Assembly: GCF_000515235.1 (NCBI RefSeq)
Contig: NZ_KI911558.1
Span: forward strand, 1,409,217 to 1,473,216
Origin: Synechococcus sp. CC9616
GTDB lineage: Bacteria; Cyanobacteriota; Cyanobacteriia; PCC-6307; Cyanobiaceae
Direction: 5' to 3'
DNA length: 64,000 nucleotides
Part shown: positions 1 through 64,000 of the stretch, in pieces
Layout: every line of letters starts with the position of its first letter
Position numbering within the stretch: position 1 is the stretch's first letter
Program-made: the position numbers and the translations under genes
The notes under the pieces: model-generated
Database searches by the model: none
Seen by the model: only the letters and a program-made list of their open reading frames with translations
Told to the model about the DNA's origin: nothing

Positions 1-36
1 ACACGTTCCTGAAACGCTGGCGCTCTCACACTTGAA

Positions 37-1095
37 CTAACGGCAAAGGGCCTTGAGTTTTGGCAGAGAACACAACTGCTCACCACGGGTGATCTGTCCA
101 TTGAGGAGATCTCTCCAGGGAACAATCCAGTGCTGAGGATCCACGTCGTTGATAACCTCAGCAGCGTCGGGACTGGGAAGGAACACCACAACACGGTCCG
201 CAAGATTGAGGTGATGCCGCAGCCATGGCGTGAAAATCTGTTGTTCAACCAACCGCTGGTAGGACCCATCGGCGACGGCAGCCTCAAAGCCCTGCTGAAT
301 CGCAGCAGCCAGGGGCTGGTTGTTCGGACTCACATAGAAGAAGCCGGTAAATGGATAGGCCAGCAAGACGTGCGGATCCAGAACGGTGTCCGTTGTGGTG
401 TCCGCAACTAGCCGGGCCTCTCCTTCCAGTTCAGCGATGCCGCGAGGAAACAAATGCACCCGGCGGTTGTCGACTAGGCGGAAGAGATCCTGCGAGGCCG
501 CGGTGAAAGTCTTTAAACCGGAGGCATCAAAGATCTCCACATCGCTCCATCCAAAACCTTGCAGCAACACGATGGAACGCAGATCGTCGCGGTTGTTGAG
601 GGTGGCGAGAACGTCGAGCTCATCTACATGACTCCAACCAGCACGCAACCCAAGAAGGCCGCCTGTGATCGGAATCGGAATCGGACGCAAGCGACGGTTA
701 AGTTCAGCATCGGCGCCGTACACACCCACCGTTATCGACATCGTGTTGGCTCCCTGCAAGAGTGCCACCGCCTCATCCTGTGAGATCAGCTCCTCGCTGA
801 GCCCCATGGCATAGGGCTGACCGCTGCTCTCCAACACCAACTTGAGCAGCTGAAATCTGAAGTCGTTCTGATCCTGGCCGGGGTTGCGATCCAAAACGAC
901 GGCCAGGGTGCCCTTGGGCAAAGCCCGCACCTCGTTAGCGGTAAGGATGAAGCGATCGTCAACCTTGGCCCGTCGATAAGTCAGGCGGGGCTGGATCATC
1001 AGTGAACCAACCAGCAGCAGCAGGATCGTGATCGCCGCGGTGATCAGGGTCCACAGTCCAGAGGGTTGTGCCGTGTCGTTGGGGTTTGGGCTCAT
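37..1095 (-). CDS. Membrane-anchored periplasmic binding-protein-like protein, partner of the adjacent channel gene
   Basis: The protein has 352 residues. One N-terminal hydrophobic segment (about residues 15-34) is followed by a soluble domain that reads like a family-3 solute-binding fold. Supporting signs are an early beta strand with a short acidic patch, repeated strand-helix alternation, and a late stretch (about residues 255-290) with the 'AIQQGFEAAVADGSY' pattern typical of amino-acid-type binding proteins. There is no lipobox, so it is probably held by the N-terminal helix and faces the periplasm. Its start lies about 10 bases after the stop of the upstream channel gene on the same strand, so the two are probably co-transcribed. 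The ligand cannot be told from sequence. The fold call is an inference from pattern. Confidence 0.7.
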   Translation of the reverse strand: MSPNPNDTAQPSGLWTLITAAITILLLLVGSLMIQPRLTYRRAKVDDRFILTANEVRALPKGTLAVVLDRNPGQDQNDFRFQLLKLVLESSGQPYAMGLSEELISQDEAVALLQGANTMSITVGVYGADAELNRRLRPIPIPITGGLLGLRAGWSHVDELDVLATLNNRDDLRSIVLLQGFGWSDVEIFDASGLKTFTAASQDLFRLVDNRRVHLFPRGIAELEGEARLVADTTTDTVLDPHVLLAYPFTGFFYVSPNNQPLAAAIQQGFEAAVADGSYQRLVEQQIFTPWLRHHLNLADRVVVFLPSPDAAEVINDVDPQHWIVPWRDLLNGQITRGEQLCSLPKLKALCR

Positions 1096-1105
1096 GAAGC
1101 GACCT

Positions 1106-2179
1106 TCAGGGAATGATCAGGGCAATACCGAAAATCGTGATCCCCACATAGCTCGGCAACAGCAGCACCCGCATCCATTTCGAGATCCTGGCGCTGTAGT
1201 TGCTCAGGTGGTTAACGATGATTTCGTCGGCGGCCACCACGTAGAGAATCCCGAGGAAGATGATCAACTGAAGATTGCCAATGAAGCCCGTCATGGCGGT
1301 CACCGGGAGCTGACCGGCAATGAACACGTAATTACCTCCGGCCGACACCACGGCCGCAAGAATCAGGTCATCGCGGCTGCGGGTGATCAACAAACTCATG
1401 CAGCACAGCCCCACCGCGAGCATGTAACCCAGAAAATCAGGGGCCACAAACAGCAGACTGCGGCGCTGAATCGGTAGATCGAAGGACACAGTGGGTAGAC
1501 GACGGACAGCGACACCTGGCGCTGGCGGACGGCCGAGATCGCTCATCAGGCTCAAATTGGAGGCATAGGCGTTGGGGTCCTTGATCAACCAACCGGGCAG
1601 CAGCAGCCCAGAGTGGATCACATACGGTGCTTGATCGACCACATCCAGATTCACCGCTTGCAGCGGATCCTCAAGACCGATCATGACCTGCAACATCTGG
1701 GCATCGAAGGGATAGCGCTGCAGGCGCCAACGCTTCACGATCGCGGAGCGCACCTTGTACAGCGACCAAACTTCGCCGTTGAGTTGATCACGGCGCACCC
1801 GGTCAAAACGTTGCACGTCGCCGTCGTAGATGCCGTTCAAAACTCGAAGTTGATCACTCGGATTGATCTCGGGGTCACCTTGCCATCGGGTCCAGACGTA
1901 CAACTCGATTGAAAATTGGTCCTGCAGCAGATCGATGTCACTGATGTTGGTGGCATAGGCGCCCACCCGCAGAGGTGGCACAGCAACAGTGACTGGCGGC
2001 TGTTCAGCAGCACCCCAGTCGATGGCTGCCAGTTCCGTCGGCGGCTGGAGCGGAAGCCGATCCGCGGGCTGCACCATGCGCCACCACCCCGATGACAGGA
2101 CGAGTCCGCAGGCGATCACGGCCAACACGAGAGCCATCAGCCTCCGTTGTCGACGGGGCGCACCAGTCAAGGCCAGCAA
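1106..2179 (-). CDS. Pentameric ligand-gated ion channel homologue (Cys-loop/pro-loop superfamily)
   Basis: The protein has 357 residues. An N-terminal hydrophobic segment (about 14-31) is followed by an extracellular beta-sandwich-like domain and four transmembrane segments packed into about residues 240-357. Family hallmarks are the early 'VGAYATNISDID' strand with downstream aromatic W96/W99-x-D, and the loop motif YPFDAQ at residues 156-161. That is the conserved F/Y-P-F-D-x-Q of the superfamily, here without flanking cysteines, as in bacterial members. The M2-M3 region runs into a 'QLP' turn and ends M3 with a 'ADEIIVNHL' pattern resembling the GLIC-type channel. It would assemble as a homopentamer in the inner membrane with the ligand domain in the periplasm. 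The next gene downstream encodes a binding-protein-like partner. Ion selectivity and ligand are unknown. Confidence 0.85.
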   Translation of the reverse strand: MLALTGAPRRQRRLMALVLAVIACGLVLSSGWWRMVQPADRLPLQPPTELAAIDWGAAEQPPVTVAVPPLRVGAYATNISDIDLLQDQFSIELYVWTRWQGDPEINPSDQLRVLNGIYDGDVQRFDRVRRDQLNGEVWSLYKVRSAIVKRWRLQRYPFDAQMLQVMIGLEDPLQAVNLDVVDQAPYVIHSGLLLPGWLIKDPNAYASNLSLMSDLGRPPAPGVAVRRLPTVSFDLPIQRRSLLFVAPDFLGYMLAVGLCCMSLLITRSRDDLILAAVVSAGGNYVFIAGQLPVTAMTGFIGNLQLIIFLGILYVVAADEIIVNHLSNYSARISKWMRVLLLPSYVGITIFGIALIIP

Positions 2180-2240
2180 CGGTTGTCAACTGACTCCACC
2201 ATGACAAGGTTGAGGCATTCTCACCACCCGGCTTCGCTCC

Positions 2241-3182
2241 ATGGCCAGAGCAACGCCAGTTCCAAACAGCAGAGGCAACTACGGCGATCCCACGGACACC
2301 AGCCACTGGGATTACCTCACCATCCTGTTGCAACTGCTGGGACGGGTGCGTTTCGACCTGCTGGCGATTGCATTGCTGGCGCTGCTGGAGCTCAGGCTGC
2401 AGATCCCCAAAGTCTGGTTGCTGAGCAACGAGGCGGTGTCGGTGCTGGGCATCGCGATGTCGATCTTCATTGGTTTCCGGAACACCCAGGCGATCAGCCG
2501 ATGGTGGGAGGCACGGACCCTTTGGGAGGACTATCTCAACAGTTGCCGCTACTGGGTGGACGGTCTGAGGGCCTACCTCTCCGACAGCCAGTGGCAGAGC
2601 GAACGGACCCGGAACCTGGTTCGCTTGCAGCTTGCCCAGGCGTGGCAGCTGAATTTCGAGTTGCGCAACTTCTGGCATCCAGACCTGCGTCGGATGCAAG
2701 AGGACCTGCTGGGGCAGCTCAAGCTGCCGCAGGACAGCACGGTGCGCAGCCTCTCCGTCGCGCGATCGCGAGACATCCAGCATCTCCATGCCGACGAATG
2801 GATCACGGAAATGGGGCGTCGCCAACTGGTGGAGATCACGATCCGCTGCAATGAGGCCGTCGGAGGCCTGCAACGGGTGCGCAACACCCCGATCCCACCC
2901 CCCTACGACATGTTCGTGCGCCTGATCAACTGGGTGTTCGGCTCGCAGCTGATCCTTGCCTTCAAGCGCAGTGGCTCGCCGACCACCGGCATCCTGTTGT
3001 TCGTGGGTTTTCTCCTGGCCGAACGCATCGGCGCTTATGTGGAAGGACCCTTCGACCAGGACGGCACCAGCTTTTCTCTACCCCTGAATACGATCTGTTG
3101 TGAGATCAGCGAAGACCTGATGCCAGGCGATCTGGACTACGGCCGATACCGCCCCTGCCGAAACCCGGTGTTCTGGGATTGA
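2241..3182 (+). CDS. Bestrophin-family (UPF0187) anion channel-like membrane protein
   Basis: The protein has 313 residues, a normal length for bacterial bestrophins. Two hydrophobic stretches near residues 30-75 are followed by the family signature 'GFRNTQAISRWWEAR' (about 77-91) and a later membrane pair near 225-265. The C-terminal part holds the 'EGPFDQDGTSFSLPLN' acidic/asparagine region characteristic of the family. Bestrophins form pentameric anion channels; here it would sit in the inner or thylakoid membrane. It is transcribed away from the ion-channel gene to its left, and its stop codon overlaps the sdhC start (TGATG), so expression is probably coupled to the succinate dehydrogenase genes. 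The family call is firm; the physiological ion is not known. Confidence 0.88.
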   Translation: MARATPVPNSRGNYGDPTDTSHWDYLTILLQLLGRVRFDLLAIALLALLELRLQIPKVWLLSNEAVSVLGIAMSIFIGFRNTQAISRWWEARTLWEDYLNSCRYWVDGLRAYLSDSQWQSERTRNLVRLQLAQAWQLNFELRNFWHPDLRRMQEDLLGQLKLPQDSTVRSLSVARSRDIQHLHADEWITEMGRRQLVEITIRCNEAVGGLQRVRNTPIPPPYDMFVRLINWVFGSQLILAFKRSGSPTTGILLFVGFLLAERIGAYVEGPFDQDGTSFSLPLNTICCEISEDLMPGDLDYGRYRPCRNPVFWD

Positions 3183-3817
3183 TGACGGGCCTGTGGAGGA
3201 GCGACCTGATTCGCCTGGGATCAGCCAGCAGCGGCCTGTTGCTGATCCTGTTCCTGGTTGTTCATCTGGCAGGAGTGATTCCGTCCCTGATCGCACCGGC
3301 CGTCTTTGAGGCCTACGCGAGCTCGCTGCATCATGCGATCTGGCTGCCGCTGCTGGAGACAACTCTGGCTGCCGCGGCCCTGCTCCACATCGTTACAACC
3401 CTTCTGAAAGCCATTGGCAATCGCCAGGCGGGCAACAGCGCCGCGCTGATCAGCCGCCGCGGCCAGCCGTTGGCCGCACTGGCGAGTCGCAGCAAGGTGG
3501 CAGCCGGAATCATCACCCTTACTTTTCTGATCATTCATCTGCAGCAGCTGCGATGGCCTCGCCCTCTGGACGGCAACGAACGAGCCGCCCTGATGGCGGT
3601 GCTGCACAACCCCGTGAATGCCACCGTTTACTGCGCAGCAGCCATCACCATCACCCTTCATCTCATTCATGGCGGTGAAGCCGCCCACAGAAACCTCGGC
3701 TGGCTTACACCAACGAACGGCACCATGATTCGTCGTGGCGGACGACTGCTGGCCACCGTTCTGGGAGGCGGTTTTCTGCTGATCAGCCTCGCCTTGACGG
3801 TCGCTGCTGTGTCATGA
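3182..3817 (+). CDS. sdhC: Succinate dehydrogenase cytochrome b membrane anchor
   Basis: The protein has 211 residues when started at the ATG that overlaps the bestrophin stop. Five hydrophobic segments are visible (about 12-32, 45-72, 100-120, 138-157, 178-205), as in the single-subunit diheme anchors of type B succinate:quinone oxidoreductases. Histidines fall inside the first four segments (VVHL, LLHI, IIHL, LHLIH), suitable as axial ligands for two b hemes. It anchors SdhA and SdhB to the membrane and passes electrons to quinone. Its stop overlaps the sdhA start (ATGA). The assignment rests on the five-helix pattern, the histidines and the context, since anchor sequences are poorly conserved. 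Confidence 0.85.
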
Positions 3818-5730
3818 GCGGATCTCCAGACCCACGCCTGCCAAGTGGTCCGATTGCCGGAGCCTGGCAGCGATGCAAAGAAAGCTTCCCCCTGATCAGT
3901 CCGGTACGGAAAGGCCAGATCGATCTGCTCGTGGTGGGCACCGGCCTGGCCGGTGCTTCGGCGGCAGCGACCCTGGCGCAACAGGGTTATCGGGTCACCG
4001 TGCTGACCTATCACGACAGTCCCCGACGCGCCCATTCCGTCGCTGCCCAGGGCGGTATCAATGCCGCACGTCCAGTGTCGGTCGATGGCGACAGCATCCA
4101 CCGACTCTTTGCTGACACGCTCCGTGGTGGCGATTTCCGGGCGCGTGAAGCCGGTTGCCAGCGGCTGGCGGAAATCAGCAGCGGCATCATCGACCAGTGC
4201 GTCGCCCAGGGTGTGCCCTTCGCCAGGGAATACGGAGGCAGCCTGGCGACCCGAAGCTTTGGAGGCGCCCTGGTGAGTCGCACCTTTTATGCCCGCGGCC
4301 AAACCGGGCAGCAGTTGCTGTACGGGGCCTACCAGGCCTTGATGCGACAGGTGAAACTCGGACGTGTGCAGCTGCTCACCCGCCGCGACGTGGTGGAGTT
4401 GATCACGGTGGATGGCGTGGCCCGCGGGGTGGTGACCCGACACACAAACAGCGGGCAACTGGAGGTGCACACGGCCCGTGCGGTGCTGTTGTGCACCGGT
4501 GGATACAGCAACGTCTACTTTCTGTCGACGAATGCACTGAAATCCAACGCCAGTGCCATCTGGAGAGCCCATCAAAAAGGGGCTTTGTTCGCCAATCCCT
4601 GCTTCACCCAGATCCACCCCACCTGCATTCCCAGCGGCGATGCCTACCAGAGCAAGCTGACGCTGATGAGCGAAAGCCTGCGAAACGACGGACGCATCTG
4701 GCTGCCGAAACACGCAGGCGACCAACGCGACGCTGATCAGATTCCGGAACAGGAGCGTGACTACTTCCTTGAGCGGATGTATCCCACCTACGGCAACATG
4801 ACGCCGCGGGATGTGGCCTCAAGGCGGGCGCGTGAGCTCTGCAATGCAGGCCGTGGGGTTGGTCCTGGCGGACGCTCGGTGTACCTCGATCTCACCGATG
4901 CGATCAAGGAGGAGGGCCGGGACGCGATTGCCGCCCGCTACGGCAATTTGATGACGATGTATGAGCGGATCAGTGGAGATGATCCCTATCGCAAACCAAT
5001 GCGCATCTACCCAGCGCCTCACTACACGATGGGGGGGCTTTGGGTGGACTACCAGCTGATGAGTTCAATCCCAGGCCTGTTCGTGCTGGGGGAAGCCAAC
5101 TACTCCGAACATGGGGCCAACCGCCTTGGGGCCAGCGCACTGATGCAGGGCCTGGCGGATGGTTATTTCATTGCACCGGCCACGGTGACGGCCTGGCTGG
5201 CGGGTACACCGGCATCGGAGATTGGCGAGGAGCATCCCGCCTGCCGGGACGCCCTCAACAGCGCCCAGACCCGCATCGATCTCCTGCTTAAAAACCAAGG
5301 CCACAGGCCGGTGGATGGCTTTCACCGCGAGCTCGGTGCCTTGATGATCGATCGTTGTGGCATCAGCCGACACGCTGACGAACTGCGGGATGGTCTTCAG
5401 CAGGTGGCCCGATTGGAAGCGCAGTTCCATGGGGAGGTCCGCGTTCCTGGCGAACACGAGGGACCCAATCCGGAACTGGAGAAGGCCCTGCGGGTCAGCG
5501 ATTTCTTCGGGCTAGCGAAACTGATGCTGCGGGATGCGCTGGCCCGGGAGGAGTCCTGCGGGGCGCATTTCCGTGAAGAGCATCAGTCCTCTGAAGGGGA
5601 AGCCCAACGGGATGACGTGAACTTCGCCCACATCGCCGCCTGGGAATTCAACGACCATGGCGATCCCGTCCGCCATCAAGAGCCTCTGACGTTCACGGCC
5701 CTGCAACCCTCCACCCGGAGCTACCGATGA
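3814..5730 (+). CDS. sdhA: Succinate dehydrogenase flavoprotein subunit
   Basis: The protein has 638 residues, within the normal range. A dinucleotide-binding motif ([12 protein letters not shown], about residues 33-44) and the '[12 protein letters not shown]' stretch that carries the covalent FAD histidine in this family are both present. The substrate-site region around 'PHYTMGGLW' and the C-terminal FAD segment '[14 protein letters not shown]' are intact. It oxidises succinate to fumarate and hands electrons to SdhB. Start and stop both overlap neighbours by four bases (ATGA), indicating a tight sdhC-sdhA-sdhB operon. In cyanobacteria this complex feeds the thylakoid plastoquinone pool; that location is established knowledge, not visible here. 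Confidence 0.96.
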
Positions 5731-6461
5731 AACTCACCCTGAGGATCTGGCGGCAGCAGAACCCGGATCAACCGGGTGCTTATCAGGAGCACGTGCTGGC
5801 GAACGTTTCCCCTGAGCTATCGCTGCTCGAAGCCCTTGATCAACTCAACGAACAACTGATCAGCGATGGGGAACGGCCCGTCAGCTTCGAGCACGACTGC
5901 CGCGAAGGGATCTGCGGCAGCTGTGGCTTTCTGGTGAATGGTCAAGCCCATGGGCCGAGGGCCGCCACCTCCGTTTGTCAGCTCTATCTGCGTTCCTTCC
6001 AGGACGATGCCGTGCTGACGCTGGAGCCATGGCGTGCCACGGCCTTTCCGCTGATTCAGGATCTGATGGTGGATCGATCCAGCCTCGATCGAGTAATCGC
6101 CGCTGGGGGCTATTGCTCAACGGGAACGGGGCAGGCGCCGGATGGCAACGCCCTTCCCATTGGCAGGGATCAGGCCACCAGCGCCTTCGACACCGCCACC
6201 TGCATCGGCTGCGGCGCCTGCGTTGCCAGTTGTCGCAATGCCTCAGCCAGCCTGTTCGTGGCCGCCAAACTGGCCCATCTCGGCCAGCTGCCGCAAGGTC
6301 AACCGGAGCGCGGGAAGCGAGCCCGTGCCATGCAGGAACGCATGCAGCAGGAAGGCTTTGGCAGTTGCAGCAGCAACCTCGAGTGCGAAGCGGTTTGCCC
6401 TCAGGAGATCTCAGCGGATTGGATCAGTTGGATGCATCGCGAGCGATCACTGACGAGCTAG
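5727..6461 (+). CDS. sdhB: Succinate dehydrogenase iron-sulfur subunit
   Basis: The protein has 244 residues. The N-terminal ferredoxin-type domain has the 2Fe-2S cysteines (CREGICGSC and a later C in the SVCQLY stretch). The C-terminal domain carries [11 protein letters not shown] for the 4Fe-4S cluster and [12 protein letters not shown] for the 3Fe-4S cluster, so all three clusters look intact. It relays electrons from SdhA to the b-type anchor. It is the last gene of the coupled sdhCAB set; a 24-base hairpin lies 47 bases beyond its stop. Confidence 0.95.
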
Positions 6462-6508
6462 GCCGCCATCCGAGCCGACGATGGAGGCCAGCTCAGAGTG
6501 TGCTAATT

Positions 6509-6532
6509 ATCACATCCAACTTTGGATGTGAT
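6509..6532. terminator. Perfect 10-bp inverted repeat between sdhB and the sulfotransferase-like gene
   Basis: Arms ATCACATCCA and TGGATGTGAT are separated by a 4-base loop (ACTT). No T-run follows on either strand, so it may be a weak terminator for sdhCAB, an mRNA-stabilising hairpin, or a protein-binding dyad. The role is inferred only from position. Confidence 0.4.
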
Positions 6533-6603
6533 TCATTGACAGCCCAAAGCCAACGTGAGGCTGCGGGCAGCGTCCAGCCATCGCAATCGCTTCGATATCA
6601 GCC

Positions 6604-7383
6604 ATGATTTTTTCCGAGCTGCACAACTTTCTATTCCTAAAAGGACGGAAAGTTGCCAGTACAAGTTTTGAGGTTGCCTTATCCAAAATCTGTGGCGCCG
6701 ATGACATCATCACCCCAATTACCCCTGTTGATGAACGCTACCGGATTGATCTTGGCTATCGACACGCACAGAATTTCGGGGCTGATACCGAAAAGCTTGA
6801 TGCCTATATAAAAGCAGTCAAAAAAGCCGAGCCAGGCCAGTTCGAGCAGATCAAAAAACCAAAAGGGACGATTCAAGACCACTGCACATTGCGGGAAGCA
6901 TGGGATTTCTTTGGGGAACGGCTGCGCAGCAAACGCATCATCGCAATCGCCAGAAACCCGTACCAGAGCATCCTCTCGCGCTTGAACCACATGGCGCGTT
7001 TTGATGATTACAAAAAAAGTGGAGACGTGATCTGCGCTTCACAGGAACAGCTTCAAAACGAGCTCAATGTTTTCATCAAGAAATTAATCAACGAGTCTTA
7101 CCCAAAGAACATCGCTCATTACACAGCGCCTAGCCAGACATCCATCCCCCTCGAGGTGACTTACCTCAAATTTGAACACCTCCAATCTGAACTGGATCAG
7201 CTTCTGGCAGACCTGAACATTTCAGACAAGGTATCGCTCCCGCACCTCAAAAAAGGACAGAACCTACCTAATGAAGCCATTCTCGATGTCGCCGACGCGG
7301 ATCAACTTCGGATTATCAACGACTATTTCGACGATGAATTCAAAGCCTTTGGCTATCAAAAACTAGAGGCCTCCCCCGCCTAG
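6604..7383 (+). CDS. Sulfotransferase-like protein
   Basis: The protein has 259 residues. The N-terminal stretch 'FLKGRKVASTSFEVAL' (about residues 9-24) looks like the 5'-phosphosulfate-binding loop of PAPS-dependent sulfotransferases. 'IAIARNPYQSILSRL' (about 117-131) fits the 3'-phosphate-binding segment (R-N-P-x-x-x-x-x-S/R). This suggests transfer of sulfate from PAPS to a carbohydrate or lipid, possibly a surface glycan. Base composition is visibly lower in GC than the neighbouring sdh genes, which suggests acquisition by transfer. The stop codon lies within the first unit of a 14-bp tandem repeat. The substrate is unknown; the superfamily call is fairly safe. Confidence 0.7.
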   Translation: MIFSELHNFLFLKGRKVASTSFEVALSKICGADDIITPITPVDERYRIDLGYRHAQNFGADTEKLDAYIKAVKKAEPGQFEQIKKPKGTIQDHCTLREAWDFFGERLRSKRIIAIARNPYQSILSRLNHMARFDDYKKSGDVICASQEQLQNELNVFIKKLINESYPKNIAHYTAPSQTSIPLEVTYLKFEHLQSELDQLLADLNISDKVSLPHLKKGQNLPNEAILDVADADQLRIINDYFDDEFKAFGYQKLEASPA

Positions 7384-7415
7384 ACAGCCCCGCCTAGACA
7401 GCCCCGCCTAGACAG
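7374..7415. repeat. 14-bp tandem repeat, three perfect copies
   Basis: The unit CCCCGCCTAGACAG is repeated three times head to tail, starting inside the last codons of the sulfotransferase-like gene and containing its stop. It probably arose by replication slippage and could vary in copy number between strains. Confidence 0.9.
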
Positions 7416-7451
7416 CTCCCTGATCAAGCCCTGGCGCCTGGTTGGCACCGA

Positions 7452-7787
7452 TTACAGGCCAGCACAGCCACGGCCGGTAGCGGCCACAGCATCAATAGCC
7501 TGCGCTCCTCGACCATCGCCTAGCTGCTGCATGATGAAATCGGCCTGCAGGCCGAGCAGCAGGGTCTGACAGGGAAAGGCATTGCGCGCTGTCGCCCGCC
7601 GAGCCAGGGATTCCGCCTGCAGGATTGCCGTCTGACAGGCGGAGTTTTGGCCGCCTTGCAAACAGCGCATGGCATTCGCCTGCAAACCCGACCAACTCGA
7701 CGCCTGGGCAGGACGCGCCCAGGCGCCTGCCAGCAACAAAGCAATCAGGACTGTGACGGGACCGCTGCGCATGCGCTCGTCGGGCAA
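7452..7787 (-). CDS. Small secreted protein of unknown function
   Basis: The protein has 111 residues. A signal peptide is clear: a basic start, a hydrophobic core (VTVLIALLLAGAW), and an A-x-A-type cleavage near 'AQASS' (about residue 29). The mature part is helical and has four cysteines (MRCLQ, SACQT, FPCQT, RGCAG), suggesting disulfides in the periplasm. I do not recognise the family. It is transcribed away from the small membrane gene to its right. Confidence 0.6.
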   Translation of the reverse strand: MPDERMRSGPVTVLIALLLAGAWARPAQASSWSGLQANAMRCLQGGQNSACQTAILQAESLARRATARNAFPCQTLLLGLQADFIMQQLGDGRGAQAIDAVAATGRGCAGL

Positions 7788-7796
7788 TTTGCTGAG

Positions 7797-7943
7797 ATGA
7801 TGCCTGAATTCCGCCCGAGCTCCGTGTACACCGACTGGACTGCGATCGCCCTGCTGCTGTTCACGGCTGTGCCTTTGCTTGCGGTGGTCGGCACGGCCAC
7901 TTTCTTTGTGGTGAGAAATAAGGAGAAGGCTCCCCTCGGCTGA
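7797..7943 (+). CDS. Small single-membrane-span protein
   Basis: The reading frame encodes about 48 residues from a double ATG. One transmembrane segment (AIALLLFTAVPLLAVVGTATFFVV) is followed by a short basic tail (RNKEKAPLG). The shape resembles low-molecular-weight subunits of thylakoid complexes, but I cannot match it to a named one. The start is chosen because the upstream extension of the frame overlaps the divergent secreted-protein gene. A 7-bp tandem repeat begins right after the stop. Confidence 0.55.
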   Translation: MMPEFRPSSVYTDWTAIALLLFTAVPLLAVVGTATFFVVRNKEKAPLG

Positions 7944-7971
7944 CCTCTGTCCTCTGTCCTCTGTCCTCTGT
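7944..7971. repeat. 7-bp tandem repeat, four copies
   Basis: The unit CCTCTGT occurs four times in a row, filling the gap between two convergent small genes; a diverged fifth unit (CCTCAGC) follows. It is likely a slippage-prone spacer. Confidence 0.85.
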
Positions 7972-7973
7972 CC

Positions 7974-8162
7974 TCAGCGACGAGGCTGAGTCACTGCTCT
8001 CAGCCGGGACATTTCGATGTCCGACTTGGCATTCATGAGGATGGGGGCTGGCTGCAGAGCCGACGTCAGTTGACCGGTACCAAGGCAGGTGAGGCAAGTA
8101 CGAAAGCGCTGGCCAGAAACCCGCTGGATACCGCTGCCTCCGCATGTAGTGCAGGTGTGCAT
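7974..8162 (-). CDS. Small DnaJ-type zinc-finger protein
   Basis: About 62 residues from the ATG that begins MHTCTTCGGSG. Two CxxCxGxG motifs (CTTCGGSG and CLTCLGTG) about 20 residues apart match half of the DnaJ cysteine-rich domain and should bind one zinc ion. No J-domain is present. A longer frame reaches 8243, but the first 27 residues look non-conserved, so the internal start is preferred. Stand-alone CxxCxGxG proteins are common in cyanobacteria and chloroplasts, where some assist assembly of photosynthetic complexes. The specific role here is unknown. Confidence 0.6.
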   Translation of the reverse strand: MHTCTTCGGSGIQRVSGQRFRTCLTCLGTGQLTSALQPAPILMNAKSDIEMSRLRAVTQPRR

Positions 8163-8226
8163 AACAGCTGAATCCGTGCTCAAAACAGTGTGCGCGGAAT
8201 CACAGCATTCGATCCCGAAGGCTTCC

Positions 8227-9120
8227 TTAAGAATCGAGTACATACGTGCTGCGATGAGTCAAGTCCTGCAACAACTCACGGGCTGTGAGCCGTGCTCCAG
8301 GCGCCACCAGAGAAAGGCTTGCCGCCAACTGCCCCGTAACCGCAGCCGCATCCAAACCGGCGTCCTGCAAGGGGGCCAAGCCTGCACTGGCTTTACGTTT
8401 CGACAACTTCTGACCGTGTTGATCCCGCAGGAGCGGCACGTGCAGAAACCGGGGCGGCTGTTGGACGAGTGCCGCATAGACGCTGAACTGGGCCGGAAGG
8501 GACGCACGCAGATCCTCTCCACGGACCACATCGCTGATCCCGAAGCAGAGCTCATCGATCACCGTGGCCAGCTGATAAGCGACAAAACCATCGGCGCGAC
8601 GCAAAACCACATCACCGCTGCCATGGGGGTCGTCATCAGGAACCCGCAATCGCCAACTGGGCAGCCGCTTGTCCTGCCATCCCCAGCGCTTCTGACCCAT
8701 CCGACAGGTTCCCGGGTAGATGGGATGGTCCAGGAGCATGCGGCGGGAGCAACGACACGGGAATAGGGCTCCAGCGCGTCGCAACCAGGAGAGCCATGCG
8801 TAATAACGGCCGCGGTAGTGGCTCTGAAAAATGGCTGGGCCGTCCCAGTCCAGACCGAGCCACTGGAGATCCCTCTGGATCGAGGCCTTGGCTCCAGGAC
8901 TGTTGCGCGGAGTGTCGAGGTCATCGATACGCAACAGCCACACTCCGCCGTTGCGCCTGGCCTCCAACCAGGAGGCGAGCGCGGTTCTGAGGTTGCCGAG
9001 ATGCATCACCCCGGTGGGGGACGGGGCAAAGCGACCCCGATAACCACCTGATCGCAAGGCATTCCCCTGATCAAGCAGGCGACGCAGGTGATCGGGCAGC
9101 TCAAGCCCCTGGCGATGCAT
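8227..9120 (-). CDS. gluQ: Glutamyl-Q tRNA(Asp) synthetase
   Basis: About 297 residues. It begins with the class I synthetase catalytic stretch 'GRFAPSPTGVMHLGN' and continues with 'RIDDLDTPR', a C-x-C...C zinc-type cluster (FPCRCSRR, PGTCR) and a KMSKS-like 'KLSKRKAS'. It lacks the anticodon-binding domain of GluRS, as expected for the enzyme that attaches glutamate to queuosine in tRNA-Asp. The frame extends to 9162, but that would put the start codon inside the HU terminator hairpin, so the ATG at 9120 is chosen. Confidence 0.92.
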   Translation of the reverse strand: MHRQGLELPDHLRRLLDQGNALRSGGYRGRFAPSPTGVMHLGNLRTALASWLEARRNGGVWLLRIDDLDTPRNSPGAKASIQRDLQWLGLDWDGPAIFQSHYRGRYYAWLSWLRRAGALFPCRCSRRMLLDHPIYPGTCRMGQKRWGWQDKRLPSWRLRVPDDDPHGSGDVVLRRADGFVAYQLATVIDELCFGISDVVRGEDLRASLPAQFSVYAALVQQPPRFLHVPLLRDQHGQKLSKRKASAGLAPLQDAGLDAAAVTGQLAASLSLVAPGARLTARELLQDLTHRSTYVLDS

Positions 9121-9121
9121 C

Positions 9122-9147
9122 AAAAAAGGCGGCCCGTTGGGACCGCC
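9122..9147 (-). terminator. Rho-independent terminator of the HU gene
   Basis: On the minus strand a GC-rich stem (GGCGGTCCC / GGGCCGCC with one bulge, short loop) is followed directly by six T residues. It lies 28 bases past the HU stop codon. Confidence 0.85.
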
Positions 9148-9174
9148 CGTCGCGTCAGGCATTCAGGTCGCTGA

Positions 9175-9450
9175 TCAACCCTGAACGCGATCCTTGAACA
9201 TCTTGCCTGCGGTGAACGCCGGCACGCGCTTGGCAGGGATTGCAATCTTTTCGCCGGTCTTTGGATTCAGACCCTGACGGGCTGAACGCTCGCGAGGCTC
9301 GAAGGATCCAAAACCGAGGATAGAAACCTTTTTGCCTTCCACAACGGAGTCGATGATCGTTTCGATCGCTGCATCAACAACGAGGGAGACATCGGTTTTG
9401 GTGAGTTCCGTACGAGCGGCCACCAGGTTCACCAGGTCAGCTTTGTTCAT
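9175..9450 (-). CDS. hup: DNA-binding protein HU
   Basis: 91 residues from the ATG reading MNKADLVNLVA. The family signature 'GFGSFEPRERSARQGLNP' (about residues 46-63) and the beta-arm 'NPKTGEKIAIPA' are intact, ending 'PAFTAGKMFKDRV'. HU is the main nucleoid-compacting histone-like dimer. A longer open frame exists upstream, but HU proteins start here. It has its own terminator. Confidence 0.95.
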   Translation of the reverse strand: MNKADLVNLVAARTELTKTDVSLVVDAAIETIIDSVVEGKKVSILGFGSFEPRERSARQGLNPKTGEKIAIPAKRVPAFTAGKMFKDRVQG

Positions 9451-9579
9451 TTGAAGGGGGGGGTGGAGGCGGAGACGGCTCTGATACGGCGAAATAAAAG
9501 CGCCGCTGCCTTCCCGTGCGCGCCAATCGTATGGACGTTGCAATGGAGCTGCAAGCGACAAGTCCTGTGCCGCAACGCT

Positions 9580-10251
9580 TTAGGACGATGGCGAGGACGT
9601 CTCCCAACCGTCAAAAGGCACAAGACGCTCACCTCGCAAGGCGCCGAGGCCTGCCCCAGAAGCCAGTTCAGGACTGGCTTCTGAAGGAAGCCAGTCGCGC
9701 AGATTCTCGAGACTGCGCCGCTGGCGCGGCCAATGAAATGTGCGGCCATGGCGCATTGGGCCGACACGTCCAGGAGACAGTGGCGTCAGCAAACGCCCGC
9801 AGAAGAGCAGGTTTGCGGGCGACGGCGCGAACACCACGCAGCTTCCCGGCGTCGGCCCTGGGGTCCAAAGCAATCGCAAGCCATTTGCCGTGGTGTGATC
9901 GCCTTTGAAGGTGTGCAAGGGCTGAACGCTGGGAAGCAGATACGCCTCCTGCTCCTGCACCAGAACCGGCCAGCCGAACCGCTCCTGCAGGCGCCGCAGC
10001 CGCCCATGCCCCTCACGGCTGGTGAGCAGGATCCAGGGCGTGCGTCCCGCCGACAGCTGCTCAAGGGCCTCAAGCGTGGCCTCGGTGAATGGTGGACAGT
10101 CGATCAGGACTGGTTCGCCAGCATGTTCCAACCACCAGGAACTGCCGCCCTGACAGTCGCGGTTGGGCGGAAACAACCAGAGATCGGGTCGTAACTGCTG
10201 CGGCGGCCGGCCGGCCTCCAGGGCCATGGTCATCGACATGACGTTCAGCAC
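9580..10251 (-). CDS. Metallo-beta-lactamase-fold protein with a degenerate metal site
   Basis: The protein has 223 residues. The order of elements follows the MBL fold: 'EPVLIDCPPF' (strand and the usual D), 'ILLTSREGHGR' where HxHxDH is expected, 'WTPGPTPGSC' where TPGHTPGS is expected, and 'LLFCGRLLT' where the GD-x-L strand is expected. Most metal-ligand histidines are therefore replaced, so hydrolase activity is doubtful. It may be a binding or structural derivative. It is divergent from the debranching-enzyme gene, with their starts less than 40 bases apart. Confidence 0.7.
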   Translation of the reverse strand: MLNVMSMTMALEAGRPPQQLRPDLWLFPPNRDCQGGSSWWLEHAGEPVLIDCPPFTEATLEALEQLSAGRTPWILLTSREGHGRLRRLQERFGWPVLVQEQEAYLLPSVQPLHTFKGDHTTANGLRLLWTPGPTPGSCVVFAPSPANLLFCGRLLTPLSPGRVGPMRHGRTFHWPRQRRSLENLRDWLPSEASPELASGAGLGALRGERLVPFDGWETSSPSS

Positions 10252-10289
10252 CGGGGCAAACCACTAGTTTGAAATTGTCCGGTCCTTCA

Positions 10290-12371
10290 GTGTTGAGCAG
10301 CACGCACCCAGGCACTCCCTGGCCCCTGGGCAGCAGCCTCACCGAGCGGGGAGTGAACTTTTCTGTGGCCGCTCCGGCCGCCAATCGGATGGAGCTGCTG
10401 CTGTTTGAAAACGGCAGCTCCCATGCGCCAGAGCGGGTGATTGAGCTCGATTGCCGCAAGCACCGGTCCGGCGATTACTGGCATGTGGAGGTTGAAGGGC
10501 TCGGCGAAGGATGCTGCTATGGCTATCGCGTCTTCGGCCCTCTGGCGCCGGGAGCCCATGGCTTCCGCCCGTCGAAGGTGCTGCTGGATCCAGCGGCGCG
10601 AGCGATCACCGGTTGGGACGTCTACGACCGGATGTTGGCCACTGGGCCATCCACCAACGCCCACGCCTGCCTCAAGGCGGTGGTGACCGAGCGAGAGGCT
10701 TTCGACTTCCAGGCCCACCCCCGTCCCCGCAACAGCTGGCAGAAGACCGTGATCTACGAGCTGCATGTGGGCAGCTTCACCAATCGGGCCGACTCGGGCG
10801 TGGAGGAAGCCCGCCGCGGCACCTACTTAGGGCTGATCGAGAAACTGCCGTACCTCCAGGAGCTGGGAATCACGGCGATCGAACTGCTGCCGGTGTTCGC
10901 CTTTGACCCTGCCGATGCGCCCCCTGGACGCGACAACGTTTGGGGTTACAGCCCCCTGAGCTGGTTCACGCCCCATGCCTGCTACTCCACGGAACCCGAT
11001 CCACACAAAGCCCGCCAGGAATTCCGCTCCCTTGTTGCCGCCTGCCACGATGCAGGCATCGAAGTGCTGCTGGATGTGGTTTACAACCACACCACCGAAG
11101 GCAACCGCAATGGACCGATCCTGAGCTGGAGAGGCTTTGCAGACCTCACCTATTACCACCAGGGAGAGGACGGCGACTATCTGGATGTGAGCGGTTGCGG
11201 GAACTCGATCGCCGCCAACCAGTCGATCAGCACCCAGTTGATCCTGGAATCGATGCGCTGCTGGGCCCTTGAACTGGGCGTGGATGGCTTTCGATTTGAT
11301 CTGGGAATCGCCTTGAGCCGTGGCGAGGGGCTGGCGCCACTCGAGCATCCGCCCCTGTTTGAAGCGATTGAAGCCGACCCACTCCTGAGTGATCTCAAGT
11401 TGGTGAGCGAGCCCTGGGACTGTGGTGGCTTGTATCGCCTGGACGATTTCCCCGCCCAGCGCATCGGCACCTGGAACGGCCATTTCCGTGATGGCCTACG
11501 CCGCTTCTGGAAAGGGGACGACCACAGCACCTGGACCCTGGCGCAACGGTTCAAGGGCTCTCCAGATCTCTACAAAAACAAGGCTGCAGCGCTCGGCCGC
11601 TCGGTGAATCTGATCACGGCCCACGACGGTTTCACCCTCGCGGACCTGGTGGCCTACAACCACAAGCACAACCTGGCCAACGGCGAGGACAACCGCGACG
11701 GCGAAAACCACAACAACAGCTGGAATCACGGCGTTGAAGGCCCCACCAGCGATCCGAGAGTGATTGCCCTGCGGCGGCGCCAGCAACGCAACCTGCTGAG
11801 CACGCTGCTGCTGGCGAGGGGGGTGCCGATGCTGCTGATGGGCGACGAGGTGGGCCGCAGCCAGGGCGGCAACAACAACAGCTGGTGTCAGGACAGCCCC
11901 ATTAGTTGGATGATCTGGAATCAGGACCAGTGCGATCTCGATCTGCAGTTGTTTCTCAAGCGCCTGCTGGCCCTGCGCCGGGCCTTGCCGCAACTGTTCA
12001 ATCCGCTGACGGCACCTCGGGAGACCGTGAGCAAACAACCCCATGAACAGGGCGACATCTGGCGCCAGTGGCATGGTGTGGAGCTGAGCAAACCCGACTG
12101 GGCAGAATGGTCCCGCACCCTGGCGACCAGCCTGCACATGGGCAGCCGTGGGGCCCTGTTGTGGATGGGGTTCAACGCCTACGAAAAAGGACTCAGCTAC
12201 GAGCTGCCCGTACCGGCATCACCCTGGATGCGGGTGATCGACACCTCCCTGCCCAGCGGCAAGGACTTTCCAGCTCAGCCTGTGCCGTTCACAGGCGTGG
12301 ATATTCCTCTTGAGAGCCGCAGCTTCGTGCTGCTGCTGGCACGCGAAGAGGCGTTGAACCTGTCTCTCTGA
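10290..12371 (+). CDS. glgX: Glycogen debranching enzyme (isoamylase type, GH13)
   Basis: About 693 residues from the GTG at 10290; a TTG at 10269 is an alternative. The protein starts with the CBM48-type pattern 'PGTPWPLGSSLTERGVNFSV'. The GH13 core shows 'DVVYNHT' (region I), 'DGFRFDLG' with the nucleophile Asp, 'SEPWDCGG' with the acid/base Glu, and 'TAHDGFTLADLV' with the transition-state Asp. It hydrolyses alpha-1,6 branches of glycogen. It is followed tail to tail by tRNA-Gly and then by a sugar transporter gene on the same strand. Confidence 0.95.
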   Translation: MLSSTHPGTPWPLGSSLTERGVNFSVAAPAANRMELLLFENGSSHAPERVIELDCRKHRSGDYWHVEVEGLGEGCCYGYRVFGPLAPGAHGFRPSKVLLDPAARAITGWDVYDRMLATGPSTNAHACLKAVVTEREAFDFQAHPRPRNSWQKTVIYELHVGSFTNRADSGVEEARRGTYLGLIEKLPYLQELGITAIELLPVFAFDPADAPPGRDNVWGYSPLSWFTPHACYSTEPDPHKARQEFRSLVAACHDAGIEVLLDVVYNHTTEGNRNGPILSWRGFADLTYYHQGEDGDYLDVSGCGNSIAANQSISTQLILESMRCWALELGVDGFRFDLGIALSRGEGLAPLEHPPLFEAIEADPLLSDLKLVSEPWDCGGLYRLDDFPAQRIGTWNGHFRDGLRRFWKGDDHSTWTLAQRFKGSPDLYKNKAAALGRSVNLITAHDGFTLADLVAYNHKHNLANGEDNRDGENHNNSWNHGVEGPTSDPRVIALRRRQQRNLLSTLLLARGVPMLLMGDEVGRSQGGNNNSWCQDSPISWMIWNQDQCDLDLQLFLKRLLALRRALPQLFNPLTAPRETVSKQPHEQGDIWRQWHGVELSKPDWAEWSRTLATSLHMGSRGALLWMGFNAYEKGLSYELPVPASPWMRVIDTSLPSGKDFPAQPVPFTGVDIPLESRSFVLLLAREEALNLSL

Positions 12372-12375
12372 TCGA

Positions 12376-12446
12376 AGCGGGCGGCGGGAATCGAACCCGC
12401 GTCATCAGCTTGGAAGGCTGAGGTCTTACCATTACACAACGCCCGC
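12376..12446 (-). tRNA. tRNA-Gly (anticodon TCC)
   Basis: Seven-base acceptor stem GCGGGCG/CGCCCGC with discriminator T, anticodon arm TCAGC-CTTCCAA-GCTGA with anticodon TCC, and T arm GCGGG-TTCGAAT-CCCGC. The sequence closely follows known bacterial tRNA-Gly(UCC). CCA is not encoded. Confidence 0.96.
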
Positions 12447-12456
12447 ACTGGTACAC

Positions 12457-13905
12457 ATGAACCACATCCCCTGGGGGGTGGAAAGTGTGTCAGTACAGAT
12501 TCATTATGACGGTCCGCCCGACCACAGCTCACGCTTGACATCGTCTGAAGCAGCCCAAGGCGGATCCCGCCAGCGCCTGATGCTGGCTTACGGACTTGGC
12601 GATGCCGGAACCGGTCTGGCAGCCACCCAACTGGGCTTTTACCTGTTTCCTTTTTTCACTTGTGAAGCAGGAATGCCGGCCTTCATCGCCGGCTCCCTGC
12701 TCACGGTGCTCAAGGTCTGGGATGCCTTGAACGACCCGTTGATCGGCTGGCTGAGCGACCACACCGAGAGCCGCTGGGGTCCACGACTCCCTTGGATCCT
12801 CACAGCAGCACTGCCGCTCGGCATCAGCCTGGCCGCGATGTGGTGGGTGCCTCCCGGGGATCTCTGGCAGCGCACGACCTATTACGCACTGATGGCAATC
12901 CTGCTGATGACGGCGTACACCAGCGTGAATCTGCCCTATGCAGCCCTCGCCACTGAACTGACGCCAGACACCACCGTGCGGACACGGCTGAACGCAGCTC
13001 GTTTCACCGGGTCCATCCTCGCTGGAACCATCGGTCTCTCCGTGGCGGTGATCGTGCTGCGGGAAGGCGGAGGTGGCTACGCCCTGATGGGACAGATCAC
13101 GGGCTCGGTGGCCGCCGCCGCCACCCTGCTTTGCTGCTGGGGACTGGCGCCTTTTGCTAAACGGGCCCAACGCCCTGTCCCCAACAGCGAGCGACCGCAG
13201 CAACAGCTGAGGCGCGTGATGGCCAATCCCCGCTTTATCCGGGTGCTGGGGCTGTATCTGCTGCTCTGGTTTGCCGTTCAGCTGATGCAGGTTGTGGCCT
13301 TGATCTGGCTGGTGCAGGTGGTGCATGTGCCCTCATCCCAGGCGACGCTGCTGCTGCTGGCGTTCAACATCGCCGCTTTGCTTGGGCTGCAGCTCTGGAG
13401 CCTGATGAGCAACCAGCGGGGACGGATCACTTCATTGCGCTGGGGAGCTGGGCTCTGGATCGCCGCCTGCCTGGTTTCAATGGTTTACCCCACCCTTCCC
13501 GACACCGCAGACCTGCTGCAGTTGCTGCCGCTGGTGGGCCTGATCGCGCTGGTGGGATTCGGAGCGGCCACGGCCTATCTGATTCCCTGGTCCCTGCTGC
13601 CGGATGCGATCGATGCAGATCCTGAAAAACCGGCCGGGATCTACACGGCCTGGATGGTGTTTGGCCAAAAGTTGATTATTGGTCTCACCATGACGGTGTT
13701 CGGCAGCCTGCTCTCACTCACCGGCTACATCTCCAGCCGAGGGAATTGCAGCGGCGCCCTGAGCTTCATCGATCAACCCGACTCTGCTCTGCTGGCGATC
13801 CGGCTCTGCATGGGACTGATCCCAGCCGTTCTGGTGGTGCTTGGGCTTGTGGTGATGCGAGGCTGGCCGGATCGAGGGGCTCACCTGCAGGCCAACGCCG
13901 GATGA
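12457..13905 (+). CDS. MFS sugar:cation symporter, GPH family
   Basis: The protein has 482 residues with about twelve hydrophobic segments. The GPH pattern is visible at 'AYGLGDAGTGLA' and 'KVWDALNDPLIGWLSDHTESRWGPRLPW' (about residues 43-115), the conserved N-D-P-x-x-G-x-x-S-D/R-T loop of melibiose-type carriers. These symporters import or export glycosides with a cation. The first 40 residues are hydrophilic and may not belong, so an internal ATG near 12580 is possible. It follows glgX, which suggests a carbohydrate role, and its stop overlaps the next gene (ATGA). Confidence 0.85.
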   Translation: MNHIPWGVESVSVQIHYDGPPDHSSRLTSSEAAQGGSRQRLMLAYGLGDAGTGLAATQLGFYLFPFFTCEAGMPAFIAGSLLTVLKVWDALNDPLIGWLSDHTESRWGPRLPWILTAALPLGISLAAMWWVPPGDLWQRTTYYALMAILLMTAYTSVNLPYAALATELTPDTTVRTRLNAARFTGSILAGTIGLSVAVIVLREGGGGYALMGQITGSVAAAATLLCCWGLAPFAKRAQRPVPNSERPQQQLRRVMANPRFIRVLGLYLLLWFAVQLMQVVALIWLVQVVHVPSSQATLLLLAFNIAALLGLQLWSLMSNQRGRITSLRWGAGLWIAACLVSMVYPTLPDTADLLQLLPLVGLIALVGFGAATAYLIPWSLLPDAIDADPEKPAGIYTAWMVFGQKLIIGLTMTVFGSLLSLTGYISSRGNCSGALSFIDQPDSALLAIRLCMGLIPAVLVVLGLVVMRGWPDRGAHLQANAG

Positions 13906-14651
13906 ACACTCCCCGCTGGCTGAAACGACTGGGAGCGAGCTGCCTGATCGGTGGGCAGGCCGTTGCTGCCACCTTGAAAGGTCGAATCAACATGGTGGAT
14001 CTTCAGGATCAACTGATGGAGGCCGGCCCCGGCAGCATGCTGATCGTGCTGATCATCTCGGTGGCTGCCGGTTCGGTATTCAACATCCAGGTGGCCGCAG
14101 AACTCACGCGCCAGGGGGCAGGCTCCACGGTGGGCGGCATCCTGGCGATCGGATTGGCGCGTGAGATCGCACCGTTGCTCACCGCCTGTCTGCTAGCGGG
14201 AAAGGTGGCAACGGCCTACGCGGCCCAGCTGGGCACGATGAAGGTGACGGAGCAAATCGACGCAATCACCATGCTGCGCACCGATCCGGTGGAGTATCTG
14301 GTGGTGCCCCGGATGATCGCCATGGTGGTGATGGCACCGGTGCAGTGCTTCTTCTTTTTCATCATGGCGATCTGGAGCGGACAGATCACCAGCACGGAGT
14401 TTTACAACATCCCCCCCGCGGTGTTCTGGACCTCGGTGCGCAGCTGGATGGACCCCGAGGATCTCCCTTTCATGCTGGTGAAAGCCGTGGTCTTCGGGCT
14501 GATCATCGCGATCATCGCCTGCGGCTGGGGGCTGACCACCCGAGGTGGCCCCAAAGAGGTGGGCACAAGCACCACAGGCGCCGTCGTCATGATCCTGATC
14601 CTTGTGTCGATCATGGATGTCGTCCTTACCCAGGTTCTGTTCGGCGTATGA
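13902..14651 (+). CDS. MlaE-family ABC transporter permease
   Basis: 249 residues from the ATG that overlaps the transporter stop. The protein has five or so hydrophobic segments and the family's central 'GLAREIAPLLTACLLAGKVATAYAAQLGTMKVTEQIDAI' region, where the E-x-x-P and G-x-M-x-V-x-E-Q-I-D-A motifs are diagnostic. MlaE-type permeases move phospholipids between inner and outer membranes; in plants the homologue TGD1 imports lipids into plastids. Its ATPase and MCE-domain partners are not in this window. Its stop overlaps the DUF3119 gene. Confidence 0.9.
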   Translation: MNTPRWLKRLGASCLIGGQAVAATLKGRINMVDLQDQLMEAGPGSMLIVLIISVAAGSVFNIQVAAELTRQGAGSTVGGILAIGLAREIAPLLTACLLAGKVATAYAAQLGTMKVTEQIDAITMLRTDPVEYLVVPRMIAMVVMAPVQCFFFFIMAIWSGQITSTEFYNIPPAVFWTSVRSWMDPEDLPFMLVKAVVFGLIIAIIACGWGLTTRGGPKEVGTSTTGAVVMILILVSIMDVVLTQVLFGV

Positions 14652-15052
14652 GCTCCACTCCAAACAACGTCACCTTGAAACCGGACGTGCGACTGCCCTT
14701 GCTGGTGGTGGCTCTTGGCACTGCTCTGCTGCCGCTGCCATTGCATCCATGGCCAACGTTTGTGGTGGTGCTCTTCGGTCTGTTTCTGCTGCTCCAGACC
14801 TTCAGCCTCAGGCTGGAATTTGAGGAGAGAGCCCTGATCGTATGGCAGAACGGACGCGAGCTGCGCCGTTTCCCCTACGACCAATGGCTGGCCTGGCGCC
14901 TGTTTGCACCCTGGCTGCCGGGCTTGTTCTATTTCCGTGAGACGAAAAGCATTCACTTTCTGCCGATCCTGTTCAGCCCAAAGGAGCTGCGAGATCAGCT
15001 GGAATCACGACTCGGCCCCCTGGAGCAGCCTGCGAACGACAGCGATCCTTAA
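14648..15052 (+). CDS. DUF3119-family membrane protein
   Basis: 134 residues. Two adjacent hydrophobic segments at the N-terminus (about 17-55) precede a soluble part with the 'RRFPYDQWLAWRLFAPWLPGLFYFRETKSIHFLP' type pattern of this cyanobacterial/plastid family. Function is unknown. Coupling by a four-base ATGA overlap to the MlaE-type permease suggests an accessory role in lipid transport (inference). Confidence 0.82.
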   Translation: MSSTPNNVTLKPDVRLPLLVVALGTALLPLPLHPWPTFVVVLFGLFLLLQTFSLRLEFEERALIVWQNGRELRRFPYDQWLAWRLFAPWLPGLFYFRETKSIHFLPILFSPKELRDQLESRLGPLEQPANDSDP

Positions 15053-15144
15053 CAAAACAGCACCTGCGGATGTAGAGAATTAAAAGAAACTCAGACAGTT
15101 CAGGATGAACTGATCTAAGACTAATCTCCGCTCAAAATTCGTCT

Positions 15145-15303
15145 ATGGCAGAAAATGACGTCCTGAAGAAAACAGCTCCTCAGTGGTTCGGCTATGAATC
15201 GGCGCAACGCAAGCGTTATTTGAAATCAGAGGAACAGGAGCTGTGCAATGCATTCGGCCCCGAATGGAGAGAGGTGATCAGCGAGAACCCTCAGGCTTCT
15301 TGA
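15145..15303 (+). CDS. Small acidic/basic mixed protein, unknown
   Basis: A 52-residue frame (starts MAENDVLKKTAPQWFGYES, ends ENPQAS) with strongly coding-like composition and an AT-rich promoter-like stretch upstream. No family recognised. It overlaps the 3' end of a possible minus-strand small gene, so only one of the two may be real. Confidence 0.4.
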   Translation: MAENDVLKKTAPQWFGYESAQRKRYLKSEEQELCNAFGPEWREVISENPQAS

Positions 15304-15508
15304 TCGGGGATTCATCCAGGTCAGCTCGCCGCAGCGGAGATCGTCGATGTCCTCCGTGAGCATGCTTTGACGACAAATGCAGGAGGCATGAGGCTTTGTC
15401 GTGATCCTCAACTTTGCTGAGTCTGCTCACCAACTTCCATGTGTCCTGTGGTGAAAGCTCCCCCTCCTCACTCCATTTCAGTGAAGAAAGTTCGGTAGGG
15501 CACATCAA
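15278..15508 (-). CDS. Small protein, possibly frameshifted
   Basis: The frame gives 76 residues. The first 50 (CPTELSSLKWSEEGELSP..., then ...LVSRLSKVEDHDKASCLLHLSS) look like a helical cytosolic protein. Around 15365 a +1 shift leads into another open frame reading MLTEDIDDLRCGELTWMNP, which looks more protein-like than the tail of the 76-residue frame. The gene may therefore be interrupted by a frameshift, continuing to about 15226. Function unknown. Confidence 0.35.
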   Translation of the reverse strand: MMCPTELSSLKWSEEGELSPQDTWKLVSRLSKVEDHDKASCLLHLSSKHAHGGHRRSPLRRADLDESPIKKPEGSR

Positions 15509-15625
15509 GTGGTTGCATTGCGTTCAGGGCAAGGTAAAAAATTCTTCCCCGTAGAAAACGCCAGATTCAAGACAAAGAAACAAAAAAGCCGAAGCTCAAT
15601 ATTTCCGTAATCATTGGCATCGTCT

Positions 15626-15642
15626 CAAGATTTGAAATCTTG
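15626..15642. promoter_or_regulatory. Perfect dyad (8-bp arms, 1-bp centre)
   Basis: CAAGATTT-G-AAATCTTG lies in the gene-free stretch 15509-15757, about 115 bases before the DUF3086 gene. It looks like a dimeric-regulator site, but no regulator can be assigned. Confidence 0.3.
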
Positions 15643-15757
15643 CTCAAATCATTCATTAGGTCACGTCGGCCGATACAGCGCTGTGGAGATGATCAGGGAG
15701 ATGGACCGACGTCTCGTTTTTGGTACCTCTGTCCCTGAGTTCAGCCAATTGATTTGA

Positions 15758-16789
15758 ATGGGTGACGTGACGACATCAGGCCAAGCCGAGATGCCCGACG
15801 ACACCGACCTGACGCCACAGGATTCCGCTGATCCCCAGCCCAGCTCAGAGGCCAGCTCAGAAACCACCTCAGAGCCAACCGCCGGGGACAATGCCCATCG
15901 TTCAACAGCGGCCGAGACTGGCCCCTTGATCGAGCTGGCCCTCAAGGATCTGCAGGGACGCCGTGAAGATCTCGAACGGGACATTGCAGAACTCACAAGC
16001 CGCAAGCAACAGCTGGAGACAGAACTGAGAAGCTCCTTCGCTGGCCAGTCGGATGCGATCGCCCGGCGCGTGAAGGGCTTTCAGGAGTATCTCGGCGGTG
16101 CTCTGCAGGACCTGGTGCAAAGCGTGGAGAGCCTGGAGCTGGTGGTGCAGCCGATGGTGGTGAAGCCATCGCCGCTGGATCAGCAGGGCCTGGATGGCAG
16201 CACAGCAACAAGCTCCGAACCAGCTGCTGCAGCGGCAGCCGTGGCCGACACCTTCAAGCCGGACGAAGCCCTGATCCGCGATGCGCTAGAGCGGTTTTTA
16301 AAACAACCCGATGTCTACGCCGATCCCTGGACGCTGCGGCGCAGCATCGACACTCGCGACACGACACTGCTCGAGGACTGGTTCTTCAACCAGGGTGGGC
16401 GCGGTGCTCAACCCAGTCGCGGCAGTCGTCCCCGCAACATCCTGGTGAGCGCTGGCCTGATCTCGATCATCGGAGAGCTCTACGGCGATCAGTTCCAGTG
16501 CCTGGTTCTGGCGGGCGGTCCTGAACGCTTAGGTGAGTGGCGACGCGGGCTGCAGGATGCCCTGGGACTCAGCCGAGAAGACTTCGGACCCAGCAGCGGC
16601 GTTGTGTTGTTCGAGCGCCCGGAAGCCTTGGTGGAGCGTGCCGATCGCCTGGAAGAGCGGGGCGAGGTGCCACTGATCCTGATCGATGCGGCTGAGGGCA
16701 GCATCGAGATCCCCGTGCTGCAGTTCCCCCTCTGGCTGGCCTTTGCCGCCGGACCGAACGAACGCCTCGACGACGACGACCTGCTGTGA
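15758..16789 (+). CDS. DUF3086-domain protein with coiled coil
   Basis: The protein has 343 residues. An acidic, Ser/Thr-rich N-terminus (1-50) is followed by a coiled coil (about 55-95, 'LKDLQGRREDLERDIAELTSRKQQLE'), then a long globular region matching the cyanobacterial DUF3086 family ('FLKQPDVYADPWTLRR', 'ILVSAGLISIIGELYGDQFQCL', 'PLILIDAAEGSIEIPVLQFPLWLAF'). Function unknown. Its stop overlaps the GTG start of plsY, so the two are coupled. Confidence 0.82.
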   Translation: MGDVTTSGQAEMPDDTDLTPQDSADPQPSSEASSETTSEPTAGDNAHRSTAAETGPLIELALKDLQGRREDLERDIAELTSRKQQLETELRSSFAGQSDAIARRVKGFQEYLGGALQDLVQSVESLELVVQPMVVKPSPLDQQGLDGSTATSSEPAAAAAAVADTFKPDEALIRDALERFLKQPDVYADPWTLRRSIDTRDTTLLEDWFFNQGGRGAQPSRGSRPRNILVSAGLISIIGELYGDQFQCLVLAGGPERLGEWRRGLQDALGLSREDFGPSSGVVLFERPEALVERADRLEERGEVPLILIDAAEGSIEIPVLQFPLWLAFAAGPNERLDDDDLL

Positions 16790-17391
16790 TCCTGACGACG
16801 CTGTTGCTGATTGCGATCGGCTACCTGCTGGGAGCCATCCCCAGTGGTTACCTCGCAGCTCGCTGGCTGAAGGGTATCGATCTACGTGATTGCGGCTCCG
16901 GCAGCACCGGCGCTACCAACGTGCTGCGCAATGTGGGCAAGGCGCCGGCATTGGTGGTGTTTCTGGTGGATGTGGGCAAGGGCGCCCTGACGGTGCTGCT
17001 GGCGAAAAGCGCTGGCCTGAACGACTGGGTTCAGGTGCTTGCAGGCCTGGCGGCATTGGCTGGTCACATCTGGCCGATCTGGCTGGGCTGGAAAGGCGGC
17101 AAGGCGGTGGCCACAGGCCTCGGGATGTTCCTGGGCCTGGCCTGGCCGGTGGGGCTGGCCTGCTTTGGGTTGTTTATAGCGGTGATCTCGATCTTCCGGA
17201 TCGTGTCGCTCTCCAGCGTGGTGGCCGCCATCGGCCTACCGCTGCTGATGCTCATTTCCGGCAGCGGCAGCGCCTACGTGGTGGTGTCGCTGGTGGCGAT
17301 GCTGCTGGTGCTGTGGCGGCACCGCAGCAACATTCAACGGCTGATCGCCGGCACCGAACCTCGCATTGGGCAAAAGCAGAGCGCGAACTGA
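16786..17391 (+). CDS. plsY: Acyl-phosphate:glycerol-3-phosphate acyltransferase
   Basis: 201 residues starting at GTG. Five hydrophobic segments and the three PlsY motifs are present: 'GAIPSGYLAARWLKGIDLRDCGSGSTGATNVLR' (motif 1), the 'GLAALAGHIWPIWLGWKGGKAVATGLG' region (motif 2), and the later glycine/proline-type loop. It makes lysophosphatidic acid from acyl-phosphate and glycerol-3-phosphate at the inner membrane. Confidence 0.94.
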   Translation: MILTTLLLIAIGYLLGAIPSGYLAARWLKGIDLRDCGSGSTGATNVLRNVGKAPALVVFLVDVGKGALTVLLAKSAGLNDWVQVLAGLAALAGHIWPIWLGWKGGKAVATGLGMFLGLAWPVGLACFGLFIAVISIFRIVSLSSVVAAIGLPLLMLISGSGSAYVVVSLVAMLLVLWRHRSNIQRLIAGTEPRIGQKQSAN

Positions 17392-17397
17392 TCCATC

Positions 17398-20300
17398 TCA
17401 ATCAAAGAAGTCAGGCAGGTCTTCGATCACGTTGTAGGCCCAGGTTGAATCACTGTCGTCAAAGGTTTGTTCATTAAAGAGATTGTCGTAAATCGCAGGA
17501 AAATTCACAACATCATCCGCCCCTACACCAATCACATCCTCCTCTCCTAAACCGATCACATCCACTTCAAACTGTTGGCTTGGATCATTGAGTTTCTTGG
17601 CCAGACGATCCATCTGCTTGTTCAACTTGCCCTGCATCTTCGGCCACTGGGCCACACCATCGTTATCGAGGTTGTACTGAAAAGAACCGTCATTGTTGTA
17701 GAGCAGACCTGCTGCCGTGATCTCATCGCCGCCCAATGATTCAGGCAAAGGAATAGAAACACCAGAACCATCCCCATCCCGGTTGTCCCACCACGGACGT
17801 CGCTCCGGCCGGCCATCCGTCGCCACCGTGATCGCCACCGACTCATCAGATTGGATGTCGTTCGTACGGCGCTTTTGACGCAACAAATGGGTCAAGCCCG
17901 TGAAAGCACCCAACATCTCCGTTCCGGAATACAGGTTGGAGGCATTCACCCCCAGCTCTTTCCAATTGCGCGGAAAGTAATCATCCTCCGTTGGCTCCGG
18001 CAGGTCGTAGGCCTCCCAATTCGGATTGTTCTCAATGCTGTTTCCGTAGATCTTATTGGGCGTCGATGTCAAAAGAATTCTCTGAGCAAGATTCAAACCC
18101 TCCTCACCGGGAGAGGCACCAGCGAGCAAATTATTAGACCGGAAATCCTCCCGCCGGTAGTCAACGATATACCCATACGTAATCAAATAAACCGTTAAGT
18201 TACCTGCCTTTTTGCCATCATATGGATCATCGACCAGTTCATAATCCTGCAGTGTTTGTGCCAGTGATTCCGATGAGTTGGACAAGATCGCATTTGTCGA
18301 GGTTTCACCAAAGCTTTCAAAACTGTCATCATTGATGTTGCGGAATCCGAAGCCCGCCTTGGCGGCTGCCTGCTCAAAGGAATAGAAGGCGATGCGGTTC
18401 TGGGCCTCCAACATCGTGGGAGCAGAGGTTTGGCTGGTGGATGGCTCTGGAGACAACATCGATGTTGAATTGTTCATCAACAGATAAAGATGAGAATCCG
18501 GCACCTGCTCGATGCAGTCACTGGTCGCCAGGCTTGCTGTCGCCTCTTCGGAGGAACGCTCATCAGCAAGCGTCAGCGAAAGAGATTCCGTTTCAACGAG
18601 ATTTTCTCCAGCCTGAATATCAATCTCCAGCTTGAAGTGATCCACACCCTCCGCCACACGTATCTCGCCCTGCAACGCTCCAGATTGGAGATCCTTGGAG
18701 CTGTAATCCTCTGATGGAATCACCGAGACGCTGTAATCATCCCGATCTTCCTCAAATCCCGATGGCACAAAGGAATACTCATAGGTCTTTGGCCCTGCGT
18801 TATCCGCAATCAGATTGACGTCGTAAATAAACCTGGACACAAGCACATTCTCATCATCATCCGGACTGCAATCCACTTGCGCATTGATGGAGGTCACCTG
18901 GGGGCCGAGCGGATCACAGATTTCGAGATAATCACCAAACCCAACGCTGGCGGTCAGCCCCGTTCCATCCTCAACACCGCCACTCTCCTGAGGCTCACCG
19001 ATGGAGAGGGTGAGCGCTTCCTGTCCTGTGATCTCGCCCGTCGCATTGGCCGCAACAGACACCACCACATCACTGACATCCTTACCCACCAGAATCGTTC
19101 CGATTCCACCGGACTCACGCTGAACCTGAACATCCACCGCGTCCCCCTGCAAATCTGTGAATTCCAGATCATTGATCGAGTAATCAGCCGTCAACGACAA
19201 GTTGTCTATTCCAAGTTCGTAGCCGTACAGCGTCGGCAGCCCTGGATCAAATGAGGCGCGGTAATAGAAGCTCAGATCTGTATCACCGTCATCCGAATCA
19301 CTGCAATAACCAAGACCATCAAGAGTCTCGAGAACAGCACTTTGCTTGCACTCATGATCAGCCAAACTCGCTGTACCTGAGACCGACGACCGGTCGTTGG
19401 CGAGGGATAACTCCAGAGCTTCCTCACCCGTGATCGCCCCTTTGGAGGTCACCGAGACCTCCACCCGGAACGACTCCACACCGGCATCCACCTGCAGTTG
19501 TCCCTCTCTGCCGGGCTGCTTTAAAAACTCAACGCCATCACTGTTGACGACGTCAATTCCAGTGATCTCAACCGGATCGCCTGAGGAACCAGTCTGAAAA
19601 CCCGATGGCACAAAGCTGTAGTCGTAGATCTGGGGCAGATCACCGGGCTGCACAACAACATCAAAACTGAATGTGGCGCGCTGCTTGTTCGTGAGCCCTT
19701 CCGGCTCACAGGCCGCCACACCCGTCACCTGGTCCACCTCTCCAATCGTTGGCGCACAGTCGGCATCCTTCAGGCTGTTGGACCCTTTTGCCTCACTGGA
19801 GTTATTGCTGATCGTGAGTGCCAATGCCTCCTCACCGGTGAGCACCTGGTTGGATTTCACATACACATCCACCTCAAACGTCTCCATGCCCGCAGGCACA
19901 ACAATCTTTCCAGCGGTCTTACTTGATGGCCTCAATGCCACATCATCAGGGAAGACAATCTCCTGGAGGCGATAGCCACTCTCGCTCCACTCACCCAAGG
20001 CTTCAAAGCTGTATCCATACAACTGCGCTTCCGTTCCAACCGGATCAAACGACACCTCAAATTTGAACACCGCATCTTTCTTACTTGACGTGCCATCAAG
20101 CTCACAGGCTGATGTTGCCTCCACACGTTGCACCTCTCCTGCCGATGGCAGCGGAAGAATGCAATCGTCATTCAGCGCTGCTGCGCCCTCAACAGCAGTT
20201 GCTCCAATGGTTTGAATTCCATCGCCATTGGGACTTTCATAAGCATTTGTAAGCGTCAGCGTGATCTCTTCATTGCCAACAAAGTTCTCGCCTGACAGCA

Positions 20301-22680
20301 AGATCTCGGCATCAAATGACCGCACATTTCCTTGAACTTTGATGTAACCCGTACGTACTGCATCAGCCTCTCGATCCAGAACGTCTTCATCAACCCGCTC
20401 AACGATCTCGACCCCTTCATCCACTAAACTGCCATCTTCAGCGAAAGCAATCAAATCTGAATGTTGGACCTCATAGGTCCCCCCCTCGAGACCAGCAGCA
20501 CCTAATTCATACTGATAATATTGAACATCATCAGTTTCCTCACGCTCAACGTTGAACAGGAACTGCGCCGCTTCCTGCTCAGAACTTGCAGCCTCATCAT
20601 CACAAACAGCTTTGCCCTTGATTGATTCAATCGCGCCGGGAAAACATTCCTCCAAGCCATCACTGATGACCTGTGCGCTCTTTTCTTCCCCTGTCACCGC
20701 GAGCATCAAATCCAGCTTGACCGCGTCGCCAGACTCCAGAGAAGCGATCGGAAGAGAAGCCTCGAAAATAAACTGCGAAACCCCTGAGCCATCGTCATCT
20801 TTTTTATCAACAAAAAATTCATTTTCATCCGGCCCAGAAGAGCCGACTAGACCTATACTTTTCCCACTAGAATTTAATATCTTAATATCACTAGAGTCCA
20901 AAGAAAAAGCTTCGCTGGATCCGCCGTCTCCAACCAGAGTCAGATCAAAATCAAAAGGACCATAGAAGTCTTGCTCCCTAAACACATACTCCCAGTCGCT
21001 GAGATTATCGAGGATTACATCAAACTTGAACAACCCTTTTGTGTTTAAGCCGGCACCACTCTCATTGTCACAGCTGGCGCCAGCAGCTTCAAGAGTGAAA
21101 TCAGGTGGGAGCGGAGGTGCCGGTGAATTCGTCGCCCCGCCAAGATCCGTAAACCCCCTGCCGACGTATTCATTCAAGTCGGGAACGCTATACCCCGTGT
21201 ATTGAGGGACCGGATTGATGATTCGATTGCCTAATTCATCTCTTTCAAAACCTTCATCATTTTCCTTAAAGTTGAATACATAAAAAGCTCCAGGTATATA
21301 TCCACCTCCTTTGTTGTCGTATGTTTGCCCAAACAGAGCGTCGTAAGACTCGTTAAAAGAAAGCTGAAGACCAACAGATACTTTCTCTTTAGAATCTGGC
21401 TTCTCAACTGTTAAATTGGAATTCAAAAGCTTGTAAGGATTGCAATCTCCATCAGGGCAATCATCAGGCGAAATCAACTGCTTGAGATCAATACTAAAAA
21501 ACGTTCGTCCACCATCTTTATTATTTGATTGAGATCCATACAAGATGCCTTCCATATCAATTGCAATATCCCCATATCCACCTGGGGGATATTTCTTTAC
21601 TTCATGCGCAATTAATTGACTCGCAGCAGGCACAGGACCAACTTCGTAGTCAAGCTTTAATTGATATAACTTTTTACTGTTCCCTCCTCCAAAGTACCAA
21701 AGCGAACCGTCGTAAAACGAAGCGTTAGCAGGAATACTATTGTTCGAACCAAAATTATTCCCAGGCGGATTTATCCATCCCCATTCTTGCTCCTCTCCGA
21801 TAGGCCACCAGATGATATTCCATTCTGAATTTGAATTCGGTGGCCGATCATCCCCATCCACAACACCCTTATAAAAGAAATATAAATAATCTTCTTCCGT
21901 GTCAAATGCGACCCCATTAGCGCCTTCTCCGCTGCCTTGAGGAGTTATTAATTTGGTAGGTTCCTCGTCACCAGTAGGGATAGGGTCCGAAAGATTTAAA
22001 ACTCTAATAAATGCTTGTCCTATATCAGGTTGCTCCTCAAATGTTGGATTAATCTGCCAGACATCATTAACTTGATCAACTCCAAAAAATGTATCTCCAA
22101 CCGACATCACTTCAAGATTCTGAACAGCAGCTCGACTCTGACTCTTTCTTTTGCGTCCCAAACGAAATGATTCAGGCCACATGAATGGATCAGCAATGTA
22201 GGCGATGGACATTCCGGGCGTCTTCAACTCGCCATATTTCGCTGGCACCACTTCATTCAAAACAGCAAAACGATCTAAAGAATCAGCGCTGCTAAAAACA
22301 TCAGCGCCTGTGAGCTCTGCCAGCAAGGCAATGAAATCGCCATCGGCACCCACATGGCAACTCCATAGGGCGATCTGCTTAAGACCCCAGCTGGCCAATA
22401 GCTCTGAATTCGCAAGCAAGGCAGCGCAGTCAATGGGCTGATTGCCAACCCACACCACACCGGGATCGCCGTGGGCAATCAGATGCAAAGTGCGCACGTC
22501 TAGGCCCCTGGCTCGTTGCTGCTGCAACGCCTTAGTGATCGCCGCAAGCGGGCTCAAGTTTGTGGTCAGCTTTGCTGCAGGGAAGAGGGACGCATCGAGG
22601 AGCTGTCTGATCCCCGAACAACTTGCATCACCCAGAACCAGAGCATCACGCGTGCAATCGAGAGCGACGGACGTCATCAC
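17398..22680 (-). CDS. Giant DUF4347 / six-repeat / VWA-like surface protein
   Basis: The protein has 1760 residues. Residues 1-165 match DUF4347 (CTRDALVLGD..., 'LHLIAHGDPGVVWVG', 'IALWSCHVGADGDFIALLAELTGADVFSS'), common at the N-terminus of large exported cyanobacterial proteins. Residues 190-510 look like a beta-propeller-type domain. Residues 528-1393 hold six repeats of about 145 residues, each with a Cys near the start (xxC-D/E) and one near the end (DC/EC), and a 'TGEEALxLxLxN' strand resembling Calx-beta domains. Residues 1395-1760 resemble a VWA domain: 'LYLLMNNSTSM', where the MIDAS Asp is replaced by Asn, and 'VATDGRPE'. There is no signal peptide; the acidic, hydrophobic C-terminus (LPDFFD) could be a type I secretion signal (inference). 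DNA for residues 190-620 is notably AT-rich. Confidence 0.8.
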   Translation of the reverse strand: MMTSVALDCTRDALVLGDASCSGIRQLLDASLFPAAKLTTNLSPLAAITKALQQQRARGLDVRTLHLIAHGDPGVVWVGNQPIDCAALLANSELLASWGLKQIALWSCHVGADGDFIALLAELTGADVFSSADSLDRFAVLNEVVPAKYGELKTPGMSIAYIADPFMWPESFRLGRKRKSQSRAAVQNLEVMSVGDTFFGVDQVNDVWQINPTFEEQPDIGQAFIRVLNLSDPIPTGDEEPTKLITPQGSGEGANGVAFDTEEDYLYFFYKGVVDGDDRPPNSNSEWNIIWWPIGEEQEWGWINPPGNNFGSNNSIPANASFYDGSLWYFGGGNSKKLYQLKLDYEVGPVPAASQLIAHEVKKYPPGGYGDIAIDMEGILYGSQSNNKDGGRTFFSIDLKQLISPDDCPDGDCNPYKLLNSNLTVEKPDSKEKVSVGLQLSFNESYDALFGQTYDNKGGGYIPGAFYVFNFKENDEGFERDELGNRIINPVPQYTGYSVPDLNEYVGRGFTDLGGATNSPAPPLPPDFTLEAAGASCDNESGAGLNTKGLFKFDVILDNLSDWEYVFREQDFYGPFDFDLTLVGDGGSSEAFSLDSSDIKILNSSGKSIGLVGSSGPDENEFFVDKKDDDGSGVSQFIFEASLPIASLESGDAVKLDLMLAVTGEEKSAQVISDGLEECFPGAIESIKGKAVCDDEAASSEQEAAQFLFNVEREETDDVQYYQYELGAAGLEGGTYEVQHSDLIAFAEDGSLVDEGVEIVERVDEDVLDREADAVRTGYIKVQGNVRSFDAEILLSGENFVGNEEITLTLTNAYESPNGDGIQTIGATAVEGAAALNDDCILPLPSAGEVQRVEATSACELDGTSSKKDAVFKFEVSFDPVGTEAQLYGYSFEALGEWSESGYRLQEIVFPDDVALRPSSKTAGKIVVPAGMETFEVDVYVKSNQVLTGEEALALTISNNSSEAKGSNSLKDADCAPTIGEVDQVTGVAACEPEGLTNKQRATFSFDVVVQPGDLPQIYDYSFVPSGFQTGSSGDPVEITGIDVVNSDGVEFLKQPGREGQLQVDAGVESFRVEVSVTSKGAITGEEALELSLANDRSSVSGTASLADHECKQSAVLETLDGLGYCSDSDDGDTDLSFYYRASFDPGLPTLYGYELGIDNLSLTADYSINDLEFTDLQGDAVDVQVQRESGGIGTILVGKDVSDVVVSVAANATGEITGQEALTLSIGEPQESGGVEDGTGLTASVGFGDYLEICDPLGPQVTSINAQVDCSPDDDENVLVSRFIYDVNLIADNAGPKTYEYSFVPSGFEEDRDDYSVSVIPSEDYSSKDLQSGALQGEIRVAEGVDHFKLEIDIQAGENLVETESLSLTLADERSSEEATASLATSDCIEQVPDSHLYLLMNNSTSMLSPEPSTSQTSAPTMLEAQNRIAFYSFEQAAAKAGFGFRNINDDSFESFGETSTNAILSNSSESLAQTLQDYELVDDPYDGKKAGNLTVYLITYGYIVDYRREDFRSNNLLAGASPGEEGLNLAQRILLTSTPNKIYGNSIENNPNWEAYDLPEPTEDDYFPRNWKELGVNASNLYSGTEMLGAFTGLTHLLRQKRRTNDIQSDESVAITVATDGRPERRPWWDNRDGDGSGVSIPLPESLGGDEITAAGLLYNNDGSFQYNLDNDGVAQWPKMQGKLNKQMDRLAKKLNDPSQQFEVDVIGLGEEDVIGVGADDVVNFPAIYDNLFNEQTFDDSDSTWAYNVIEDLPDFFD

Positions 22681-22830
22681 CTGGATGAATCAAAACCTTG
22701 TCCACAACCTAGTGATGGACTGCGATTGCGACATCCAGCCCCGTAACGCCATTAACCGATAAGAAGCAACCGCCGGGCTGAATCCGCGATCTCTTTCACC
22801 AGAAAAAGGCAGCCACGAACGGGAACTGGC

Positions 22831-22973
22831 TCAACCTGAAAACTCAGGCAATCTATAACTCGTTTGAAGGCTGTAGCTCCAACCGCCATTGCTTGGATTG
22901 AAGGTTTGATCACGGAACAGGTCGTCGTAGATGGCCGGAGAATCAGCATCAGTGCCGTCACCCGTGGCAACCA
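22831..22973 (-). pseudogene. Relic of a second copy of the giant VWA-like gene (C-terminal end)
   Basis: A frame ending at the TGA at 22831-22833 reads '...TGDGTDADSPAIYDDLFRDQ' followed by TFNPSNGGWSYSL, which aligns with the last 40 residues of the neighbouring giant protein (VNFPAIYDNLFNEQTFDDSDSTWAYN). A stop codon closes the frame just upstream and no further homology is seen, so only the last ~45 codons survive. It lies on the same strand, just upstream of the intact gene. Confidence 0.7.
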
Positions 22974-23059
22974 ATCAGCCAATTCATCAATCGGCAAACC
23001 GCGCTAGCGAGCGGCAACCGCGCTCGACAAACTTAGTCATCGAGCCCACTCTCAAGCCG

Positions 23060-24442
23060 ATGCGGATTCATCCCTGGCTGCTCCAGATCCTGCCCTCCGC
23101 AGTTGTGGCTCTGTTGGCATGTCTTGCCCTGGACTCCCCTCCTGCCCAGGCCCAGGAATGCATCGTTGATCCCTTCGGAGCAGAGGTTTGCCTGCCGGGT
23201 GATACAGGTGAGCCGCCTGATGAGCCGGAAACGCCAGACGATCCCGACGCGTTCGTCATCATTCCCCCCTGCTTTGGGCCCTGCACCCTGTTCCCACCAC
23301 GCTCCCCGTATCGCGCCTTTGAGGAAGCACCCGAGGTGAGTGTCGACCCACCCCTTGAACCTGAGACTGGGCCAGCTCCAGAGCCGACCAGTGAGCCGAT
23401 CAAACCTCTCTGGCTCAAGACAGATGCACTCGATGCCGATGTGGCTGAGGCTTATCTGGATCAGAAATTACGGGATTACTACCTCGCTCAGGCCAATCAA
23501 ACCGGCATCGACTACTCGCAAGCGCCGATCGTGGTCTTCAACGACGTTCGCTATGTGGAGCGTCTTGAGCCCAATACCCTTCTTTTCTCACAGGAGACCA
23601 ACGAACCCGGTGTGAATGTTTGGGTGCGCGGTTTTGGGGGCCGCAGCTATTCGGGTGCATCCAGCGGACGCACAGCAGACTATGGTGGTGGCGGCGGCCA
23701 GCTCGGTTTCGACATCCCTTTGGGCACGACGGCACGCATTGGCCTCTTCGGGACCTACGCCGCCTCCGATGGTGACGACAACGGGCGCGGCAGCTGGGAC
23801 ACCGACGGCTGGGGCGGTGGTGGCTACGCCGAATACTGGACGAACAACTTTTATCTGCGCGGCATGGTGAGTGCCGGCGGCTATTCGGGCGATCACAGTC
23901 GCGATGACGACGGCGACACCTACCGAGGGGACCGCAGCGGCAACTCCTGGACAGGGATGCTGAGCCTTGGAGCACCCTTTGATTCAGGCGACTGGGTTCT
24001 CGAACCCCAGGCCCTGTTCAGCTATACCAACACCAGCCTTGATCGCTTCAGCGAATCAACCGGCAATCGCAGTGGCCGGCTCCGTTACAGCGAAATGGAG
24101 CTTGACCGCTTCGGTTCAGAGCTCTCGATGAAATTCGCCCATCCGATCCGGGACGGCCAACGCTCCCTGTTCATGCCGTTCGTCCGCGTTGGCTGGGTGG
24201 CCGATTGGGGGCAGAGCGGCGCTAACCAGAAGGTGAGTTTCATCAACGCCGAAGGCAACAACAAGTGGAGCCTCAACGACGACTCCCACCATGGCGCCTT
24301 GATCGAAATAGGTGTCGACTACACCACGTACAACTTCAGCGATACATCCATGGGCGTCTACGCACGCACCGGCACGGTGATCTGGGGTGGTGATCGCAGC
24401 GCGTCCTGGCACGTTTCCGGTGGCTTGAACTTCAAGTTCTGA
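23060..24442 (+). CDS. Autotransporter-type outer-membrane beta-barrel protein
   Basis: 460 residues from the ATG at 23060. A signal peptide with cleavage after 'PAQA' (about residue 31) is followed by a Pro/Glu/Asp-rich linker (about 45-115) and a barrel of about 290 residues with alternating aromatic strands ([35 protein letters not shown]). It ends in Phe (GGLNFKF), the usual signal for insertion by the BAM machinery. The pattern fits the autotransporter beta-domain family with only a very short passenger. It is divergent from the giant surface-protein locus, and its 3' end overlaps pyrF by 11 bases. Confidence 0.8.
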
Positions 24443-25163
24443 GTTCATCGCAGCAGGCAGCAAAAGCGGCACTGGGATCTTCGGCTTTAGTGATCGGCCT
24501 GCCGATCACCAGCTGGCTTGCGCCGGCTGCAATCGCCTGCGCTGGCCCCATCACCCGGGCCTGATCGCCAGTCGCAGCACCTTTGGGGCGAATCCCCGGT
24601 GTCACCAAGGCAAACGGCTCCGGATGCTGGGCACGCAGCGCCGCGGCCTCAAGGGGTGAACAGATGCACCCACCGATCCCAGCAGTCGCCGACAGCTCAG
24701 CCAACGCCGACACCCTTTCGCCGATGCCCTGGCCAATGGCGAGTTCCTGTTGCAAACGCTGCTGCTCCCAACTGGTGAGCACCGTGACCGCCAAGAGACT
24801 TGGCGTGGCCAGCGCTGCAGTCTTGGCACCCTCCAGCGCCGCGGCCTGGGCAGCGCTCAACGCCTCACTGCCGGCGCAGGCATGCACTGTGATCAGCTCC
24901 GCCCCCAACGCCGCCGTCCGTCGGCAGGCCCCCGCCATCGTTGCGGGGATGTCGTGAAACTTGAGATCCAGAAACACCCGCAGGCCCTGCTCGCGCAGCT
25001 GAGCCACCACCTGCGGCCCGCTCTGCACGAAGAGCTCCAGACCCACCTTCACCCAGCGCAATCCCTCCACCCGCGCCGCAAAGGCCATGACCTGCTCTGG
25101 TGCCATGCCATCGAGGGCAACGATGATCCGATCAGCGGGGGCAGAGGAGAGCGTCGGAGCCAA
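24432..25163 (-). CDS. pyrF: Orotidine 5'-phosphate decarboxylase
   Basis: The protein has 243 residues. '[13 protein letters not shown]' at the start and the catalytic '[16 protein letters not shown]' (D-x-K-x-x-D) are intact. The phosphate-binding end '[38 protein letters not shown]' is also present. It makes UMP in pyrimidine synthesis. It converges with the barrel gene. Confidence 0.96.
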
Positions 25164-25222
25164 GGCAAGTGGGTGATCCGGATTCCATCCTGTCTCGGCG
25201 GCAGGAACATCTCAATTGAGGT

Positions 25223-26236
25223 TCAGGCTGAGGGTGAAAGGCTGAGACCGGTCGTTTGCTCAATGAAGGCCAGATAATCGCGCTGCGATTCAGGCTTTCG
25301 CGTGAATTCGGGGCCAACACCAGCGGCACCGGCAGCTAAAAAGAAAAAGAGGTGAAAGACACGGCAGGCCTTGATGCACTCGTGATTCAAAGGCCTGATT
25401 GCTTGATAAGCCTTGAGAAACCCCTCATTGATCTGTTCCCAAAATTGAGGCGACATCGCTGGATCAATCTGGCGAGGAACAATCAGATAATCATTCATCG
25501 TATGAGCCAGATCCACAGCAGGATCAGAAATACAAAATGCCCAGTCCAACACTCCTGATATAGAACTATTTTCAAACATCACATTGCGTCCGTGATAGTC
25601 GCCATGAATCACAGCAAGATTCTCACCGTCAAGGGGCAAATGATCGCGCAACCAACCAATAAGATCAGAAGCCCAAGGAGTCTTCTCTCCAAAAATATCC
25701 AATACTTTTTGATCCATGGCAGGGCTTAAAAACCGCTCATCCGGAACACCAGCCCGCCTGAGAGCATCAATCATGGGCCTTACATCCAACTCGTGCATGG
25801 TGGCCATCGACTCACCCAAAACCGACATATAAATCTCTGGATCCTGCTGATCCAAGGTCTGACCTGGCACCAGATCCATCTCCGCAAAAACACCCCCCAA
25901 GACCGACTGATCTCTACAAACACGATGAATCACAGGAGTCTTGAGACCCTGCTGATTCAGGATCTGATGCACAACCTGAAGAACCAAAAGCTCCTCGACT
26001 TCACGTTCAGGACGCAGAATACGAAGGACTCTTGGTTCCTGACCAACAAGCTTGTAGCGATACAGCCGGGCATCGAAACCTCCCGTCAGCGGTATCGGCT
26101 CAAGCTGATACGCGACACGATCTGACGATTCCGATTGCAGAGAAGACAAGAAATCAGCAGCGATCTGCTGATCGGATCTGCATTTAGTTTCAAGAGCTAG
26201 CGCTGGCATTGTTCTTCGCATGGATGAACGCACCAT
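25223..26236 (-). CDS. APH-fold (aminoglycoside phosphotransferase-like) kinase
   Basis: The protein has 337 residues. It has the APH kinase catalytic loop 'VIHGDYHGRNVMF' (H-x-D-x-x-x-x-N) near residue 210 and the metal-binding 'VLDWAFCISDPAVDLA' after it. The N-lobe 'LTGGFDARLYRYKL' and 'RVLRILRP' give the nucleotide and lysine positions. The family phosphorylates small molecules such as choline, homoserine, sugars or antibiotics. Nothing here points to antibiotic resistance. Its DNA is lower in GC than pyrF and tyrS on either side, suggesting acquisition. Confidence 0.82.
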   Translation of the reverse strand: MVRSSMRRTMPALALETKCRSDQQIAADFLSSLQSESSDRVAYQLEPIPLTGGFDARLYRYKLVGQEPRVLRILRPEREVEELLVLQVVHQILNQQGLKTPVIHRVCRDQSVLGGVFAEMDLVPGQTLDQQDPEIYMSVLGESMATMHELDVRPMIDALRRAGVPDERFLSPAMDQKVLDIFGEKTPWASDLIGWLRDHLPLDGENLAVIHGDYHGRNVMFENSSISGVLDWAFCISDPAVDLAHTMNDYLIVPRQIDPAMSPQFWEQINEGFLKAYQAIRPLNHECIKACRVFHLFFFLAAGAAGVGPEFTRKPESQRDYLAFIEQTTGLSLSPSA

Positions 26237-26384
26237 TGCGCCAGTTCTCTCTCGGAAAATCCCCCAAAAGAGGGAACCCAGGCTGAGAGATGACTGAGTA
26301 CGGCATCACAACAATCAACGCAGCTGCAGCAGATTCAGCCAGGAAAACGCTTGAAAATCGCGATGGCGGGGCAACGGCTCGCAG

Positions 26385-27647
26385 TCAGGCCACCAAGCGC
26401 CGGAAGGTTTTCTTGCCCAGCTGCAGCACCTTGCCCTCCAGCTCATCCGCTGAGGCGAACTCCTGGTTGGGATCGATGATCTTCTCGCCCTCGAGCCGCA
26501 CGGCACCGCCCTTGATCTGGCGGCGAGCATCGCTGCTGCTGGCGCAGATGCCCACGGCACTGAGCAGATAGAACGCCTTGGCCGGGAAGTTCACCTCCGC
26601 CAACGACGCCTCGGGAACCTCTGCACTGGCATCGCCGGCCCCACCCACCAGGGAGGCCGCATCCACTTGCGCCTTGTGCGCCGCTTCCATCCCATGGCGG
26701 CTGGCGGTCACCGCCAGGGCCATCGCCTTCTGCTTCTCGCGGGGATTCTCAGGCAACGTCGCCAGATCGAGATCGGTCAGCAACGTCACGTAGTCGTTGA
26801 TCGCCGCATCGCCGACCTTCTCCAGCTTGGAGTACATCGACAGCGGATCCTCCTCCAGCCCCACCACATTGCCGAGGCTCTTGCTCATCTTCTGAACGCC
26901 ATCGAGCCCCACCAGGATCGGCAACAGCAAACCGAACTGGGTGCTCCTGCCGAAATGGCGCTGCAGGTCGCGCCCCATCGCCACATTGAATTTCTGGTCG
27001 GTGCCGCCCAGCTCCACATCGGCATCAACAGCAACCGAGTCGTAACCCTGCAGCAGCGGATAGAGGAATTCATGCAGGGCAATCGGGGTGCCGCTGCCGT
27101 AGCGCTTGGAGAAGTCGTCCTTCGCCAGCATCTGGCCCACGGTGCCGGTGCCCAGCAGGCCAATCACCGCCGGCAGATCCATCCCCTCCAGCCATTCGGT
27201 GTTGTATCGCACCTCCAGCCGGCCTGGAGTCTCGAAATCGAGCAGCGCCGTTTCCTTGGGTTGGTCCTGCCCCAACTGGCGCAGATAGGTGGAGGCATTG
27301 GCGGCCACATCCTCTTTGCTGAGCTGCACCCGGGTGGCGCTCTTGCCGGTGGGGTCGCCGATGCGGGCGGTGAAATCGCCGATGATCAGCACCGCCGTGT
27401 GGCCCGCGTCCTGAAAGGCCCGCAGCTTGCGGAACAGGATGCTGTGCCCCAGATGGATGTTGCTGCCGGTGGGGTCGATGCCCAGCTTCACCCGCAGGGA
27501 ACGTCCTTCCTTCTCAACCTGCACGAGCCGTGCCGCCAGGGATTGATCGGCGTCGCGGGGATCTCCGGCAGGGAAGAGATCGGCCATGCCGCGCTCCAGC
27601 CACTGCGGCAGGGATGGGGACGACTCCGGCATCAGCGCTATGCACAA
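26385..27647 (-). CDS. tyrS: Tyrosyl-tRNA synthetase
   Basis: The protein has 420 residues. Class I signatures 'HLGHS' and 'KMSKS' are both present ('[15 protein letters not shown]', '[11 protein letters not shown]'). The C-terminus is an S4 RNA-binding domain ('[20 protein letters not shown]'). It is the longer TyrRS form with a divergent anticodon region. An internal ATG at 27632 is an alternative start. Confidence 0.95.
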
Positions 27648-27682
27648 GCGCAGAGGATCGTACGAGTGCTGCCGGAAAACCT

Positions 27683-28012
27683 TCAGCCGGCCGCTGGCGG
27701 CTCAATCTGGGACTTCATCCGCTCCAGGGTGGACTCCATCTGCTCGAACATCTGCTCGGGCGTGATCCCGAACTGGCTCAGCTGGGTGCGCAGTTGCTCC
27801 ACCGTGAGCTTGGCCTGGAAGTCCTCCGAGAGTTCAAACCGTTTCATGAACACCCGGTAGCGACCCATCAGCTCCTCCATGGTTTCGATGAATTTCTTCT
27901 TGCCTTCCCGATCGAACTTTCCGTACTCACTGCCCAGCTGCATCAGCTGCTGGTAATCGCCAAACAGGCGCTTGGCCTCGTCCTGGACGATGTCGGAGTC
28001 GAAGAAGGCCAT
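27683..28012 (-). CDS. DUF1825-family protein
   Basis: 109 residues from the ATG reading [20 protein letters not shown]. It is all-helical and matches the cyanobacterial DUF1825 family along its whole length ('[21 protein letters not shown]', '[20 protein letters not shown]'). Function unknown. The frame is open far upstream, but the family starts here. Confidence 0.85.
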
Positions 28013-28124
28013 CCGCTCAAATTTCGTTTCCCTGACGAGAATTCTGCAGACTTCCTGCATCCAACGGCAGTGCGGATTCACCCCATATCCACCATGCGAG
28101 AAATGTTCTCCCACCTCGCTGGAG

Positions 28125-28853
28125 ATGAATCTCACTCTGCATCTGCCCGCCATGCGTGAGTTCATGCAAAGCGGCCGCAACCTGTTGCTGCGTCGTCGCA
28201 CCGTGATCGCCAGCGCTGATCGGGTGCTGATCACCAGCCTGGTGAACATGGTCGGCAACAGCGGCCGGATCGAGGGGGCCGCCACCAGTGAACGGGAGGC
28301 GCTCACCTGTCTGCACAACGGCACCGCGAACCTGCTCATCTGCACCGATCTGCTCGATTCCGGCAGTGGGCCTTCCCTGGTGGCATCCGCAAAGAGAATC
28401 CGGCCGGAGCTGGTCTGCCTGATGCTGATCCAACGCCCCCTGCGCAGCACGATTGAGGCGGCTATCGCTGCGGGCTGCAATGGCCTCTGTAGCCGCGAAC
28501 AGGTCGGCAACGGCCATTTGCTCAGAGCATTGCAGGCCATCGACAGTGACAGCACCTTCATCGATCCAGTGATCGCCGGGGTGCTGCGTCACAGCAGGCT
28601 CAGCAGGGGATCGTCCCCGTCCCTGTCCACGACCCTGAGCCTGCGGGAGGAGGACGTGCTGCGGGGGATCTGCCGGGGCCTCACCAACCAGGAGATCGCC
28701 GATCAGCTGAACCTCTCGATCGACACGGTGAAACACGCCGTGACGGCCCTGCTCGGCAAATTGGAGGCACGCGATCGAACCCAGGCCGTGCTGATCGCTT
28801 TCTATAACGACCTGGTGGATCTGCCCGCCAATCTGCCCCGATGGAGCGCTTAA
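28125..28853 (+). CDS. LuxR-type response regulator-like transcription factor
   Basis: About 242 residues (start at 28125 or 28152). The N-terminal part (about 15-135) has a receiver-like layout ('RRRTVIASADRVLITSLVNMV', 'NLLICTDLLDSGSG', 'ELVCLMLIQ'). The acidic pocket is incomplete, but 'CTDLL' could supply the phospho-accepting Asp. The C-terminal LuxR helix-turn-helix reads 'LSLREEDVLRGICRGLTNQEIADQLNLSIDTVKHAV'. It is probably a DNA-binding regulator; targets are unknown. It is divergent from the DUF1825 gene. Confidence 0.82.
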   Translation: MNLTLHLPAMREFMQSGRNLLLRRRTVIASADRVLITSLVNMVGNSGRIEGAATSEREALTCLHNGTANLLICTDLLDSGSGPSLVASAKRIRPELVCLMLIQRPLRSTIEAAIAAGCNGLCSREQVGNGHLLRALQAIDSDSTFIDPVIAGVLRHSRLSRGSSPSLSTTLSLREEDVLRGICRGLTNQEIADQLNLSIDTVKHAVTALLGKLEARDRTQAVLIAFYNDLVDLPANLPRWSA

Positions 28854-28857
28854 TCCC

Positions 28858-29187
28858 ATGAGATCTGCCCTCCGCTGCCTTTCGGCGGCAGTTCCGCTGG
28901 CTGGCCTCGCCATCACCTCATGGCTGCAGCCGCTGGCGGCTGCAGAGCTGGATCCAACCACTGTGATGGTGATCGTGACCCAGGCCAACGTCCGCTGCCT
29001 CACGAGCACCGGCACCATGACGGCGAAAGACGCTCTCGCCATAGGCAATCGCTTCCTTGAGCAGGAAAAGATCTCCGCAGGCCAACGTCGGGCGGTGAAC
29101 AAACGGGAGGATGTGGAGGAGCTGATGCGCGCGTACATCGCTGATCAGGGCGGTTGTGATGCCTTAGTGCGCGGTTTGAAGCAATAA
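28858..29187 (+). CDS. Small secreted protein, unknown
   Basis: 109 residues with a signal peptide (cleavage near 'PLAAAE', about residue 29) and a helical mature part with two cysteines (VRCLTS, GGCDAL). It begins 5 bases after the LuxR-type gene and may be co-transcribed with it. Family not recognised. Confidence 0.6.
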   Translation: MRSALRCLSAAVPLAGLAITSWLQPLAAAELDPTTVMVIVTQANVRCLTSTGTMTAKDALAIGNRFLEQEKISAGQRRAVNKREDVEELMRAYIADQGGCDALVRGLKQ

Positions 29188-29253
29188 CAGCCCAGCAACC
29201 CGTGACAGCCCGTGGGAACACTCGTTAACGTCAGCCCGTCTCCCTCCAGCCCG

Positions 29254-29826
29254 ATGCCCCAGCGCCACTGGTTGGATCCTTTGGCCAGGCAGGTTCTGCA
29301 GGCCACCGGTCAATTGCCACGGCCAGTGGTCGCAGCCCCTCAGCCAACAGCGCCACAGCCGCCAGCGCCGCCCAGCTGGACCATGGATGTGAACCGGGCC
29401 TCCCGCGATCAGTGGGTCCAGCTTCCAGGCTGCGGGAGCGATCGAGCCGACCTGCTTGTGCGGCTTCAGCAGGGTGGCGTGCAATTCAGCTGTGCCGACG
29501 ATCTTTTCCGTCTGCTGGAGCTGCCAGCGGATCTCGCCGCCCTCTGGCACCCCCATCTGATTTTTCACTGGCACGGCGATGCTCCGCTGCAACCGGTGGA
29601 AACCCCAGTCGACCTCAACACCGCCGCCACCGCTGAGCTGCAGCGGTTGCAATGGCCGGACGACCGGGTTCAACGGCTGCTGCAGGAACGTCGCCGGCAG
29701 GGCTTTCAAGATCTGGCCGACCTGCAGGAACGGCTCTGCCTGCCCGCCAGCACCGTGGAGAGCCTGATTGGCCGGGTGTGCTTCGGCCAACGGCGCGCTG
29801 GCCCCTCCTTGCCCCCGCGCACCTGA
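29254..29826 (+). CDS. ComEA-like helix-hairpin-helix protein
   Basis: 190 residues from the ATG at 29254. A Pro/Ala-rich linker (about 20-45) separates the N-terminus from two helix-hairpin-helix units: 'DVNRASRDQWVQLPGCGSDRADLLVRL' (about 50-76) and 'DLNTAATAELQRLQWPDDRVQRLLQ' (about 125-150). Such units bind DNA in ComEA and similar proteins, but no signal peptide is seen here, so an intracellular role is more likely. It is followed four bases later by the GIY-YIG gene. Confidence 0.75.
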   Translation: MPQRHWLDPLARQVLQATGQLPRPVVAAPQPTAPQPPAPPSWTMDVNRASRDQWVQLPGCGSDRADLLVRLQQGGVQFSCADDLFRLLELPADLAALWHPHLIFHWHGDAPLQPVETPVDLNTAATAELQRLQWPDDRVQRLLQERRRQGFQDLADLQERLCLPASTVESLIGRVCFGQRRAGPSLPPRT

Positions 29827-29830
29827 ACGG

Positions 29831-30430
29831 ATGCTGGGCAGCCGTGGTCAGGGGGACCTGTTCAAGCCAGAAGAGAGCTCCGGCAGCCCCCAAGCGGAGG
29901 TTCAGCTGCCAATCCAACGCGAGCAACTGCTCGCCTGGCAGAGGCGGCTGCATCAATACCAGGCAACGCTGTTTCGAGGGGAGCCGTGCCCTTTGCAGCA
30001 GGGCTCCCTGTTCGGGGACGACAGCCAGGATCCCGTCACGGCCATCAAGCCGCTGGCACTGGCGCCCCTGCCCCTGAGCTTCTGGCGTTGGCCCGAGAGC
30101 CCGCACCGGGGAGCCGCGATCTACCTGGTGCTGGATCGACCAGCCGATCTTGAACAACCGCTGTTGCTCTACGTAGGGGAAACCAAGGCTGCCGATCAGC
30201 GCTGGAAAGGGGAACACGATTGCAAGAGCTATCTGGCCGCCTATGGAGAGGCTTTGCAGCGCTGCGGCATCAGCCAACAACTCAGCATCCGGTTCTGCAC
30301 GGATGTCCCCCAGGCGACCCTGGCCAGACGGGACCTGGAGCAACGACTGATCCAACACTGGCTGCCGCCGTTCAACAAAGAAACACGGCAACGGTGGGCA
30401 ACACCGTTTACAAGCGAGCCAGGCAACTGA
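29831..30430 (+). CDS. GIY-YIG nuclease-family protein
   Basis: About 199 residues from the ATG at 29831. The nuclease-like module is in the C-terminal half: 'GAAIYLVLD' (degenerate GIY), 'LLLYVGETKAADQRWKGEH' (YIG-like strand with G-E-T and the Arg), and 'RRDLEQRLIQHWLPPFN' with the metal-binding Glu and the Asn. It is paired with the helix-hairpin-helix gene four bases upstream, which suggests a joint role in DNA processing (inference). Confidence 0.75.
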   Translation: MLGSRGQGDLFKPEESSGSPQAEVQLPIQREQLLAWQRRLHQYQATLFRGEPCPLQQGSLFGDDSQDPVTAIKPLALAPLPLSFWRWPESPHRGAAIYLVLDRPADLEQPLLLYVGETKAADQRWKGEHDCKSYLAAYGEALQRCGISQQLSIRFCTDVPQATLARRDLEQRLIQHWLPPFNKETRQRWATPFTSEPGN

Positions 30431-30472
30431 AGCAACAACAACACATCTAAGACTCATTGATGGATCCATTCC

Positions 30473-30520
30473 TGGATCAATTTTTGGATCAATTTTTGGA
30501 TCAATTTTTGGATCAATTTT
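30473..30520. repeat. 12-bp tandem repeat, four copies
   Basis: The unit TGGATCAATTTT is repeated four times, with partial units at both ends. Because 12 is divisible by three, it keeps both strands open (repeating L-D-Q-F on plus, K-I-D-P on minus). I regard those frames as by-products and the repeat as a slippage array between the GIY-YIG gene and the secreted-protein patch. Confidence 0.9.
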
Positions 30521-30644
30521 TGATTGACTGTTCAACAGTTTTAACGACCAATCCCGAACAAAATGCACACCGTCTTTTCTTAGGATTTGATTTCTCAACC
30601 ACAAGCAAACAACTCGCTAACATCGATGCATCACGTCCCAGAGA

Positions 30645-31085
30645 ATGAAGATCCTTCCATTACTAAGCGGAATCCTCCTTTCAGCGTCTCCCGCCTTCGC
30701 AAACGAGATCCTCTATCGGGAATGCACGATTCAAGTGGCGACAAAATTCACAACCGAAACAGGCGAAACAGCCAAAGAGAACACTGAGGATTCAGATCTA
30801 TTCAAGATTGATTTAAAGAATCAAGAGGCAGTATCAGCATCCGCCCCCAAAGATTCGATGGCATTTGAGCTGGATAACCGCGTCATACGCATTGCACCGC
30901 CAAAAAACATTGGGAACGACGACATTTCGTTCAGCGACCTGACGATCAATCTTGATCCACCAGGAACTTTAAAATTATCAGCCAAGGGACAATTCAAGAC
31001 AGGGGGATCTGCGGAGGTGAACTACAACGGCACATGCAAATCGGTTGATGCCTCAACCTTTAACAAGGCAATGGTCAAAGATTAA
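30645..31085 (+). CDS. Small secreted protein, unknown
   Basis: 146 residues with a clear signal peptide (MKILPLLSGILLSASPAFA). The mature part has two cysteines (YRECTI, NGTCKS) and a beta-rich pattern. The leader is nearly the same as that of the next gene, so they may be relatives. No family recognised; composition is low in GC relative to the core genes. Confidence 0.6.
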   Translation: MKILPLLSGILLSASPAFANEILYRECTIQVATKFTTETGETAKENTEDSDLFKIDLKNQEAVSASAPKDSMAFELDNRVIRIAPPKNIGNDDISFSDLTINLDPPGTLKLSAKGQFKTGGSAEVNYNGTCKSVDASTFNKAMVKD

Positions 31086-31099
31086 AGCGATTAACCAAC

Positions 31100-31318
31100 A
31101 TGACCATCCTTCCGCTACTGGGTGCACTCATCCTTTCAGCCAGTCCTGCGCAGGCAGCACCCAACCTGTCTACGAAAGGCTCTGGGATCTCGGATGCCAT
31201 TCAACAAGACCTGAAGTATTGCGAATCCAGCTCCCTAGCCAGACGCGCATGCGAACTCAGCGCTGAAACATCGCTGACGCCATCAACTCAGTATCGGAAT
31301 GTTTTAACCAGCTCATAA
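31100..31318 (+). CDS. Short secreted protein with paralogous leader
   Basis: 72 residues. The signal peptide MTILPLLGALILSASPAQA is similar to that of the preceding gene, but the remainder (about 53 residues, with two cysteines) is unrelated. It starts 14 bases after the preceding stop and its 3' end overlaps the convergent next gene by 31 bases. It may be a truncated copy. Confidence 0.45.
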   Translation: MTILPLLGALILSASPAQAAPNLSTKGSGISDAIQQDLKYCESSSLARRACELSAETSLTPSTQYRNVLTSS

Positions 31319-31737
31319 GAGCCCTCATTCTCCCTCTCAATCCACTCGCCATTTTCCATGGCATCATTTCTTTTACCTTCAATCGTATTGGTCGACTTAT
31401 CGTTGATGCAATAGCGCGAGCGCACAAGCTCCTTGCCTTGCATTTGCTTGGAGTAGCGCCTTGTCAGCGAAGGCGTTACGTAGTCACAACTTCCTTGCCC
31501 CATTTCATAGCCATAGGTTCGCATGGCATCCTCTTCACTTAGTGAATCATGAACATCACCTGATTGCTGCCAACCAATGCAGGCCGCTTCAGCATCCTCC
31601 AGCGAAGAAAATTTTGTTTGACCAACTGCTTTCGCGATGATTGGGAGACAAGCACTGAACAACAACACAACGATCATGACTTTCGCCCTGGCAGGCGCGC
31701 CATTGATCTTGCTTCTAAGATCAGACATTGCATGCAT
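31288..31737 (-). CDS. Secreted or membrane-anchored small protein, unknown
   Basis: 149 residues. A hydrophobic segment (about 18-37, KVMIVVLLFSACLPIIAKAV) acts as signal or anchor, followed by a charged domain with three cysteines (AACIGW, GSCDYV, RYCIND). No family recognised. It belongs to the patch of small orphan genes between the GIY-YIG gene and pepA. Confidence 0.5.
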   Translation of the reverse strand: MHAMSDLRSKINGAPARAKVMIVVLLFSACLPIIAKAVGQTKFSSLEDAEAACIGWQQSGDVHDSLSEEDAMRTYGYEMGQGSCDYVTPSLTRRYSKQMQGKELVRSRYCINDKSTNTIEGKRNDAMENGEWIERENEGSYELVKTFRY

Positions 31738-31827
31738 GACTGAAGTACAAAAAGAGTAGCTGGAATTGACACATCAACACTCTTTTTGGATACGCGTTTT
31801 CTCCTGACATTCACATCCCACCAAGAC

Positions 31828-32082
31828 TCAATCGGATCCAAAACCCTTTTTTTTCACCACAACGTTCGTCTTCACCCGAGAAGGAGCGTGGTTCTTATCA
31901 GAAGCATCGTCCTTGAAGATCAGACCTTCTATCCAGATCGTGATGGAATAAACAACAATCAATGCTGGCAAAAGAACCAACCATTCATTCTCAAACTGAT
32001 ATGGAATTCTCCTCACACCAAAGATGGTGAGATATCCCGTTGCGAGCGTGAGAATGAGCCGACGGATTGTGCCTGAGGTCAA
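31828..32082 (-). CDS. Small two-span membrane protein
   Basis: 84 residues with two transmembrane segments (about 8-24 and 33-54) and a basic tail. It resembles the 70-residue protein at 46752-46964 in layout and in short matches (RR at the start of span 1, 'ENEWLVLLPALIVVYSITIWIEG' against 'DNMWIIYAPMFIGIYIFSRWLDS'). Function unknown. Confidence 0.5.
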   Translation of the reverse strand: MTSGTIRRLILTLATGYLTIFGVRRIPYQFENEWLVLLPALIVVYSITIWIEGLIFKDDASDKNHAPSRVKTNVVVKKKGFGSD

Positions 32083-32135
32083 TTGAGAAGAACTGAAGGT
32101 TTTAACTTTAGATGTCTCAAGCCTGAATGGATGCT

Positions 32136-32369
32136 TTAACAGTCGTATTCAATTTCAGATCTCTGCTGCCGCTTCAACACATCCGACTCCCGCATCTGCG
32201 ACTCATCGTATGCAGCAGCGCTGTAGATCGTTGAAGGGCTGAAGACCTTTTTCAACCGAAGAGCCGCGATGCGTTTCGCCAAGAGATCGAACGACCACTT
32301 CGCTGCTGAAAGGACTTTGCTCACGAGAGCTCCCTTGCATCTATCCCGTTGATAGCTGCGCCGAATCAC
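32136..32369 (-). CDS. Small basic protein, unknown
   Basis: 77 residues, rich in Lys/Arg, helical, without a signal peptide. No recognised family and no coupling to neighbours. Gene status is uncertain. Confidence 0.3.
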   Translation of the reverse strand: MIRRSYQRDRCKGALVSKVLSAAKWSFDLLAKRIAALRLKKVFSPSTIYSAAAYDESQMRESDVLKRQQRSEIEYDC

Positions 32370-32403
32370 GCGAGCAATGGCACAGATACCTATTCACAAC
32401 TCC

Positions 32404-32580
32404 TTAAGACGTCGGCAGCTGGTCCCCTACCTGATCCGCTTGCGCAATCAGGGCCTCTCGCTGGATCAGGGCCTCACAACGTCGACATTCGTTGCTGTCC
32501 AATGCAAAGAAATTAAGTGATTTCAAATCACCACAACTGTTGCACTGACGCGCTTCCGGCGGTGGTGATTCAAAAGGCAT
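32404..32580 (-). CDS. Small zinc-ribbon-like protein
   Basis: 58 residues from the ATG reading MPFESPPPEARQC. Two C-x-x-C pairs (CNSC and CRRC, 16 residues apart) are typical of a zinc ribbon, followed by a short helix. A longer frame to 32709 exists, but its extra residues look non-coding. Function unknown. Confidence 0.5.
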   Translation of the reverse strand: MPFESPPPEARQCNSCGDLKSLNFFALDSNECRRCEALIQREALIAQADQVGDQLPTS

Positions 32581-32928
32581 GACGAGCTGACTGCTGAAGC
32601 CATTGCTAGCAGCAAGCAAGCCAACGCCTCTCCCGCTCTGCCTTTGCGCCCCTTGATCTTTGGATTGTTCTAAGGATTGAGGCCACAACTTCGTAATGCT
32701 GCCTGCCAAAATTTAATGATGAAAAATGAAGCCAAAATCATAACAATATTTCTGAGCCTGAATGCTGCAATGATCAGTATTGTCGTTAGTATGTACGCAA
32801 AGGCAGGAGTCAATTTCAACGCTCTTCTTGATTACCTGCGGTAGTTCCAATCTCCAGATGACGCTGAGTTGACGATTAAAATACTCTCTCAAAACCAATA
32901 ACAATTTTTTGCGTTTGTTTCGGCCCAA

Positions 32929-33106
32929 TTTGAAACCAATCCTTCAATCTGCAATCAATATTTTATTGGCCAACAAAAATTTTCCCCTCATAATAAACAA
33001 TCAATACAATTGGTAATCACTCCATATCTGACAAGCCATCAATGGTGATTCTTGAAGCATCGTTCCTGACACCAGCAAATCTTCACCACAGCCGTACGTG
33101 GGTTGA
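32929..33106. other. AT-rich gene-free spacer
   Basis: About 180 bases, clearly AT-rich, between the orphan-gene patch and the small gene next to pepA. I see no gene or strong hairpin here. A low-scoring minus-strand frame at 32713-32928 borders it. Confidence 0.5.
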
Positions 33107-33280
33107 TCAAGTCCCTGGTGGGTAAAGAATCACCCACACCAAAGGGGTGACCCCGATGAGGGCAGCGATCGCCAGCAGCGCGACGTTCTGAAGCACCAAA
33201 GCCTGGACAGCAGGAGCAGACGGTACCGGGTCATCATCAGGGCTCGCTACGCTCACTGTTTGCAACGGCTCTCGCAACAT
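33107..33280 (-). CDS. Small single-span membrane protein divergent from pepA
   Basis: 57 residues. A polar N-terminus (about 1-25) is followed by one transmembrane segment (ALVLQNVALLAIAALIGVTPLVWVILY) and the C-terminus PPGT. Its ATG at 33280 overlaps the pepA ATG in the palindrome CATG, so either both starts share these bases or one gene starts further in (a GTG lies 8 codons inside this one). Not matched to a named photosystem subunit. Confidence 0.5.
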   Translation of the reverse strand: MLREPLQTVSVASPDDDPVPSAPAVQALVLQNVALLAIAALIGVTPLVWVILYPPGT

Positions 33281-34754
33281 GCGGCCTTCCCTTTCATCCG
33301 CCGCTCTGCAGGACTGGAACGGAGATGTTCTGGTGGTTGGCCTGCTGAAGGACGATGCCGGCACCAGTCGCGGCACCCTCGAGCAACGTTTCAGCGGTCT
33401 CGGCAGCGCCCTGGAACAGCAGGATTTCAAAGCAAAATCTGGCGAGCAGGTGGTGTTCAACCTGCTGGATCCCCAGGGTCCAAAGCGCCTTGTTGTTCTG
33501 GGCCTTGGCGAGCCGGAAGCCTTCACCCTGACCAGTCTGCGCAGTGCCGCAGCCAAGGCCGCCAAGGCATCGAGCGGCTTCACAGGCAGCCTTGGCCTGC
33601 AGCTGCCTTGGGATGGCTTTGAACCCAACGCTGCCGCCGCCGCTGCCGCAGAAGCGGTGCGCCTGGCGCTCTATGCCGATCAACGCTTTCGCAAAGAGCC
33701 TGAACCGCGACGGTTGCCCGAAGCTGTTGAATTGATCGGGCTGCCCTCTGCAGCAGAGGCAGGCCTTGACGGCGTGAGTGCCGACTGCGCCGGTGTGGAG
33801 CTGGCCCGTCAGCTCGTGGCGGCACCACCCAACGAAGTCACCCCAAAGGTGCTGGCGGACACCGCTCAGCAATTGGCCAAGGATCACAACCTGCAGCTCA
33901 CCGTGCTGGAGCGCAGCGATTGCGAGACCCGCGGCATGGGTGCCTATCTCTCGGTGAGTCAGGGCTCTGACCTCGAACCCAAATTCATCCATCTGGTCTA
34001 CAAACCAAGTGGTGATATCAAGCGAAGGCTGGCCCTTGTGGGCAAAGGCCTCACGTTTGACTCCGGCGGTTACAACCTCAAAGTGGGTGGCGCCCAGATC
34101 GACATGATGAAATTCGACATGGGCGGCAGTGCTGCCGTTCTGGGTGCGATGCGTTCGATCGCCGAACGGCGACCTGCAGGCGTTGAGGTGCACATGGTGG
34201 TGGCTGCCTGCGAAAACATGATCAACGGTTCGGCCGTTCATCCCGGCGACATCGTCACCGCCGCAGACGGCACCACCATCGAGATCAACAACACCGACGC
34301 CGAAGGGCGCCTCACCCTTGCCGATGCTCTTCTGTTCGCATGCGAACAGAAGCCGGATGCTGTCGTTGACCTGGCCACCCTGACCGGAGCTTGCGTGGTC
34401 GCCCTGGGCGACGAAATGGCTGGCTTCTGGAGCAACGATGAAGTCCTGGCTGAAGGGCTGCAGGGGGCAGCCGATACGGCCTGCGAGGGGCTCTGGAGAA
34501 TGCCTCTGCGCAAGTCCTACAAGGACGGATTGAAGTCAAAACTGGCGGACATGAAAAACACAGGGCCACGGCCTGGTGGATCGATCACCGCGGCACTGTT
34601 TCTCGAGCATTTCGTGGCCAAGGGCACGGCCTGGGCCCACATTGACATCGCTGGAACGGTCTGGTCTGACAAGGGCCGAGGAGCTGACCCACCGGGTGCG
34701 ACGGGTTATGGCGTGCGAACCCTGGTGAACTGGGTTTGCAACCAGGCGGCCTGA
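33279..34754 (+). CDS. pepA: Leucyl aminopeptidase
   Basis: 491 residues, normal for cytosolic M17 peptidases. The metal and catalytic motifs are intact: 'GKGLTFDSGGYNLK', 'MKFDMGGSAAVLGA' and the signature 'NTDAEGRL'. It removes N-terminal residues from peptides in the cytosol as a hexamer. The N-terminal domain is the usual macro-like one. Confidence 0.95.
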   Translation: MRPSLSSAALQDWNGDVLVVGLLKDDAGTSRGTLEQRFSGLGSALEQQDFKAKSGEQVVFNLLDPQGPKRLVVLGLGEPEAFTLTSLRSAAAKAAKASSGFTGSLGLQLPWDGFEPNAAAAAAAEAVRLALYADQRFRKEPEPRRLPEAVELIGLPSAAEAGLDGVSADCAGVELARQLVAAPPNEVTPKVLADTAQQLAKDHNLQLTVLERSDCETRGMGAYLSVSQGSDLEPKFIHLVYKPSGDIKRRLALVGKGLTFDSGGYNLKVGGAQIDMMKFDMGGSAAVLGAMRSIAERRPAGVEVHMVVAACENMINGSAVHPGDIVTAADGTTIEINNTDAEGRLTLADALLFACEQKPDAVVDLATLTGACVVALGDEMAGFWSNDEVLAEGLQGAADTACEGLWRMPLRKSYKDGLKSKLADMKNTGPRPGGSITAALFLEHFVAKGTAWAHIDIAGTVWSDKGRGADPPGATGYGVRTLVNWVCNQAA

Positions 34755-34757
34755 ACA

Positions 34758-35015
34758 ATGAATCCCTCATCGCTCCGCTGGTACTTAAAGGCACAGCTGG
34801 GAGTTCTGCTCTTACCGGTGGGGCTCTGCCTTTTCGGTGAAGCCGTCAGTCGACGCGTGCTGCAGATGCTTGGGAAAGAGGCCGGACCCTGGTTCTGGTA
34901 TGGAACCATCAGCCTGATCTGCATCAACGCCGGCGTCGGCCTGATGATCGACAGCGGCATGACGAAAGGATTTCCAGGCCGACGTCGTCGCGGCAGTTCA
35001 GGAAGCGACGGCTAA
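34758..35015 (+). CDS. Small two-span membrane protein
   Basis: 85 residues with hydrophobic segments at about 13-30 and 46-66 and a basic Gly/Arg/Ser-rich tail. It starts three bases after the pepA stop, so it is probably co-transcribed. Family not recognised. Its 3' end overlaps the convergent small gene by 18 bases. Confidence 0.6.
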   Translation: MNPSSLRWYLKAQLGVLLLPVGLCLFGEAVSRRVLQMLGKEAGPWFWYGTISLICINAGVGLMIDSGMTKGFPGRRRRGSSGSDG

Positions 35016-35186
35016 CTTCGGCGCACCACTACAACGATCAGGCGTTTCCAGGGCGTGGATCTGCCAGCGAGCACGATCCGAACAGGACGACAAAACGCGA
35101 TCCAGATCATCCGAAGCGTGCTTCGGTGAGTCGTAGGGACCGATATGACGGGTCCCTAGACCATCTTTAATGGTCAGCAAATACAT
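34998..35186 (-). CDS. Small cytosolic protein, unknown
   Basis: 62 residues (MYLLTIKDGLGTRHIGPYDS...). A beta-hairpin-like start and a helix with 'SDDLDRVLSS' suggest a small folded domain. It converges with the preceding membrane-protein gene. No family recognised. Confidence 0.5.
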   Translation of the reverse strand: MYLLTIKDGLGTRHIGPYDSPKHASDDLDRVLSSCSDRARWQIHALETPDRCSGAPKLAVAS

Positions 35187-35338
35187 ACATACCCTCCCGC
35201 TCTCTCGCTTCTGATGGTACGAGCTGCATCAAGCATGGACTAGGGGGGAAAACCCTGCTGTTCACTGAGAACTGGATGCCTCAAAACCTGTCGCGGATTT
35301 TATATTTTTCACAGGTTGATGATCAACTTCTTAAGGAT

Positions 35339-35974
35339 TCACTCGGATTTGCCGGGGTTGGTCCAGGCCGCTGATTGTCTTGCTCGCTCTCCCCAGACCG
35401 TGTCGAGTCGCCGATCGCGCCCGCAGCTGAAGCGATAAAAGTTGTATTTCACCGCGTTGTTTTCGGCGTAGTTCTGGTGGTAGTCCTCCGCCGGCCAGAA
35501 ACGCTCTCCGTTGCGCATCTCCACCATCAGATCAGACCGTCGTCGTCCAAGCTCCAGGGCAGCGGCCTGTGCACTCGCCTCCGCTTCATGGGCCTGGGCC
35601 GCGTCAGCGGTGAAAATCACCGGCCTGTAGGAATCCCCTCGATCACAGAACTGCCCCTCTCCATCGACTGGATCGACATTGCGCCAGTAACTGCGCAGCA
35701 GCGCGCTGTAACGGAGCTGAGCAGGATCAAAGCGCACTTGCACCACCTCCTGATGGCCGGTGGTCTCGCTGCTCACCTGGCGGTAGGTGGGGTTGTCGAC
35801 ATGGCCGCCGCTGTAGCCGCTGATTACCTCCACGACGCCAGGTAGGGACTCAAGGTCATGCTCCATGCACCAGAAGCAGCCCCCAGCGAACACCGCTGTT
35901 TCCAGATCCGCTGCTCCGGCGGGCAGAGCCCACCAGAACCAGATCGTCATCAAGATGGCCAGCGCCCGCGTCAT
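35339..35974 (-). CDS. msrA: Peptide methionine-S-sulfoxide reductase with signal peptide
   Basis: 211 residues. The catalytic '[13 protein letters not shown]' is followed by '[13 protein letters not shown]' and '[12 protein letters not shown]', so the enzyme looks active. An N-terminal hydrophobic leader ([22 protein letters not shown]) suggests export. It is the last gene of the minus-strand envelope run; its start overlaps the lpxB stop. A periplasmic role in repairing oxidised outer-membrane or exported proteins is inferred. Confidence 0.92.
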
Positions 35975-37152
35975 GCCGTTACCTGATCGAGAATCGCCGC
36001 GGCGGCACGATCGGTGACGCCGGGCTGCCCCAGGGTGGCGCGCAGACGGTCATAACCGTCGAGCATCCGCTGACGAACAGAAGCCTGCTCCAGAAGAGGC
36101 AGCGCTTCTGCAACCAGCGCCTCTGCGGTGAGTTGATCCTGAAGCAGTTCCGGCACCAGTCGTTCCTTCAGCAGAAGATTCACCGGGGAGATGTGATCCA
36201 CCTGGAAACGCAACAGGTGTTTCGCCACAAATGCTGTGACCCGACTGACGCGATAGCCCACCACCTGTGGCACCCCCTGGAGCGCCAACTCCAGATTCAC
36301 CGTGCCTGACTTGCCGAGAGCCAGGTCAGCTGCCGCAAACAGGGATTTCTTCAAGCCATCGGCTTCTCCCGCGCCGATCACCCGCGCCTGCTGAACCCCG
36401 GCCCGCTTGAGGGCCTCTTCAAGCGGTTGCTCAAACCGCTTCAGTCCCGCCGGGACCAATACCTGCAAGCCAGGGAAACGAACCTGCAACTGAGCGGCCG
36501 CCTCCGCCAGATGGGGCATCAGGTACTTGAGCTCCTGCGGACGGGAGGCTGGCAGGAGCAGCAGCACCGGGGCATCCGGCGCCAGACCCAGACGGCTCCG
36601 CGCCTCCTGCCGGTCGGGCAGGTCCCGGACGCTGTCCAGCAGTGGATGCCCCACCCAGGTGACATCTGCGCCACGGGAGGAATAAAACTCCGCCTCCGCC
36701 GGGAAAATCGCCAGGATCCGATCGGTGAAACCCAGCAGCTCCGTGGTGCTGCCATCGCCGAAACGCCAGGCCCACTCCTGTGGAGCGATGTAGTACGTGA
36801 TCGGCAACTTTGCGTGCTGCTTCCGCAACTTGCGTCCCAGACGCACATTCGCCCCCACGTAATCAATCAGCACCACACCGTCGAGGGGGGAGGATCTCAG
36901 CATCCGGTCCACCCGCGCCTGAAGCCGCAGGGTGGGAAGAATCAGGGGGATTGCCTCCCAGAGGCCAATGGCACCCATCGGTGCCGTGTCCTCCAGCAGT
37001 TCCGCGCCGGCCTTCTGCATCCGCACACCACCAAGCGCCAACAACTCAAGGCTGATGCCGCGCCGCGATGCCTCCCGACGCAAGGCATCGATCAACAGGC
37101 TGCCCTGCAGATCACCGGACACTTCACCGGTGCTGATCAGCAGCCGCACCAT
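35971..37152 (-). CDS. lpxB: Lipid-A-disaccharide synthase
   Basis: 393 residues. Motifs '[15 protein letters not shown]' at the start, '[14 protein letters not shown]' in the middle and '[14 protein letters not shown]' near the C-terminal donor site are those of LpxB. It joins two acylated glucosamines to form the lipid A disaccharide. Its first base overlaps the lpxA stop. Confidence 0.95.
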
Positions 37153-37976
37153 CAGCGGCTGCCTAGAGCTGGCATCGGCCCTCGACGGCCCTTGCTGATC
37201 GATGCCTCCAGAAAGCTGCAGAGGTGTTCAGCCGCAGGCAGAAGCTCCTGCTCGCGGGCCTGCTTCAGGCCTTCAGCGATCACGTGATCGGAGCGATAGA
37301 TCAGATTCCAGACGTCCTGCAGCTGCTTCAGCTCGTCTCCGCCGCGACTGGAGGCCAGACCGCTGCGACGCAGCCCCACCTTGTTCAGGGCCCGCACCCT
37401 GCCGGGGTGGCCCTCCACCAGGCAGTACGGCGGAACATCCCGGTCTACCCGTGTCATCCCGCCCACCATCGCCATGCCACCGATGTGCACGAACTGGTGG
37501 ATCCCAAGGCAACCACCGATCACAGCGCGATCTTCAATGATCACGTGGCCGGCCACCTGGATGGCATTGGACATCACTATGCCGTTGCCAAGCTCGCAGT
37601 TATGGCCCAGGTGGCAATAAGCCATCAACAGATTGCGATCGCCGATGCTGGTGCGCTCCCCCTCATCGGTGGCGCGGTTGATCGTGACGCACTCTCTGAT
37701 CGTGTTGCCATCGCCGATGACAACCTCCGTGGAGGCTCCGCGATACTTGAGATCCTGAGGCTCCTGGCCAAGACAAGCACCAGGGAACACCTTGTTATCC
37801 CGACCCAATGTGAGGCGCCCCTCCAAAACGGCATTCGGGCCGATCCAGCAGTTTTCGCCGATCACCACATCTGGTCCGACCACGGCACCCGGACCAATCA
37901 CCACCCCAGCAGCGATCTCCGCCTTGGCGTCCACCACCGCCTTGTCATGAATCTGGATGGATCGCTTCTCGCTCAT
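37152..37976 (-). CDS. lpxA: UDP-N-acetylglucosamine acyltransferase
   Basis: 274 residues from the ATG reading [19 protein letters not shown]. It is built of left-handed beta-helix hexapeptide repeats. The '[17 protein letters not shown]' stretch holds the catalytic histidine region. It performs the first acylation in lipid A synthesis. An upstream extension to 38018 overlaps fabZ and is not used. Confidence 0.94.
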
Positions 37977-37981
37977 GGGTC

Positions 37982-38437
37982 TCAGTCCACCAGAGAGAAC
38001 ATCAGCTCGCCGGAACACACCAGCTGACCATCCACCGTTGCCTCGGCGCGGACCTTACCGAAGCGCTTGCGTTTGAGACTGAGCAGTTCGCAACGGATGT
38101 TCAACTGATCTCCCGGGACCACGGGACGTCGAAACCGAACCCCATCGATACCGGCAAACACGAACAGACCCTTTGGCAGGTCGGGCATTTGGGTCACAAT
38201 CAACCCACCCACCTGGGCCATCGCTTCAACGATCAGCACACCCGGCATCAGCGGGCGATCGGGGAAATGGCCCTGGAACTGGGGCTCATTCATCGTGATG
38301 TTCTTGATCGCGACGGCTGAAACGCCAGGCTCATAGGCGATCACCCGATCCACCAGGGCAAAGGGATAACGGTGGGGCAGCAAGCCAGCGATCTGCTCAC
38401 TATTGAGCACAACATCGACGGCGGGAGAATCAGTCAC
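37982..38437 (-). CDS. fabZ: 3-hydroxyacyl-ACP dehydratase
   Basis: 151 residues. The hot-dog-fold motif '[22 protein letters not shown]' contains the catalytic His and Glu. It supplies unsaturated acyl-ACP for fatty acid elongation and sits between lpxC and lpxA, balancing lipid A and phospholipid synthesis. Its start overlaps the lpxC stop. Confidence 0.95.
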
Positions 38438-39291
38438 AGGGCAGGGGTGAGGCTGGCGTCCTGAAGTGCGGCGGCAAGCTCGGTGTGCAGTCCATGGGAT
38501 CCCCGGTAGACGAGCACCTGGGCCTGCGGGAAACCCACCAAGGCCAGATCACCGATCAGGTCCAGGATCTTATGGCGCACGGGTTCATCCGGGAATCGCA
38601 AGGGTGGATTGAGCCACTGATCACCATCGCAAACCAGGGCATTGTCGAGAGCGCCCCCCTGAATCAGGCCCGCAGCTCGCAACTGATCCACCTGATCACG
38701 GAATCCAAAGGTCCGAGCCGGCGCGATCTCATTTACGAACCGCTCGGGGGTGAGCTCGATCGACAGCTGCTGACGTCCAATGGCTGCCTGAGGAAAGTCG
38801 ATCACACCAACCAGAGAGAACCGTTCCGCTGGCGTGGCTGTGATCACACTGCTGCCCCGTGCACGCACCAGAGGTTGCTGCAGCGTGGGCTGTTGGGGGC
38901 GGGGACTGCTCGCCGGCGTCAGACCCGCCTCCGCGATCGCCTCCACCCAGTTCTGGGCTGAACCATCCAGAAGCGGCACTTCATCGCCACTCAACCGGAT
39001 CTCCACATGGCTGAGGCCACACCCCACAAGGGCCGCCAGCAGATGCTCCACCGTGGCGACTCGCCGCTCCCCCAGCACGAGCGTTGTGCAGAGGGCACTG
39101 TCGCGAACCTGATCGGGACGCAGGAGCTGCGGCGGACGGCTATCACCGCAGAAACTGAGGTGAACTCCAGCCAGATCAGAGGGCAGCAGCTCAACGTCGG
39201 CTTCACGACCGCTATGCAGACCCACTCCCGCGCGCGACACCGCACGACTCAGAGTCCATGCTTCTGAATAGTCCTGTGGCCAGTTGGTCAC
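38434..39291 (-). CDS. lpxC: UDP-3-O-acyl-N-acetylglucosamine deacetylase
   Basis: 285 residues. Zinc ligands and catalytic residues are visible in '[13 protein letters not shown]' and '[15 protein letters not shown]'. '[14 protein letters not shown]' is the conserved loop. It is the committed step of lipid A synthesis. Its start shares a base with the bamA stop. Confidence 0.95.
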
Positions 39292-41579
39292 TAGAACTTC
39301 CAGCCGACTCCCAGATTGAAGCGCCAGTCGCCACTGAAGTCCTTGCTGGCTACTTCCAAACGAAGCGGCCCCACCGGAGTGGACACGATCACGCCAGTAC
39401 CCACCGATACGCCGGATCCATCCTTGTTCAGCAGCAGGCCTGGCTTACCAGGGACGTTCTTCTGGGTACCGAAGTCGGTGCCGGCATCCACGAACACCTC
39501 ACCCTGGAGGATGCTGATCAGGGGGAAGCGGTATTCCAACGTGATTTCACCGAAGCTCTGAGAAACGCCAAGGTCGCAGTCGTACCAGCCACGGATGGAA
39601 TTAGAACCACCCATGCAGAAGGCTTCATAGGGGGGCATTTCTCCGACGATGGCACCTGCCTTCACCTGAACACCAATGGCCTGAGGGCACTCAGCGACCT
39701 CTCCCGGCTTGGGACGACAACCCTTGTGCAATTTCAACCAATTCACAGGGAAGAACTGGGTATACGTTCCCCTCAAACGATTGAAGGTGGGGGAATCTTC
39801 GTTCACTCCCACGAATTGCTCCGTTGTGGCTGTGAAGAAATTGCCGCTCGTGGGATTGCGAGGGTCGTTGAAATTGTTGTACGTCGCACCGATACGGAAT
39901 GAGACCAGGTCGTTGCTGTCCGCACAGTTGTAGGACACACAAATCACATCCTTGTTTTTCGTGCGTCCGTTCTTGTAGTTGTACGTTGAGGCACCGTAAG
40001 GACGGGACTCGCCCAGAAAGTTGATGGGCCGAACATTGGCGATGGACAATCCCAGCAAGCCCTTCCAGGGTCCAGGCTCATAGGGGCTTCCGTTCAGTGG
40101 ACGAACGAAAACAATCCTGCCTCCGGTTTTACGCAGAGCAATCGAATCGCCTTCGAATTCGAACCAACTTTTATTTGGATACTCATCCTCAGCCTTGTTA
40201 ACAGAATTGAATTTGCGGTCGGCAGGATTGTTATCGCTTCTGGTGTTATACGCATATTTATTGCCGTTATCGACATAGCCGTCGACCGTGCGGATGTTGC
40301 CATTGCTTTCGCTTTGGAAACCCTGGGGCACCTCCTGGCTGAGGAATAGGGCTCCTGAGAAGGACGTGCGATGCGCGTCGCCGTAGATCCAGGGATCCGT
40401 GAAGGTGAGATTCGCCAAGCCGCCGTACTGGCCGTAGGTAAGATTGAGCCCGAGATTCCAGGCGCGCCCGAACAGGTTGGAATCCTGCAGCTGAACCTGG
40501 CCGAACACACCCTGGCTTTGGCTGTAGCCGAGGCCACCAGAGAGCTGACCGGTGGACTGCTCGACGATGCCCAGAACAATGATCACCTCTCCTGGAGACT
40601 CAGGTACAGGCTTCAGCGTCACCTTCACATCGCTGAACAGACTGGTTCCGTAAAGGCGCCTGATATCGGCCTCGAGAGTTTTGCGATTAAAAATATCTCC
40701 GGGTTTGGTGGAGATTTCACGGGTAACAACCCAGTTCTTGGTTTTTCCCTTGATCGGATTGCCGTTCTCATCCTCAGTTTCTCCCTCGTTATCTATGAAG
40801 GAAACTTCCACGCCCGCCACTATTCCCTGGGTGAGTTTCAGGGTCACGAGACCGTCCGGACTGACCCTTTCCGGGCCGGTGATCCTTGCCAGGGAATAGC
40901 CCTCATCTGCGAACCATTTCTGCAGCTCTTTCATGCGCTGCTGCAGGTCGTTGAGATTCAGCGTGCGGCCGTAATCGGCACCGAAGGCGTCCTCCACAAC
41001 GGCGGTGGGCAACTGCTCGGAGGGGGGATTCAGTTCAACTGCCGTGAGGGTGGGGAAAGGGTCCACCTGCACGATCACCTGCACACCCAGTGGCCCGTCT
41101 ACAGGAGTGATGCGCACATCGGAGAACCAACCGGTTGCCTGGATGGCATTGAGATCCCGCTGAAGTTCTGAACGGGTCACAAGGTTCCCAGGACGCACCT
41201 GCATGGCGTCGTAGGCAGCCACCTGCAGACGCTCCTCCTCAGGGTGACCACTGATTCCTTCGATCAGAACCTCAGAGATCAGAACCCGAGGTTCTTCAAT
41301 CACCGTTTCCTGCTCGATCAGCGTTTCCTGTTCGGTGACGACTGGCGCGTCACCAGGAACCTGATCAACCTCGACCGACTCGGTCTCCGTGACTGTCTCT
41401 TCAAAGGCCTGAGAAACCTCCTCCTCAGGAATCACCTCAACCGGAAGGGGGTCCGACTGAGCGATATCGGGCACCGACTCAGCTCGCAAAGGAGCTGCCA
41501 GCAGAGGCAATCCAAGAGCCAATCCAAGTGCACCCTGCCGGACAGCAACTGCGGAGCGGCAGGAGGAACGTCGAATCAT
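39291..41579 (-). CDS. bamA: Outer-membrane assembly factor BamA/Omp85
   Basis: 762 residues. A signal peptide (cleavage near 'PLRAES', about residue 33) is followed by an acidic Glu/Val-rich stretch (about 45-95), then three POTRA domains (about 95-405), as in cyanobacterial Omp85. The C-terminal 16-strand barrel ends in Phe (LGVGWKF). The barrel contains the 'GGSNSIRGWYDCDLG' lid-loop motif ((V/I)RG). It inserts beta-barrel proteins; the chloroplast relative is Toc75/OEP80. It is preceded by purC on the same strand. Confidence 0.94.
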   Translation of the reverse strand: MIRRSSCRSAVAVRQGALGLALGLPLLAAPLRAESVPDIAQSDPLPVEVIPEEEVSQAFEETVTETESVEVDQVPGDAPVVTEQETLIEQETVIEEPRVLISEVLIEGISGHPEEERLQVAAYDAMQVRPGNLVTRSELQRDLNAIQATGWFSDVRITPVDGPLGVQVIVQVDPFPTLTAVELNPPSEQLPTAVVEDAFGADYGRTLNLNDLQQRMKELQKWFADEGYSLARITGPERVSPDGLVTLKLTQGIVAGVEVSFIDNEGETEDENGNPIKGKTKNWVVTREISTKPGDIFNRKTLEADIRRLYGTSLFSDVKVTLKPVPESPGEVIIVLGIVEQSTGQLSGGLGYSQSQGVFGQVQLQDSNLFGRAWNLGLNLTYGQYGGLANLTFTDPWIYGDAHRTSFSGALFLSQEVPQGFQSESNGNIRTVDGYVDNGNKYAYNTRSDNNPADRKFNSVNKAEDEYPNKSWFEFEGDSIALRKTGGRIVFVRPLNGSPYEPGPWKGLLGLSIANVRPINFLGESRPYGASTYNYKNGRTKNKDVICVSYNCADSNDLVSFRIGATYNNFNDPRNPTSGNFFTATTEQFVGVNEDSPTFNRLRGTYTQFFPVNWLKLHKGCRPKPGEVAECPQAIGVQVKAGAIVGEMPPYEAFCMGGSNSIRGWYDCDLGVSQSFGEITLEYRFPLISILQGEVFVDAGTDFGTQKNVPGKPGLLLNKDGSGVSVGTGVIVSTPVGPLRLEVASKDFSGDWRFNLGVGWKF

Positions 41580-41621
41580 CGAGACGGATTCCAGGCCGGA
41601 GCCACAAAACGTGCGCTGAAC

Positions 41622-42371
41622 TTACATGCAGTTCCGGGGGTTAGAGGTAGAGGCTTGGACCCGTTTGAGGACCTCCCCGTAGGCCTCCATGACGCCCCCG
41701 AGATCCTTACGAAAACGGTCCTTGTCCAGAATCCGATCTTTGGCGTCGGTGCTGTTCAGGTCCCAGAGCCTGCATGTGTCTGGGCTTATTTCATCAGCCA
41801 GCAGCAGCTCGCCGGAGCTTGTGATGCCGAGCTCAAGCTTGAAATCAACTAGTTGCAGACCAATTCCCTCAAAAAAAGGGCTCAACGCAGCATTCACGCG
41901 TCTCGCCAGTTGTTCAATCGCTGACAATTGGGACTCGTCAGCAACCCCGAGCAAGCGCACACGTGCTTCGGTGAGCAGGGGATCAGCAAGGGCATCATCT
42001 TTGAAGTACAGGTCGAAGAGGGCGGGGCTGATCGGGGTTCCCTCAGCAATCGGTGTCTGACGACAGAGCGATCCGGTCGCGATGTTGCGCAGCACAACCT
42101 CGAGCGGGATGATCTCAACCCGTTTCACCAACATCCAGGTCTCCCCCGCCAAACCGACGTAGTGACTGGGGATGCCAGCTGTTTCCAACAGCTCGAACAA
42201 ACGTGCTGAGATCTGACAATTCAGACGACCCTTGTCAGCCAGCTGGGCCTTTTTCTGCGCATTGAAGGCCGTCGCGTCGTTCTTGAACTCAACCAGCACC
42301 TGATCGGGATTGGTCACGGCGTAAATCCGTTTGGCTTTCCCCTCGTACAGCAGTTCTCCGTGGTCAGGCAT
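41622..42371 (-). CDS. purC: SAICAR synthetase
   Basis: 249 residues. '[13 protein letters not shown]' and '[17 protein letters not shown]' at the N-terminus and '[31 protein letters not shown]' are signature regions. It condenses CAIR with aspartate in purine synthesis. It heads the minus-strand envelope run. Downstream of its start lies an integrase remnant, and purD is displaced about 6 kb away. Confidence 0.95.
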
Positions 42372-42409
42372 GATCCGCCGTAATAGCAGGCATTGTGTGG
42401 TGGTCAGGC
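42360..42409. repeat. 10-bp direct repeat between purC start and integrase remnant
   Basis: GTGGTCAGGC occurs at 42360-42369 (within the first codons of purC) and at 42400-42409, just before the integrase start. It could be part of an old attachment site created by integration at the purC 5' end. No matching copy was noticed at the right end of the island, so this is only a candidate. Confidence 0.3.
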
Positions 42410-42415
42410 TAAACT

Positions 42416-43243
42416 GTGATTACCACCGCCACGCCGTACCTCGTCAAGCTACCCGGAAGGGCAGGTTTCTACTTCCAACGGAAGGTGCCTGCAGACCTTG
42501 TTAGGCCCATCGGTCAGCGCCTATGGCGTTGGAAGGCAGGGAACACGCTCACAGAGGCCAGGAAGGCCGTTGTAGAGGGCTTGAACAAGACGGACGTGCT
42601 GATTGCTCAGCATCGGGGTGAGGTCACACCAGCACTGCTGAAGCACATTGACGAGAACCTGACTCCTGATCCTCTGACTGTCATCACCAGGGACTTCAAG
42701 GAAGTTGATGGGCAAGAGGTTGAGGTCACTGTTGAGGACCAGCTAACGCCTCAAGACCTCTATCCCCGATTTAGCGAAGAGGCGGCGCAGAGGCTCGTAG
42801 AGCGTCAGGAAGGTAAGGGCAGAAAAGCTGAGGATCTTGTGAACCTGGCAGCACGCCTGAAGCAACCTGCACCATCAACTAAGAGAACTTGGATGGCATA
42901 CATCAGCAAGGCGATGTCAGTTGTAAACCGTCAATGCATTGATGAATTCACTGAGGATGATGCAAGGAAATACAGAGACCATTTAATTGATACCTGTGGT
43001 GGCAATACAACTAAGTCAAGGATCAGGTCTGTAAAGGGTCTATTTAACGTGGCTAAAGACGAGGGATGGATAAAGACCAACCCCTTTGATTGCATCAGCC
43101 TGAGATGCATCAAAACCAAGGCGACGGCGGCCGCTCGCCACGAAGCCGTATCGCCGGAGATGAGGGAATTGCTCCGGGTCTATCAGGACGAGTCGGACAG
43201 CAACAGGAGATTTTCCGAGAAAATCCGCAACGGGATCCAGTAA
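42416..43243 (+). CDS. Tyrosine-recombinase (phage-type integrase), truncated before the catalytic domain
   Basis: 275 residues starting at GTG. The N-terminal part ([23 protein letters not shown]) matches the domain common in phage-like integrases. A core-binding helical domain (about 150-235, '[37 protein letters not shown]') follows. The protein stops after about 40 further residues, so the catalytic R...H-x-x-R...Y domain is absent. It is therefore a remnant of an integrase, starting 44 bases from the purC start codon. It marks the left end of a low-GC island. Confidence 0.78.
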
Positions 43244-43474
43244 CAACGCCTCAGTCAATGGGCGCCGACCTGGCAGAAGGAAATGGGCTGGGCGCCTTAG
43301 GCAATGTAACTGCAAAGAAAAACGCTGTTTGCATCCACCTGAACGTCAGAGGGGCTGACCCACCCTGTATAAAAATCTTGTAGCAACTGCTACCAAAACG
43401 TTCACCTCGCCACAGCGAGGCGCAGACAATCCAAGCCACGGAACGGGGACTTGGACTTTTCTGAGGAACCAGTC

Positions 43475-43642
43475 ATGACAGCTCTTCTCTACAGAGGACA
43501 GTCCTACAAAGCTCAAGCACCTTCACCCAAAGCTTGTGTTCAGCTGACCTACCGCCGTGAGCACTACAACACCTGTCGCGCGGAAGTCGCTCAAAACCCA
43601 CATCCAGGCTTGACCTACCGGGGCGTTTCCTACACCAAGTGA
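43475..43642 (+). CDS. DUF4278-family small protein
   Basis: 55 residues from the ATG reading MTALLYRGQSY. Three copies of the family's L-x-Y-R-G/R-x-x-Y motif are present (LLYRGQSY, LTYRREHY, LTYRGVSY). This is a cyanobacterial family of unknown function. A hairpin (CCTCGC/GCGAGG) lies in its 5' region at 43405-43420, and a terminator follows the stop. Confidence 0.8.
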   Translation: MTALLYRGQSYKAQAPSPKACVQLTYRREHYNTCRAEVAQNPHPGLTYRGVSYTK

Positions 43643-43657
43643 TCGCGGCTGAATGAA

Positions 43658-43691
43658 CCCCCAGCCCCTGCCTCTGGCGGGGGATTCTTTT
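43658..43691 (+). terminator. Terminator of the DUF4278 gene
   Basis: A GC stem with CCCCC and GGGGG arms and an inner partial pairing is followed by ATTCTTTT, 15 bases after the stop codon. Confidence 0.7.
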
Positions 43692-43822
43692 GCCAAAGTC
43701 GCCTACGTCCTAGCGGTTACCACCCTCTCACAAACATCGTTCTCAGAACTGAAGAGCTGGCTTTGTTAAGGATCCAGTGCGATCCATTGTCGAGGCCTCT
43801 GTTGCGTTGGCACGTTGAAGCC

Positions 43823-43975
43823 ATGAAACACCGCTCCCTTCTGCAACGCTTCGGTTCCTACCTCTTCGGCCTAGTAGACATGTACTGGGCCATGCGTAGA
43901 CCTTGGCAGTACGGCATGAAACAGCCGCAGTGCGGTCTGAGCTGTGATGGCAACCACTGCGAGCCGGTGGACTGA
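43823..43975 (+). CDS. Small Cys-containing protein, unknown
   Basis: 50 residues from the ATG reading MKHRSLLQRFGSYLFGLVDMY. A hydrophobic/aromatic N-terminal half is followed by 'PQCGLSCDGNHC', a possible metal or disulfide site. It lies between the two 21-bp repeats. No family recognised. Confidence 0.45.
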   Translation: MKHRSLLQRFGSYLFGLVDMYWAMRRPWQYGMKQPQCGLSCDGNHCEPVD

Positions 43976-44076
43976 CGGTTTTTGTAGGCACGAGGAAGCA
44001 AATGGGTTGGGCGCCGGAAGCTGGCTAAAAGAGAAGGTTCTCATCGAAAGAGCAGATCGCCTTCTCACCTGAAGCA

Positions 44077-44294
44077 CTACAGGCTCACTCCCATACACCA
44101 AGCAATCAGCCTGTCCTTCTCTTCTTCAGTCAGGAAGGGGCTAGCCAGTTCAGCAGCAGCTCCTCTACTGCTGGCTTCCCTAGTCCTTGAACACCGCCAA
44201 ATAGCCAGGGTTTGAAAGTTTCAGGGTCAATGGCTCTGAGTTCTGCGCCGAGTTGTTCAAGCAAGCAGAGGGCAATACGGGTGTCGAGAGTCAT
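44077..44294 (-). pseudogene. Small helical gene with a probable frameshift
   Basis: From the ATG at 44294 the frame reads MTLDTRIALCLLEQLGAEL... and stops at 44130 after 54 residues (...LNWLAPS). A one-base shift at that point continues into PFLTEEEKDRLIAWCMGVSL and stops at 44077. The continued sequence is strongly protein-like and fits the helical character of the first part. This suggests one ~72-residue protein broken by a frameshift, or a natural C-terminal variant. Confidence 0.5.
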
Positions 44295-44295
44295 G

Positions 44296-45162
44296 GGTCA
44301 GACGTAACTGCTTGAAGTGCTCCCCCCTCAGCTCAACCAATACCCCCGTTAGCGAGAAGTGTGGAAATTGACAATCCATAAACTGAACTAAGAAATTACT
44401 GTAATCCGAGCCGACAAAGAATTTATTTGAACACACATGAGTATTAGGGAACATCTATCTCAGGACGGGCCGCAAGCGAACCATCAAGAAATTAACAACT
44501 TGACTGACCTTTAGAGAAAAAAGTGATTTGCCCCGTAGGAACGGCATTGCTACTATCAAAAAGATTAGAAAGCTCCATAAAATTGCTATCCGATGGGTAG
44601 ACATTGGATAGCTGGGTCACCGAATAGAGATCCTCTTCCCAATAGGAGTGCTGGCTATATACACTCTGAGGCGATTTAAATTGCTCTTTTGGATAAAATA
44701 TGATATTGCAATCAGAATCTAGGATTGCATTTCCGAACGACTCATTTAATTGCGCCATATCCGCCATAAGGAGCACGAAGCTTGTCTTCTTATTCCAACC
44801 ATCTAACTTGCTGGCTTTTGCAGAATTTTTATACTCTAGACGTCCTCGCTTAGACGAGTTTTTTTGTCCCCATATCTTGTGGGCACCATTCTTGTTGATT
44901 TGAAAATATTTAATGGTGTCATCATATCCATGATCTTCGGAGACATCAATATAACCTTTTATTTTTCGCTTGTCTGAGGTTTGCGGGATCCATTCACCAA
45001 GAAATTTCATCAAACCAAAAAAATACTCTTATCAAACTAGCATGCATTATGAGTAAAAACATCAAACAAATGCAGTATCAGGCGTTTTTCAAATAAATCT
45101 TTGACACTATGCGGTTGCCAACAAGGGGCATTGGTCAGAGGTGTCTGCCTGAAGTGTTCCCC
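44296..45162. repeat. Pair of diverged 30-bp direct repeats flanking an orphan gene
   Basis: Copies at 44296-44325 and 45133-45162 are identical at 25 of 30 positions (core TGAAGTG(C/T)TCCCC). Weaker similarity continues past an indel. The left copy is the leader just upstream of the small gene that starts at 44294 on the minus strand. The right copy has no gene after it, so it is likely the relic of a second copy. The low-GC gene at 44492-45013 lies between them. Confidence 0.55.
44492..45013 (-). CDS. Orphan low-GC gene, unknown function
   Basis: 173 residues with no signal peptide. It begins with a beta-rich part (MKFLGEWIPQTSDKRKIKGYIDV), followed by a Lys/Asn/Ser-rich remainder. Codon use is AT-biased and unlike the neighbouring core genes, which points to recent acquisition. 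No family recognised and no conserved motif seen. Confidence 0.55.
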   Translation of the reverse strand: MMKFLGEWIPQTSDKRKIKGYIDVSEDHGYDDTIKYFQINKNGAHKIWGQKNSSKRGRLEYKNSAKASKLDGWNKKTSFVLLMADMAQLNESFGNAILDSDCNIIFYPKEQFKSPQSVYSQHSYWEEDLYSVTQLSNVYPSDSNFMELSNLFDSSNAVPTGQITFFSKGQSSC

Positions 45163-45256
45163 GCTGTTGCACTGTTGAACCACGGGCAACAAATAACCCC
45201 GCCATTGGATGACGGGGGAATGCATTGAAAGCGTTTGAATCAGACAGCGACAGATG

Positions 45257-45934
45257 TCAGCACTGATTTCTTACCCATTCAATCGGCTTGGTATCCCCTA
45301 GATTTACTGCCTTTTTCCAGTCCTTACAGGCGTCTTTCAGATTACCTGCTTTTTCTAAAGTAATGCCGCGGTTGGTATAAGCCTTATAATATTCGGGACT
45401 GAATTTAATCGCCTTTGTATAATCAAAAATCGCTCCTTGATAATCTTTTAATTCATCCTTGGAGTTGCCACGATTGAAATACGCTCTTGAATACTTAGGC
45501 TTGATCTCAATCGCCTTTGTGTAATCAGAAATGGCCCCCTGATGATCCTTTAATCTATCCTTGGAATTGCCACGATTGTTATAGGCCGAAGCATAATTAG
45601 GATCGTACTCGATTGCTTTTGTGTAATCAGCAATGGCGCCCCTAAAATCGCCTAATGCATATCTTGCAACCCCACGATTGTAATAAGCAATTCCATATCG
45701 AGGATACATCTCGATTGCCTTAGTCCAATCAGCAATAGCCCCTTTTAGATTTCCACTTTCTGCTTTATCAAGCCCTGAATCCAACAGATCGGTAGCACTC
45801 TGTGCGTAGGCTGCCTTTATCGACAGCAGCGCTGCGCCAATTCCACCGCCAGGAGTCAGCCCTACAAGCAGCGAGCGTCCTACTGGCAAGAACAGGGATA
45901 AGGCAGCCGCAAAGGCAGTTGTGACGCGAAGCAT
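45257..45934 (-). CDS. Exported tetratricopeptide-repeat protein
   Basis: 225 residues. A signal peptide or anchor (about 5-40) is followed by five TPR units of 34 residues, from about residue 52 to 220. Each has the 'AIxDYTKAIEIxPxYxxAYxNRG' layout. TPR arrays bind partner proteins; partners here are unknown. The repeats are very alike, suggesting recent internal duplication. Lies in the purC-purD island. Confidence 0.85.
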   Translation of the reverse strand: MLRVTTAFAAALSLFLPVGRSLLVGLTPGGGIGAALLSIKAAYAQSATDLLDSGLDKAESGNLKGAIADWTKAIEMYPRYGIAYYNRGVARYALGDFRGAIADYTKAIEYDPNYASAYNNRGNSKDRLKDHQGAISDYTKAIEIKPKYSRAYFNRGNSKDELKDYQGAIFDYTKAIKFSPEYYKAYTNRGITLEKAGNLKDACKDWKKAVNLGDTKPIEWVRNQC

Positions 45935-46124
45935 GCTTAGGGCTGCATGGACTCTCCATCTCTAGCCCTTATTAACAAGCCTTTCTGTATCTGATCTACA
46001 AGTACATAAAAACCCGCCATGGGGTCAGCTGTGCGTCCTGATGCATACGATATAAGGGCTCAGAACTTGATGTCATTTTCCATGAGGTCATTACTTAGAG
46101 CTAACTGTTCCACTCATCGGTACT

Positions 46125-46349
46125 TTGCTACTTAGCGGTTCTCCAGTCTTTGCTGATACCAAACAAAATCCATCCGATGTTTTTAAAAAGAACTGCATGG
46201 GTTTTGAGGAAATGGATGATGACTACAGGATTCAGAAAGCCAAGTATTGCAACTGCATGGCAAATTTTATCTACATTAAGCAAAAAGAGAAAAGCTTGAG
46301 AGACAACAGAAGACATAAAAATGATGTGCCGGTATGGCCGCAACGATGA
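46125..46349 (+). pseudogene. Small secreted-protein relic without a standard start
   Basis: The frame encodes a leader-like stretch (LIGTLLLSGSPVFA) followed by about 60 residues with three cysteines (KNCMGF, YCNCMA). The only upstream in-frame start is a TTG inside the hydrophobic core, and a stop codon precedes the open region, so the N-terminus is probably lost. The leader resembles those of the secreted genes at 30645 and 31100. Confidence 0.4.
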
Positions 46350-46595
46350 GTCGGTCGATTGCTCATAACTAGCTTTTCAGCGCAAGACAAAACGATTGAA
46401 CAACGCAAGACACTCTTGGCTATGACAAGGATCATTCTCCTACACTGGACAGCCCGTAATGGATTTCAAGAACAATGTATAAGCACGTACACAAGAAGTA
46501 CAGAAACCTTTTCCGATTATTCAATGAGACCTTAGATTAATTATGTTACTTTTCATCGTAGTTGCATCAAGGCCACATCCAATGGAGACCAACAA

Positions 46596-46688
46596 ATGAG
46601 CGGCAAACTCCTCGTTGTCAGCATCGTTATTTTCTTCCTTTTATTCTTTATTTATGAGTCTTGGCTGATGCGCAGCCTGCCTCACTGA
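46596..46688 (+). CDS. 30-residue single-span membrane protein
   Basis: The frame reads MSGKLLVVSIVIFFLLFFIYES..., ending MRSLPH: one transmembrane helix with short tails. A GGAG ribosome-binding site lies nine bases before the ATG, supporting translation. Such miniproteins are often subunits of membrane complexes, but this one is not recognised. Confidence 0.5.
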   Translation: MSGKLLVVSIVIFFLLFFIYESWLMRSLPH

Positions 46689-46751
46689 CGAACAGTAGAG
46701 AAGCAGGCGCGAAGCGGCAGAGGAACATCGAATGTTGACCGAACATGCCGC

Positions 46752-46964
46752 TCAGTCTTGCTTCTCGTTTTCCTGGCTTGCGGTGGGGGCTGGAAGCTTG
46801 CTATCAAGCCATCTTGAAAAGATATAAATTCCTATAAACATCGGTGCATAGATGATCCACATATTGTCCAGTTCATAGCCACTATTATTTACAAGCACCA
46901 AGGCTGCATAGCTCAAAATGATGTAAATAGACACTCTGCGCAGCACCGGAAATTTGCCGAACAT
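46752..46964 (-). CDS. Small two-span membrane protein, relative of the one at 31.8 kb
   Basis: 70 residues with two transmembrane segments (about 10-25 and 36-52) and a charged C-terminus. Layout and short matches tie it to the protein at 31828-32082. Function unknown. Confidence 0.5.
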   Translation of the reverse strand: MFGKFPVLRRVSIYIILSYAALVLVNNSGYELDNMWIIYAPMFIGIYIFSRWLDSKLPAPTASQENEKQD

Positions 46965-47371
46965 CTTCTTTCTAAATGGCCTCCTACTCTAAGCATAGTC
47001 TTGCGTTCGATCTGGTATTTCGAGACAGCTTCCGAGACAGGGCTTTCGCAAACCAATGCTCTTCAACGATCGAGATCTGCCAAAACAATTCCCTCAGAAT
47101 GACAGCCGCAAGGCGACCTTAAACAAGCTTCAAGCTAAAAGGATCAAAGTGTCAAAGGAGATTTATCACATCATATTGAGATTCATTCGATCTTGCATTT
47201 AGCTCGAAAGCTCATCCATACTGATTACGGTGTTAACGACTCAAGAAGCAAGCTGCCTTTGACACTTCCAAAGTAGTTATTAATAAGTTCCGCGGCGTTT
47301 GGCTTCACTGCCCTGAGCAGTCGGTGCAGAAGTCTGGTGTCCGAGGCCAATGTGCACACCGAGATCAGGGG
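46965..47371. other. Gene-free region at the right end of the island
   Basis: About 400 bases without a convincing gene on either strand. It contains a 12-bp inverted repeat pair: AAGTGTCAAAGG at 47147-47158 and its complement at 47256-47267. A short direct repeat (CGAGACAG, around 47021 and 47034) is also present. Composition shifts from AT-rich to GC-rich near 47280, which may mark the island boundary. Confidence 0.5.
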
Positions 47372-48361
47372 TCATGGCGTCGGTGCATCCGTGGGCTCCC
47401 CAACATCAGCATGGCCACCGGGCTCCCGCGGGGAACGCAAGGACGGCCCCGGTTCTCCTCCGCCCTGTAGCTGCCAGCTGCTGTATTGATCATCCAACCG
47501 AGCCGTGAGTCGCTCCAATCGCTGCCTGGGACGCTCGCCATCGCCACCGGCAGCGAGCTGCAGACGCAACTGCACACGCAGCAGATCCACCGCCAAACCC
47601 CAGGCTTCATCGGCAGCAGCCTGATCAAGAGCCAGCTCCAGCAACTGATCGGCGCGATCAAGATCCGCTTCCTCCAGAAGTTCCGCTGCCAGTCCCAGTC
47701 GCCGCGCCGCCACAGCTCCAGTGGTCCGTCCGGACAGCAACACCTCCGCCGCCGCAAGCCGATCACCGGCAGCTGCCTCATGGTGCGCCAGTTGATCAAG
47801 CCCATTCACCGTGATCGGCTCACCCGGTTCTGCTGAAGCATCAGGAGCCTCGACCAGTTCCAGCTGCTCAAGCGCCATCAGATCTCCATTCACCAACCGC
47901 CGCAACGCCCGGGCCGCTCGCGGATGATCCAGGGCCGCATCGGCCGCCTGCCAGCTGAGCCGCAACCAGCGTTCCCGTTCAGCGCCAAATCCCGGGAGAT
48001 AACGGCTCAACACCGTGCGAGCTCCGTCAGGAGAACGACAGATCAGCAACACCCGGGCATTGGTCAGCACCTCATCCATCGTTTGAGATGTCGTGTTGAA
48101 GCTGAGCAAACGGTCTCGGAGCTGCTGCTGACGATCCGACAATCCGAAGGCGGCCGCTTCAACGCAGCCATGCTCCAGCTCTGCAAGAGTCCCTTCGAGC
48201 AGCAACGTCTGGAAGGACTCCTCAGCCATGGGCTGGGGCTCCTGCGAGGAAAGCTGTTCCGGAGCGGAGGGTGCCGCAGCCAGCAACAGCATCACCAGAG
48301 CAAAGGGTGCGGTCCCCATGGCGGTCTGCGGTCTACAAAGGAAACCTACGAGGCACATCAC
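47372..48361 (-). CDS. Secreted helical-repeat protein, unknown
   Basis: The long frame gives 329 residues; the ATG at 48319 (MGTAPFALVMLLLAAAPSAP) gives a signal-peptide start and is more likely. The remainder is Ala/Leu/Glu-rich with paired helices, like a TPR-type solenoid. The C-terminal 30 residues are Pro/Gly-rich. It is divergent from purD. Confidence 0.6.
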   Translation of the reverse strand: MMCLVGFLCRPQTAMGTAPFALVMLLLAAAPSAPEQLSSQEPQPMAEESFQTLLLEGTLAELEHGCVEAAAFGLSDRQQQLRDRLLSFNTTSQTMDEVLTNARVLLICRSPDGARTVLSRYLPGFGAERERWLRLSWQAADAALDHPRAARALRRLVNGDLMALEQLELVEAPDASAEPGEPITVNGLDQLAHHEAAAGDRLAAAEVLLSGRTTGAVAARRLGLAAELLEEADLDRADQLLELALDQAAADEAWGLAVDLLRVQLRLQLAAGGDGERPRQRLERLTARLDDQYSSWQLQGGGEPGPSLRSPREPGGHADVGEPTDAPTP

Positions 48362-48376
48362 GCTCCGCCTGCGCCC

Positions 48377-49705
48377 ATGGCCATCTCGAGCACCCGTCCC
48401 AACACCCTGCCGGCACTGCGGCGACTGTTAATCGTCGGCAGCGGTGGCCGGGAGCATGCCCTCAGCTGGGGACTGCGGCGCTGCCCCTCCGTGGAAGTGG
48501 TCTGGATTGCACCGGGCAACGGTGGGACCAAAAGTGAAACCAGTGGTGGAACCAGTGATCAGCAGGTCCAGATCGCTGAAACCGACGCCGCTGGACTGCT
48601 GAGCCACTGCCGCGCAGAGGCGATCGATCTGGTGATTGTGGGACCGGAAGCCCCCCTGGCAGCCGGGCTGGCCGACACGCTGCGTGAGGCGGGCATCGCC
48701 GTCTTCGGTCCTGGAGCTGAAGGGGCGCAGCTGGAAGCCAGCAAAGCCTGGGCCAAGCAACTGATGCAGGATGCCGGCGTTCCCACCGCCAGACATTGGG
48801 CGGTGAGCAGCGAAGCCGAGGCGCTGGCGGTGCTGAAGCAGGTCAACTGCCCCCTGGTGGTGAAGGCCGATGGCCTGGCGGCGGGGAAAGGCGTCACCGT
48901 GGCCGAGAGCATCGCCGAGACGCAGGCCGCGATTGAAGAGGCCTTTGGCGGACGCTTCGGGGCGGCCGGTGCCCAACTCGTTCTCGAGGAACGGCTGCAA
49001 GGCCCGGAAGTGTCCGTGTTCGCTCTCTGTGATGGGGAACGCATGGTGCTGCTGCCGCCAGCCCAGGACCACAAACGGCTGGAGGAGGGCGACCGTGGCC
49101 CGAACACCGGAGGGATGGGGGCCTATGCACCGGCACCACTGCTGGATCAGGACGGGTTGGAGCAGGTGCGACAGGCGGTGCTTGAGCCCACCTTGAAGGC
49201 TCTGCGGGCACGTGGAATCGAATACCGCGGTGTGATCTATGCGGGGCTGATGCTCACAGCGAACGGGCCACAGGTGATCGAATTCAACTGCCGTTTCGGC
49301 GATCCCGAATGCCAGACCCTGGTGCCGCTGCTGGGACCGGAACTGGCCCAGGTCCTGCAGGCTTGTGCCCACGGCCGCCTGGATCTGGCGCCAACGCTGA
49401 CGATCGGCAACCAGTGCAGCGCCTGTGTGGTGGCGGCTGCCAAGGGCTACCCGAACTCCACCCGCACGGGCGATTCCATCGATCTTCGCTTGGACAGTGA
49501 TGCGCAGCTGCAGCTGTTCCACGCCGGCACCCGCCTTGATCAATCCGGCAACCTGGTGAGTTCAGGTGGGCGCGTGCTTGCGGTGGTCGCTCAGGGCCGT
49601 GATTTCGATGCAGCCTTCGCCGCGGCCTATGGCGGCCTCAAACAAGTGCATTTCGATGGAATCCACTACCGTCGCGATATCGGGCACCAGGTGCGGACCG
49701 ACTGA
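48377..49705 (+). CDS. purD: Phosphoribosylamine-glycine ligase
   Basis: 442 residues from the ATG reading MAISSTRPNTLP. 'LLIVGSGGREHALSW' at the N-terminus and the ATP-grasp region ('VVKADGLAAGKGVTVAES', 'EERLQGPEVSVFALCDG', 'VIEFNCRFGDPE') are intact. It performs the second step of purine synthesis. Its stop overlaps the nblS start (TGATG). The frame extends far upstream but overlaps the divergent gene. Confidence 0.95.
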   Translation: MAISSTRPNTLPALRRLLIVGSGGREHALSWGLRRCPSVEVVWIAPGNGGTKSETSGGTSDQQVQIAETDAAGLLSHCRAEAIDLVIVGPEAPLAAGLADTLREAGIAVFGPGAEGAQLEASKAWAKQLMQDAGVPTARHWAVSSEAEALAVLKQVNCPLVVKADGLAAGKGVTVAESIAETQAAIEEAFGGRFGAAGAQLVLEERLQGPEVSVFALCDGERMVLLPPAQDHKRLEEGDRGPNTGGMGAYAPAPLLDQDGLEQVRQAVLEPTLKALRARGIEYRGVIYAGLMLTANGPQVIEFNCRFGDPECQTLVPLLGPELAQVLQACAHGRLDLAPTLTIGNQCSACVVAAAKGYPNSTRTGDSIDLRLDSDAQLQLFHAGTRLDQSGNLVSSGGRVLAVVAQGRDFDAAFAAAYGGLKQVHFDGIHYRRDIGHQVRTD

Positions 49706-51756
49706 TGACCAGCGGCACTCAAGCCACCGCTGACTGGGCCCTCCCTCCACAAGGAGGACCGCCCGACGATCAGGACGGCGTCTGGCGCCGCATCGTTCTC
49801 TGGTGGGAGGAATTCAGCCTTCAAACCAAGCTGCTCGCCATCGCCACGTTGGTGGTGAGCTTGATGATGACTGGCATCACGTTCTTCGCCCTCAATGGCA
49901 TCCAGCGCGATGCCGTGATGAACGACACCCGATACGCCCGGGACCTGGGCCTGCTGCTGGCTGGAAATGTCACCGAACTCGTGGCGCAGGAACAGGACCG
50001 GGAGCTGGCAGATGTCGCCGAGAAGTTCTGGCGTTCCAGCCGCAGCGTTCGCTACATCTTTTTCGCCGATCCGGATGGGGTTATCTATTTAGGGATTCCG
50101 ATCAGCGCCACACCGGCCGGTGGGGAGGGGGAATTGCGTCTCAACCGTCGCCTTGAGCTGCCGGATGAACTGCGCCGCCGCCCCCAGAACCCCCTGGTCC
50201 GTCAGCACCTGACTCCCAAGGGACGGGTGATCGACGTTTTCGTCCCCCTGATCCGCAACGGGCGTTACTACGGCGTTCTTGGCCTAGGCGTGAACCCCAA
50301 CGAAACCGCCCTGGCCAGCGCAGCTCTCACCCGCGAGGTGACGGTGGCGGTGTTCATCTCCATCTGGGTGCTGGTGATTCTTGGAGCGGTGTTCAACGCC
50401 CTCACCATCACCCGTCCGGTGAAAGAGTTACTGCGCGGCGTCCGTTCGATCGCCTCCGGCAATTTCCAGGCCCGGATCGCCTTGCCCGTCGGCGGGGAAC
50501 TGGGAGAACTGCTCACCGGCTTCAATGCCATGGCCTCTCAGCTGGAGGCCTATGACGAGGCCAATATCGAAGAGCTCACCGCCGCTCAGGTGAAGCAGCA
50601 GTCCTTGATCGCCACCATGGCTGATGGGGCCATCCTGCTGGATGCCGAGGGGCGCATCGTGTTGGCGAACCCCACCGCCAGGCGGCTGTTCCGCTGGGAA
50701 GGCCGCAACCTGGAAGGACAGGAACTGGTGGAGGAACTGCCGGATCTGCTGGCGATCGAGGTGCATGCTCCCCTGGACGCCCTGCTGCTCAGTGGAGCTG
50801 ACAGCGAGGATCTGCGCTGCAACGTCGGTGAGCCTGCCCGCACTCTGCGCATCGTGATGCAGGCGGTGCGCGATGCCAGTGGTGAATCGCTCAAGGGAAT
50901 CGCCGTCACCGTTCAGGACCTCACCCGCGAGGTGGAGCTGAATGCGGCCCAGAGTCGATTCATCAGCAACGTCTCCCACGAACTGCGCACACCGCTGTTC
51001 AACATCAAGAGCTACGTCGAAACCCTCTACGACCTCGGCGACCAGCTCAGTGACGACGAGAAGCGGGAATTCCTTGGTGTTGCCAATGCCGAAACCGATC
51101 GTCTGACCCGTCTGGTGAATGACGTGCTCGACCTCTCCCGTCTGGAGTCAGGCCGTGCAGTGCAGTTCGAGCCAATGAGCCTGCGGCCGGCAATGGAGCA
51201 GACCCTGCGCACCTACCGCCTCAATGCGGACGAGAAACAGGTGCGCCTGGAACTCGACGTGTCCCCCGACCTACCCGAGGTACTCGGCAACTGGGATCTA
51301 CTGCTTCAGGTTTTGGACAATCTTGTCGGCAACGCTCTGAAGTTCAGTCGTGCCGGCGGTGTCCTGGCCCTGCGGGCCTATCCCTGGCCGGACAGCTGCC
51401 GGGTGGAGCTGCAGGAGACGTCCGTGGCAGACGGCCCCACCTGCCAGCTGACATCACCACTGCCCCGCTTGCGGGTGGAGGTGGCTGACACCGGCTGCGG
51501 CATCAGCCAAACCGATCAGGAAAGAATCTTCGACCGGTTTTACCGCGTTGAAAATTCAGTTCACACCGAGGTGGGGACGGGCCTGGGCCTCTCGATCGTG
51601 CGCGGCATTCTCGAGAAACACGGCTCCAAAGTGCAGATGGCCAGCGAGCTGGAGGTGGGCACAATTTTCTGGTTTGATTTGCCGCTGCAGCAGGCCGATG
51701 CAGACGAGTTGCAACTCCAGTCGGAACGACGCTCTCTGGCTGAACAGGAGGTCTGA
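49705..51756 (+). CDS. nblS: Sensor histidine kinase NblS (Hik33/DspA type)
   Basis: 683 residues. Domains in order: TM1 (about 38-62), periplasmic sensor region, TM2 (about 212-232), HAMP ('RPVKELLRGVRSIASGNF'), PAS ('MADGAILLDAEGRIVLANPTARRLF'), a dimerisation domain with H-box 'VSHELRTPLFNIK', then N, G1 and G2 boxes ('VLDNLVGNALKFS', 'VADTGCGIS', 'GTGLGLSIV'). NblS is the essential cyanobacterial kinase for high light, nutrient stress and phycobilisome control. It is coupled to purD and converges with kaiC, their stops four bases apart. Confidence 0.92.
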   Translation: MTSGTQATADWALPPQGGPPDDQDGVWRRIVLWWEEFSLQTKLLAIATLVVSLMMTGITFFALNGIQRDAVMNDTRYARDLGLLLAGNVTELVAQEQDRELADVAEKFWRSSRSVRYIFFADPDGVIYLGIPISATPAGGEGELRLNRRLELPDELRRRPQNPLVRQHLTPKGRVIDVFVPLIRNGRYYGVLGLGVNPNETALASAALTREVTVAVFISIWVLVILGAVFNALTITRPVKELLRGVRSIASGNFQARIALPVGGELGELLTGFNAMASQLEAYDEANIEELTAAQVKQQSLIATMADGAILLDAEGRIVLANPTARRLFRWEGRNLEGQELVEELPDLLAIEVHAPLDALLLSGADSEDLRCNVGEPARTLRIVMQAVRDASGESLKGIAVTVQDLTREVELNAAQSRFISNVSHELRTPLFNIKSYVETLYDLGDQLSDDEKREFLGVANAETDRLTRLVNDVLDLSRLESGRAVQFEPMSLRPAMEQTLRTYRLNADEKQVRLELDVSPDLPEVLGNWDLLLQVLDNLVGNALKFSRAGGVLALRAYPWPDSCRVELQETSVADGPTCQLTSPLPRLRVEVADTGCGISQTDQERIFDRFYRVENSVHTEVGTGLGLSIVRGILEKHGSKVQMASELEVGTIFWFDLPLQQADADELQLQSERRSLAEQEV

Positions 51757-51760
51757 GGGA

Positions 51761-53299
51761 TCAGTCCTCGCTGGACACACCCCGGGCAATCCTTGAGAGC
51801 TCGTTGCGCTCGTCGGTAGTCACCCGATGGGGCACACCCGAGATGATCCGTTCGAAGTTGGAGAACGAATCCTGGATCTGCGGTCCGTTGCCGGTGATCA
51901 CAAATTCACGAATTCCCTTGTCGTGCCAGGAGCCGCGCATCTTGAACACATTCAGGGCACGGGCCATCTCACCGCGAATCTCCACGTACTGCAGCAGCAG
52001 GATCGTGTCGGTGATCGTTGAGATGTGGGAATCAGTGATCGAATGGCTCCCCATGAACTCCTCTGAGGTGTTCGTGAAGAAGCCGGCGATCTCCTCCTGC
52101 TTGGCGTAACCGGTCACGCCGATCACAAACTGGCGGAAGGCGTTGTGGCTCACTCCCCTAGCCAGGGCTGACAGGGAATCGATCGCCATCCGCGAGGGCT
52201 TGAACTGGCTGATCTCGGTTTTGATGATCTGCAGGTGATCTTCAAGGCCTGTTGATTCGGGATAGGCGCAGATGATCTTGAGCTGACCGTCCTGCTCCAT
52301 CTGCTCGAAATCGATCCCCCAGCTGGTGCCATTGCGCAGCAGTTGAGCCCGTGATTCCTCATAGGCAAACAGGATCGCCCGTTCCTTGTTGCGGCAGGCG
52401 TCCTCAATGAACTTGGACACCAGCAACGTCTTGCCGGTTCCCGTTGCGCCGGTGGCCAGGATGATCGAATCCTTGAAGAAGCCACCGCCACACATCTCGT
52501 CGAGGCGTGGCACGCCGGAGCTGACCCGCACATTCGAGGAGCGCTGGGTGAGGCGCATCGCTCCCAACGGGAAGATGCTGATGCCATGGGCTCCCATCGT
52601 GAAGGGGAACTCACCCTTCATGTGAGTGGTTCCGCGCAGTTTGAGAATCTCGACGGTGCGCCGGCGACGCTCCCCCTCCAGGACGTTGCGCAGAATCACA
52701 ACGTTGTCGGAGACAAATTCCTCAACGCCATAGCGGGCGATCGGACCGTATTCATCAATCCGCTCGGTGGTCATCACCGTGGTGACACCGATCTCCTTGA
52801 GACGTGCAATCAGCCTGAAGATCTCCCGACGTACAACAAAGACGGCGTCGTACTGCTGAAACACCGCCGTGATCGAGTCGATCGCGACCCGTTTGGCCTT
52901 GTATTTGCGGATGGCGTAGTTGATCCGCTCGATCAGGCCTGAGAGATCAAAACTTCCCGCCACATCCTGACCATCCGGATCCGGCGAGGCGTCGAGAATG
53001 AACAGCTTGTCCTGCTCAACCATGTCCTGCAGGTTCCAGCCGAAGCTGGCGGCATTGCGAAGGATGTCGAGGGGAGACTCCTCGAAGGTGACGAAGATGC
53101 CGGGCTCGTCGAAATGCTTGATTCCATTGTGAAGGAAATGCAGCGAGAACACGGTCTTGCCGGTGCCGGACGTTCCGCTGATCAGCGTGCTGCGTCCAAT
53201 CGGCAAACCGCCCTGACAGACGTCATCAAAGCCCTCGATCCCGGTCGGGAGCTTTTGTACCTGCATCTGAGCAGGGCCACTGGCGGGGGGGAACTGCAT
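51761..53299 (-). CDS. kaiC: Circadian clock protein KaiC
   Basis: 512 residues from the ATG reading MQFPPASGPAQMQ. Two RecA-like domains are present: Walker A 'GTSGTGKT' (residues 42-49) in CI and 'ATGATGTGKT' in CII, with Glu pairs 'TFEESPLD' and 'AYEESRAQ' as catalytic bases. The autophosphorylation Ser-Thr pair lies in 'SHISTITDT', as in S. elongatus S431/T432. The C-terminal A-loop region is present. KaiC is the ATPase, kinase and phosphatase at the core of the clock. Confidence 0.97.
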   Translation of the reverse strand: MQFPPASGPAQMQVQKLPTGIEGFDDVCQGGLPIGRSTLISGTSGTGKTVFSLHFLHNGIKHFDEPGIFVTFEESPLDILRNAASFGWNLQDMVEQDKLFILDASPDPDGQDVAGSFDLSGLIERINYAIRKYKAKRVAIDSITAVFQQYDAVFVVRREIFRLIARLKEIGVTTVMTTERIDEYGPIARYGVEEFVSDNVVILRNVLEGERRRRTVEILKLRGTTHMKGEFPFTMGAHGISIFPLGAMRLTQRSSNVRVSSGVPRLDEMCGGGFFKDSIILATGATGTGKTLLVSKFIEDACRNKERAILFAYEESRAQLLRNGTSWGIDFEQMEQDGQLKIICAYPESTGLEDHLQIIKTEISQFKPSRMAIDSLSALARGVSHNAFRQFVIGVTGYAKQEEIAGFFTNTSEEFMGSHSITDSHISTITDTILLLQYVEIRGEMARALNVFKMRGSWHDKGIREFVITGNGPQIQDSFSNFERIISGVPHRVTTDERNELSRIARGVSSED

Positions 53300-53365
53300 G
53301 CCTACACGCTCACGATCAGACGCTAGTGAGAAGTCCACAACGGGAGCTATTGATCACCATCTCGC

Positions 53366-53728
53366 TTAAGAATCACCGGGAGATGTGTCGTCCTCGTCAT
53401 CAACGGTGTCGATCAAACCGGAGTTGAGCGGGCTATCCGCCAGTTCGTCGTAAAGCAGATCAAGACCGATCAGCACCCGTTCCCGGTCGGAAAGATCGCC
53501 GATGATGCGACGCACAGGTGGCGGGAGAATCTTGGAAAGCGTTGGCGTGGCCAGGATTTTGTCCTCCTCCGCCAGCTGCGGATTCTTCAGCACGTCGATC
53601 ACCTTGAGGGCATAAACGCCGCGAAACTCGGTTTCAAGGATGTTGCGCAGGGTTTTCAGCGCCCGCATCGAGTTGGGCGTGTTCCCTGCCACGTAGAGCT
53701 TGAGGATGTAGGTCTTGCGGGGGCTCAT
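53366..53728 (-). CDS. kaiB: Circadian clock protein KaiB
   Basis: 120 residues. The thioredoxin-like part begins '[21 protein letters not shown]' and covers about 100 residues; an acidic tail ([14 protein letters not shown]) extends it beyond the S. elongatus length. KaiB binds phosphorylated KaiC and sequesters KaiA. The start overlaps the kaiA stop (ATGA), and 66 bases separate it from kaiC. Confidence 0.96.
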
Positions 53729-54603
53729 AACGACATCTCCGGGGCATCGGGGGGCTCGATCTCCCGGCGGGTGCGGCCAGAGGCTGACCCGGACAGGGGG
53801 ATGTCCGGCGGAATTGAACGCCGGTACATCTCACACAGATGGGCCATTACATCGAGAAGCGCAAGGCGGTAATCCTGAAGAAAGTCGTTCTTATGCCCCT
53901 CAAGGCGAAGCTGTTTCCAGAACTCGTCGATCAGATCAACGTGGATTTCCACGGTTCGCGTGATCGGCAGATCACTGAAGAAGGCCGTGTTCACGAAACT
54001 CTCCAAGGCCTGGTTGGCAGCAGCCGGATCTCGGAAATAGCTGATCAGCAGATCGCGGTAGGTGCGCTGCAACGACTGAAGCAATTCCTTGCGTTCATCC
54101 GGCGAAAGGCTGCCCAGGAATCGCGATGGATCACGTTTGTAGAAAACCCCCAGATAACCGAGCCGTTCCTGGAGGCGACTGGAAAGCTTCCAGACCTCAC
54201 CGGTCCCATTGTCGTCCTGACGGCCATCCATCCGCCCCTGGCGCAGGAACCGGGAAATCGATGCATCGATGTTGTAACCCAGCTGTTCCAGCTGATCGGC
54301 CGGTAAATGCAGTTCCTCGGAGTGGTAGTCCACATGGCCCTTCACCTCACCCACCACCACGGCGGGGAAGAGCAAGCCGGAGCTGACGAGCTGCTCACGG
54401 GTGACTGGGTCCAGCAGAGGCTGTTCCACCACCACCGCGTCGATGTACTCCTGCCGTCGCTCGATCAGTGCCGCCAGACCTCCCTCCTCGGCAAGGTCAA
54501 CGACGATCGGCTTGTAGCGGTTTCCCGGCAACCACTGACAACAGGTCTGGACCAGCTCAGGGGTCCTCAGCAACAGAGCAACGGTTAGGGCCGGCCGGGC
54601 CAT
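53725..54603 (-). CDS. kaiA: Circadian clock protein KaiA
   Basis: 292 residues, full length. The N-terminal pseudo-receiver domain (about 1-135) lacks a receiver's acidic pocket. The C-terminal four-helix domain (about 175-285, '[35 protein letters not shown]') binds KaiC and promotes its phosphorylation. Intact kaiA argues against Prochlorococcus. The upstream intergenic stretch to rplU (131 bases) must hold the promoters of both. Confidence 0.95.
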
Positions 54604-54734
54604 CCTTGGGCGGAGTTCGACTCAATACGTGAATCTTGACGAAGGGGCGCTCGAGGACCGAAGATCTTTGTTTGTCTTTCGATTGCGGCTCAGGCCAAAT
54701 CGGTTCCCTCCGAGCCTGACCGCGTCTCCTAACC

Positions 54735-55166
54735 ATGGCCGACACCAAGCCCTCTGCTGAGGACACCAACGCTGCAAAGGCTTCTTCCAAAGCAGCTGCC
54801 AAGACTGAATCAACAGCCGCTGGAGAATCAGCCGACGCTTACGCGATCGTTGAAGCATCCGGCACCCAGATGTGGCTTCAGCCCAACCGGTACTACGACC
54901 TCGACAGGATCCATGCCGAGGTTGATGACACGGTCACCCTGGAGAACGTGCTGCTGGTGAAGAACAGCAAGGGCACAACCCTCGGTCAGCCTTACGTCAA
55001 GGACGCCAGCGTCTCCCTGAAGGTGATGGCCCATCGTCGTGGCGCCAAGATCATCGTTTACAAAATGCGCCCCAAGAAGAAAACCAGGCGCAAGAATGGT
55101 CACCGGCAGGAACTCACCCGTGTGATGGTGGAGTCCATCACCGTGGGCGGTAAGTCGATCAGCTGA
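54735..55166 (+). CDS. rplU: 50S ribosomal protein L21
   Basis: 143 residues. The conserved L21 body runs from about residue 36 ('AYAIVEASGTQMWLQPNRYYDLDRI') to the end, with the basic 'KMRPKKKTRRKNGHRQ' stretch. The Ala/Lys/Glu-rich N-terminal extension (1-35) is longer than in enterobacterial L21. It is in an operon with rpmA. Confidence 0.95.
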   Translation: MADTKPSAEDTNAAKASSKAAAKTESTAAGESADAYAIVEASGTQMWLQPNRYYDLDRIHAEVDDTVTLENVLLVKNSKGTTLGQPYVKDASVSLKVMAHRRGAKIIVYKMRPKKKTRRKNGHRQELTRVMVESITVGGKSIS

Positions 55167-55211
55167 CGCTCCCAACATCTGTTTCTCCTTCCTCTCAATC
55201 CCTTCCTCCCC

Positions 55212-55478
55212 ATGGCACACAAGAAAGGCACAGGCTCCACACGCAACGGCCGCGATTCCAACTCCAAGCGCTTGGGAGTGAAGGCCTATGGCGGTGAAAC
55301 GGTCTCTGCCGGCTCAATTTTGATTCGTCAGCGCGGCACATCCGTGCTGCCTGGGGTCAACGTTGGCAAGGGCAAGGACGACACCCTGTTTGCCCTCACC
55401 GATGGCGTGGTGAAGTTTGAAAGCATTCGCCGCGGCCTGCGCAACCGCAAGCGCATCAACATCACTCAGGCTGTCTGA
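55212..55478 (+). CDS. rpmA: 50S ribosomal protein L27
   Basis: 88 residues. Starts [20 protein letters not shown], the typical L27 N-terminus that reaches the peptidyl-transferase centre, and ends with the basic '[14 protein letters not shown]'. It lies 45 bases after rplU. Confidence 0.97.
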
Positions 55479-55487
55479 GCCAGCGCC

Positions 55488-55958
55488 TCAGATCCCTGGC
55501 AATGCCTTGTGTCCATGACGCCTTGCCCGCGTCAGCACAATCCACAAACCGATCAGATTGAGCCCCAGCACGATGGCGTCGCTGGGGCTTTGTTGTGTGA
55601 TCAGTTCGAAGACTTCATAGGGCAGGGGCAGCGCCATCAACACCACCAGCAACCAGTCACCCCAACGTCGCTCATTCCAGGCCGCCCAAGCTGCCAGATA
55701 CACCAGCAAGGCATAGGTGCCGGTGATTAAAGCAATCGCCCGCAAAGAATCCGGCCCAAGATTCAGTGCTCGCTGAGCAAGGTGGGCCAGCACCATGCGA
55801 TCACCATCCACCAGATCATCAGCAAGCAGTGCCAGTCGACCCATGTCCTGACTGCTGATCGCGGCCGCCACACTCACCAGCAGCAAAAGCGTGGCCACCA
55901 CCACCTTCTTGATCACGATCAAACGGATGAGAAGGCCCTGCAGTTTCATCTCATCCAA
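55488..55958 (-). CDS. DUF2127-family membrane protein
   Basis: 156 residues with four hydrophobic segments and the 'RRWGDWLLVVLMALPLPYEVFEL' region characteristic of the family. Function unknown. It overlaps the end of the upstream methyltransferase gene by 8 bases, so the two are probably co-expressed. Confidence 0.75.
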   Translation of the reverse strand: MDEMKLQGLLIRLIVIKKVVVATLLLLVSVAAAISSQDMGRLALLADDLVDGDRMVLAHLAQRALNLGPDSLRAIALITGTYALLVYLAAWAAWNERRWGDWLLVVLMALPLPYEVFELITQQSPSDAIVLGLNLIGLWIVLTRARRHGHKALPGI

Positions 55959-56706
55959 TCGGCTGGTACGTGCGGGTCGTGATCAACAGCGGATGGAAGA
56001 TCTCCAGGAATCGACTCTGCAGGGTTTGAAAGAACTGCTCCACAAGCCCTGGATCATCGAAATGGAAGGGGTACTGACCGAGATGCCCCTTGAAGAAATA
56101 CCAGTTCAGCAAGGCCACTGATCCCGTCTGCATGCGGCTGTGGAACTCCAGGAGTTGCGCAGAGGGGTCGGGCAGATGTTCCAGCACATCCAGACAAACC
56201 AACGTGTCGAAACGAACGGCCGCCGTCTCGGCAAGGTCGCGATGGGTAGAGAGTTTGTGGCTGATCCCCAGGGCATCCGCCCGTTGTTGCACAAAGGACC
56301 GGTTATGGGGATTGAGATCCACAAACCAGACATGGTCCACCTGCGGCAGCAACGCAGCTGACAGCGCATGGGTGCCGATCCCCCCGCCGAAATCAAGAAC
56401 CTGTCCCCGCGCGAACATGCCTTGCAGGCGAAGGGTATCGGCGATGTAGTCAGCACTGCTCAGGTGCCAGGCGGCCAGCTCGAGCAAATGCCCGGTCCCG
56501 ACGGTGTCCTCGTAAAAAGCCGTGGCGTCCTCGGCGCGGAAGGCACCGGGATGCAGATCCGCCAACTCCTCCGTGCTGCTGGGCAGCCGCTGATCGACAT
56601 CCTCGATCGACAAATTCAGATAGCTGCCGAGGTGCGCCTTGAGATTCAGGCCGTCATCAAGAAAGGCTGAAACATCCACCTCACGACTGCTGCACAGCTG
56701 CGGCAT
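55951..56706 (-). CDS. Class I SAM-dependent methyltransferase
   Basis: 251 residues. The SAM-binding motif 'VLDFGGGIGTHALSAA' (about 107-122), acidic loop 'VWFVDLNPHN', and 'FDTLVCLDVLEHLPDP' motif are clear. The N-terminal 90 residues form a helical cap. The substrate is unknown. Confidence 0.85.
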   Translation of the reverse strand: MPQLCSSREVDVSAFLDDGLNLKAHLGSYLNLSIEDVDQRLPSSTEELADLHPGAFRAEDATAFYEDTVGTGHLLELAAWHLSSADYIADTLRLQGMFARGQVLDFGGGIGTHALSAALLPQVDHVWFVDLNPHNRSFVQQRADALGISHKLSTHRDLAETAAVRFDTLVCLDVLEHLPDPSAQLLEFHSRMQTGSVALLNWYFFKGHLGQYPFHFDDPGLVEQFFQTLQSRFLEIFHPLLITTRTYQPIG

Positions 56707-56781
56707 GGCATCACGACAACCAGCGCGTCACTGTCGCATCCGGCCGGGTGCAACAGTCGACATGACGACTCATCAGCGGAC

Positions 56782-57657
56782 GTGAACGGTCCTTTCGGCT
56801 TTGTGGTGATCGACAAACCCGCTGGAATGACATCCCACGACTGCGTCAGCCGCCTGCGGCGCAGCTATGGGCTCAGACGCGTCGGCCATGGTGGGACCTT
56901 GGATCCATCGGTCACCGGTGTCCTGCCGATCGCCCTTGGGCAGGCAACCCGTTTGCTGCCCTACCTGCCAGGGGAGAAGACTTATCGCGGAGTGCTCCAG
57001 CTGGGCACCATCACCAGCAGCGACGACCTCGATGGAGAGATCCTGAGCAAGGCTCCTTGGCCCCGTATGAACGGCAGCGAACTCAATCACGCGCTGGACG
57101 GATTTCGCGGAGACATTGAGCAGAAGCCGCCTCAGGTGTCGGCGGTTCACGTGAATGGCGAACGAGCCCACAGAAGAGCCCGCCGTGGTGAGCAGATGGA
57201 CCTTGTGGCCAGACCGGTGACCATTCATGACCTCAACCTGCTCGATTGGGATCCAAGCAGCGGGCAACTCTCCATTGAGGTTCACTGCTCGGCTGGGACC
57301 TACATCCGGGCCCTGGCCCGGGACCTGGGGGAGGCCCTCGGTTGTGGTGGTTGCCTCCGCCATCTGCGCCGAACCCAGGCCCTCGGCTTTCACGACCATC
57401 AGGCGGTTCCGCTTCCGGAGAAGGACAGCGACCCGCCACCACCCCTTTCACCGGCAATGGCACTGACACATCTGCCGTGCCGCCAGCTCAGCGCAACCGA
57501 AGAAACAGACTGGCGCTGTGGCCGTCGGGTGTCGATCGCCGAAGGAAGCGAGAGCGTCCTACTGGTTCTCAATCACGACCGAAGCCTGGCAGGGATCGGC
57601 CTGCGGGACTCCGAGGACCTTCTGAGGCCGAAAGTGGTCTTCAATGCCATCGGATGA
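56782..57657 (+). CDS. truB: tRNA pseudouridine(55) synthase
   Basis: 291 residues. The N-terminal 'GFVVIDKPAGMTSHDCV' and catalytic 'VGHGGTLDPSVTGVLPI' (with the nucleophilic Asp) are intact, as is 'EQKPPQVSAVHVNGERAH'. It converts U55 in the T arm of tRNAs to pseudouridine. An uncharacterised ~540-base spacer follows. Confidence 0.95.
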   Translation: MNGPFGFVVIDKPAGMTSHDCVSRLRRSYGLRRVGHGGTLDPSVTGVLPIALGQATRLLPYLPGEKTYRGVLQLGTITSSDDLDGEILSKAPWPRMNGSELNHALDGFRGDIEQKPPQVSAVHVNGERAHRRARRGEQMDLVARPVTIHDLNLLDWDPSSGQLSIEVHCSAGTYIRALARDLGEALGCGGCLRHLRRTQALGFHDHQAVPLPEKDSDPPPPLSPAMALTHLPCRQLSATEETDWRCGRRVSIAEGSESVLLVLNHDRSLAGIGLRDSEDLLRPKVVFNAIG

Positions 57658-58202
57658 GCGCATCACGCTGATACTCCCCTAAAGCATGTAGGTCAGAGAG
57701 ACGAGCGCAGAAGCGGGGCGATCAATGAACAACCCATTTCACAACCATTGATCAACAACAGGCGATAAATCCAAGCAGGAGCGATTCAAACACCTTGAAA
57801 GGTCCGGCCTCAGACGCACAGCAAAAAGAAGATCATCAGCGAACAAGCCCATCGCTCAACAACATGAATTCCCAAAAATGAAATACTGCTGCGACTGAAT
57901 GCGCTGCCGACGACCGAGAAAATTCACCACAGGTGGCCTCAACCTCTGAAAAAACGTTGATTCAGCCAACATTGACGAACAAGAGATGATTATGAACCTG
58001 GCAGCCAAGAGACAGCCAGGGCAAATATGCCCACAAACAAACACCATCAATCAGCGATAACGGTGTGAAGATCACATCATCATCGCTGAAACATTTCCTG
58101 AAGAAACGGCGTCAAGGTATCAGATTTTTGATCCGATACCTTGACGGCCAAATTCGATTGATTCGGTAGCCTTCAATCTCATGTTGACTGTGACGCTCTT
58201 CG
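57658..58202. other. Long gene-free region upstream of yebC
   Basis: About 545 bases, purine-rich on the plus strand, with no convincing gene. It holds two dyads: GATCAATG at 57720-57727 with its complement at 57746-57753, and the strong hairpin at 58111-58145. It could encode a small RNA or a long regulatory leader. Confidence 0.5.
58111..58145. promoter_or_regulatory. Perfect 11-bp inverted repeat before yebC
   Basis: Arms GTCAAGGTATC and GATACCTTGAC are separated by 13 bases containing a T5 run. It ends 57 bases before the yebC start, so it may act as a terminator of an upstream transcript, an operator, or a leader hairpin. Confidence 0.5.
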
Positions 58203-58943
58203 ATGGCTGGCCACAGCAAATGGGCCCAGATCAAACGCACAAAAGCGGTGGTCGACGCCAAACGTGGTGCCGTGTTCACACGCCTGGCCCGTGAAATCAG
58301 CGTGGCGGCTCGCGCTGGGGCGGATCCAGCCGGCAATTTTCAATTAAAAACAGCGATCACCAGGGCCAAGGCCGCCGGGGTGCCAGCGTCGAATATCGAG
58401 CGCGCCATCGCCAAGGGATCCGGCCAGGGGGGCGAAGGCAGCCAGCTGGAAGAGGTGCGTTACGAGGGGTATGGCCCGGGTGGTGTGGCAATCCTGGTGG
58501 AGGCTCTCACCGACAATCGAAATCGCACCGCAGCGGACCTGCGACTGGCCTTCAGCAAAAACGGAGGCAATCTCGGTGAATCGGGGTGCGTCGCCTACCT
58601 GTTTGAACATCGCAGCGAGGTCCTGATCTGTACAGATGCCGCCCAAGAAGAGCAGCTGCTCGAAAGCCTTCTCGATCTGAACGCGGATGGCTACGAGCTG
58701 GTCGACGAGACGTCTGAAGCCATCGTCTTTGGGTCCTACACAGCCCTGGAGGCTCTCCAGGATGGCTTGCGGCAGCAGGGATGGACGATCAGCGAGTGGT
58801 CACACTGCTGGCATCCACTCAGCAACATCGACATCGAGGATCCGGATGTCTCCGAGCAATGCCTGAAGCTACTCGCGGTACTGGAAGGTCTTGATGACGT
58901 TCGCAGCGTCAACGCCAACCTCGGCGTCTTTCTCGAGCCATGA
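58203..58943 (+). CDS. yebC: YebC/PmpR-family translation or transcription factor
   Basis: 246 residues. Starts '[22 protein letters not shown]', the family hallmark, and follows the three-domain layout ('[22 protein letters not shown]'). YebC proteins were described as DNA-binding regulators and, more recently, as factors that ease ribosome stalling at proline stretches. Near-universal and well conserved. Confidence 0.93.
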
Positions 58944-58965
58944 TGCCGGTACGTGGGTCCATATC

Positions 58966-59637
58966 ATGCGCAGTCTTCTTCTAGCCGTTGCGATTGGCGC
59001 GTCCGCAGCATTGGCAGGCTGTCAGAGCTCGTCGAACGATCTCTCCTCGAACTCCGCGACACAGACGGACGGAGAGCCAATGCTTCGCATCACGCTGGAC
59101 GTCGAGGAACCGGTGAAGAGCATGGGAGTGCTGCAGACACCCTCAAGCAATCACGCCTTCAATGTTGGTTACGGCAAATACGGCATCGCCTGCGAAGGGA
59201 GCACGTTCACCGAAGGCGTCACTCCAATTGGGCGTTTTCGCGTCAATGCAATCCTCACGGACGACAACTTCGCCATGGATCCGGAGCTGATCGAGCAATC
59301 CGGAAAAAGCGAGGAGTTTTTGAAAACGACTCTGTTCAGCAACATGAGCAGCATCGACTTCAAAGGGGATGGTGAAACCGGTGAATACGGCAGCGGCTAC
59401 ATCAGCCTGGCGCCGGTTCCCGAGACGCCTCAGCCGTTCGAATTCAACGAGTACGCCGGCACGTTTCGCTGGTACAGCTTTGCCATTCACGGAACCAACA
59501 ACGACATACGCGTGGGCCGGAAAGTGACCGGGGGATGTCTCAACGTGAAAGCGTCAGACCTGGAGGTCCTGCTGGACAGCGTTGAACTTGGCGATTTGGT
59601 CGAGATTACAGCCAATGGTCCCTGCCAGCCCGGCTGA
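58966..59637 (+). CDS. L,D-transpeptidase (YkuD)-like lipoprotein
   Basis: 223 residues from the ATG reading MRSLLLAVAIGAS. A lipobox (ALAGC, Cys at about residue 19) predicts a lipid anchor. The catalytic region reads 'FAIHGTNNDIRVGRKVTGGCLNV': the H-G and the catalytic Cys are present, but the usual S-x-G-C-x-R is changed to T-G-G-C-L-N. It may cross-link peptidoglycan or attach proteins to it. Activity is uncertain because of the changed motif. Confidence 0.75.
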   Translation: MRSLLLAVAIGASAALAGCQSSSNDLSSNSATQTDGEPMLRITLDVEEPVKSMGVLQTPSSNHAFNVGYGKYGIACEGSTFTEGVTPIGRFRVNAILTDDNFAMDPELIEQSGKSEEFLKTTLFSNMSSIDFKGDGETGEYGSGYISLAPVPETPQPFEFNEYAGTFRWYSFAIHGTNNDIRVGRKVTGGCLNVKASDLEVLLDSVELGDLVEITANGPCQPG

Positions 59638-59652
59638 ACAGCATTGGAGATT

Positions 59653-59820
59653 TCAGCAGAATTCCTGCCAGACCGCTCGTAGGTCGTCGGGTTCCAAGGT
59701 GAGGAAGTGAATCTTGGCCTCGTTCAACGCCGCCTTGAGTCGGTATTCCTGCCGGCAGGGAAGAAGCTCCTCCACGCGATCGAGAAGTTGCATGTACATC
59801 GCCAGTGTTGAGACATTCAC
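59653..59820 (-). CDS. Small helical protein, unknown
   Basis: A GTG-started frame of 55 residues (VNVSTLAMYMQLLDRVEELL..., ending AVWQEFC). It has an amphipathic helical pattern and coding-like codon use. It follows the small gene after nagB on the same strand, with a 67-base gap. Family not recognised. Confidence 0.5.
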   Translation of the reverse strand: MNVSTLAMYMQLLDRVEELLPCRQEYRLKAALNEAKIHFLTLEPDDLRAVWQEFC

Positions 59821-59887
59821 GGCAGTCGTCGGCTGATTCCTGCAATGTGACGCTGAAGAACCAACGACACATCACCCGAATAGGGAT

Positions 59888-60130
59888 TCATGATTCCTCC
59901 TGATCGGGCCGGCGGATCATCTTTGCCAGCATTTCCAGACGGGCGTTCTCGGATTCGGAGGCCCGACTGGCCATCCAATTGCTGGCCGCCTTCTGCTGGG
60001 CAATCTGTTGAACCAGAAAAAGAGCGGTCTGACGAAGTTCGTCGATGTCCTGACAGTCGCGGATAAAACGACTCAGACGTTCCGTCTCGAAGCTCTGTTC
60101 GAGGCCTCGTTCGAGGGGATCGATACTCAG
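59888..60130 (-). CDS. Small helical protein downstream of nagB, no standard start codon
   Basis: The open frame right after the nagB stop reads ...LLSIDPLERGLEQSFETERL... and continues for about 80 residues to '...MIRRPDQEES'. It is clearly protein-like, but no ATG, GTG or TTG lies between the nagB stop and the conserved-looking part. The coordinates start at a CTG reading L-S-I-D-P. It may use a rare start, be coupled to nagB, or have lost its start. Family not recognised. Confidence 0.5.
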   Translation of the reverse strand: MSIDPLERGLEQSFETERLSRFIRDCQDIDELRQTALFLVQQIAQQKAASNWMASRASESENARLEMLAKMIRRPDQEES

Positions 60131-60154
60131 GAGTCGAAAGCGATTGCAGCGACG

Positions 60155-60931
60155 TTAAGGATGCTGAAGTGCCTCTGCGTCCGCCCACAGACAGACCTGG
60201 CGATGGCTTCCCAGCCAACTTGCTGGCAGGCGGTCGTCCGGGTGCTCCAACGCCAGCAGCGCATGAAGAACAGGCGCCTTCGAAGCACCGGTTACTACGA
60301 GGTGAATGTCCTCCGCCATCAGGATTTCATCAAGCCCGAGGGTGATCGCGCGCATTGGAACTGTGGCTGAATCGCCCCCGAACATTCCGGCGTTCTGCTC
60401 CCGCGTGGAACCTGAGAGTGTCACGACGCGACAACGGGTTCGGGGACCGCAGGGGGGCTCGTTGAAGCCGACATGGCCATTGCTCCCCAAGCCCAGCAAT
60501 TGCAGACCAATCCCGCCGGCAGCCTGCAGGGCCATGCGGTAATCCTCTGCTGCCGTCTCCCCATCCTCTGCTGTGCCATCGGGCAAACGCAGCGATGGTG
60601 CTGGAAGCTGTAACGGCCCGCCCAGATGCGTCTCCATGAAGCGCCGATAACTGCGTGAATCAGCTGCCGGGAGCCCCTGGTATTCATCCAGATTGAAACT
60701 GCTCCAGCCTGCTCGCAGGGTAGCCAGATCGGTTGGATCCCAGGCGGACAGCCGCTGCACCAGGGCTGCATAAAGCGGTTCCATCGTCCGGCCGGTGGCC
60801 AGTCCCAATGGCTTGCAACGCCCAGGCGACGCCAACCGCTGGCGGAGCTTGCTCTCCAGATGGGACGACAGGGCCTCGATCAATGCAGCTTTCGTCGGCC
60901 GCTGCTCCAGCCGGTGGGGGAAACCCTGCAC
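60155..60931 (-). CDS. nagB: Glucosamine-6-phosphate deaminase / 6-phosphogluconolactonase family
   Basis: About 258 residues from a GTG at 60931; the frame is open to 61090 but overlaps the upstream gene. Motifs 'PLGLATGRTMEPLYAAL', 'SSFNLDEYQGLP' and 'LGLGSNGHVGFNEPP' match NagB rather than plain 6-phosphogluconolactonase. It would convert glucosamine-6-phosphate to fructose-6-phosphate. Its position after a SpoIID-domain gene hints at cell-wall amino-sugar recycling (inference). Confidence 0.85.
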   Translation of the reverse strand: MQGFPHRLEQRPTKAALIEALSSHLESKLRQRLASPGRCKPLGLATGRTMEPLYAALVQRLSAWDPTDLATLRAGWSSFNLDEYQGLPAADSRSYRRFMETHLGGPLQLPAPSLRLPDGTAEDGETAAEDYRMALQAAGGIGLQLLGLGSNGHVGFNEPPCGPRTRCRVVTLSGSTREQNAGMFGGDSATVPMRAITLGLDEILMAEDIHLVVTGASKAPVLHALLALEHPDDRLPASWLGSHRQVCLWADAEALQHP

Positions 60932-60944
60932 GTGCCCTGGCGGC

Positions 60945-62327
60945 TCAACCTCTCCAGAGTGGCGCGATAGGAGGCTGCTGCGCCATAGATGGGTCGTGAG
61001 ACGTCCTGAACGGAACAACTTCAGCACCCCGGTAGTAGTGCTGAAGAATCGAGCGGAAATCGGCTCCCTGCTCCGCCAGACCGTGGGCACCCCACTGACT
61101 CATGCCAACGCCATGGCCATAGCCCTGGCCGCGTACGAGCAGCTGATAGCCAGCCGTAGATCCGCGCTGGATCCTCATCGGCAGCAACGATGGTGCAGCC
61201 GATCGCAGCACCGGGGTGGTGGCAGCCCCCTTTAATGAGCCCTTCAAAGCCACCGACGTGGTGATCCGATCAATCCGGGAGCCAGCAGATGCTGACGCCG
61301 TTGCCGGTGGAGCAATCGCTGGAAGAGGCTGCAAACCAGGCAGCTCCTGATCGCTCACCATCTCAAAGTTCACCAGGGTGCTCTTGAGACCGAGCCGACG
61401 TCTCAGTTCCGGGCCTGTCAACAAAAGAACGCCACGGGGGCCAAGGATGCGCGCCTGACGAACCCGACCGCTGCCGCTGCGACTCAGCACCTCAACTGAA
61501 TCAAGACCACCGGTTTCAGGGAGGCGTCGGCGAAGGCTGACGGCATCGAAACGCTCCTGCCAGCGATGCACAGGACTGTGCTGGTCGTGATCGGGAACAC
61601 TGACCAAATACGGCAGCTGTTGGCGCCACACCATGGCGCTCGACTCCGTGACACCACCGGCGCTGCTGTGAAACACCGCATCGATCAGCCGTCCTCGATG
61701 CACCAACACAAGGGACCGTGTGCTCCGCACCGCTTCCCGGGTGCTGTCGGTTTCGGACTCCACGCCGCGATACACCTGACTGGCCACCGTGGCCTTCACA
61801 TCCCAGCCCTTGCCACTGCCGCGCTGCCGGAGGGCGTAGGTCCGCGCCGCAACAGCCTGGGCCTGCAGAGCTGCCAGCGGCCACTGATGCGGCATCTCGC
61901 TGCCGACGACACTGGCGAGATAGGTCTCAACCCCCAGCTGATTCACAACCTGCAGCTGGCCGGCGTGCGCCTGAATCAGCAGGGTTCCCCGATAGCGGCG
62001 CTGACCAAGCCAGATGCCACGAGGGTCATCGTTCTCCACACGCACCACAGCACCTGGGGCGAGCCGGCGGTGATCCAGCTCCAGACGTTGCAAGCGCTGC
62101 TCGGCGCCGCTGAGACCACGCACCCGCATCGGCTCGCCACCATCCGCACGCAGCATCAGCCGGGGGGCCTGCTTGAGCAAGACCCGCATTTGCGGTTCTC
62201 TCAAGGCGGTGACGGCCACCCCCGGCAGCATCACCACGGCAGCGAAACCCGCAACAGCAGCGGCACCGAATAAAGGAGCGGAACGCACAGCGATGAACTC
62301 GACGCACCAGTGTGACGTGATCGCCAC
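60945..62327 (-). CDS. SpoIID/LytB-domain protein
   Basis: 460 residues. A signal-anchor (about 15-40) is followed by an SH3-like region and the SpoIID domain: 'LGVETYLASVVGSEMPHQWPLAALQAQAVAARTYAL' with the catalytic Glu, then 'HSSAGGVTES' and the C-terminal 'GQGYGHGVGMSQWGAHGLAEQG'. SpoIID trims denuded glycan strands during spore engulfment. In non-sporulating cyanobacteria it is likely a general wall-remodelling lytic enzyme or amidase enhancer. Divergent from rnz. Confidence 0.9.
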   Translation of the reverse strand: MAITSHWCVEFIAVRSAPLFGAAAVAGFAAVVMLPGVAVTALREPQMRVLLKQAPRLMLRADGGEPMRVRGLSGAEQRLQRLELDHRRLAPGAVVRVENDDPRGIWLGQRRYRGTLLIQAHAGQLQVVNQLGVETYLASVVGSEMPHQWPLAALQAQAVAARTYALRQRGSGKGWDVKATVASQVYRGVESETDSTREAVRSTRSLVLVHRGRLIDAVFHSSAGGVTESSAMVWRQQLPYLVSVPDHDQHSPVHRWQERFDAVSLRRRLPETGGLDSVEVLSRSGSGRVRQARILGPRGVLLLTGPELRRRLGLKSTLVNFEMVSDQELPGLQPLPAIAPPATASASAGSRIDRITTSVALKGSLKGAATTPVLRSAAPSLLPMRIQRGSTAGYQLLVRGQGYGHGVGMSQWGAHGLAEQGADFRSILQHYYRGAEVVPFRTSHDPSMAQQPPIAPLWRG

Positions 62328-62369
62328 GGGTCAGCCAGGTGGCAGCATGAACACTGAGGGTCAGCGGCC

Positions 62370-63329
62370 GTGCAGGTCACTTTTCTCGGCACCAGCTCCG
62401 GCGTCCCCACTCGGGCCCGCAACGTTTCTGCGGTAGCGCTGCGTCTTCCGCAGCGGGCCGAGATGTGGCTGTTCGACTGCGGCGAAGGCACCCAGCACCA
62501 GTTCCTACGCAGTGATCTGCGGCTCTCCCAGTTGCGCCGGATCTTCATCACCCACATGCACGGCGACCATGTGTTCGGCCTCCCGGGCCTCTTGGCCAGC
62601 CTGGGACTCTCGGGCAACAGCAATGAGGGGATCGACCTCTACGGACCAGATCCCCTCGAAGGCTTTCTCCATGGGGCACTGCGCAACAGCTCCACCCGGA
62701 TCGGCTACCCCCTGCAGGTTCATCGCAGCCGACCAGCCGCTGAGACAGGAACCCTGCTGTATGAGGACGATGAACTGCTGGTGCGCTGCACCCCACTCAC
62801 TCATCGCGTCCCGGCCTATGCCTACCGGGTGGAACAGAAACCCCTGGCCGGACGCTTCGACGTGGCCAAAGCCAAGGACCTTGGCATTCCCCCCGGACCG
62901 ATTTACGCCCAGCTGAAACGCGGCGAATCAGTCGAGCTGGACGACGGCCGCGTGATCGATGGTCGCGATCTGTGCGGGCCGGATCGCGACGGCGTGAGCA
63001 TCGTGTATTGCACCGACACGGTGTTCAGCGAAGCGGCGGTCAATCTGGCGCGGGGGGCGGATCTGCTGATCCATGAATCCACCTTTGCCCACGAGGAAGC
63101 GGAGATGGCCTTTCAGAAGCAGCACTCGACAAGCACGATGGCGGCTCAGACCGCCGCAGAGGCCGGCGTCGGTCTCCTGGCACTCACCCACCTCAGTCCC
63201 CGCTATGCCCCAGGCAATTCGGTGACCGCTGACGACCTGCTGGCGGAAGCTCAGGCGATCTTTCCCAACACGGTTTTGGCCCGGGACTTCATGCAACTGG
63301 ACGTGACGGCCCGCTGCAACAGTTCGTGA
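62370..63329 (+). CDS. rnz: Ribonuclease Z
   Basis: 319 residues starting at GTG. It begins '[21 protein letters not shown]' and has the zinc motif 'THMHGDH', the exosite-side '[14 protein letters not shown]', and 'YCTDTVFSE' and 'THLSPRY' ligands. It cleaves the 3' trailer from tRNA precursors; this matters because the tRNA gene in this window encodes no CCA. Confidence 0.95.
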
Positions 63330-63403
63330 TCCCGACGCGGAGGGTCACTCCCCCGTGATACAAGAGCTTGGTGCTGTGCACCCGTCAGATCCCGGCATCC
63401 TTT

Positions 63404-63916
63404 ATGGACTCTTTCCTTTCCCTTCTGCGACGGTCCCTGATGGGGCTGCTGATCCTGGTGCCGGTAACCATCGGCCTGGCGTTCACCAGTCCTGCCGAAG
63501 CCGCCCGATGGGATGCGGAGACCCTCACGGTCCCCAACAATCCAGACGGTGTCCAGGTCACCTTTTCAGAGCAAGAAATCAATACCGGTCGCAAGGTCTT
63601 CAACACCAGCTGCGGAACGTGTCACGCCGGGGGCATCACCAAAACGAACCAGAACGTCGGCCTCGATCCTGAAACCCTCGCTCTGGCGACACCGCCGAGG
63701 GACAACGTCGACGCGCTGGTGGATTACATGAAGGATCCAACCTCCTACGACGGCGAATACAGCATCTCGGAGCTGCACCCCAGCATCCGCAGCGCTGAGC
63801 TGTATCCCGCCATGCGCGATCTCACCGATGAAGACCTGCGCTTGATGGCTGGCTACATCCTTGTAGCTCCAAGAGTCCAGGGCACCGCCTGGGGCGGCGG
63901 CAAGATCTACTTCTGA
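63404..63916 (+). CDS. psbV: Photosystem II cytochrome c-550
   Basis: 170 residues from the ATG reading MDSFLSLLRRSLMG. A signal peptide is cleaved near 'PAEAA' (about residue 33). The heme-binding C-G-T-C-H and the second axial His in 'ISELHPSIRS' are present, and the protein ends 'GGGKIYF'. It is an extrinsic lumenal subunit stabilising the oxygen-evolving manganese cluster. The remaining 84 bases of the window hold no identifiable gene. Confidence 0.95.
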   Translation: MDSFLSLLRRSLMGLLILVPVTIGLAFTSPAEAARWDAETLTVPNNPDGVQVTFSEQEINTGRKVFNTSCGTCHAGGITKTNQNVGLDPETLALATPPRDNVDALVDYMKDPTSYDGEYSISELHPSIRSAELYPAMRDLTDEDLRLMAGYILVAPRVQGTAWGGGKIYF

Positions 63917-64000
63917 TTCCCGGCGGCGGGCAACACGTCCGTTTCCTGCGATGGAGGCATGCCGTTGTCTTCCTCCATAGATCGGGGATGGCGGCTGTAC

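Follow-up and report, generated by a model that had tools for sequence, protein, structure and literature searches.

A pro-loop ligand-gated channel gene and a gene for a membrane-anchored binding-protein-like partner form a conserved pair in Synechococcus

For most bacterial pentameric ligand-gated ion channels (pLGICs), we know of no natural ligand or job. In GluR0-type ionotropic glutamate receptors, whose ligand core appears among the fold matches reported below, type II periplasmic-binding-protein (PBP-II) domains control an ion channel, much as we propose here; these receptors have a K+-channel-like pore and carry the PBP-II domain in the same chain, both unlike the gene pair that we describe. 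Stand-alone PBP-II genes that neighbour bacterial ART-LGIC genes were described by Tasneem et al. (PMC549065, 2004), with a Synechococcus sp. sequence among the species of that account, and were read there as a sign of functional cooperation. GLIC and other prokaryotic pro-loop pLGICs, set out in a receptor alignment that includes Synechococcus (PMC4795631), share an outer beta-sandwich, four membrane helices and a YPFD.Q pro-loop with the channel studied here. The N-terminal accessory domain of DeCLIC consists of two jelly-roll lobes and influences gating kinetics (PMC9897478, PMC12664993). For the partner protein of our pair we likewise propose a role as a periplasmic accessory to a prokaryotic pLGIC, whereas the extra domain of DeCLIC, as characterized in those reports, is a jelly-roll in the same chain and the partner is a PBP encoded by a separate gene.

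The locus lies in a 64,000-nucleotide stretch of DNA from Synechococcus sp. CC9616 (the window) and resembles the arrangement outlined in PMC549065 in having a separate PBP-II gene next to a bacterial pLGIC gene; to that outline we add co-inheritance counts, gene remnants and PBP-II domains placed behind the membrane part of the channel. The first-pass annotation had suggested that the pair would be an unusual receptor design. That goes somewhat too far: the adjacency of PBP-II and pLGIC genes in bacteria was already described in 2004 (PMC549065), and the pair is a well-conserved member of the arrangement proposed then, well supported at the genomic level. Among titles and abstract beginnings in the open-licence literature, we recognised no paper that deals with this pair or with a PBP-II domain placed after the membrane helices of such a channel, and found in that literature no test of the mechanism of a PBP-II/pLGIC pair.

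Both genes were found where the first-pass annotation had placed them, a 357-residue channel ORF followed after 10 bases by its neighbour (Table 1). Divergent from the channel gene, and 61 bases apart from it, is a bestrophin gene at 2241-3182 on the forward strand (PF25539, 1.4e-30). An ORF beyond it (3179-3817), which lacks a Pfam match, is termed sdhC-like from its position and hydrophobic look only; next come two succinate dehydrogenase/fumarate reductase-type genes, for a flavoprotein and an iron-sulfur subunit. On the 3' side of the partner gene, a convergent gene ending at window position 35 is of the TMEM175 type (PF06736, 3e-8). The host genome, 2.65 Mb on one contig, also holds a GluR0-like gene.

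Table 1. Features of the channel-partner pair in window coordinates. Channel residues are numbered as in alignment A1, whose first position is residue 2.
Feature	Position	Strand	Details and basis
Channel gene (pLGIC, pro-loop receptor subunit)	1106..2179	-	357 aa, TTG start; ORF, GLIC profile match, fold
Channel protein parts			N-terminal membrane/signal helix, then beta-sandwich outer domain, then M1-M4
YPFDAQ pro-loop of channel	1697..1714	-	contains P156 and D158; alignment
Pre-M1 arginine R238 of channel	1463..1465	-	alignment
M2 pore helix and start of M2-M3 turn, S267-P291	1304..1378	-	alignment
Channel R268-D269-D270, about 0', 1', 2' of M2	1367..1375	-	alignment
Gap, channel stop to partner start	1096..1105	.	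10 bases; ORF positions
Partner gene (membrane-anchored PBP-II-like protein)	37..1095	-	352 aa, ATG start; ORF, fold
Single membrane segment of partner, residues 10-36, then basic patch	988..1068	-	hydropathy
PBP-II core of partner, residues 60-290	226..918	-	VIA fold comparison
C-terminal C-x8-C of partner (C342, C351)	43..72	-	kept in 21/21 homologues

The channel is a pLGIC of the Cys-less pro-loop type by profile and fold comparison. As single sequences, both proteins fall under all curated cut-offs, and membership therefore rests on these comparisons: Pfam HMMs, a kind of check named in the first-pass annotation, reached no cut-off with either protein and picked up some homologues, PF02931 matching one of 20 aligned channels (E 0.071) and PF00497 six of 17 aligned partners (best 1.2e-4). 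Searched alone, the window channel matched no pLGIC family in Pfam, scored 0.0011 against NCBIfam LGIC_1, far below that family's 500-bit cut-off, and in phmmer had its best GLIC match at E 0.34, ranked after a match at 0.27 to an ATP-synthase chain. When 20 of the 21 orthologous channels were combined in a profile (alignment A1, which omits the L014 channel with its stop near the end), GLIC was found with a whole-sequence value of 7.8e-6 and 0.0011 for the best single stretch. Structure models of both proteins were built from 11 Synechococcus loci only, the more diverse loci being excluded (alignments A3 for the partner and A4 for the channel; A4 omits L041, whose channel is frame-broken, and A3 retains the larger piece of its broken partner), a restriction that probably lowers model confidence. 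The channel model, of modest confidence (mean pLDDT 54.5), nonetheless placed GLIC first in Foldseek (2.7e-10; TM 0.37 by query, rmsd 12.8), with 1062 chains at E<=0.001 and all 50 matches listed being GLIC or GLIC chimeras; identity to GLIC in the listed fold alignments was 14-16%. VIA comparison aligned the model to a whole GLIC chain (Z 13.2, 259 residues, rmsd 9.9) and to an isolated bacterial pLGIC outer domain (Z 13.0, 150 residues, rmsd 2.7). Nicotinic and glycine receptors differed from these by no more than 1 Z unit. The four C-terminal membrane helices claimed at first pass were recovered by hydropathy at a laxer cut-off and as helices in the model; a stricter cut-off gave three of the four, missing M2.

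A pre-M1 arginine of the R238 type is the expected partner of a D158-type aspartate in the coupling of binding to gating. The YPFDAQ pro-loop named in the first pass was located in the channel, and P156, D158 and R238 are invariant in 20/20 aligned orthologues and in all 12 members of a wider channel set (4 orthologues and 8 distant channels). Coupling through the pro-loop Asp and the pre-M1 Arg is described in PMC549065. GLIC and the window channel have in common the pre-M1 arginine and also an LP in the M2-M3 turn. No cysteine occurs in the outer domain of the window channel, and the protein is therefore a pro-loop rather than a strict Cys-loop receptor; 'Cys-loop-type', as first annotated, holds for its membership of the pLGICs, with GLIC the first match by fold, and not in the strict sense. 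R268-D269-D270 is invariant in 20/20 aligned orthologues, with R268 aligning to an arginine kept throughout the wider set (12/12). Alignment to GLIC places these residues at about 0', 1' and 2' of M2, where GLIC has N-V-T, with an E at -2'; the acidic ring that Asp at 2' would form suggests a cation preference. The window channel also differs from GLIC in having a constant partner gene.

The partner was described at first pass as a membrane-anchored, binding-protein-like protein, which agrees with its one membrane segment by hydropathy and with its PBP-II fold. Its model (mean pLDDT 59.8, again of modest confidence) matched 52 PDB chains in Foldseek at E<=0.001, and the 50 matches listed were all PBP-II, mostly amino-acid binding proteins, together with a few relatives that serve other functions (MltF, cyclohexadienyl dehydratase, the sensor domain of a kinase and glutamate-receptor cores). 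The top match scored 5.7e-6 (TM 0.32 by query, rmsd 9.1) and VIA gave Z 11.5 over 159 residues (rmsd 4.5). As modelled, the partner is a two-lobed PBP-II fold of the amino-acid type. Sequence searches gave fainter signals: the window protein scored 0.16 against PF00497, below the curated Pfam and NCBIfam cut-offs; phmmer with the single protein returned one weak match, to a rhomboid-named chain ('RBL4', 0.93); and a profile of 17 homologues (alignment A2, 17 of the 21 full partners) matched only a short stretch of PBP sequences in the PDB (about 34 residues, 0.0044). In hhalign, that profile was colinear over 193 columns with four family-3 PBPs (E. coli ArgT and HisJ and two cyanobacterial family-3 proteins; E 0.0044, probability only 7.8%), an alignment too weak for reading the ligand of the partner from these proteins, and we therefore dropped the attempt. 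Family-3 PBPs anchor amino acids with an Arg in lobe 1 and an Asp in lobe 2. By eye, the lobe-1 position holds Arg in 12 of the 17 aligned partners, and the lobe-2 Asp was not placeable in the weak alignment. Profile-profile comparison of partner and channel, which also served as the control for this alignment, gave no similarity (E 0.52), and we dropped the idea that the two share an origin.

The two genes are a real, conserved unit and their linkage is above chance. We searched 299 genomes of the window's order for both proteins: at E<=0.001 the channel was matched in 40, of which 21 have an orthologue (E<=1.7e-71) and 19 weaker matches only, and 25 had a partner match, comprising the same 21 and four more. 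The pair is kept together across genomes, the question raised at first pass, in that the partner lies directly downstream on the same strand of all 21 orthologous channels. Candidate partner starts lie about 20 bases or less from the channel stop in most loci (counted without L011, L020 and L040, and with L041 broken). The pair is also present in 11/11 named Synechococcus loci, at least four of which come from genomes in the 299-genome survey; one, L041, is frame-broken in both genes. Across a phylum sample, the partner profile matched 15/386 genomes, all in the window's own family and including three with damaged genes (two of the remnants described below, G029 and G041, and a weak match with a stop in G055, 1.3e-4). 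Pairwise distances among channels and among partners correlate at r=0.97, as high a value being reached in 0/2000 permutations, in part because of shared descent. Although Pfam matches are lacking for the single sequences, the fold and linkage searches returned a pentameric-channel relation, linked genes and a PBP fold, where the first-pass annotation had named their absence as grounds for giving up the idea.

The four genomes with a partner match only hold remnants: a nearly full-length gene with an internal stop in G041 and C-terminal stubs in the other three. The G029 stub consists of the last 70 or so partner codons and lies beside an sdhC-like ORF, with no channel match, in a decayed locus that also contains two short bestrophin fragments (E 0.009). 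Its open frame begins TLAGVRLR, which by eye is also how the channel frame opens in relatives, L009 among them, as expected from a deletion spanning both genes, and G029 would thus appear to have lost the channel together with most of the partner. Neighbouring genes are less constant. An sdhC-like ORF lies within 1.5 kb in 12/21 pair loci, and when nine stretches were compared, setting aside matches antisense to the pair itself, flanking ORFs were common only within L031/L036 and within L038/L134. The pair is kept in at least seven different neighbourhoods and therefore stays together while its surroundings change. A bestrophin-pLGIC-PBP cassette was rejected, since bestrophin adjoins the channel in only 3/21 loci (L001, L012 and L016; 1.5-kb flanks). 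Nor did we retain a chemotaxis link for the pair: no CheW, MCP or CheB gene was seen among those of its flanking genes that were named. Genes of these three kinds do lie next to certain other channels of cyanobacteria, which agrees with the chemoreceptor idea put forward in PMC549065.

Channels and PBP domains also meet within single chains. The channel profile matched 27/386 genomes of the phylum, orthologues included; some distant cyanobacterial channels occur as tandem channel pairs. One genome, G412, encodes two proteins in tandem, 1187 and 1183 aa long, that run from a PBP-I domain (PF13458, 7e-40 and 7.4e-40) through a channel part (E 1e-11 and 7e-11 against the family profile) and membrane helices to a PBP-II domain (PF01547, 4.4e-32 and 1.1e-33). 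When 147 genomes of the order of G412 were searched with a query joining the channel membrane part to PBP-II, 108 matched, most over one part alone, chiefly the PBP. At least three genomes match over both parts: G412, G628 (a PBP-I part, channel and PBP-II, PF01547) and G696 (a channel followed by a PBP-II, PF01547, that is truncated). A further protein, L125 (754 aa), has PBP-I then channel. These fusions show that PBP-II can sit right behind the membrane part, in the same order as the window's two genes; the fused domains belong to PF01547 whereas the window's partner is PF00497-like, which makes the fusions a parallel design rather than a fused form of the window's pair. In the surroundings of 22 distant channels (19 of 20 fetched stretches) the partner profile gave no clear match (best E 0.4), a search that a diverged PBP could escape, and inspection by eye of 30 genomes showed no PF00497 gene beside distant channels, a search that also misses the window's own partner.

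We consider it probable, with appreciable room for doubt, that the pair is a two-gene chemoreceptor in which the partner, tethered to the membrane, serves the pLGIC as an auxiliary sensor; the basis is the two folds (both from modest models), the pro-loop Asp with its pre-M1 Arg, strict co-inheritance and the occurrence of PBP-pLGIC chains elsewhere. The first gene would encode a pro-loop pLGIC pore in the cytoplasmic membrane, presumably a homo-pentamer with ligand-gated flux, whose beta-sandwich domain would face the periplasm. The second would supply a PBP-II domain tethered to the membrane. In the role of an auxiliary sensor subunit, this domain would bind a small solute and act together with the channel's outer domain, and channel opening, and with it ion flux, would change once the solute is bound. 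The putative role of 'ligand-delivery or gating subunit' suggested by the first-pass annotation fits a strictly co-inherited pair and the existence of relatives with fused PBP domains. A stronger form, in which the channel depends on the partner as an obligate auxiliary subunit that binds the ligand and gates the Cys-less pLGIC from a separate polypeptide, with the sensor being the partner and not the channel pocket, is one that we hold only tentatively, as possible but doubtful.

Contact between the two proteins is where an alternative departs from this scheme. The partner might bind a periplasmic solute without touching the channel, concentrating or handing over a ligand that the channel alone senses. 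A tether close to the channel would increase the local ligand level, strict co-inheritance needs no contact, and the same role was proposed for PBP-II neighbours in the 2004 account (PMC549065); the same-chain PBP and pLGIC of relatives, however, favours a physical unit, and we judge delivery without contact unlikely.

The side of the membrane on which the partner domain lies bears on a second alternative, in which a cytoplasmic PBP-II-like domain would regulate the channel from inside the cell or help to assemble it. The charge distribution of the window partner, with no K or R before its membrane helix and five after, favours this orientation, and K+R counts are higher after the helix in 17/21 homologues, with three ties, although the 15-residue flank counted before the helix may extend upstream of the true start. 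Against it, net charge around the helix favours the PBP domain outside in 10/21 homologues and inside in 6/21 (five ties), so that the charge rule gives a split verdict on the side of the membrane. The C-terminal C-x8-C motif is present in 21/21 homologues and a second cysteine pair is common to four of these, as expected for exported disulfide proteins, and most fold matches are exported solute-binding proteins; these two lines favour a periplasmic partner domain and leave the cytoplasmic placement rather improbable. That the PBP fold of the partner has degenerated, no longer binds any ligand and serves in a structural or trafficking subunit only, as might be read from amino-acid anchor residues that are not clearly retained, is very hard to credit given 40 invariant columns spread along the whole domain in 17 homologues down to 34% identity.

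Under the preferred reading of the partner as an auxiliary sensor of the channel, the pair offers a handle on several questions. In our sample no intact partner gene was found apart from its channel, so whatever the partner binds is the first candidate ligand. The pair also allows a test of the cooperation between PBP-II neighbours and nicotinic/GABA-type receptors that was proposed in 2004, and the cyanobacterial fusions with PBP-II behind the channel provide a covalent construct for the same question. Should the partner prove to gate the channel, cyanobacteria would hold a graded series, from the channel alone, through a channel with a separate PBP-II, to a channel with PBP-I fused before it and PBP-II after it, and with it a natural experiment on how the control of neurotransmitter-receptor-type channels by binding proteins arose. 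For a marine Synechococcus-type host, our findings suggest that a relative of the neurotransmitter-gated channels of animals and its tethered partner make up a two-part chemical sensor.

In the window's genome, the pentameric ligand-gated ion channel (pLGIC) gene and its partner, encoding a membrane-anchored protein like type II periplasmic-binding proteins (PBP-II), are flanked by a divergent bestrophin gene and a TMEM175-type gene. As the latter lies beside the partner, three channel-family genes and the partner therefore form a row. Bestrophin adjoins the channel in 3 of the 21 loci with an orthologous channel and partner, and short bestrophin fragments are present in the decayed locus L135. 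A GluR0-like channel gene sits elsewhere in this genome.

Another cyanobacterium encodes two tandem proteins that join type I (PBP-I), channel and PBP-II domains in one chain; related forms occur in stretches L137 and L138.

Coordinates of the pair's neighbours and of related genes (local to each stretch)
Feature	Location	Strand	Remarks
Bestrophin gene (PF25539)	window 2241-3182	+	61 bases from pLGIC gene
TMEM175-type gene	L128:5289-6035 (ends at window 35)	+	convergent with partner
Tandem proteins (~1185 aa)	L120:401-3964; L120:4051-7602	-	PBP-I, pLGIC, membrane helices, PBP-II
GluR0-like glutamate-receptor channel gene	L147:1-870	-	SBP_bac_3, Lig_chan; incomplete at stretch end
Cyanobacterial pLGIC genes	L109:2234-5461; L110:2864-6099; L111:2512-5243		some in tandem pairs
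HAMP-SpoIIE and DUF6272 genes	L132:2382-4096	-	after pair, same strand; one genome
Distant (non-orthologous) channel	L127:3558-4673	-	26 bases after ORF resembling, by eye, an ABC sugar permease
Tyrosine-decarboxylase-like gene (EF hands)	L133:1901-4267	+	convergent with pair; one genome

Adjacency of CheW, MCP or CheB genes to the pLGIC genes at L109, L110 and L111 suggests a chemotaxis or phototaxis link for these cyanobacterial channels. For the pair itself, the HAMP-SpoIIE and DUF6272 genes that follow it in L132 are a possible signalling output. The convergent tyrosine-decarboxylase-like gene, together with the reported activation of ELIC by primary amines (PMC3119659), offers a lead to the ligand, for which an amine would be a candidate.
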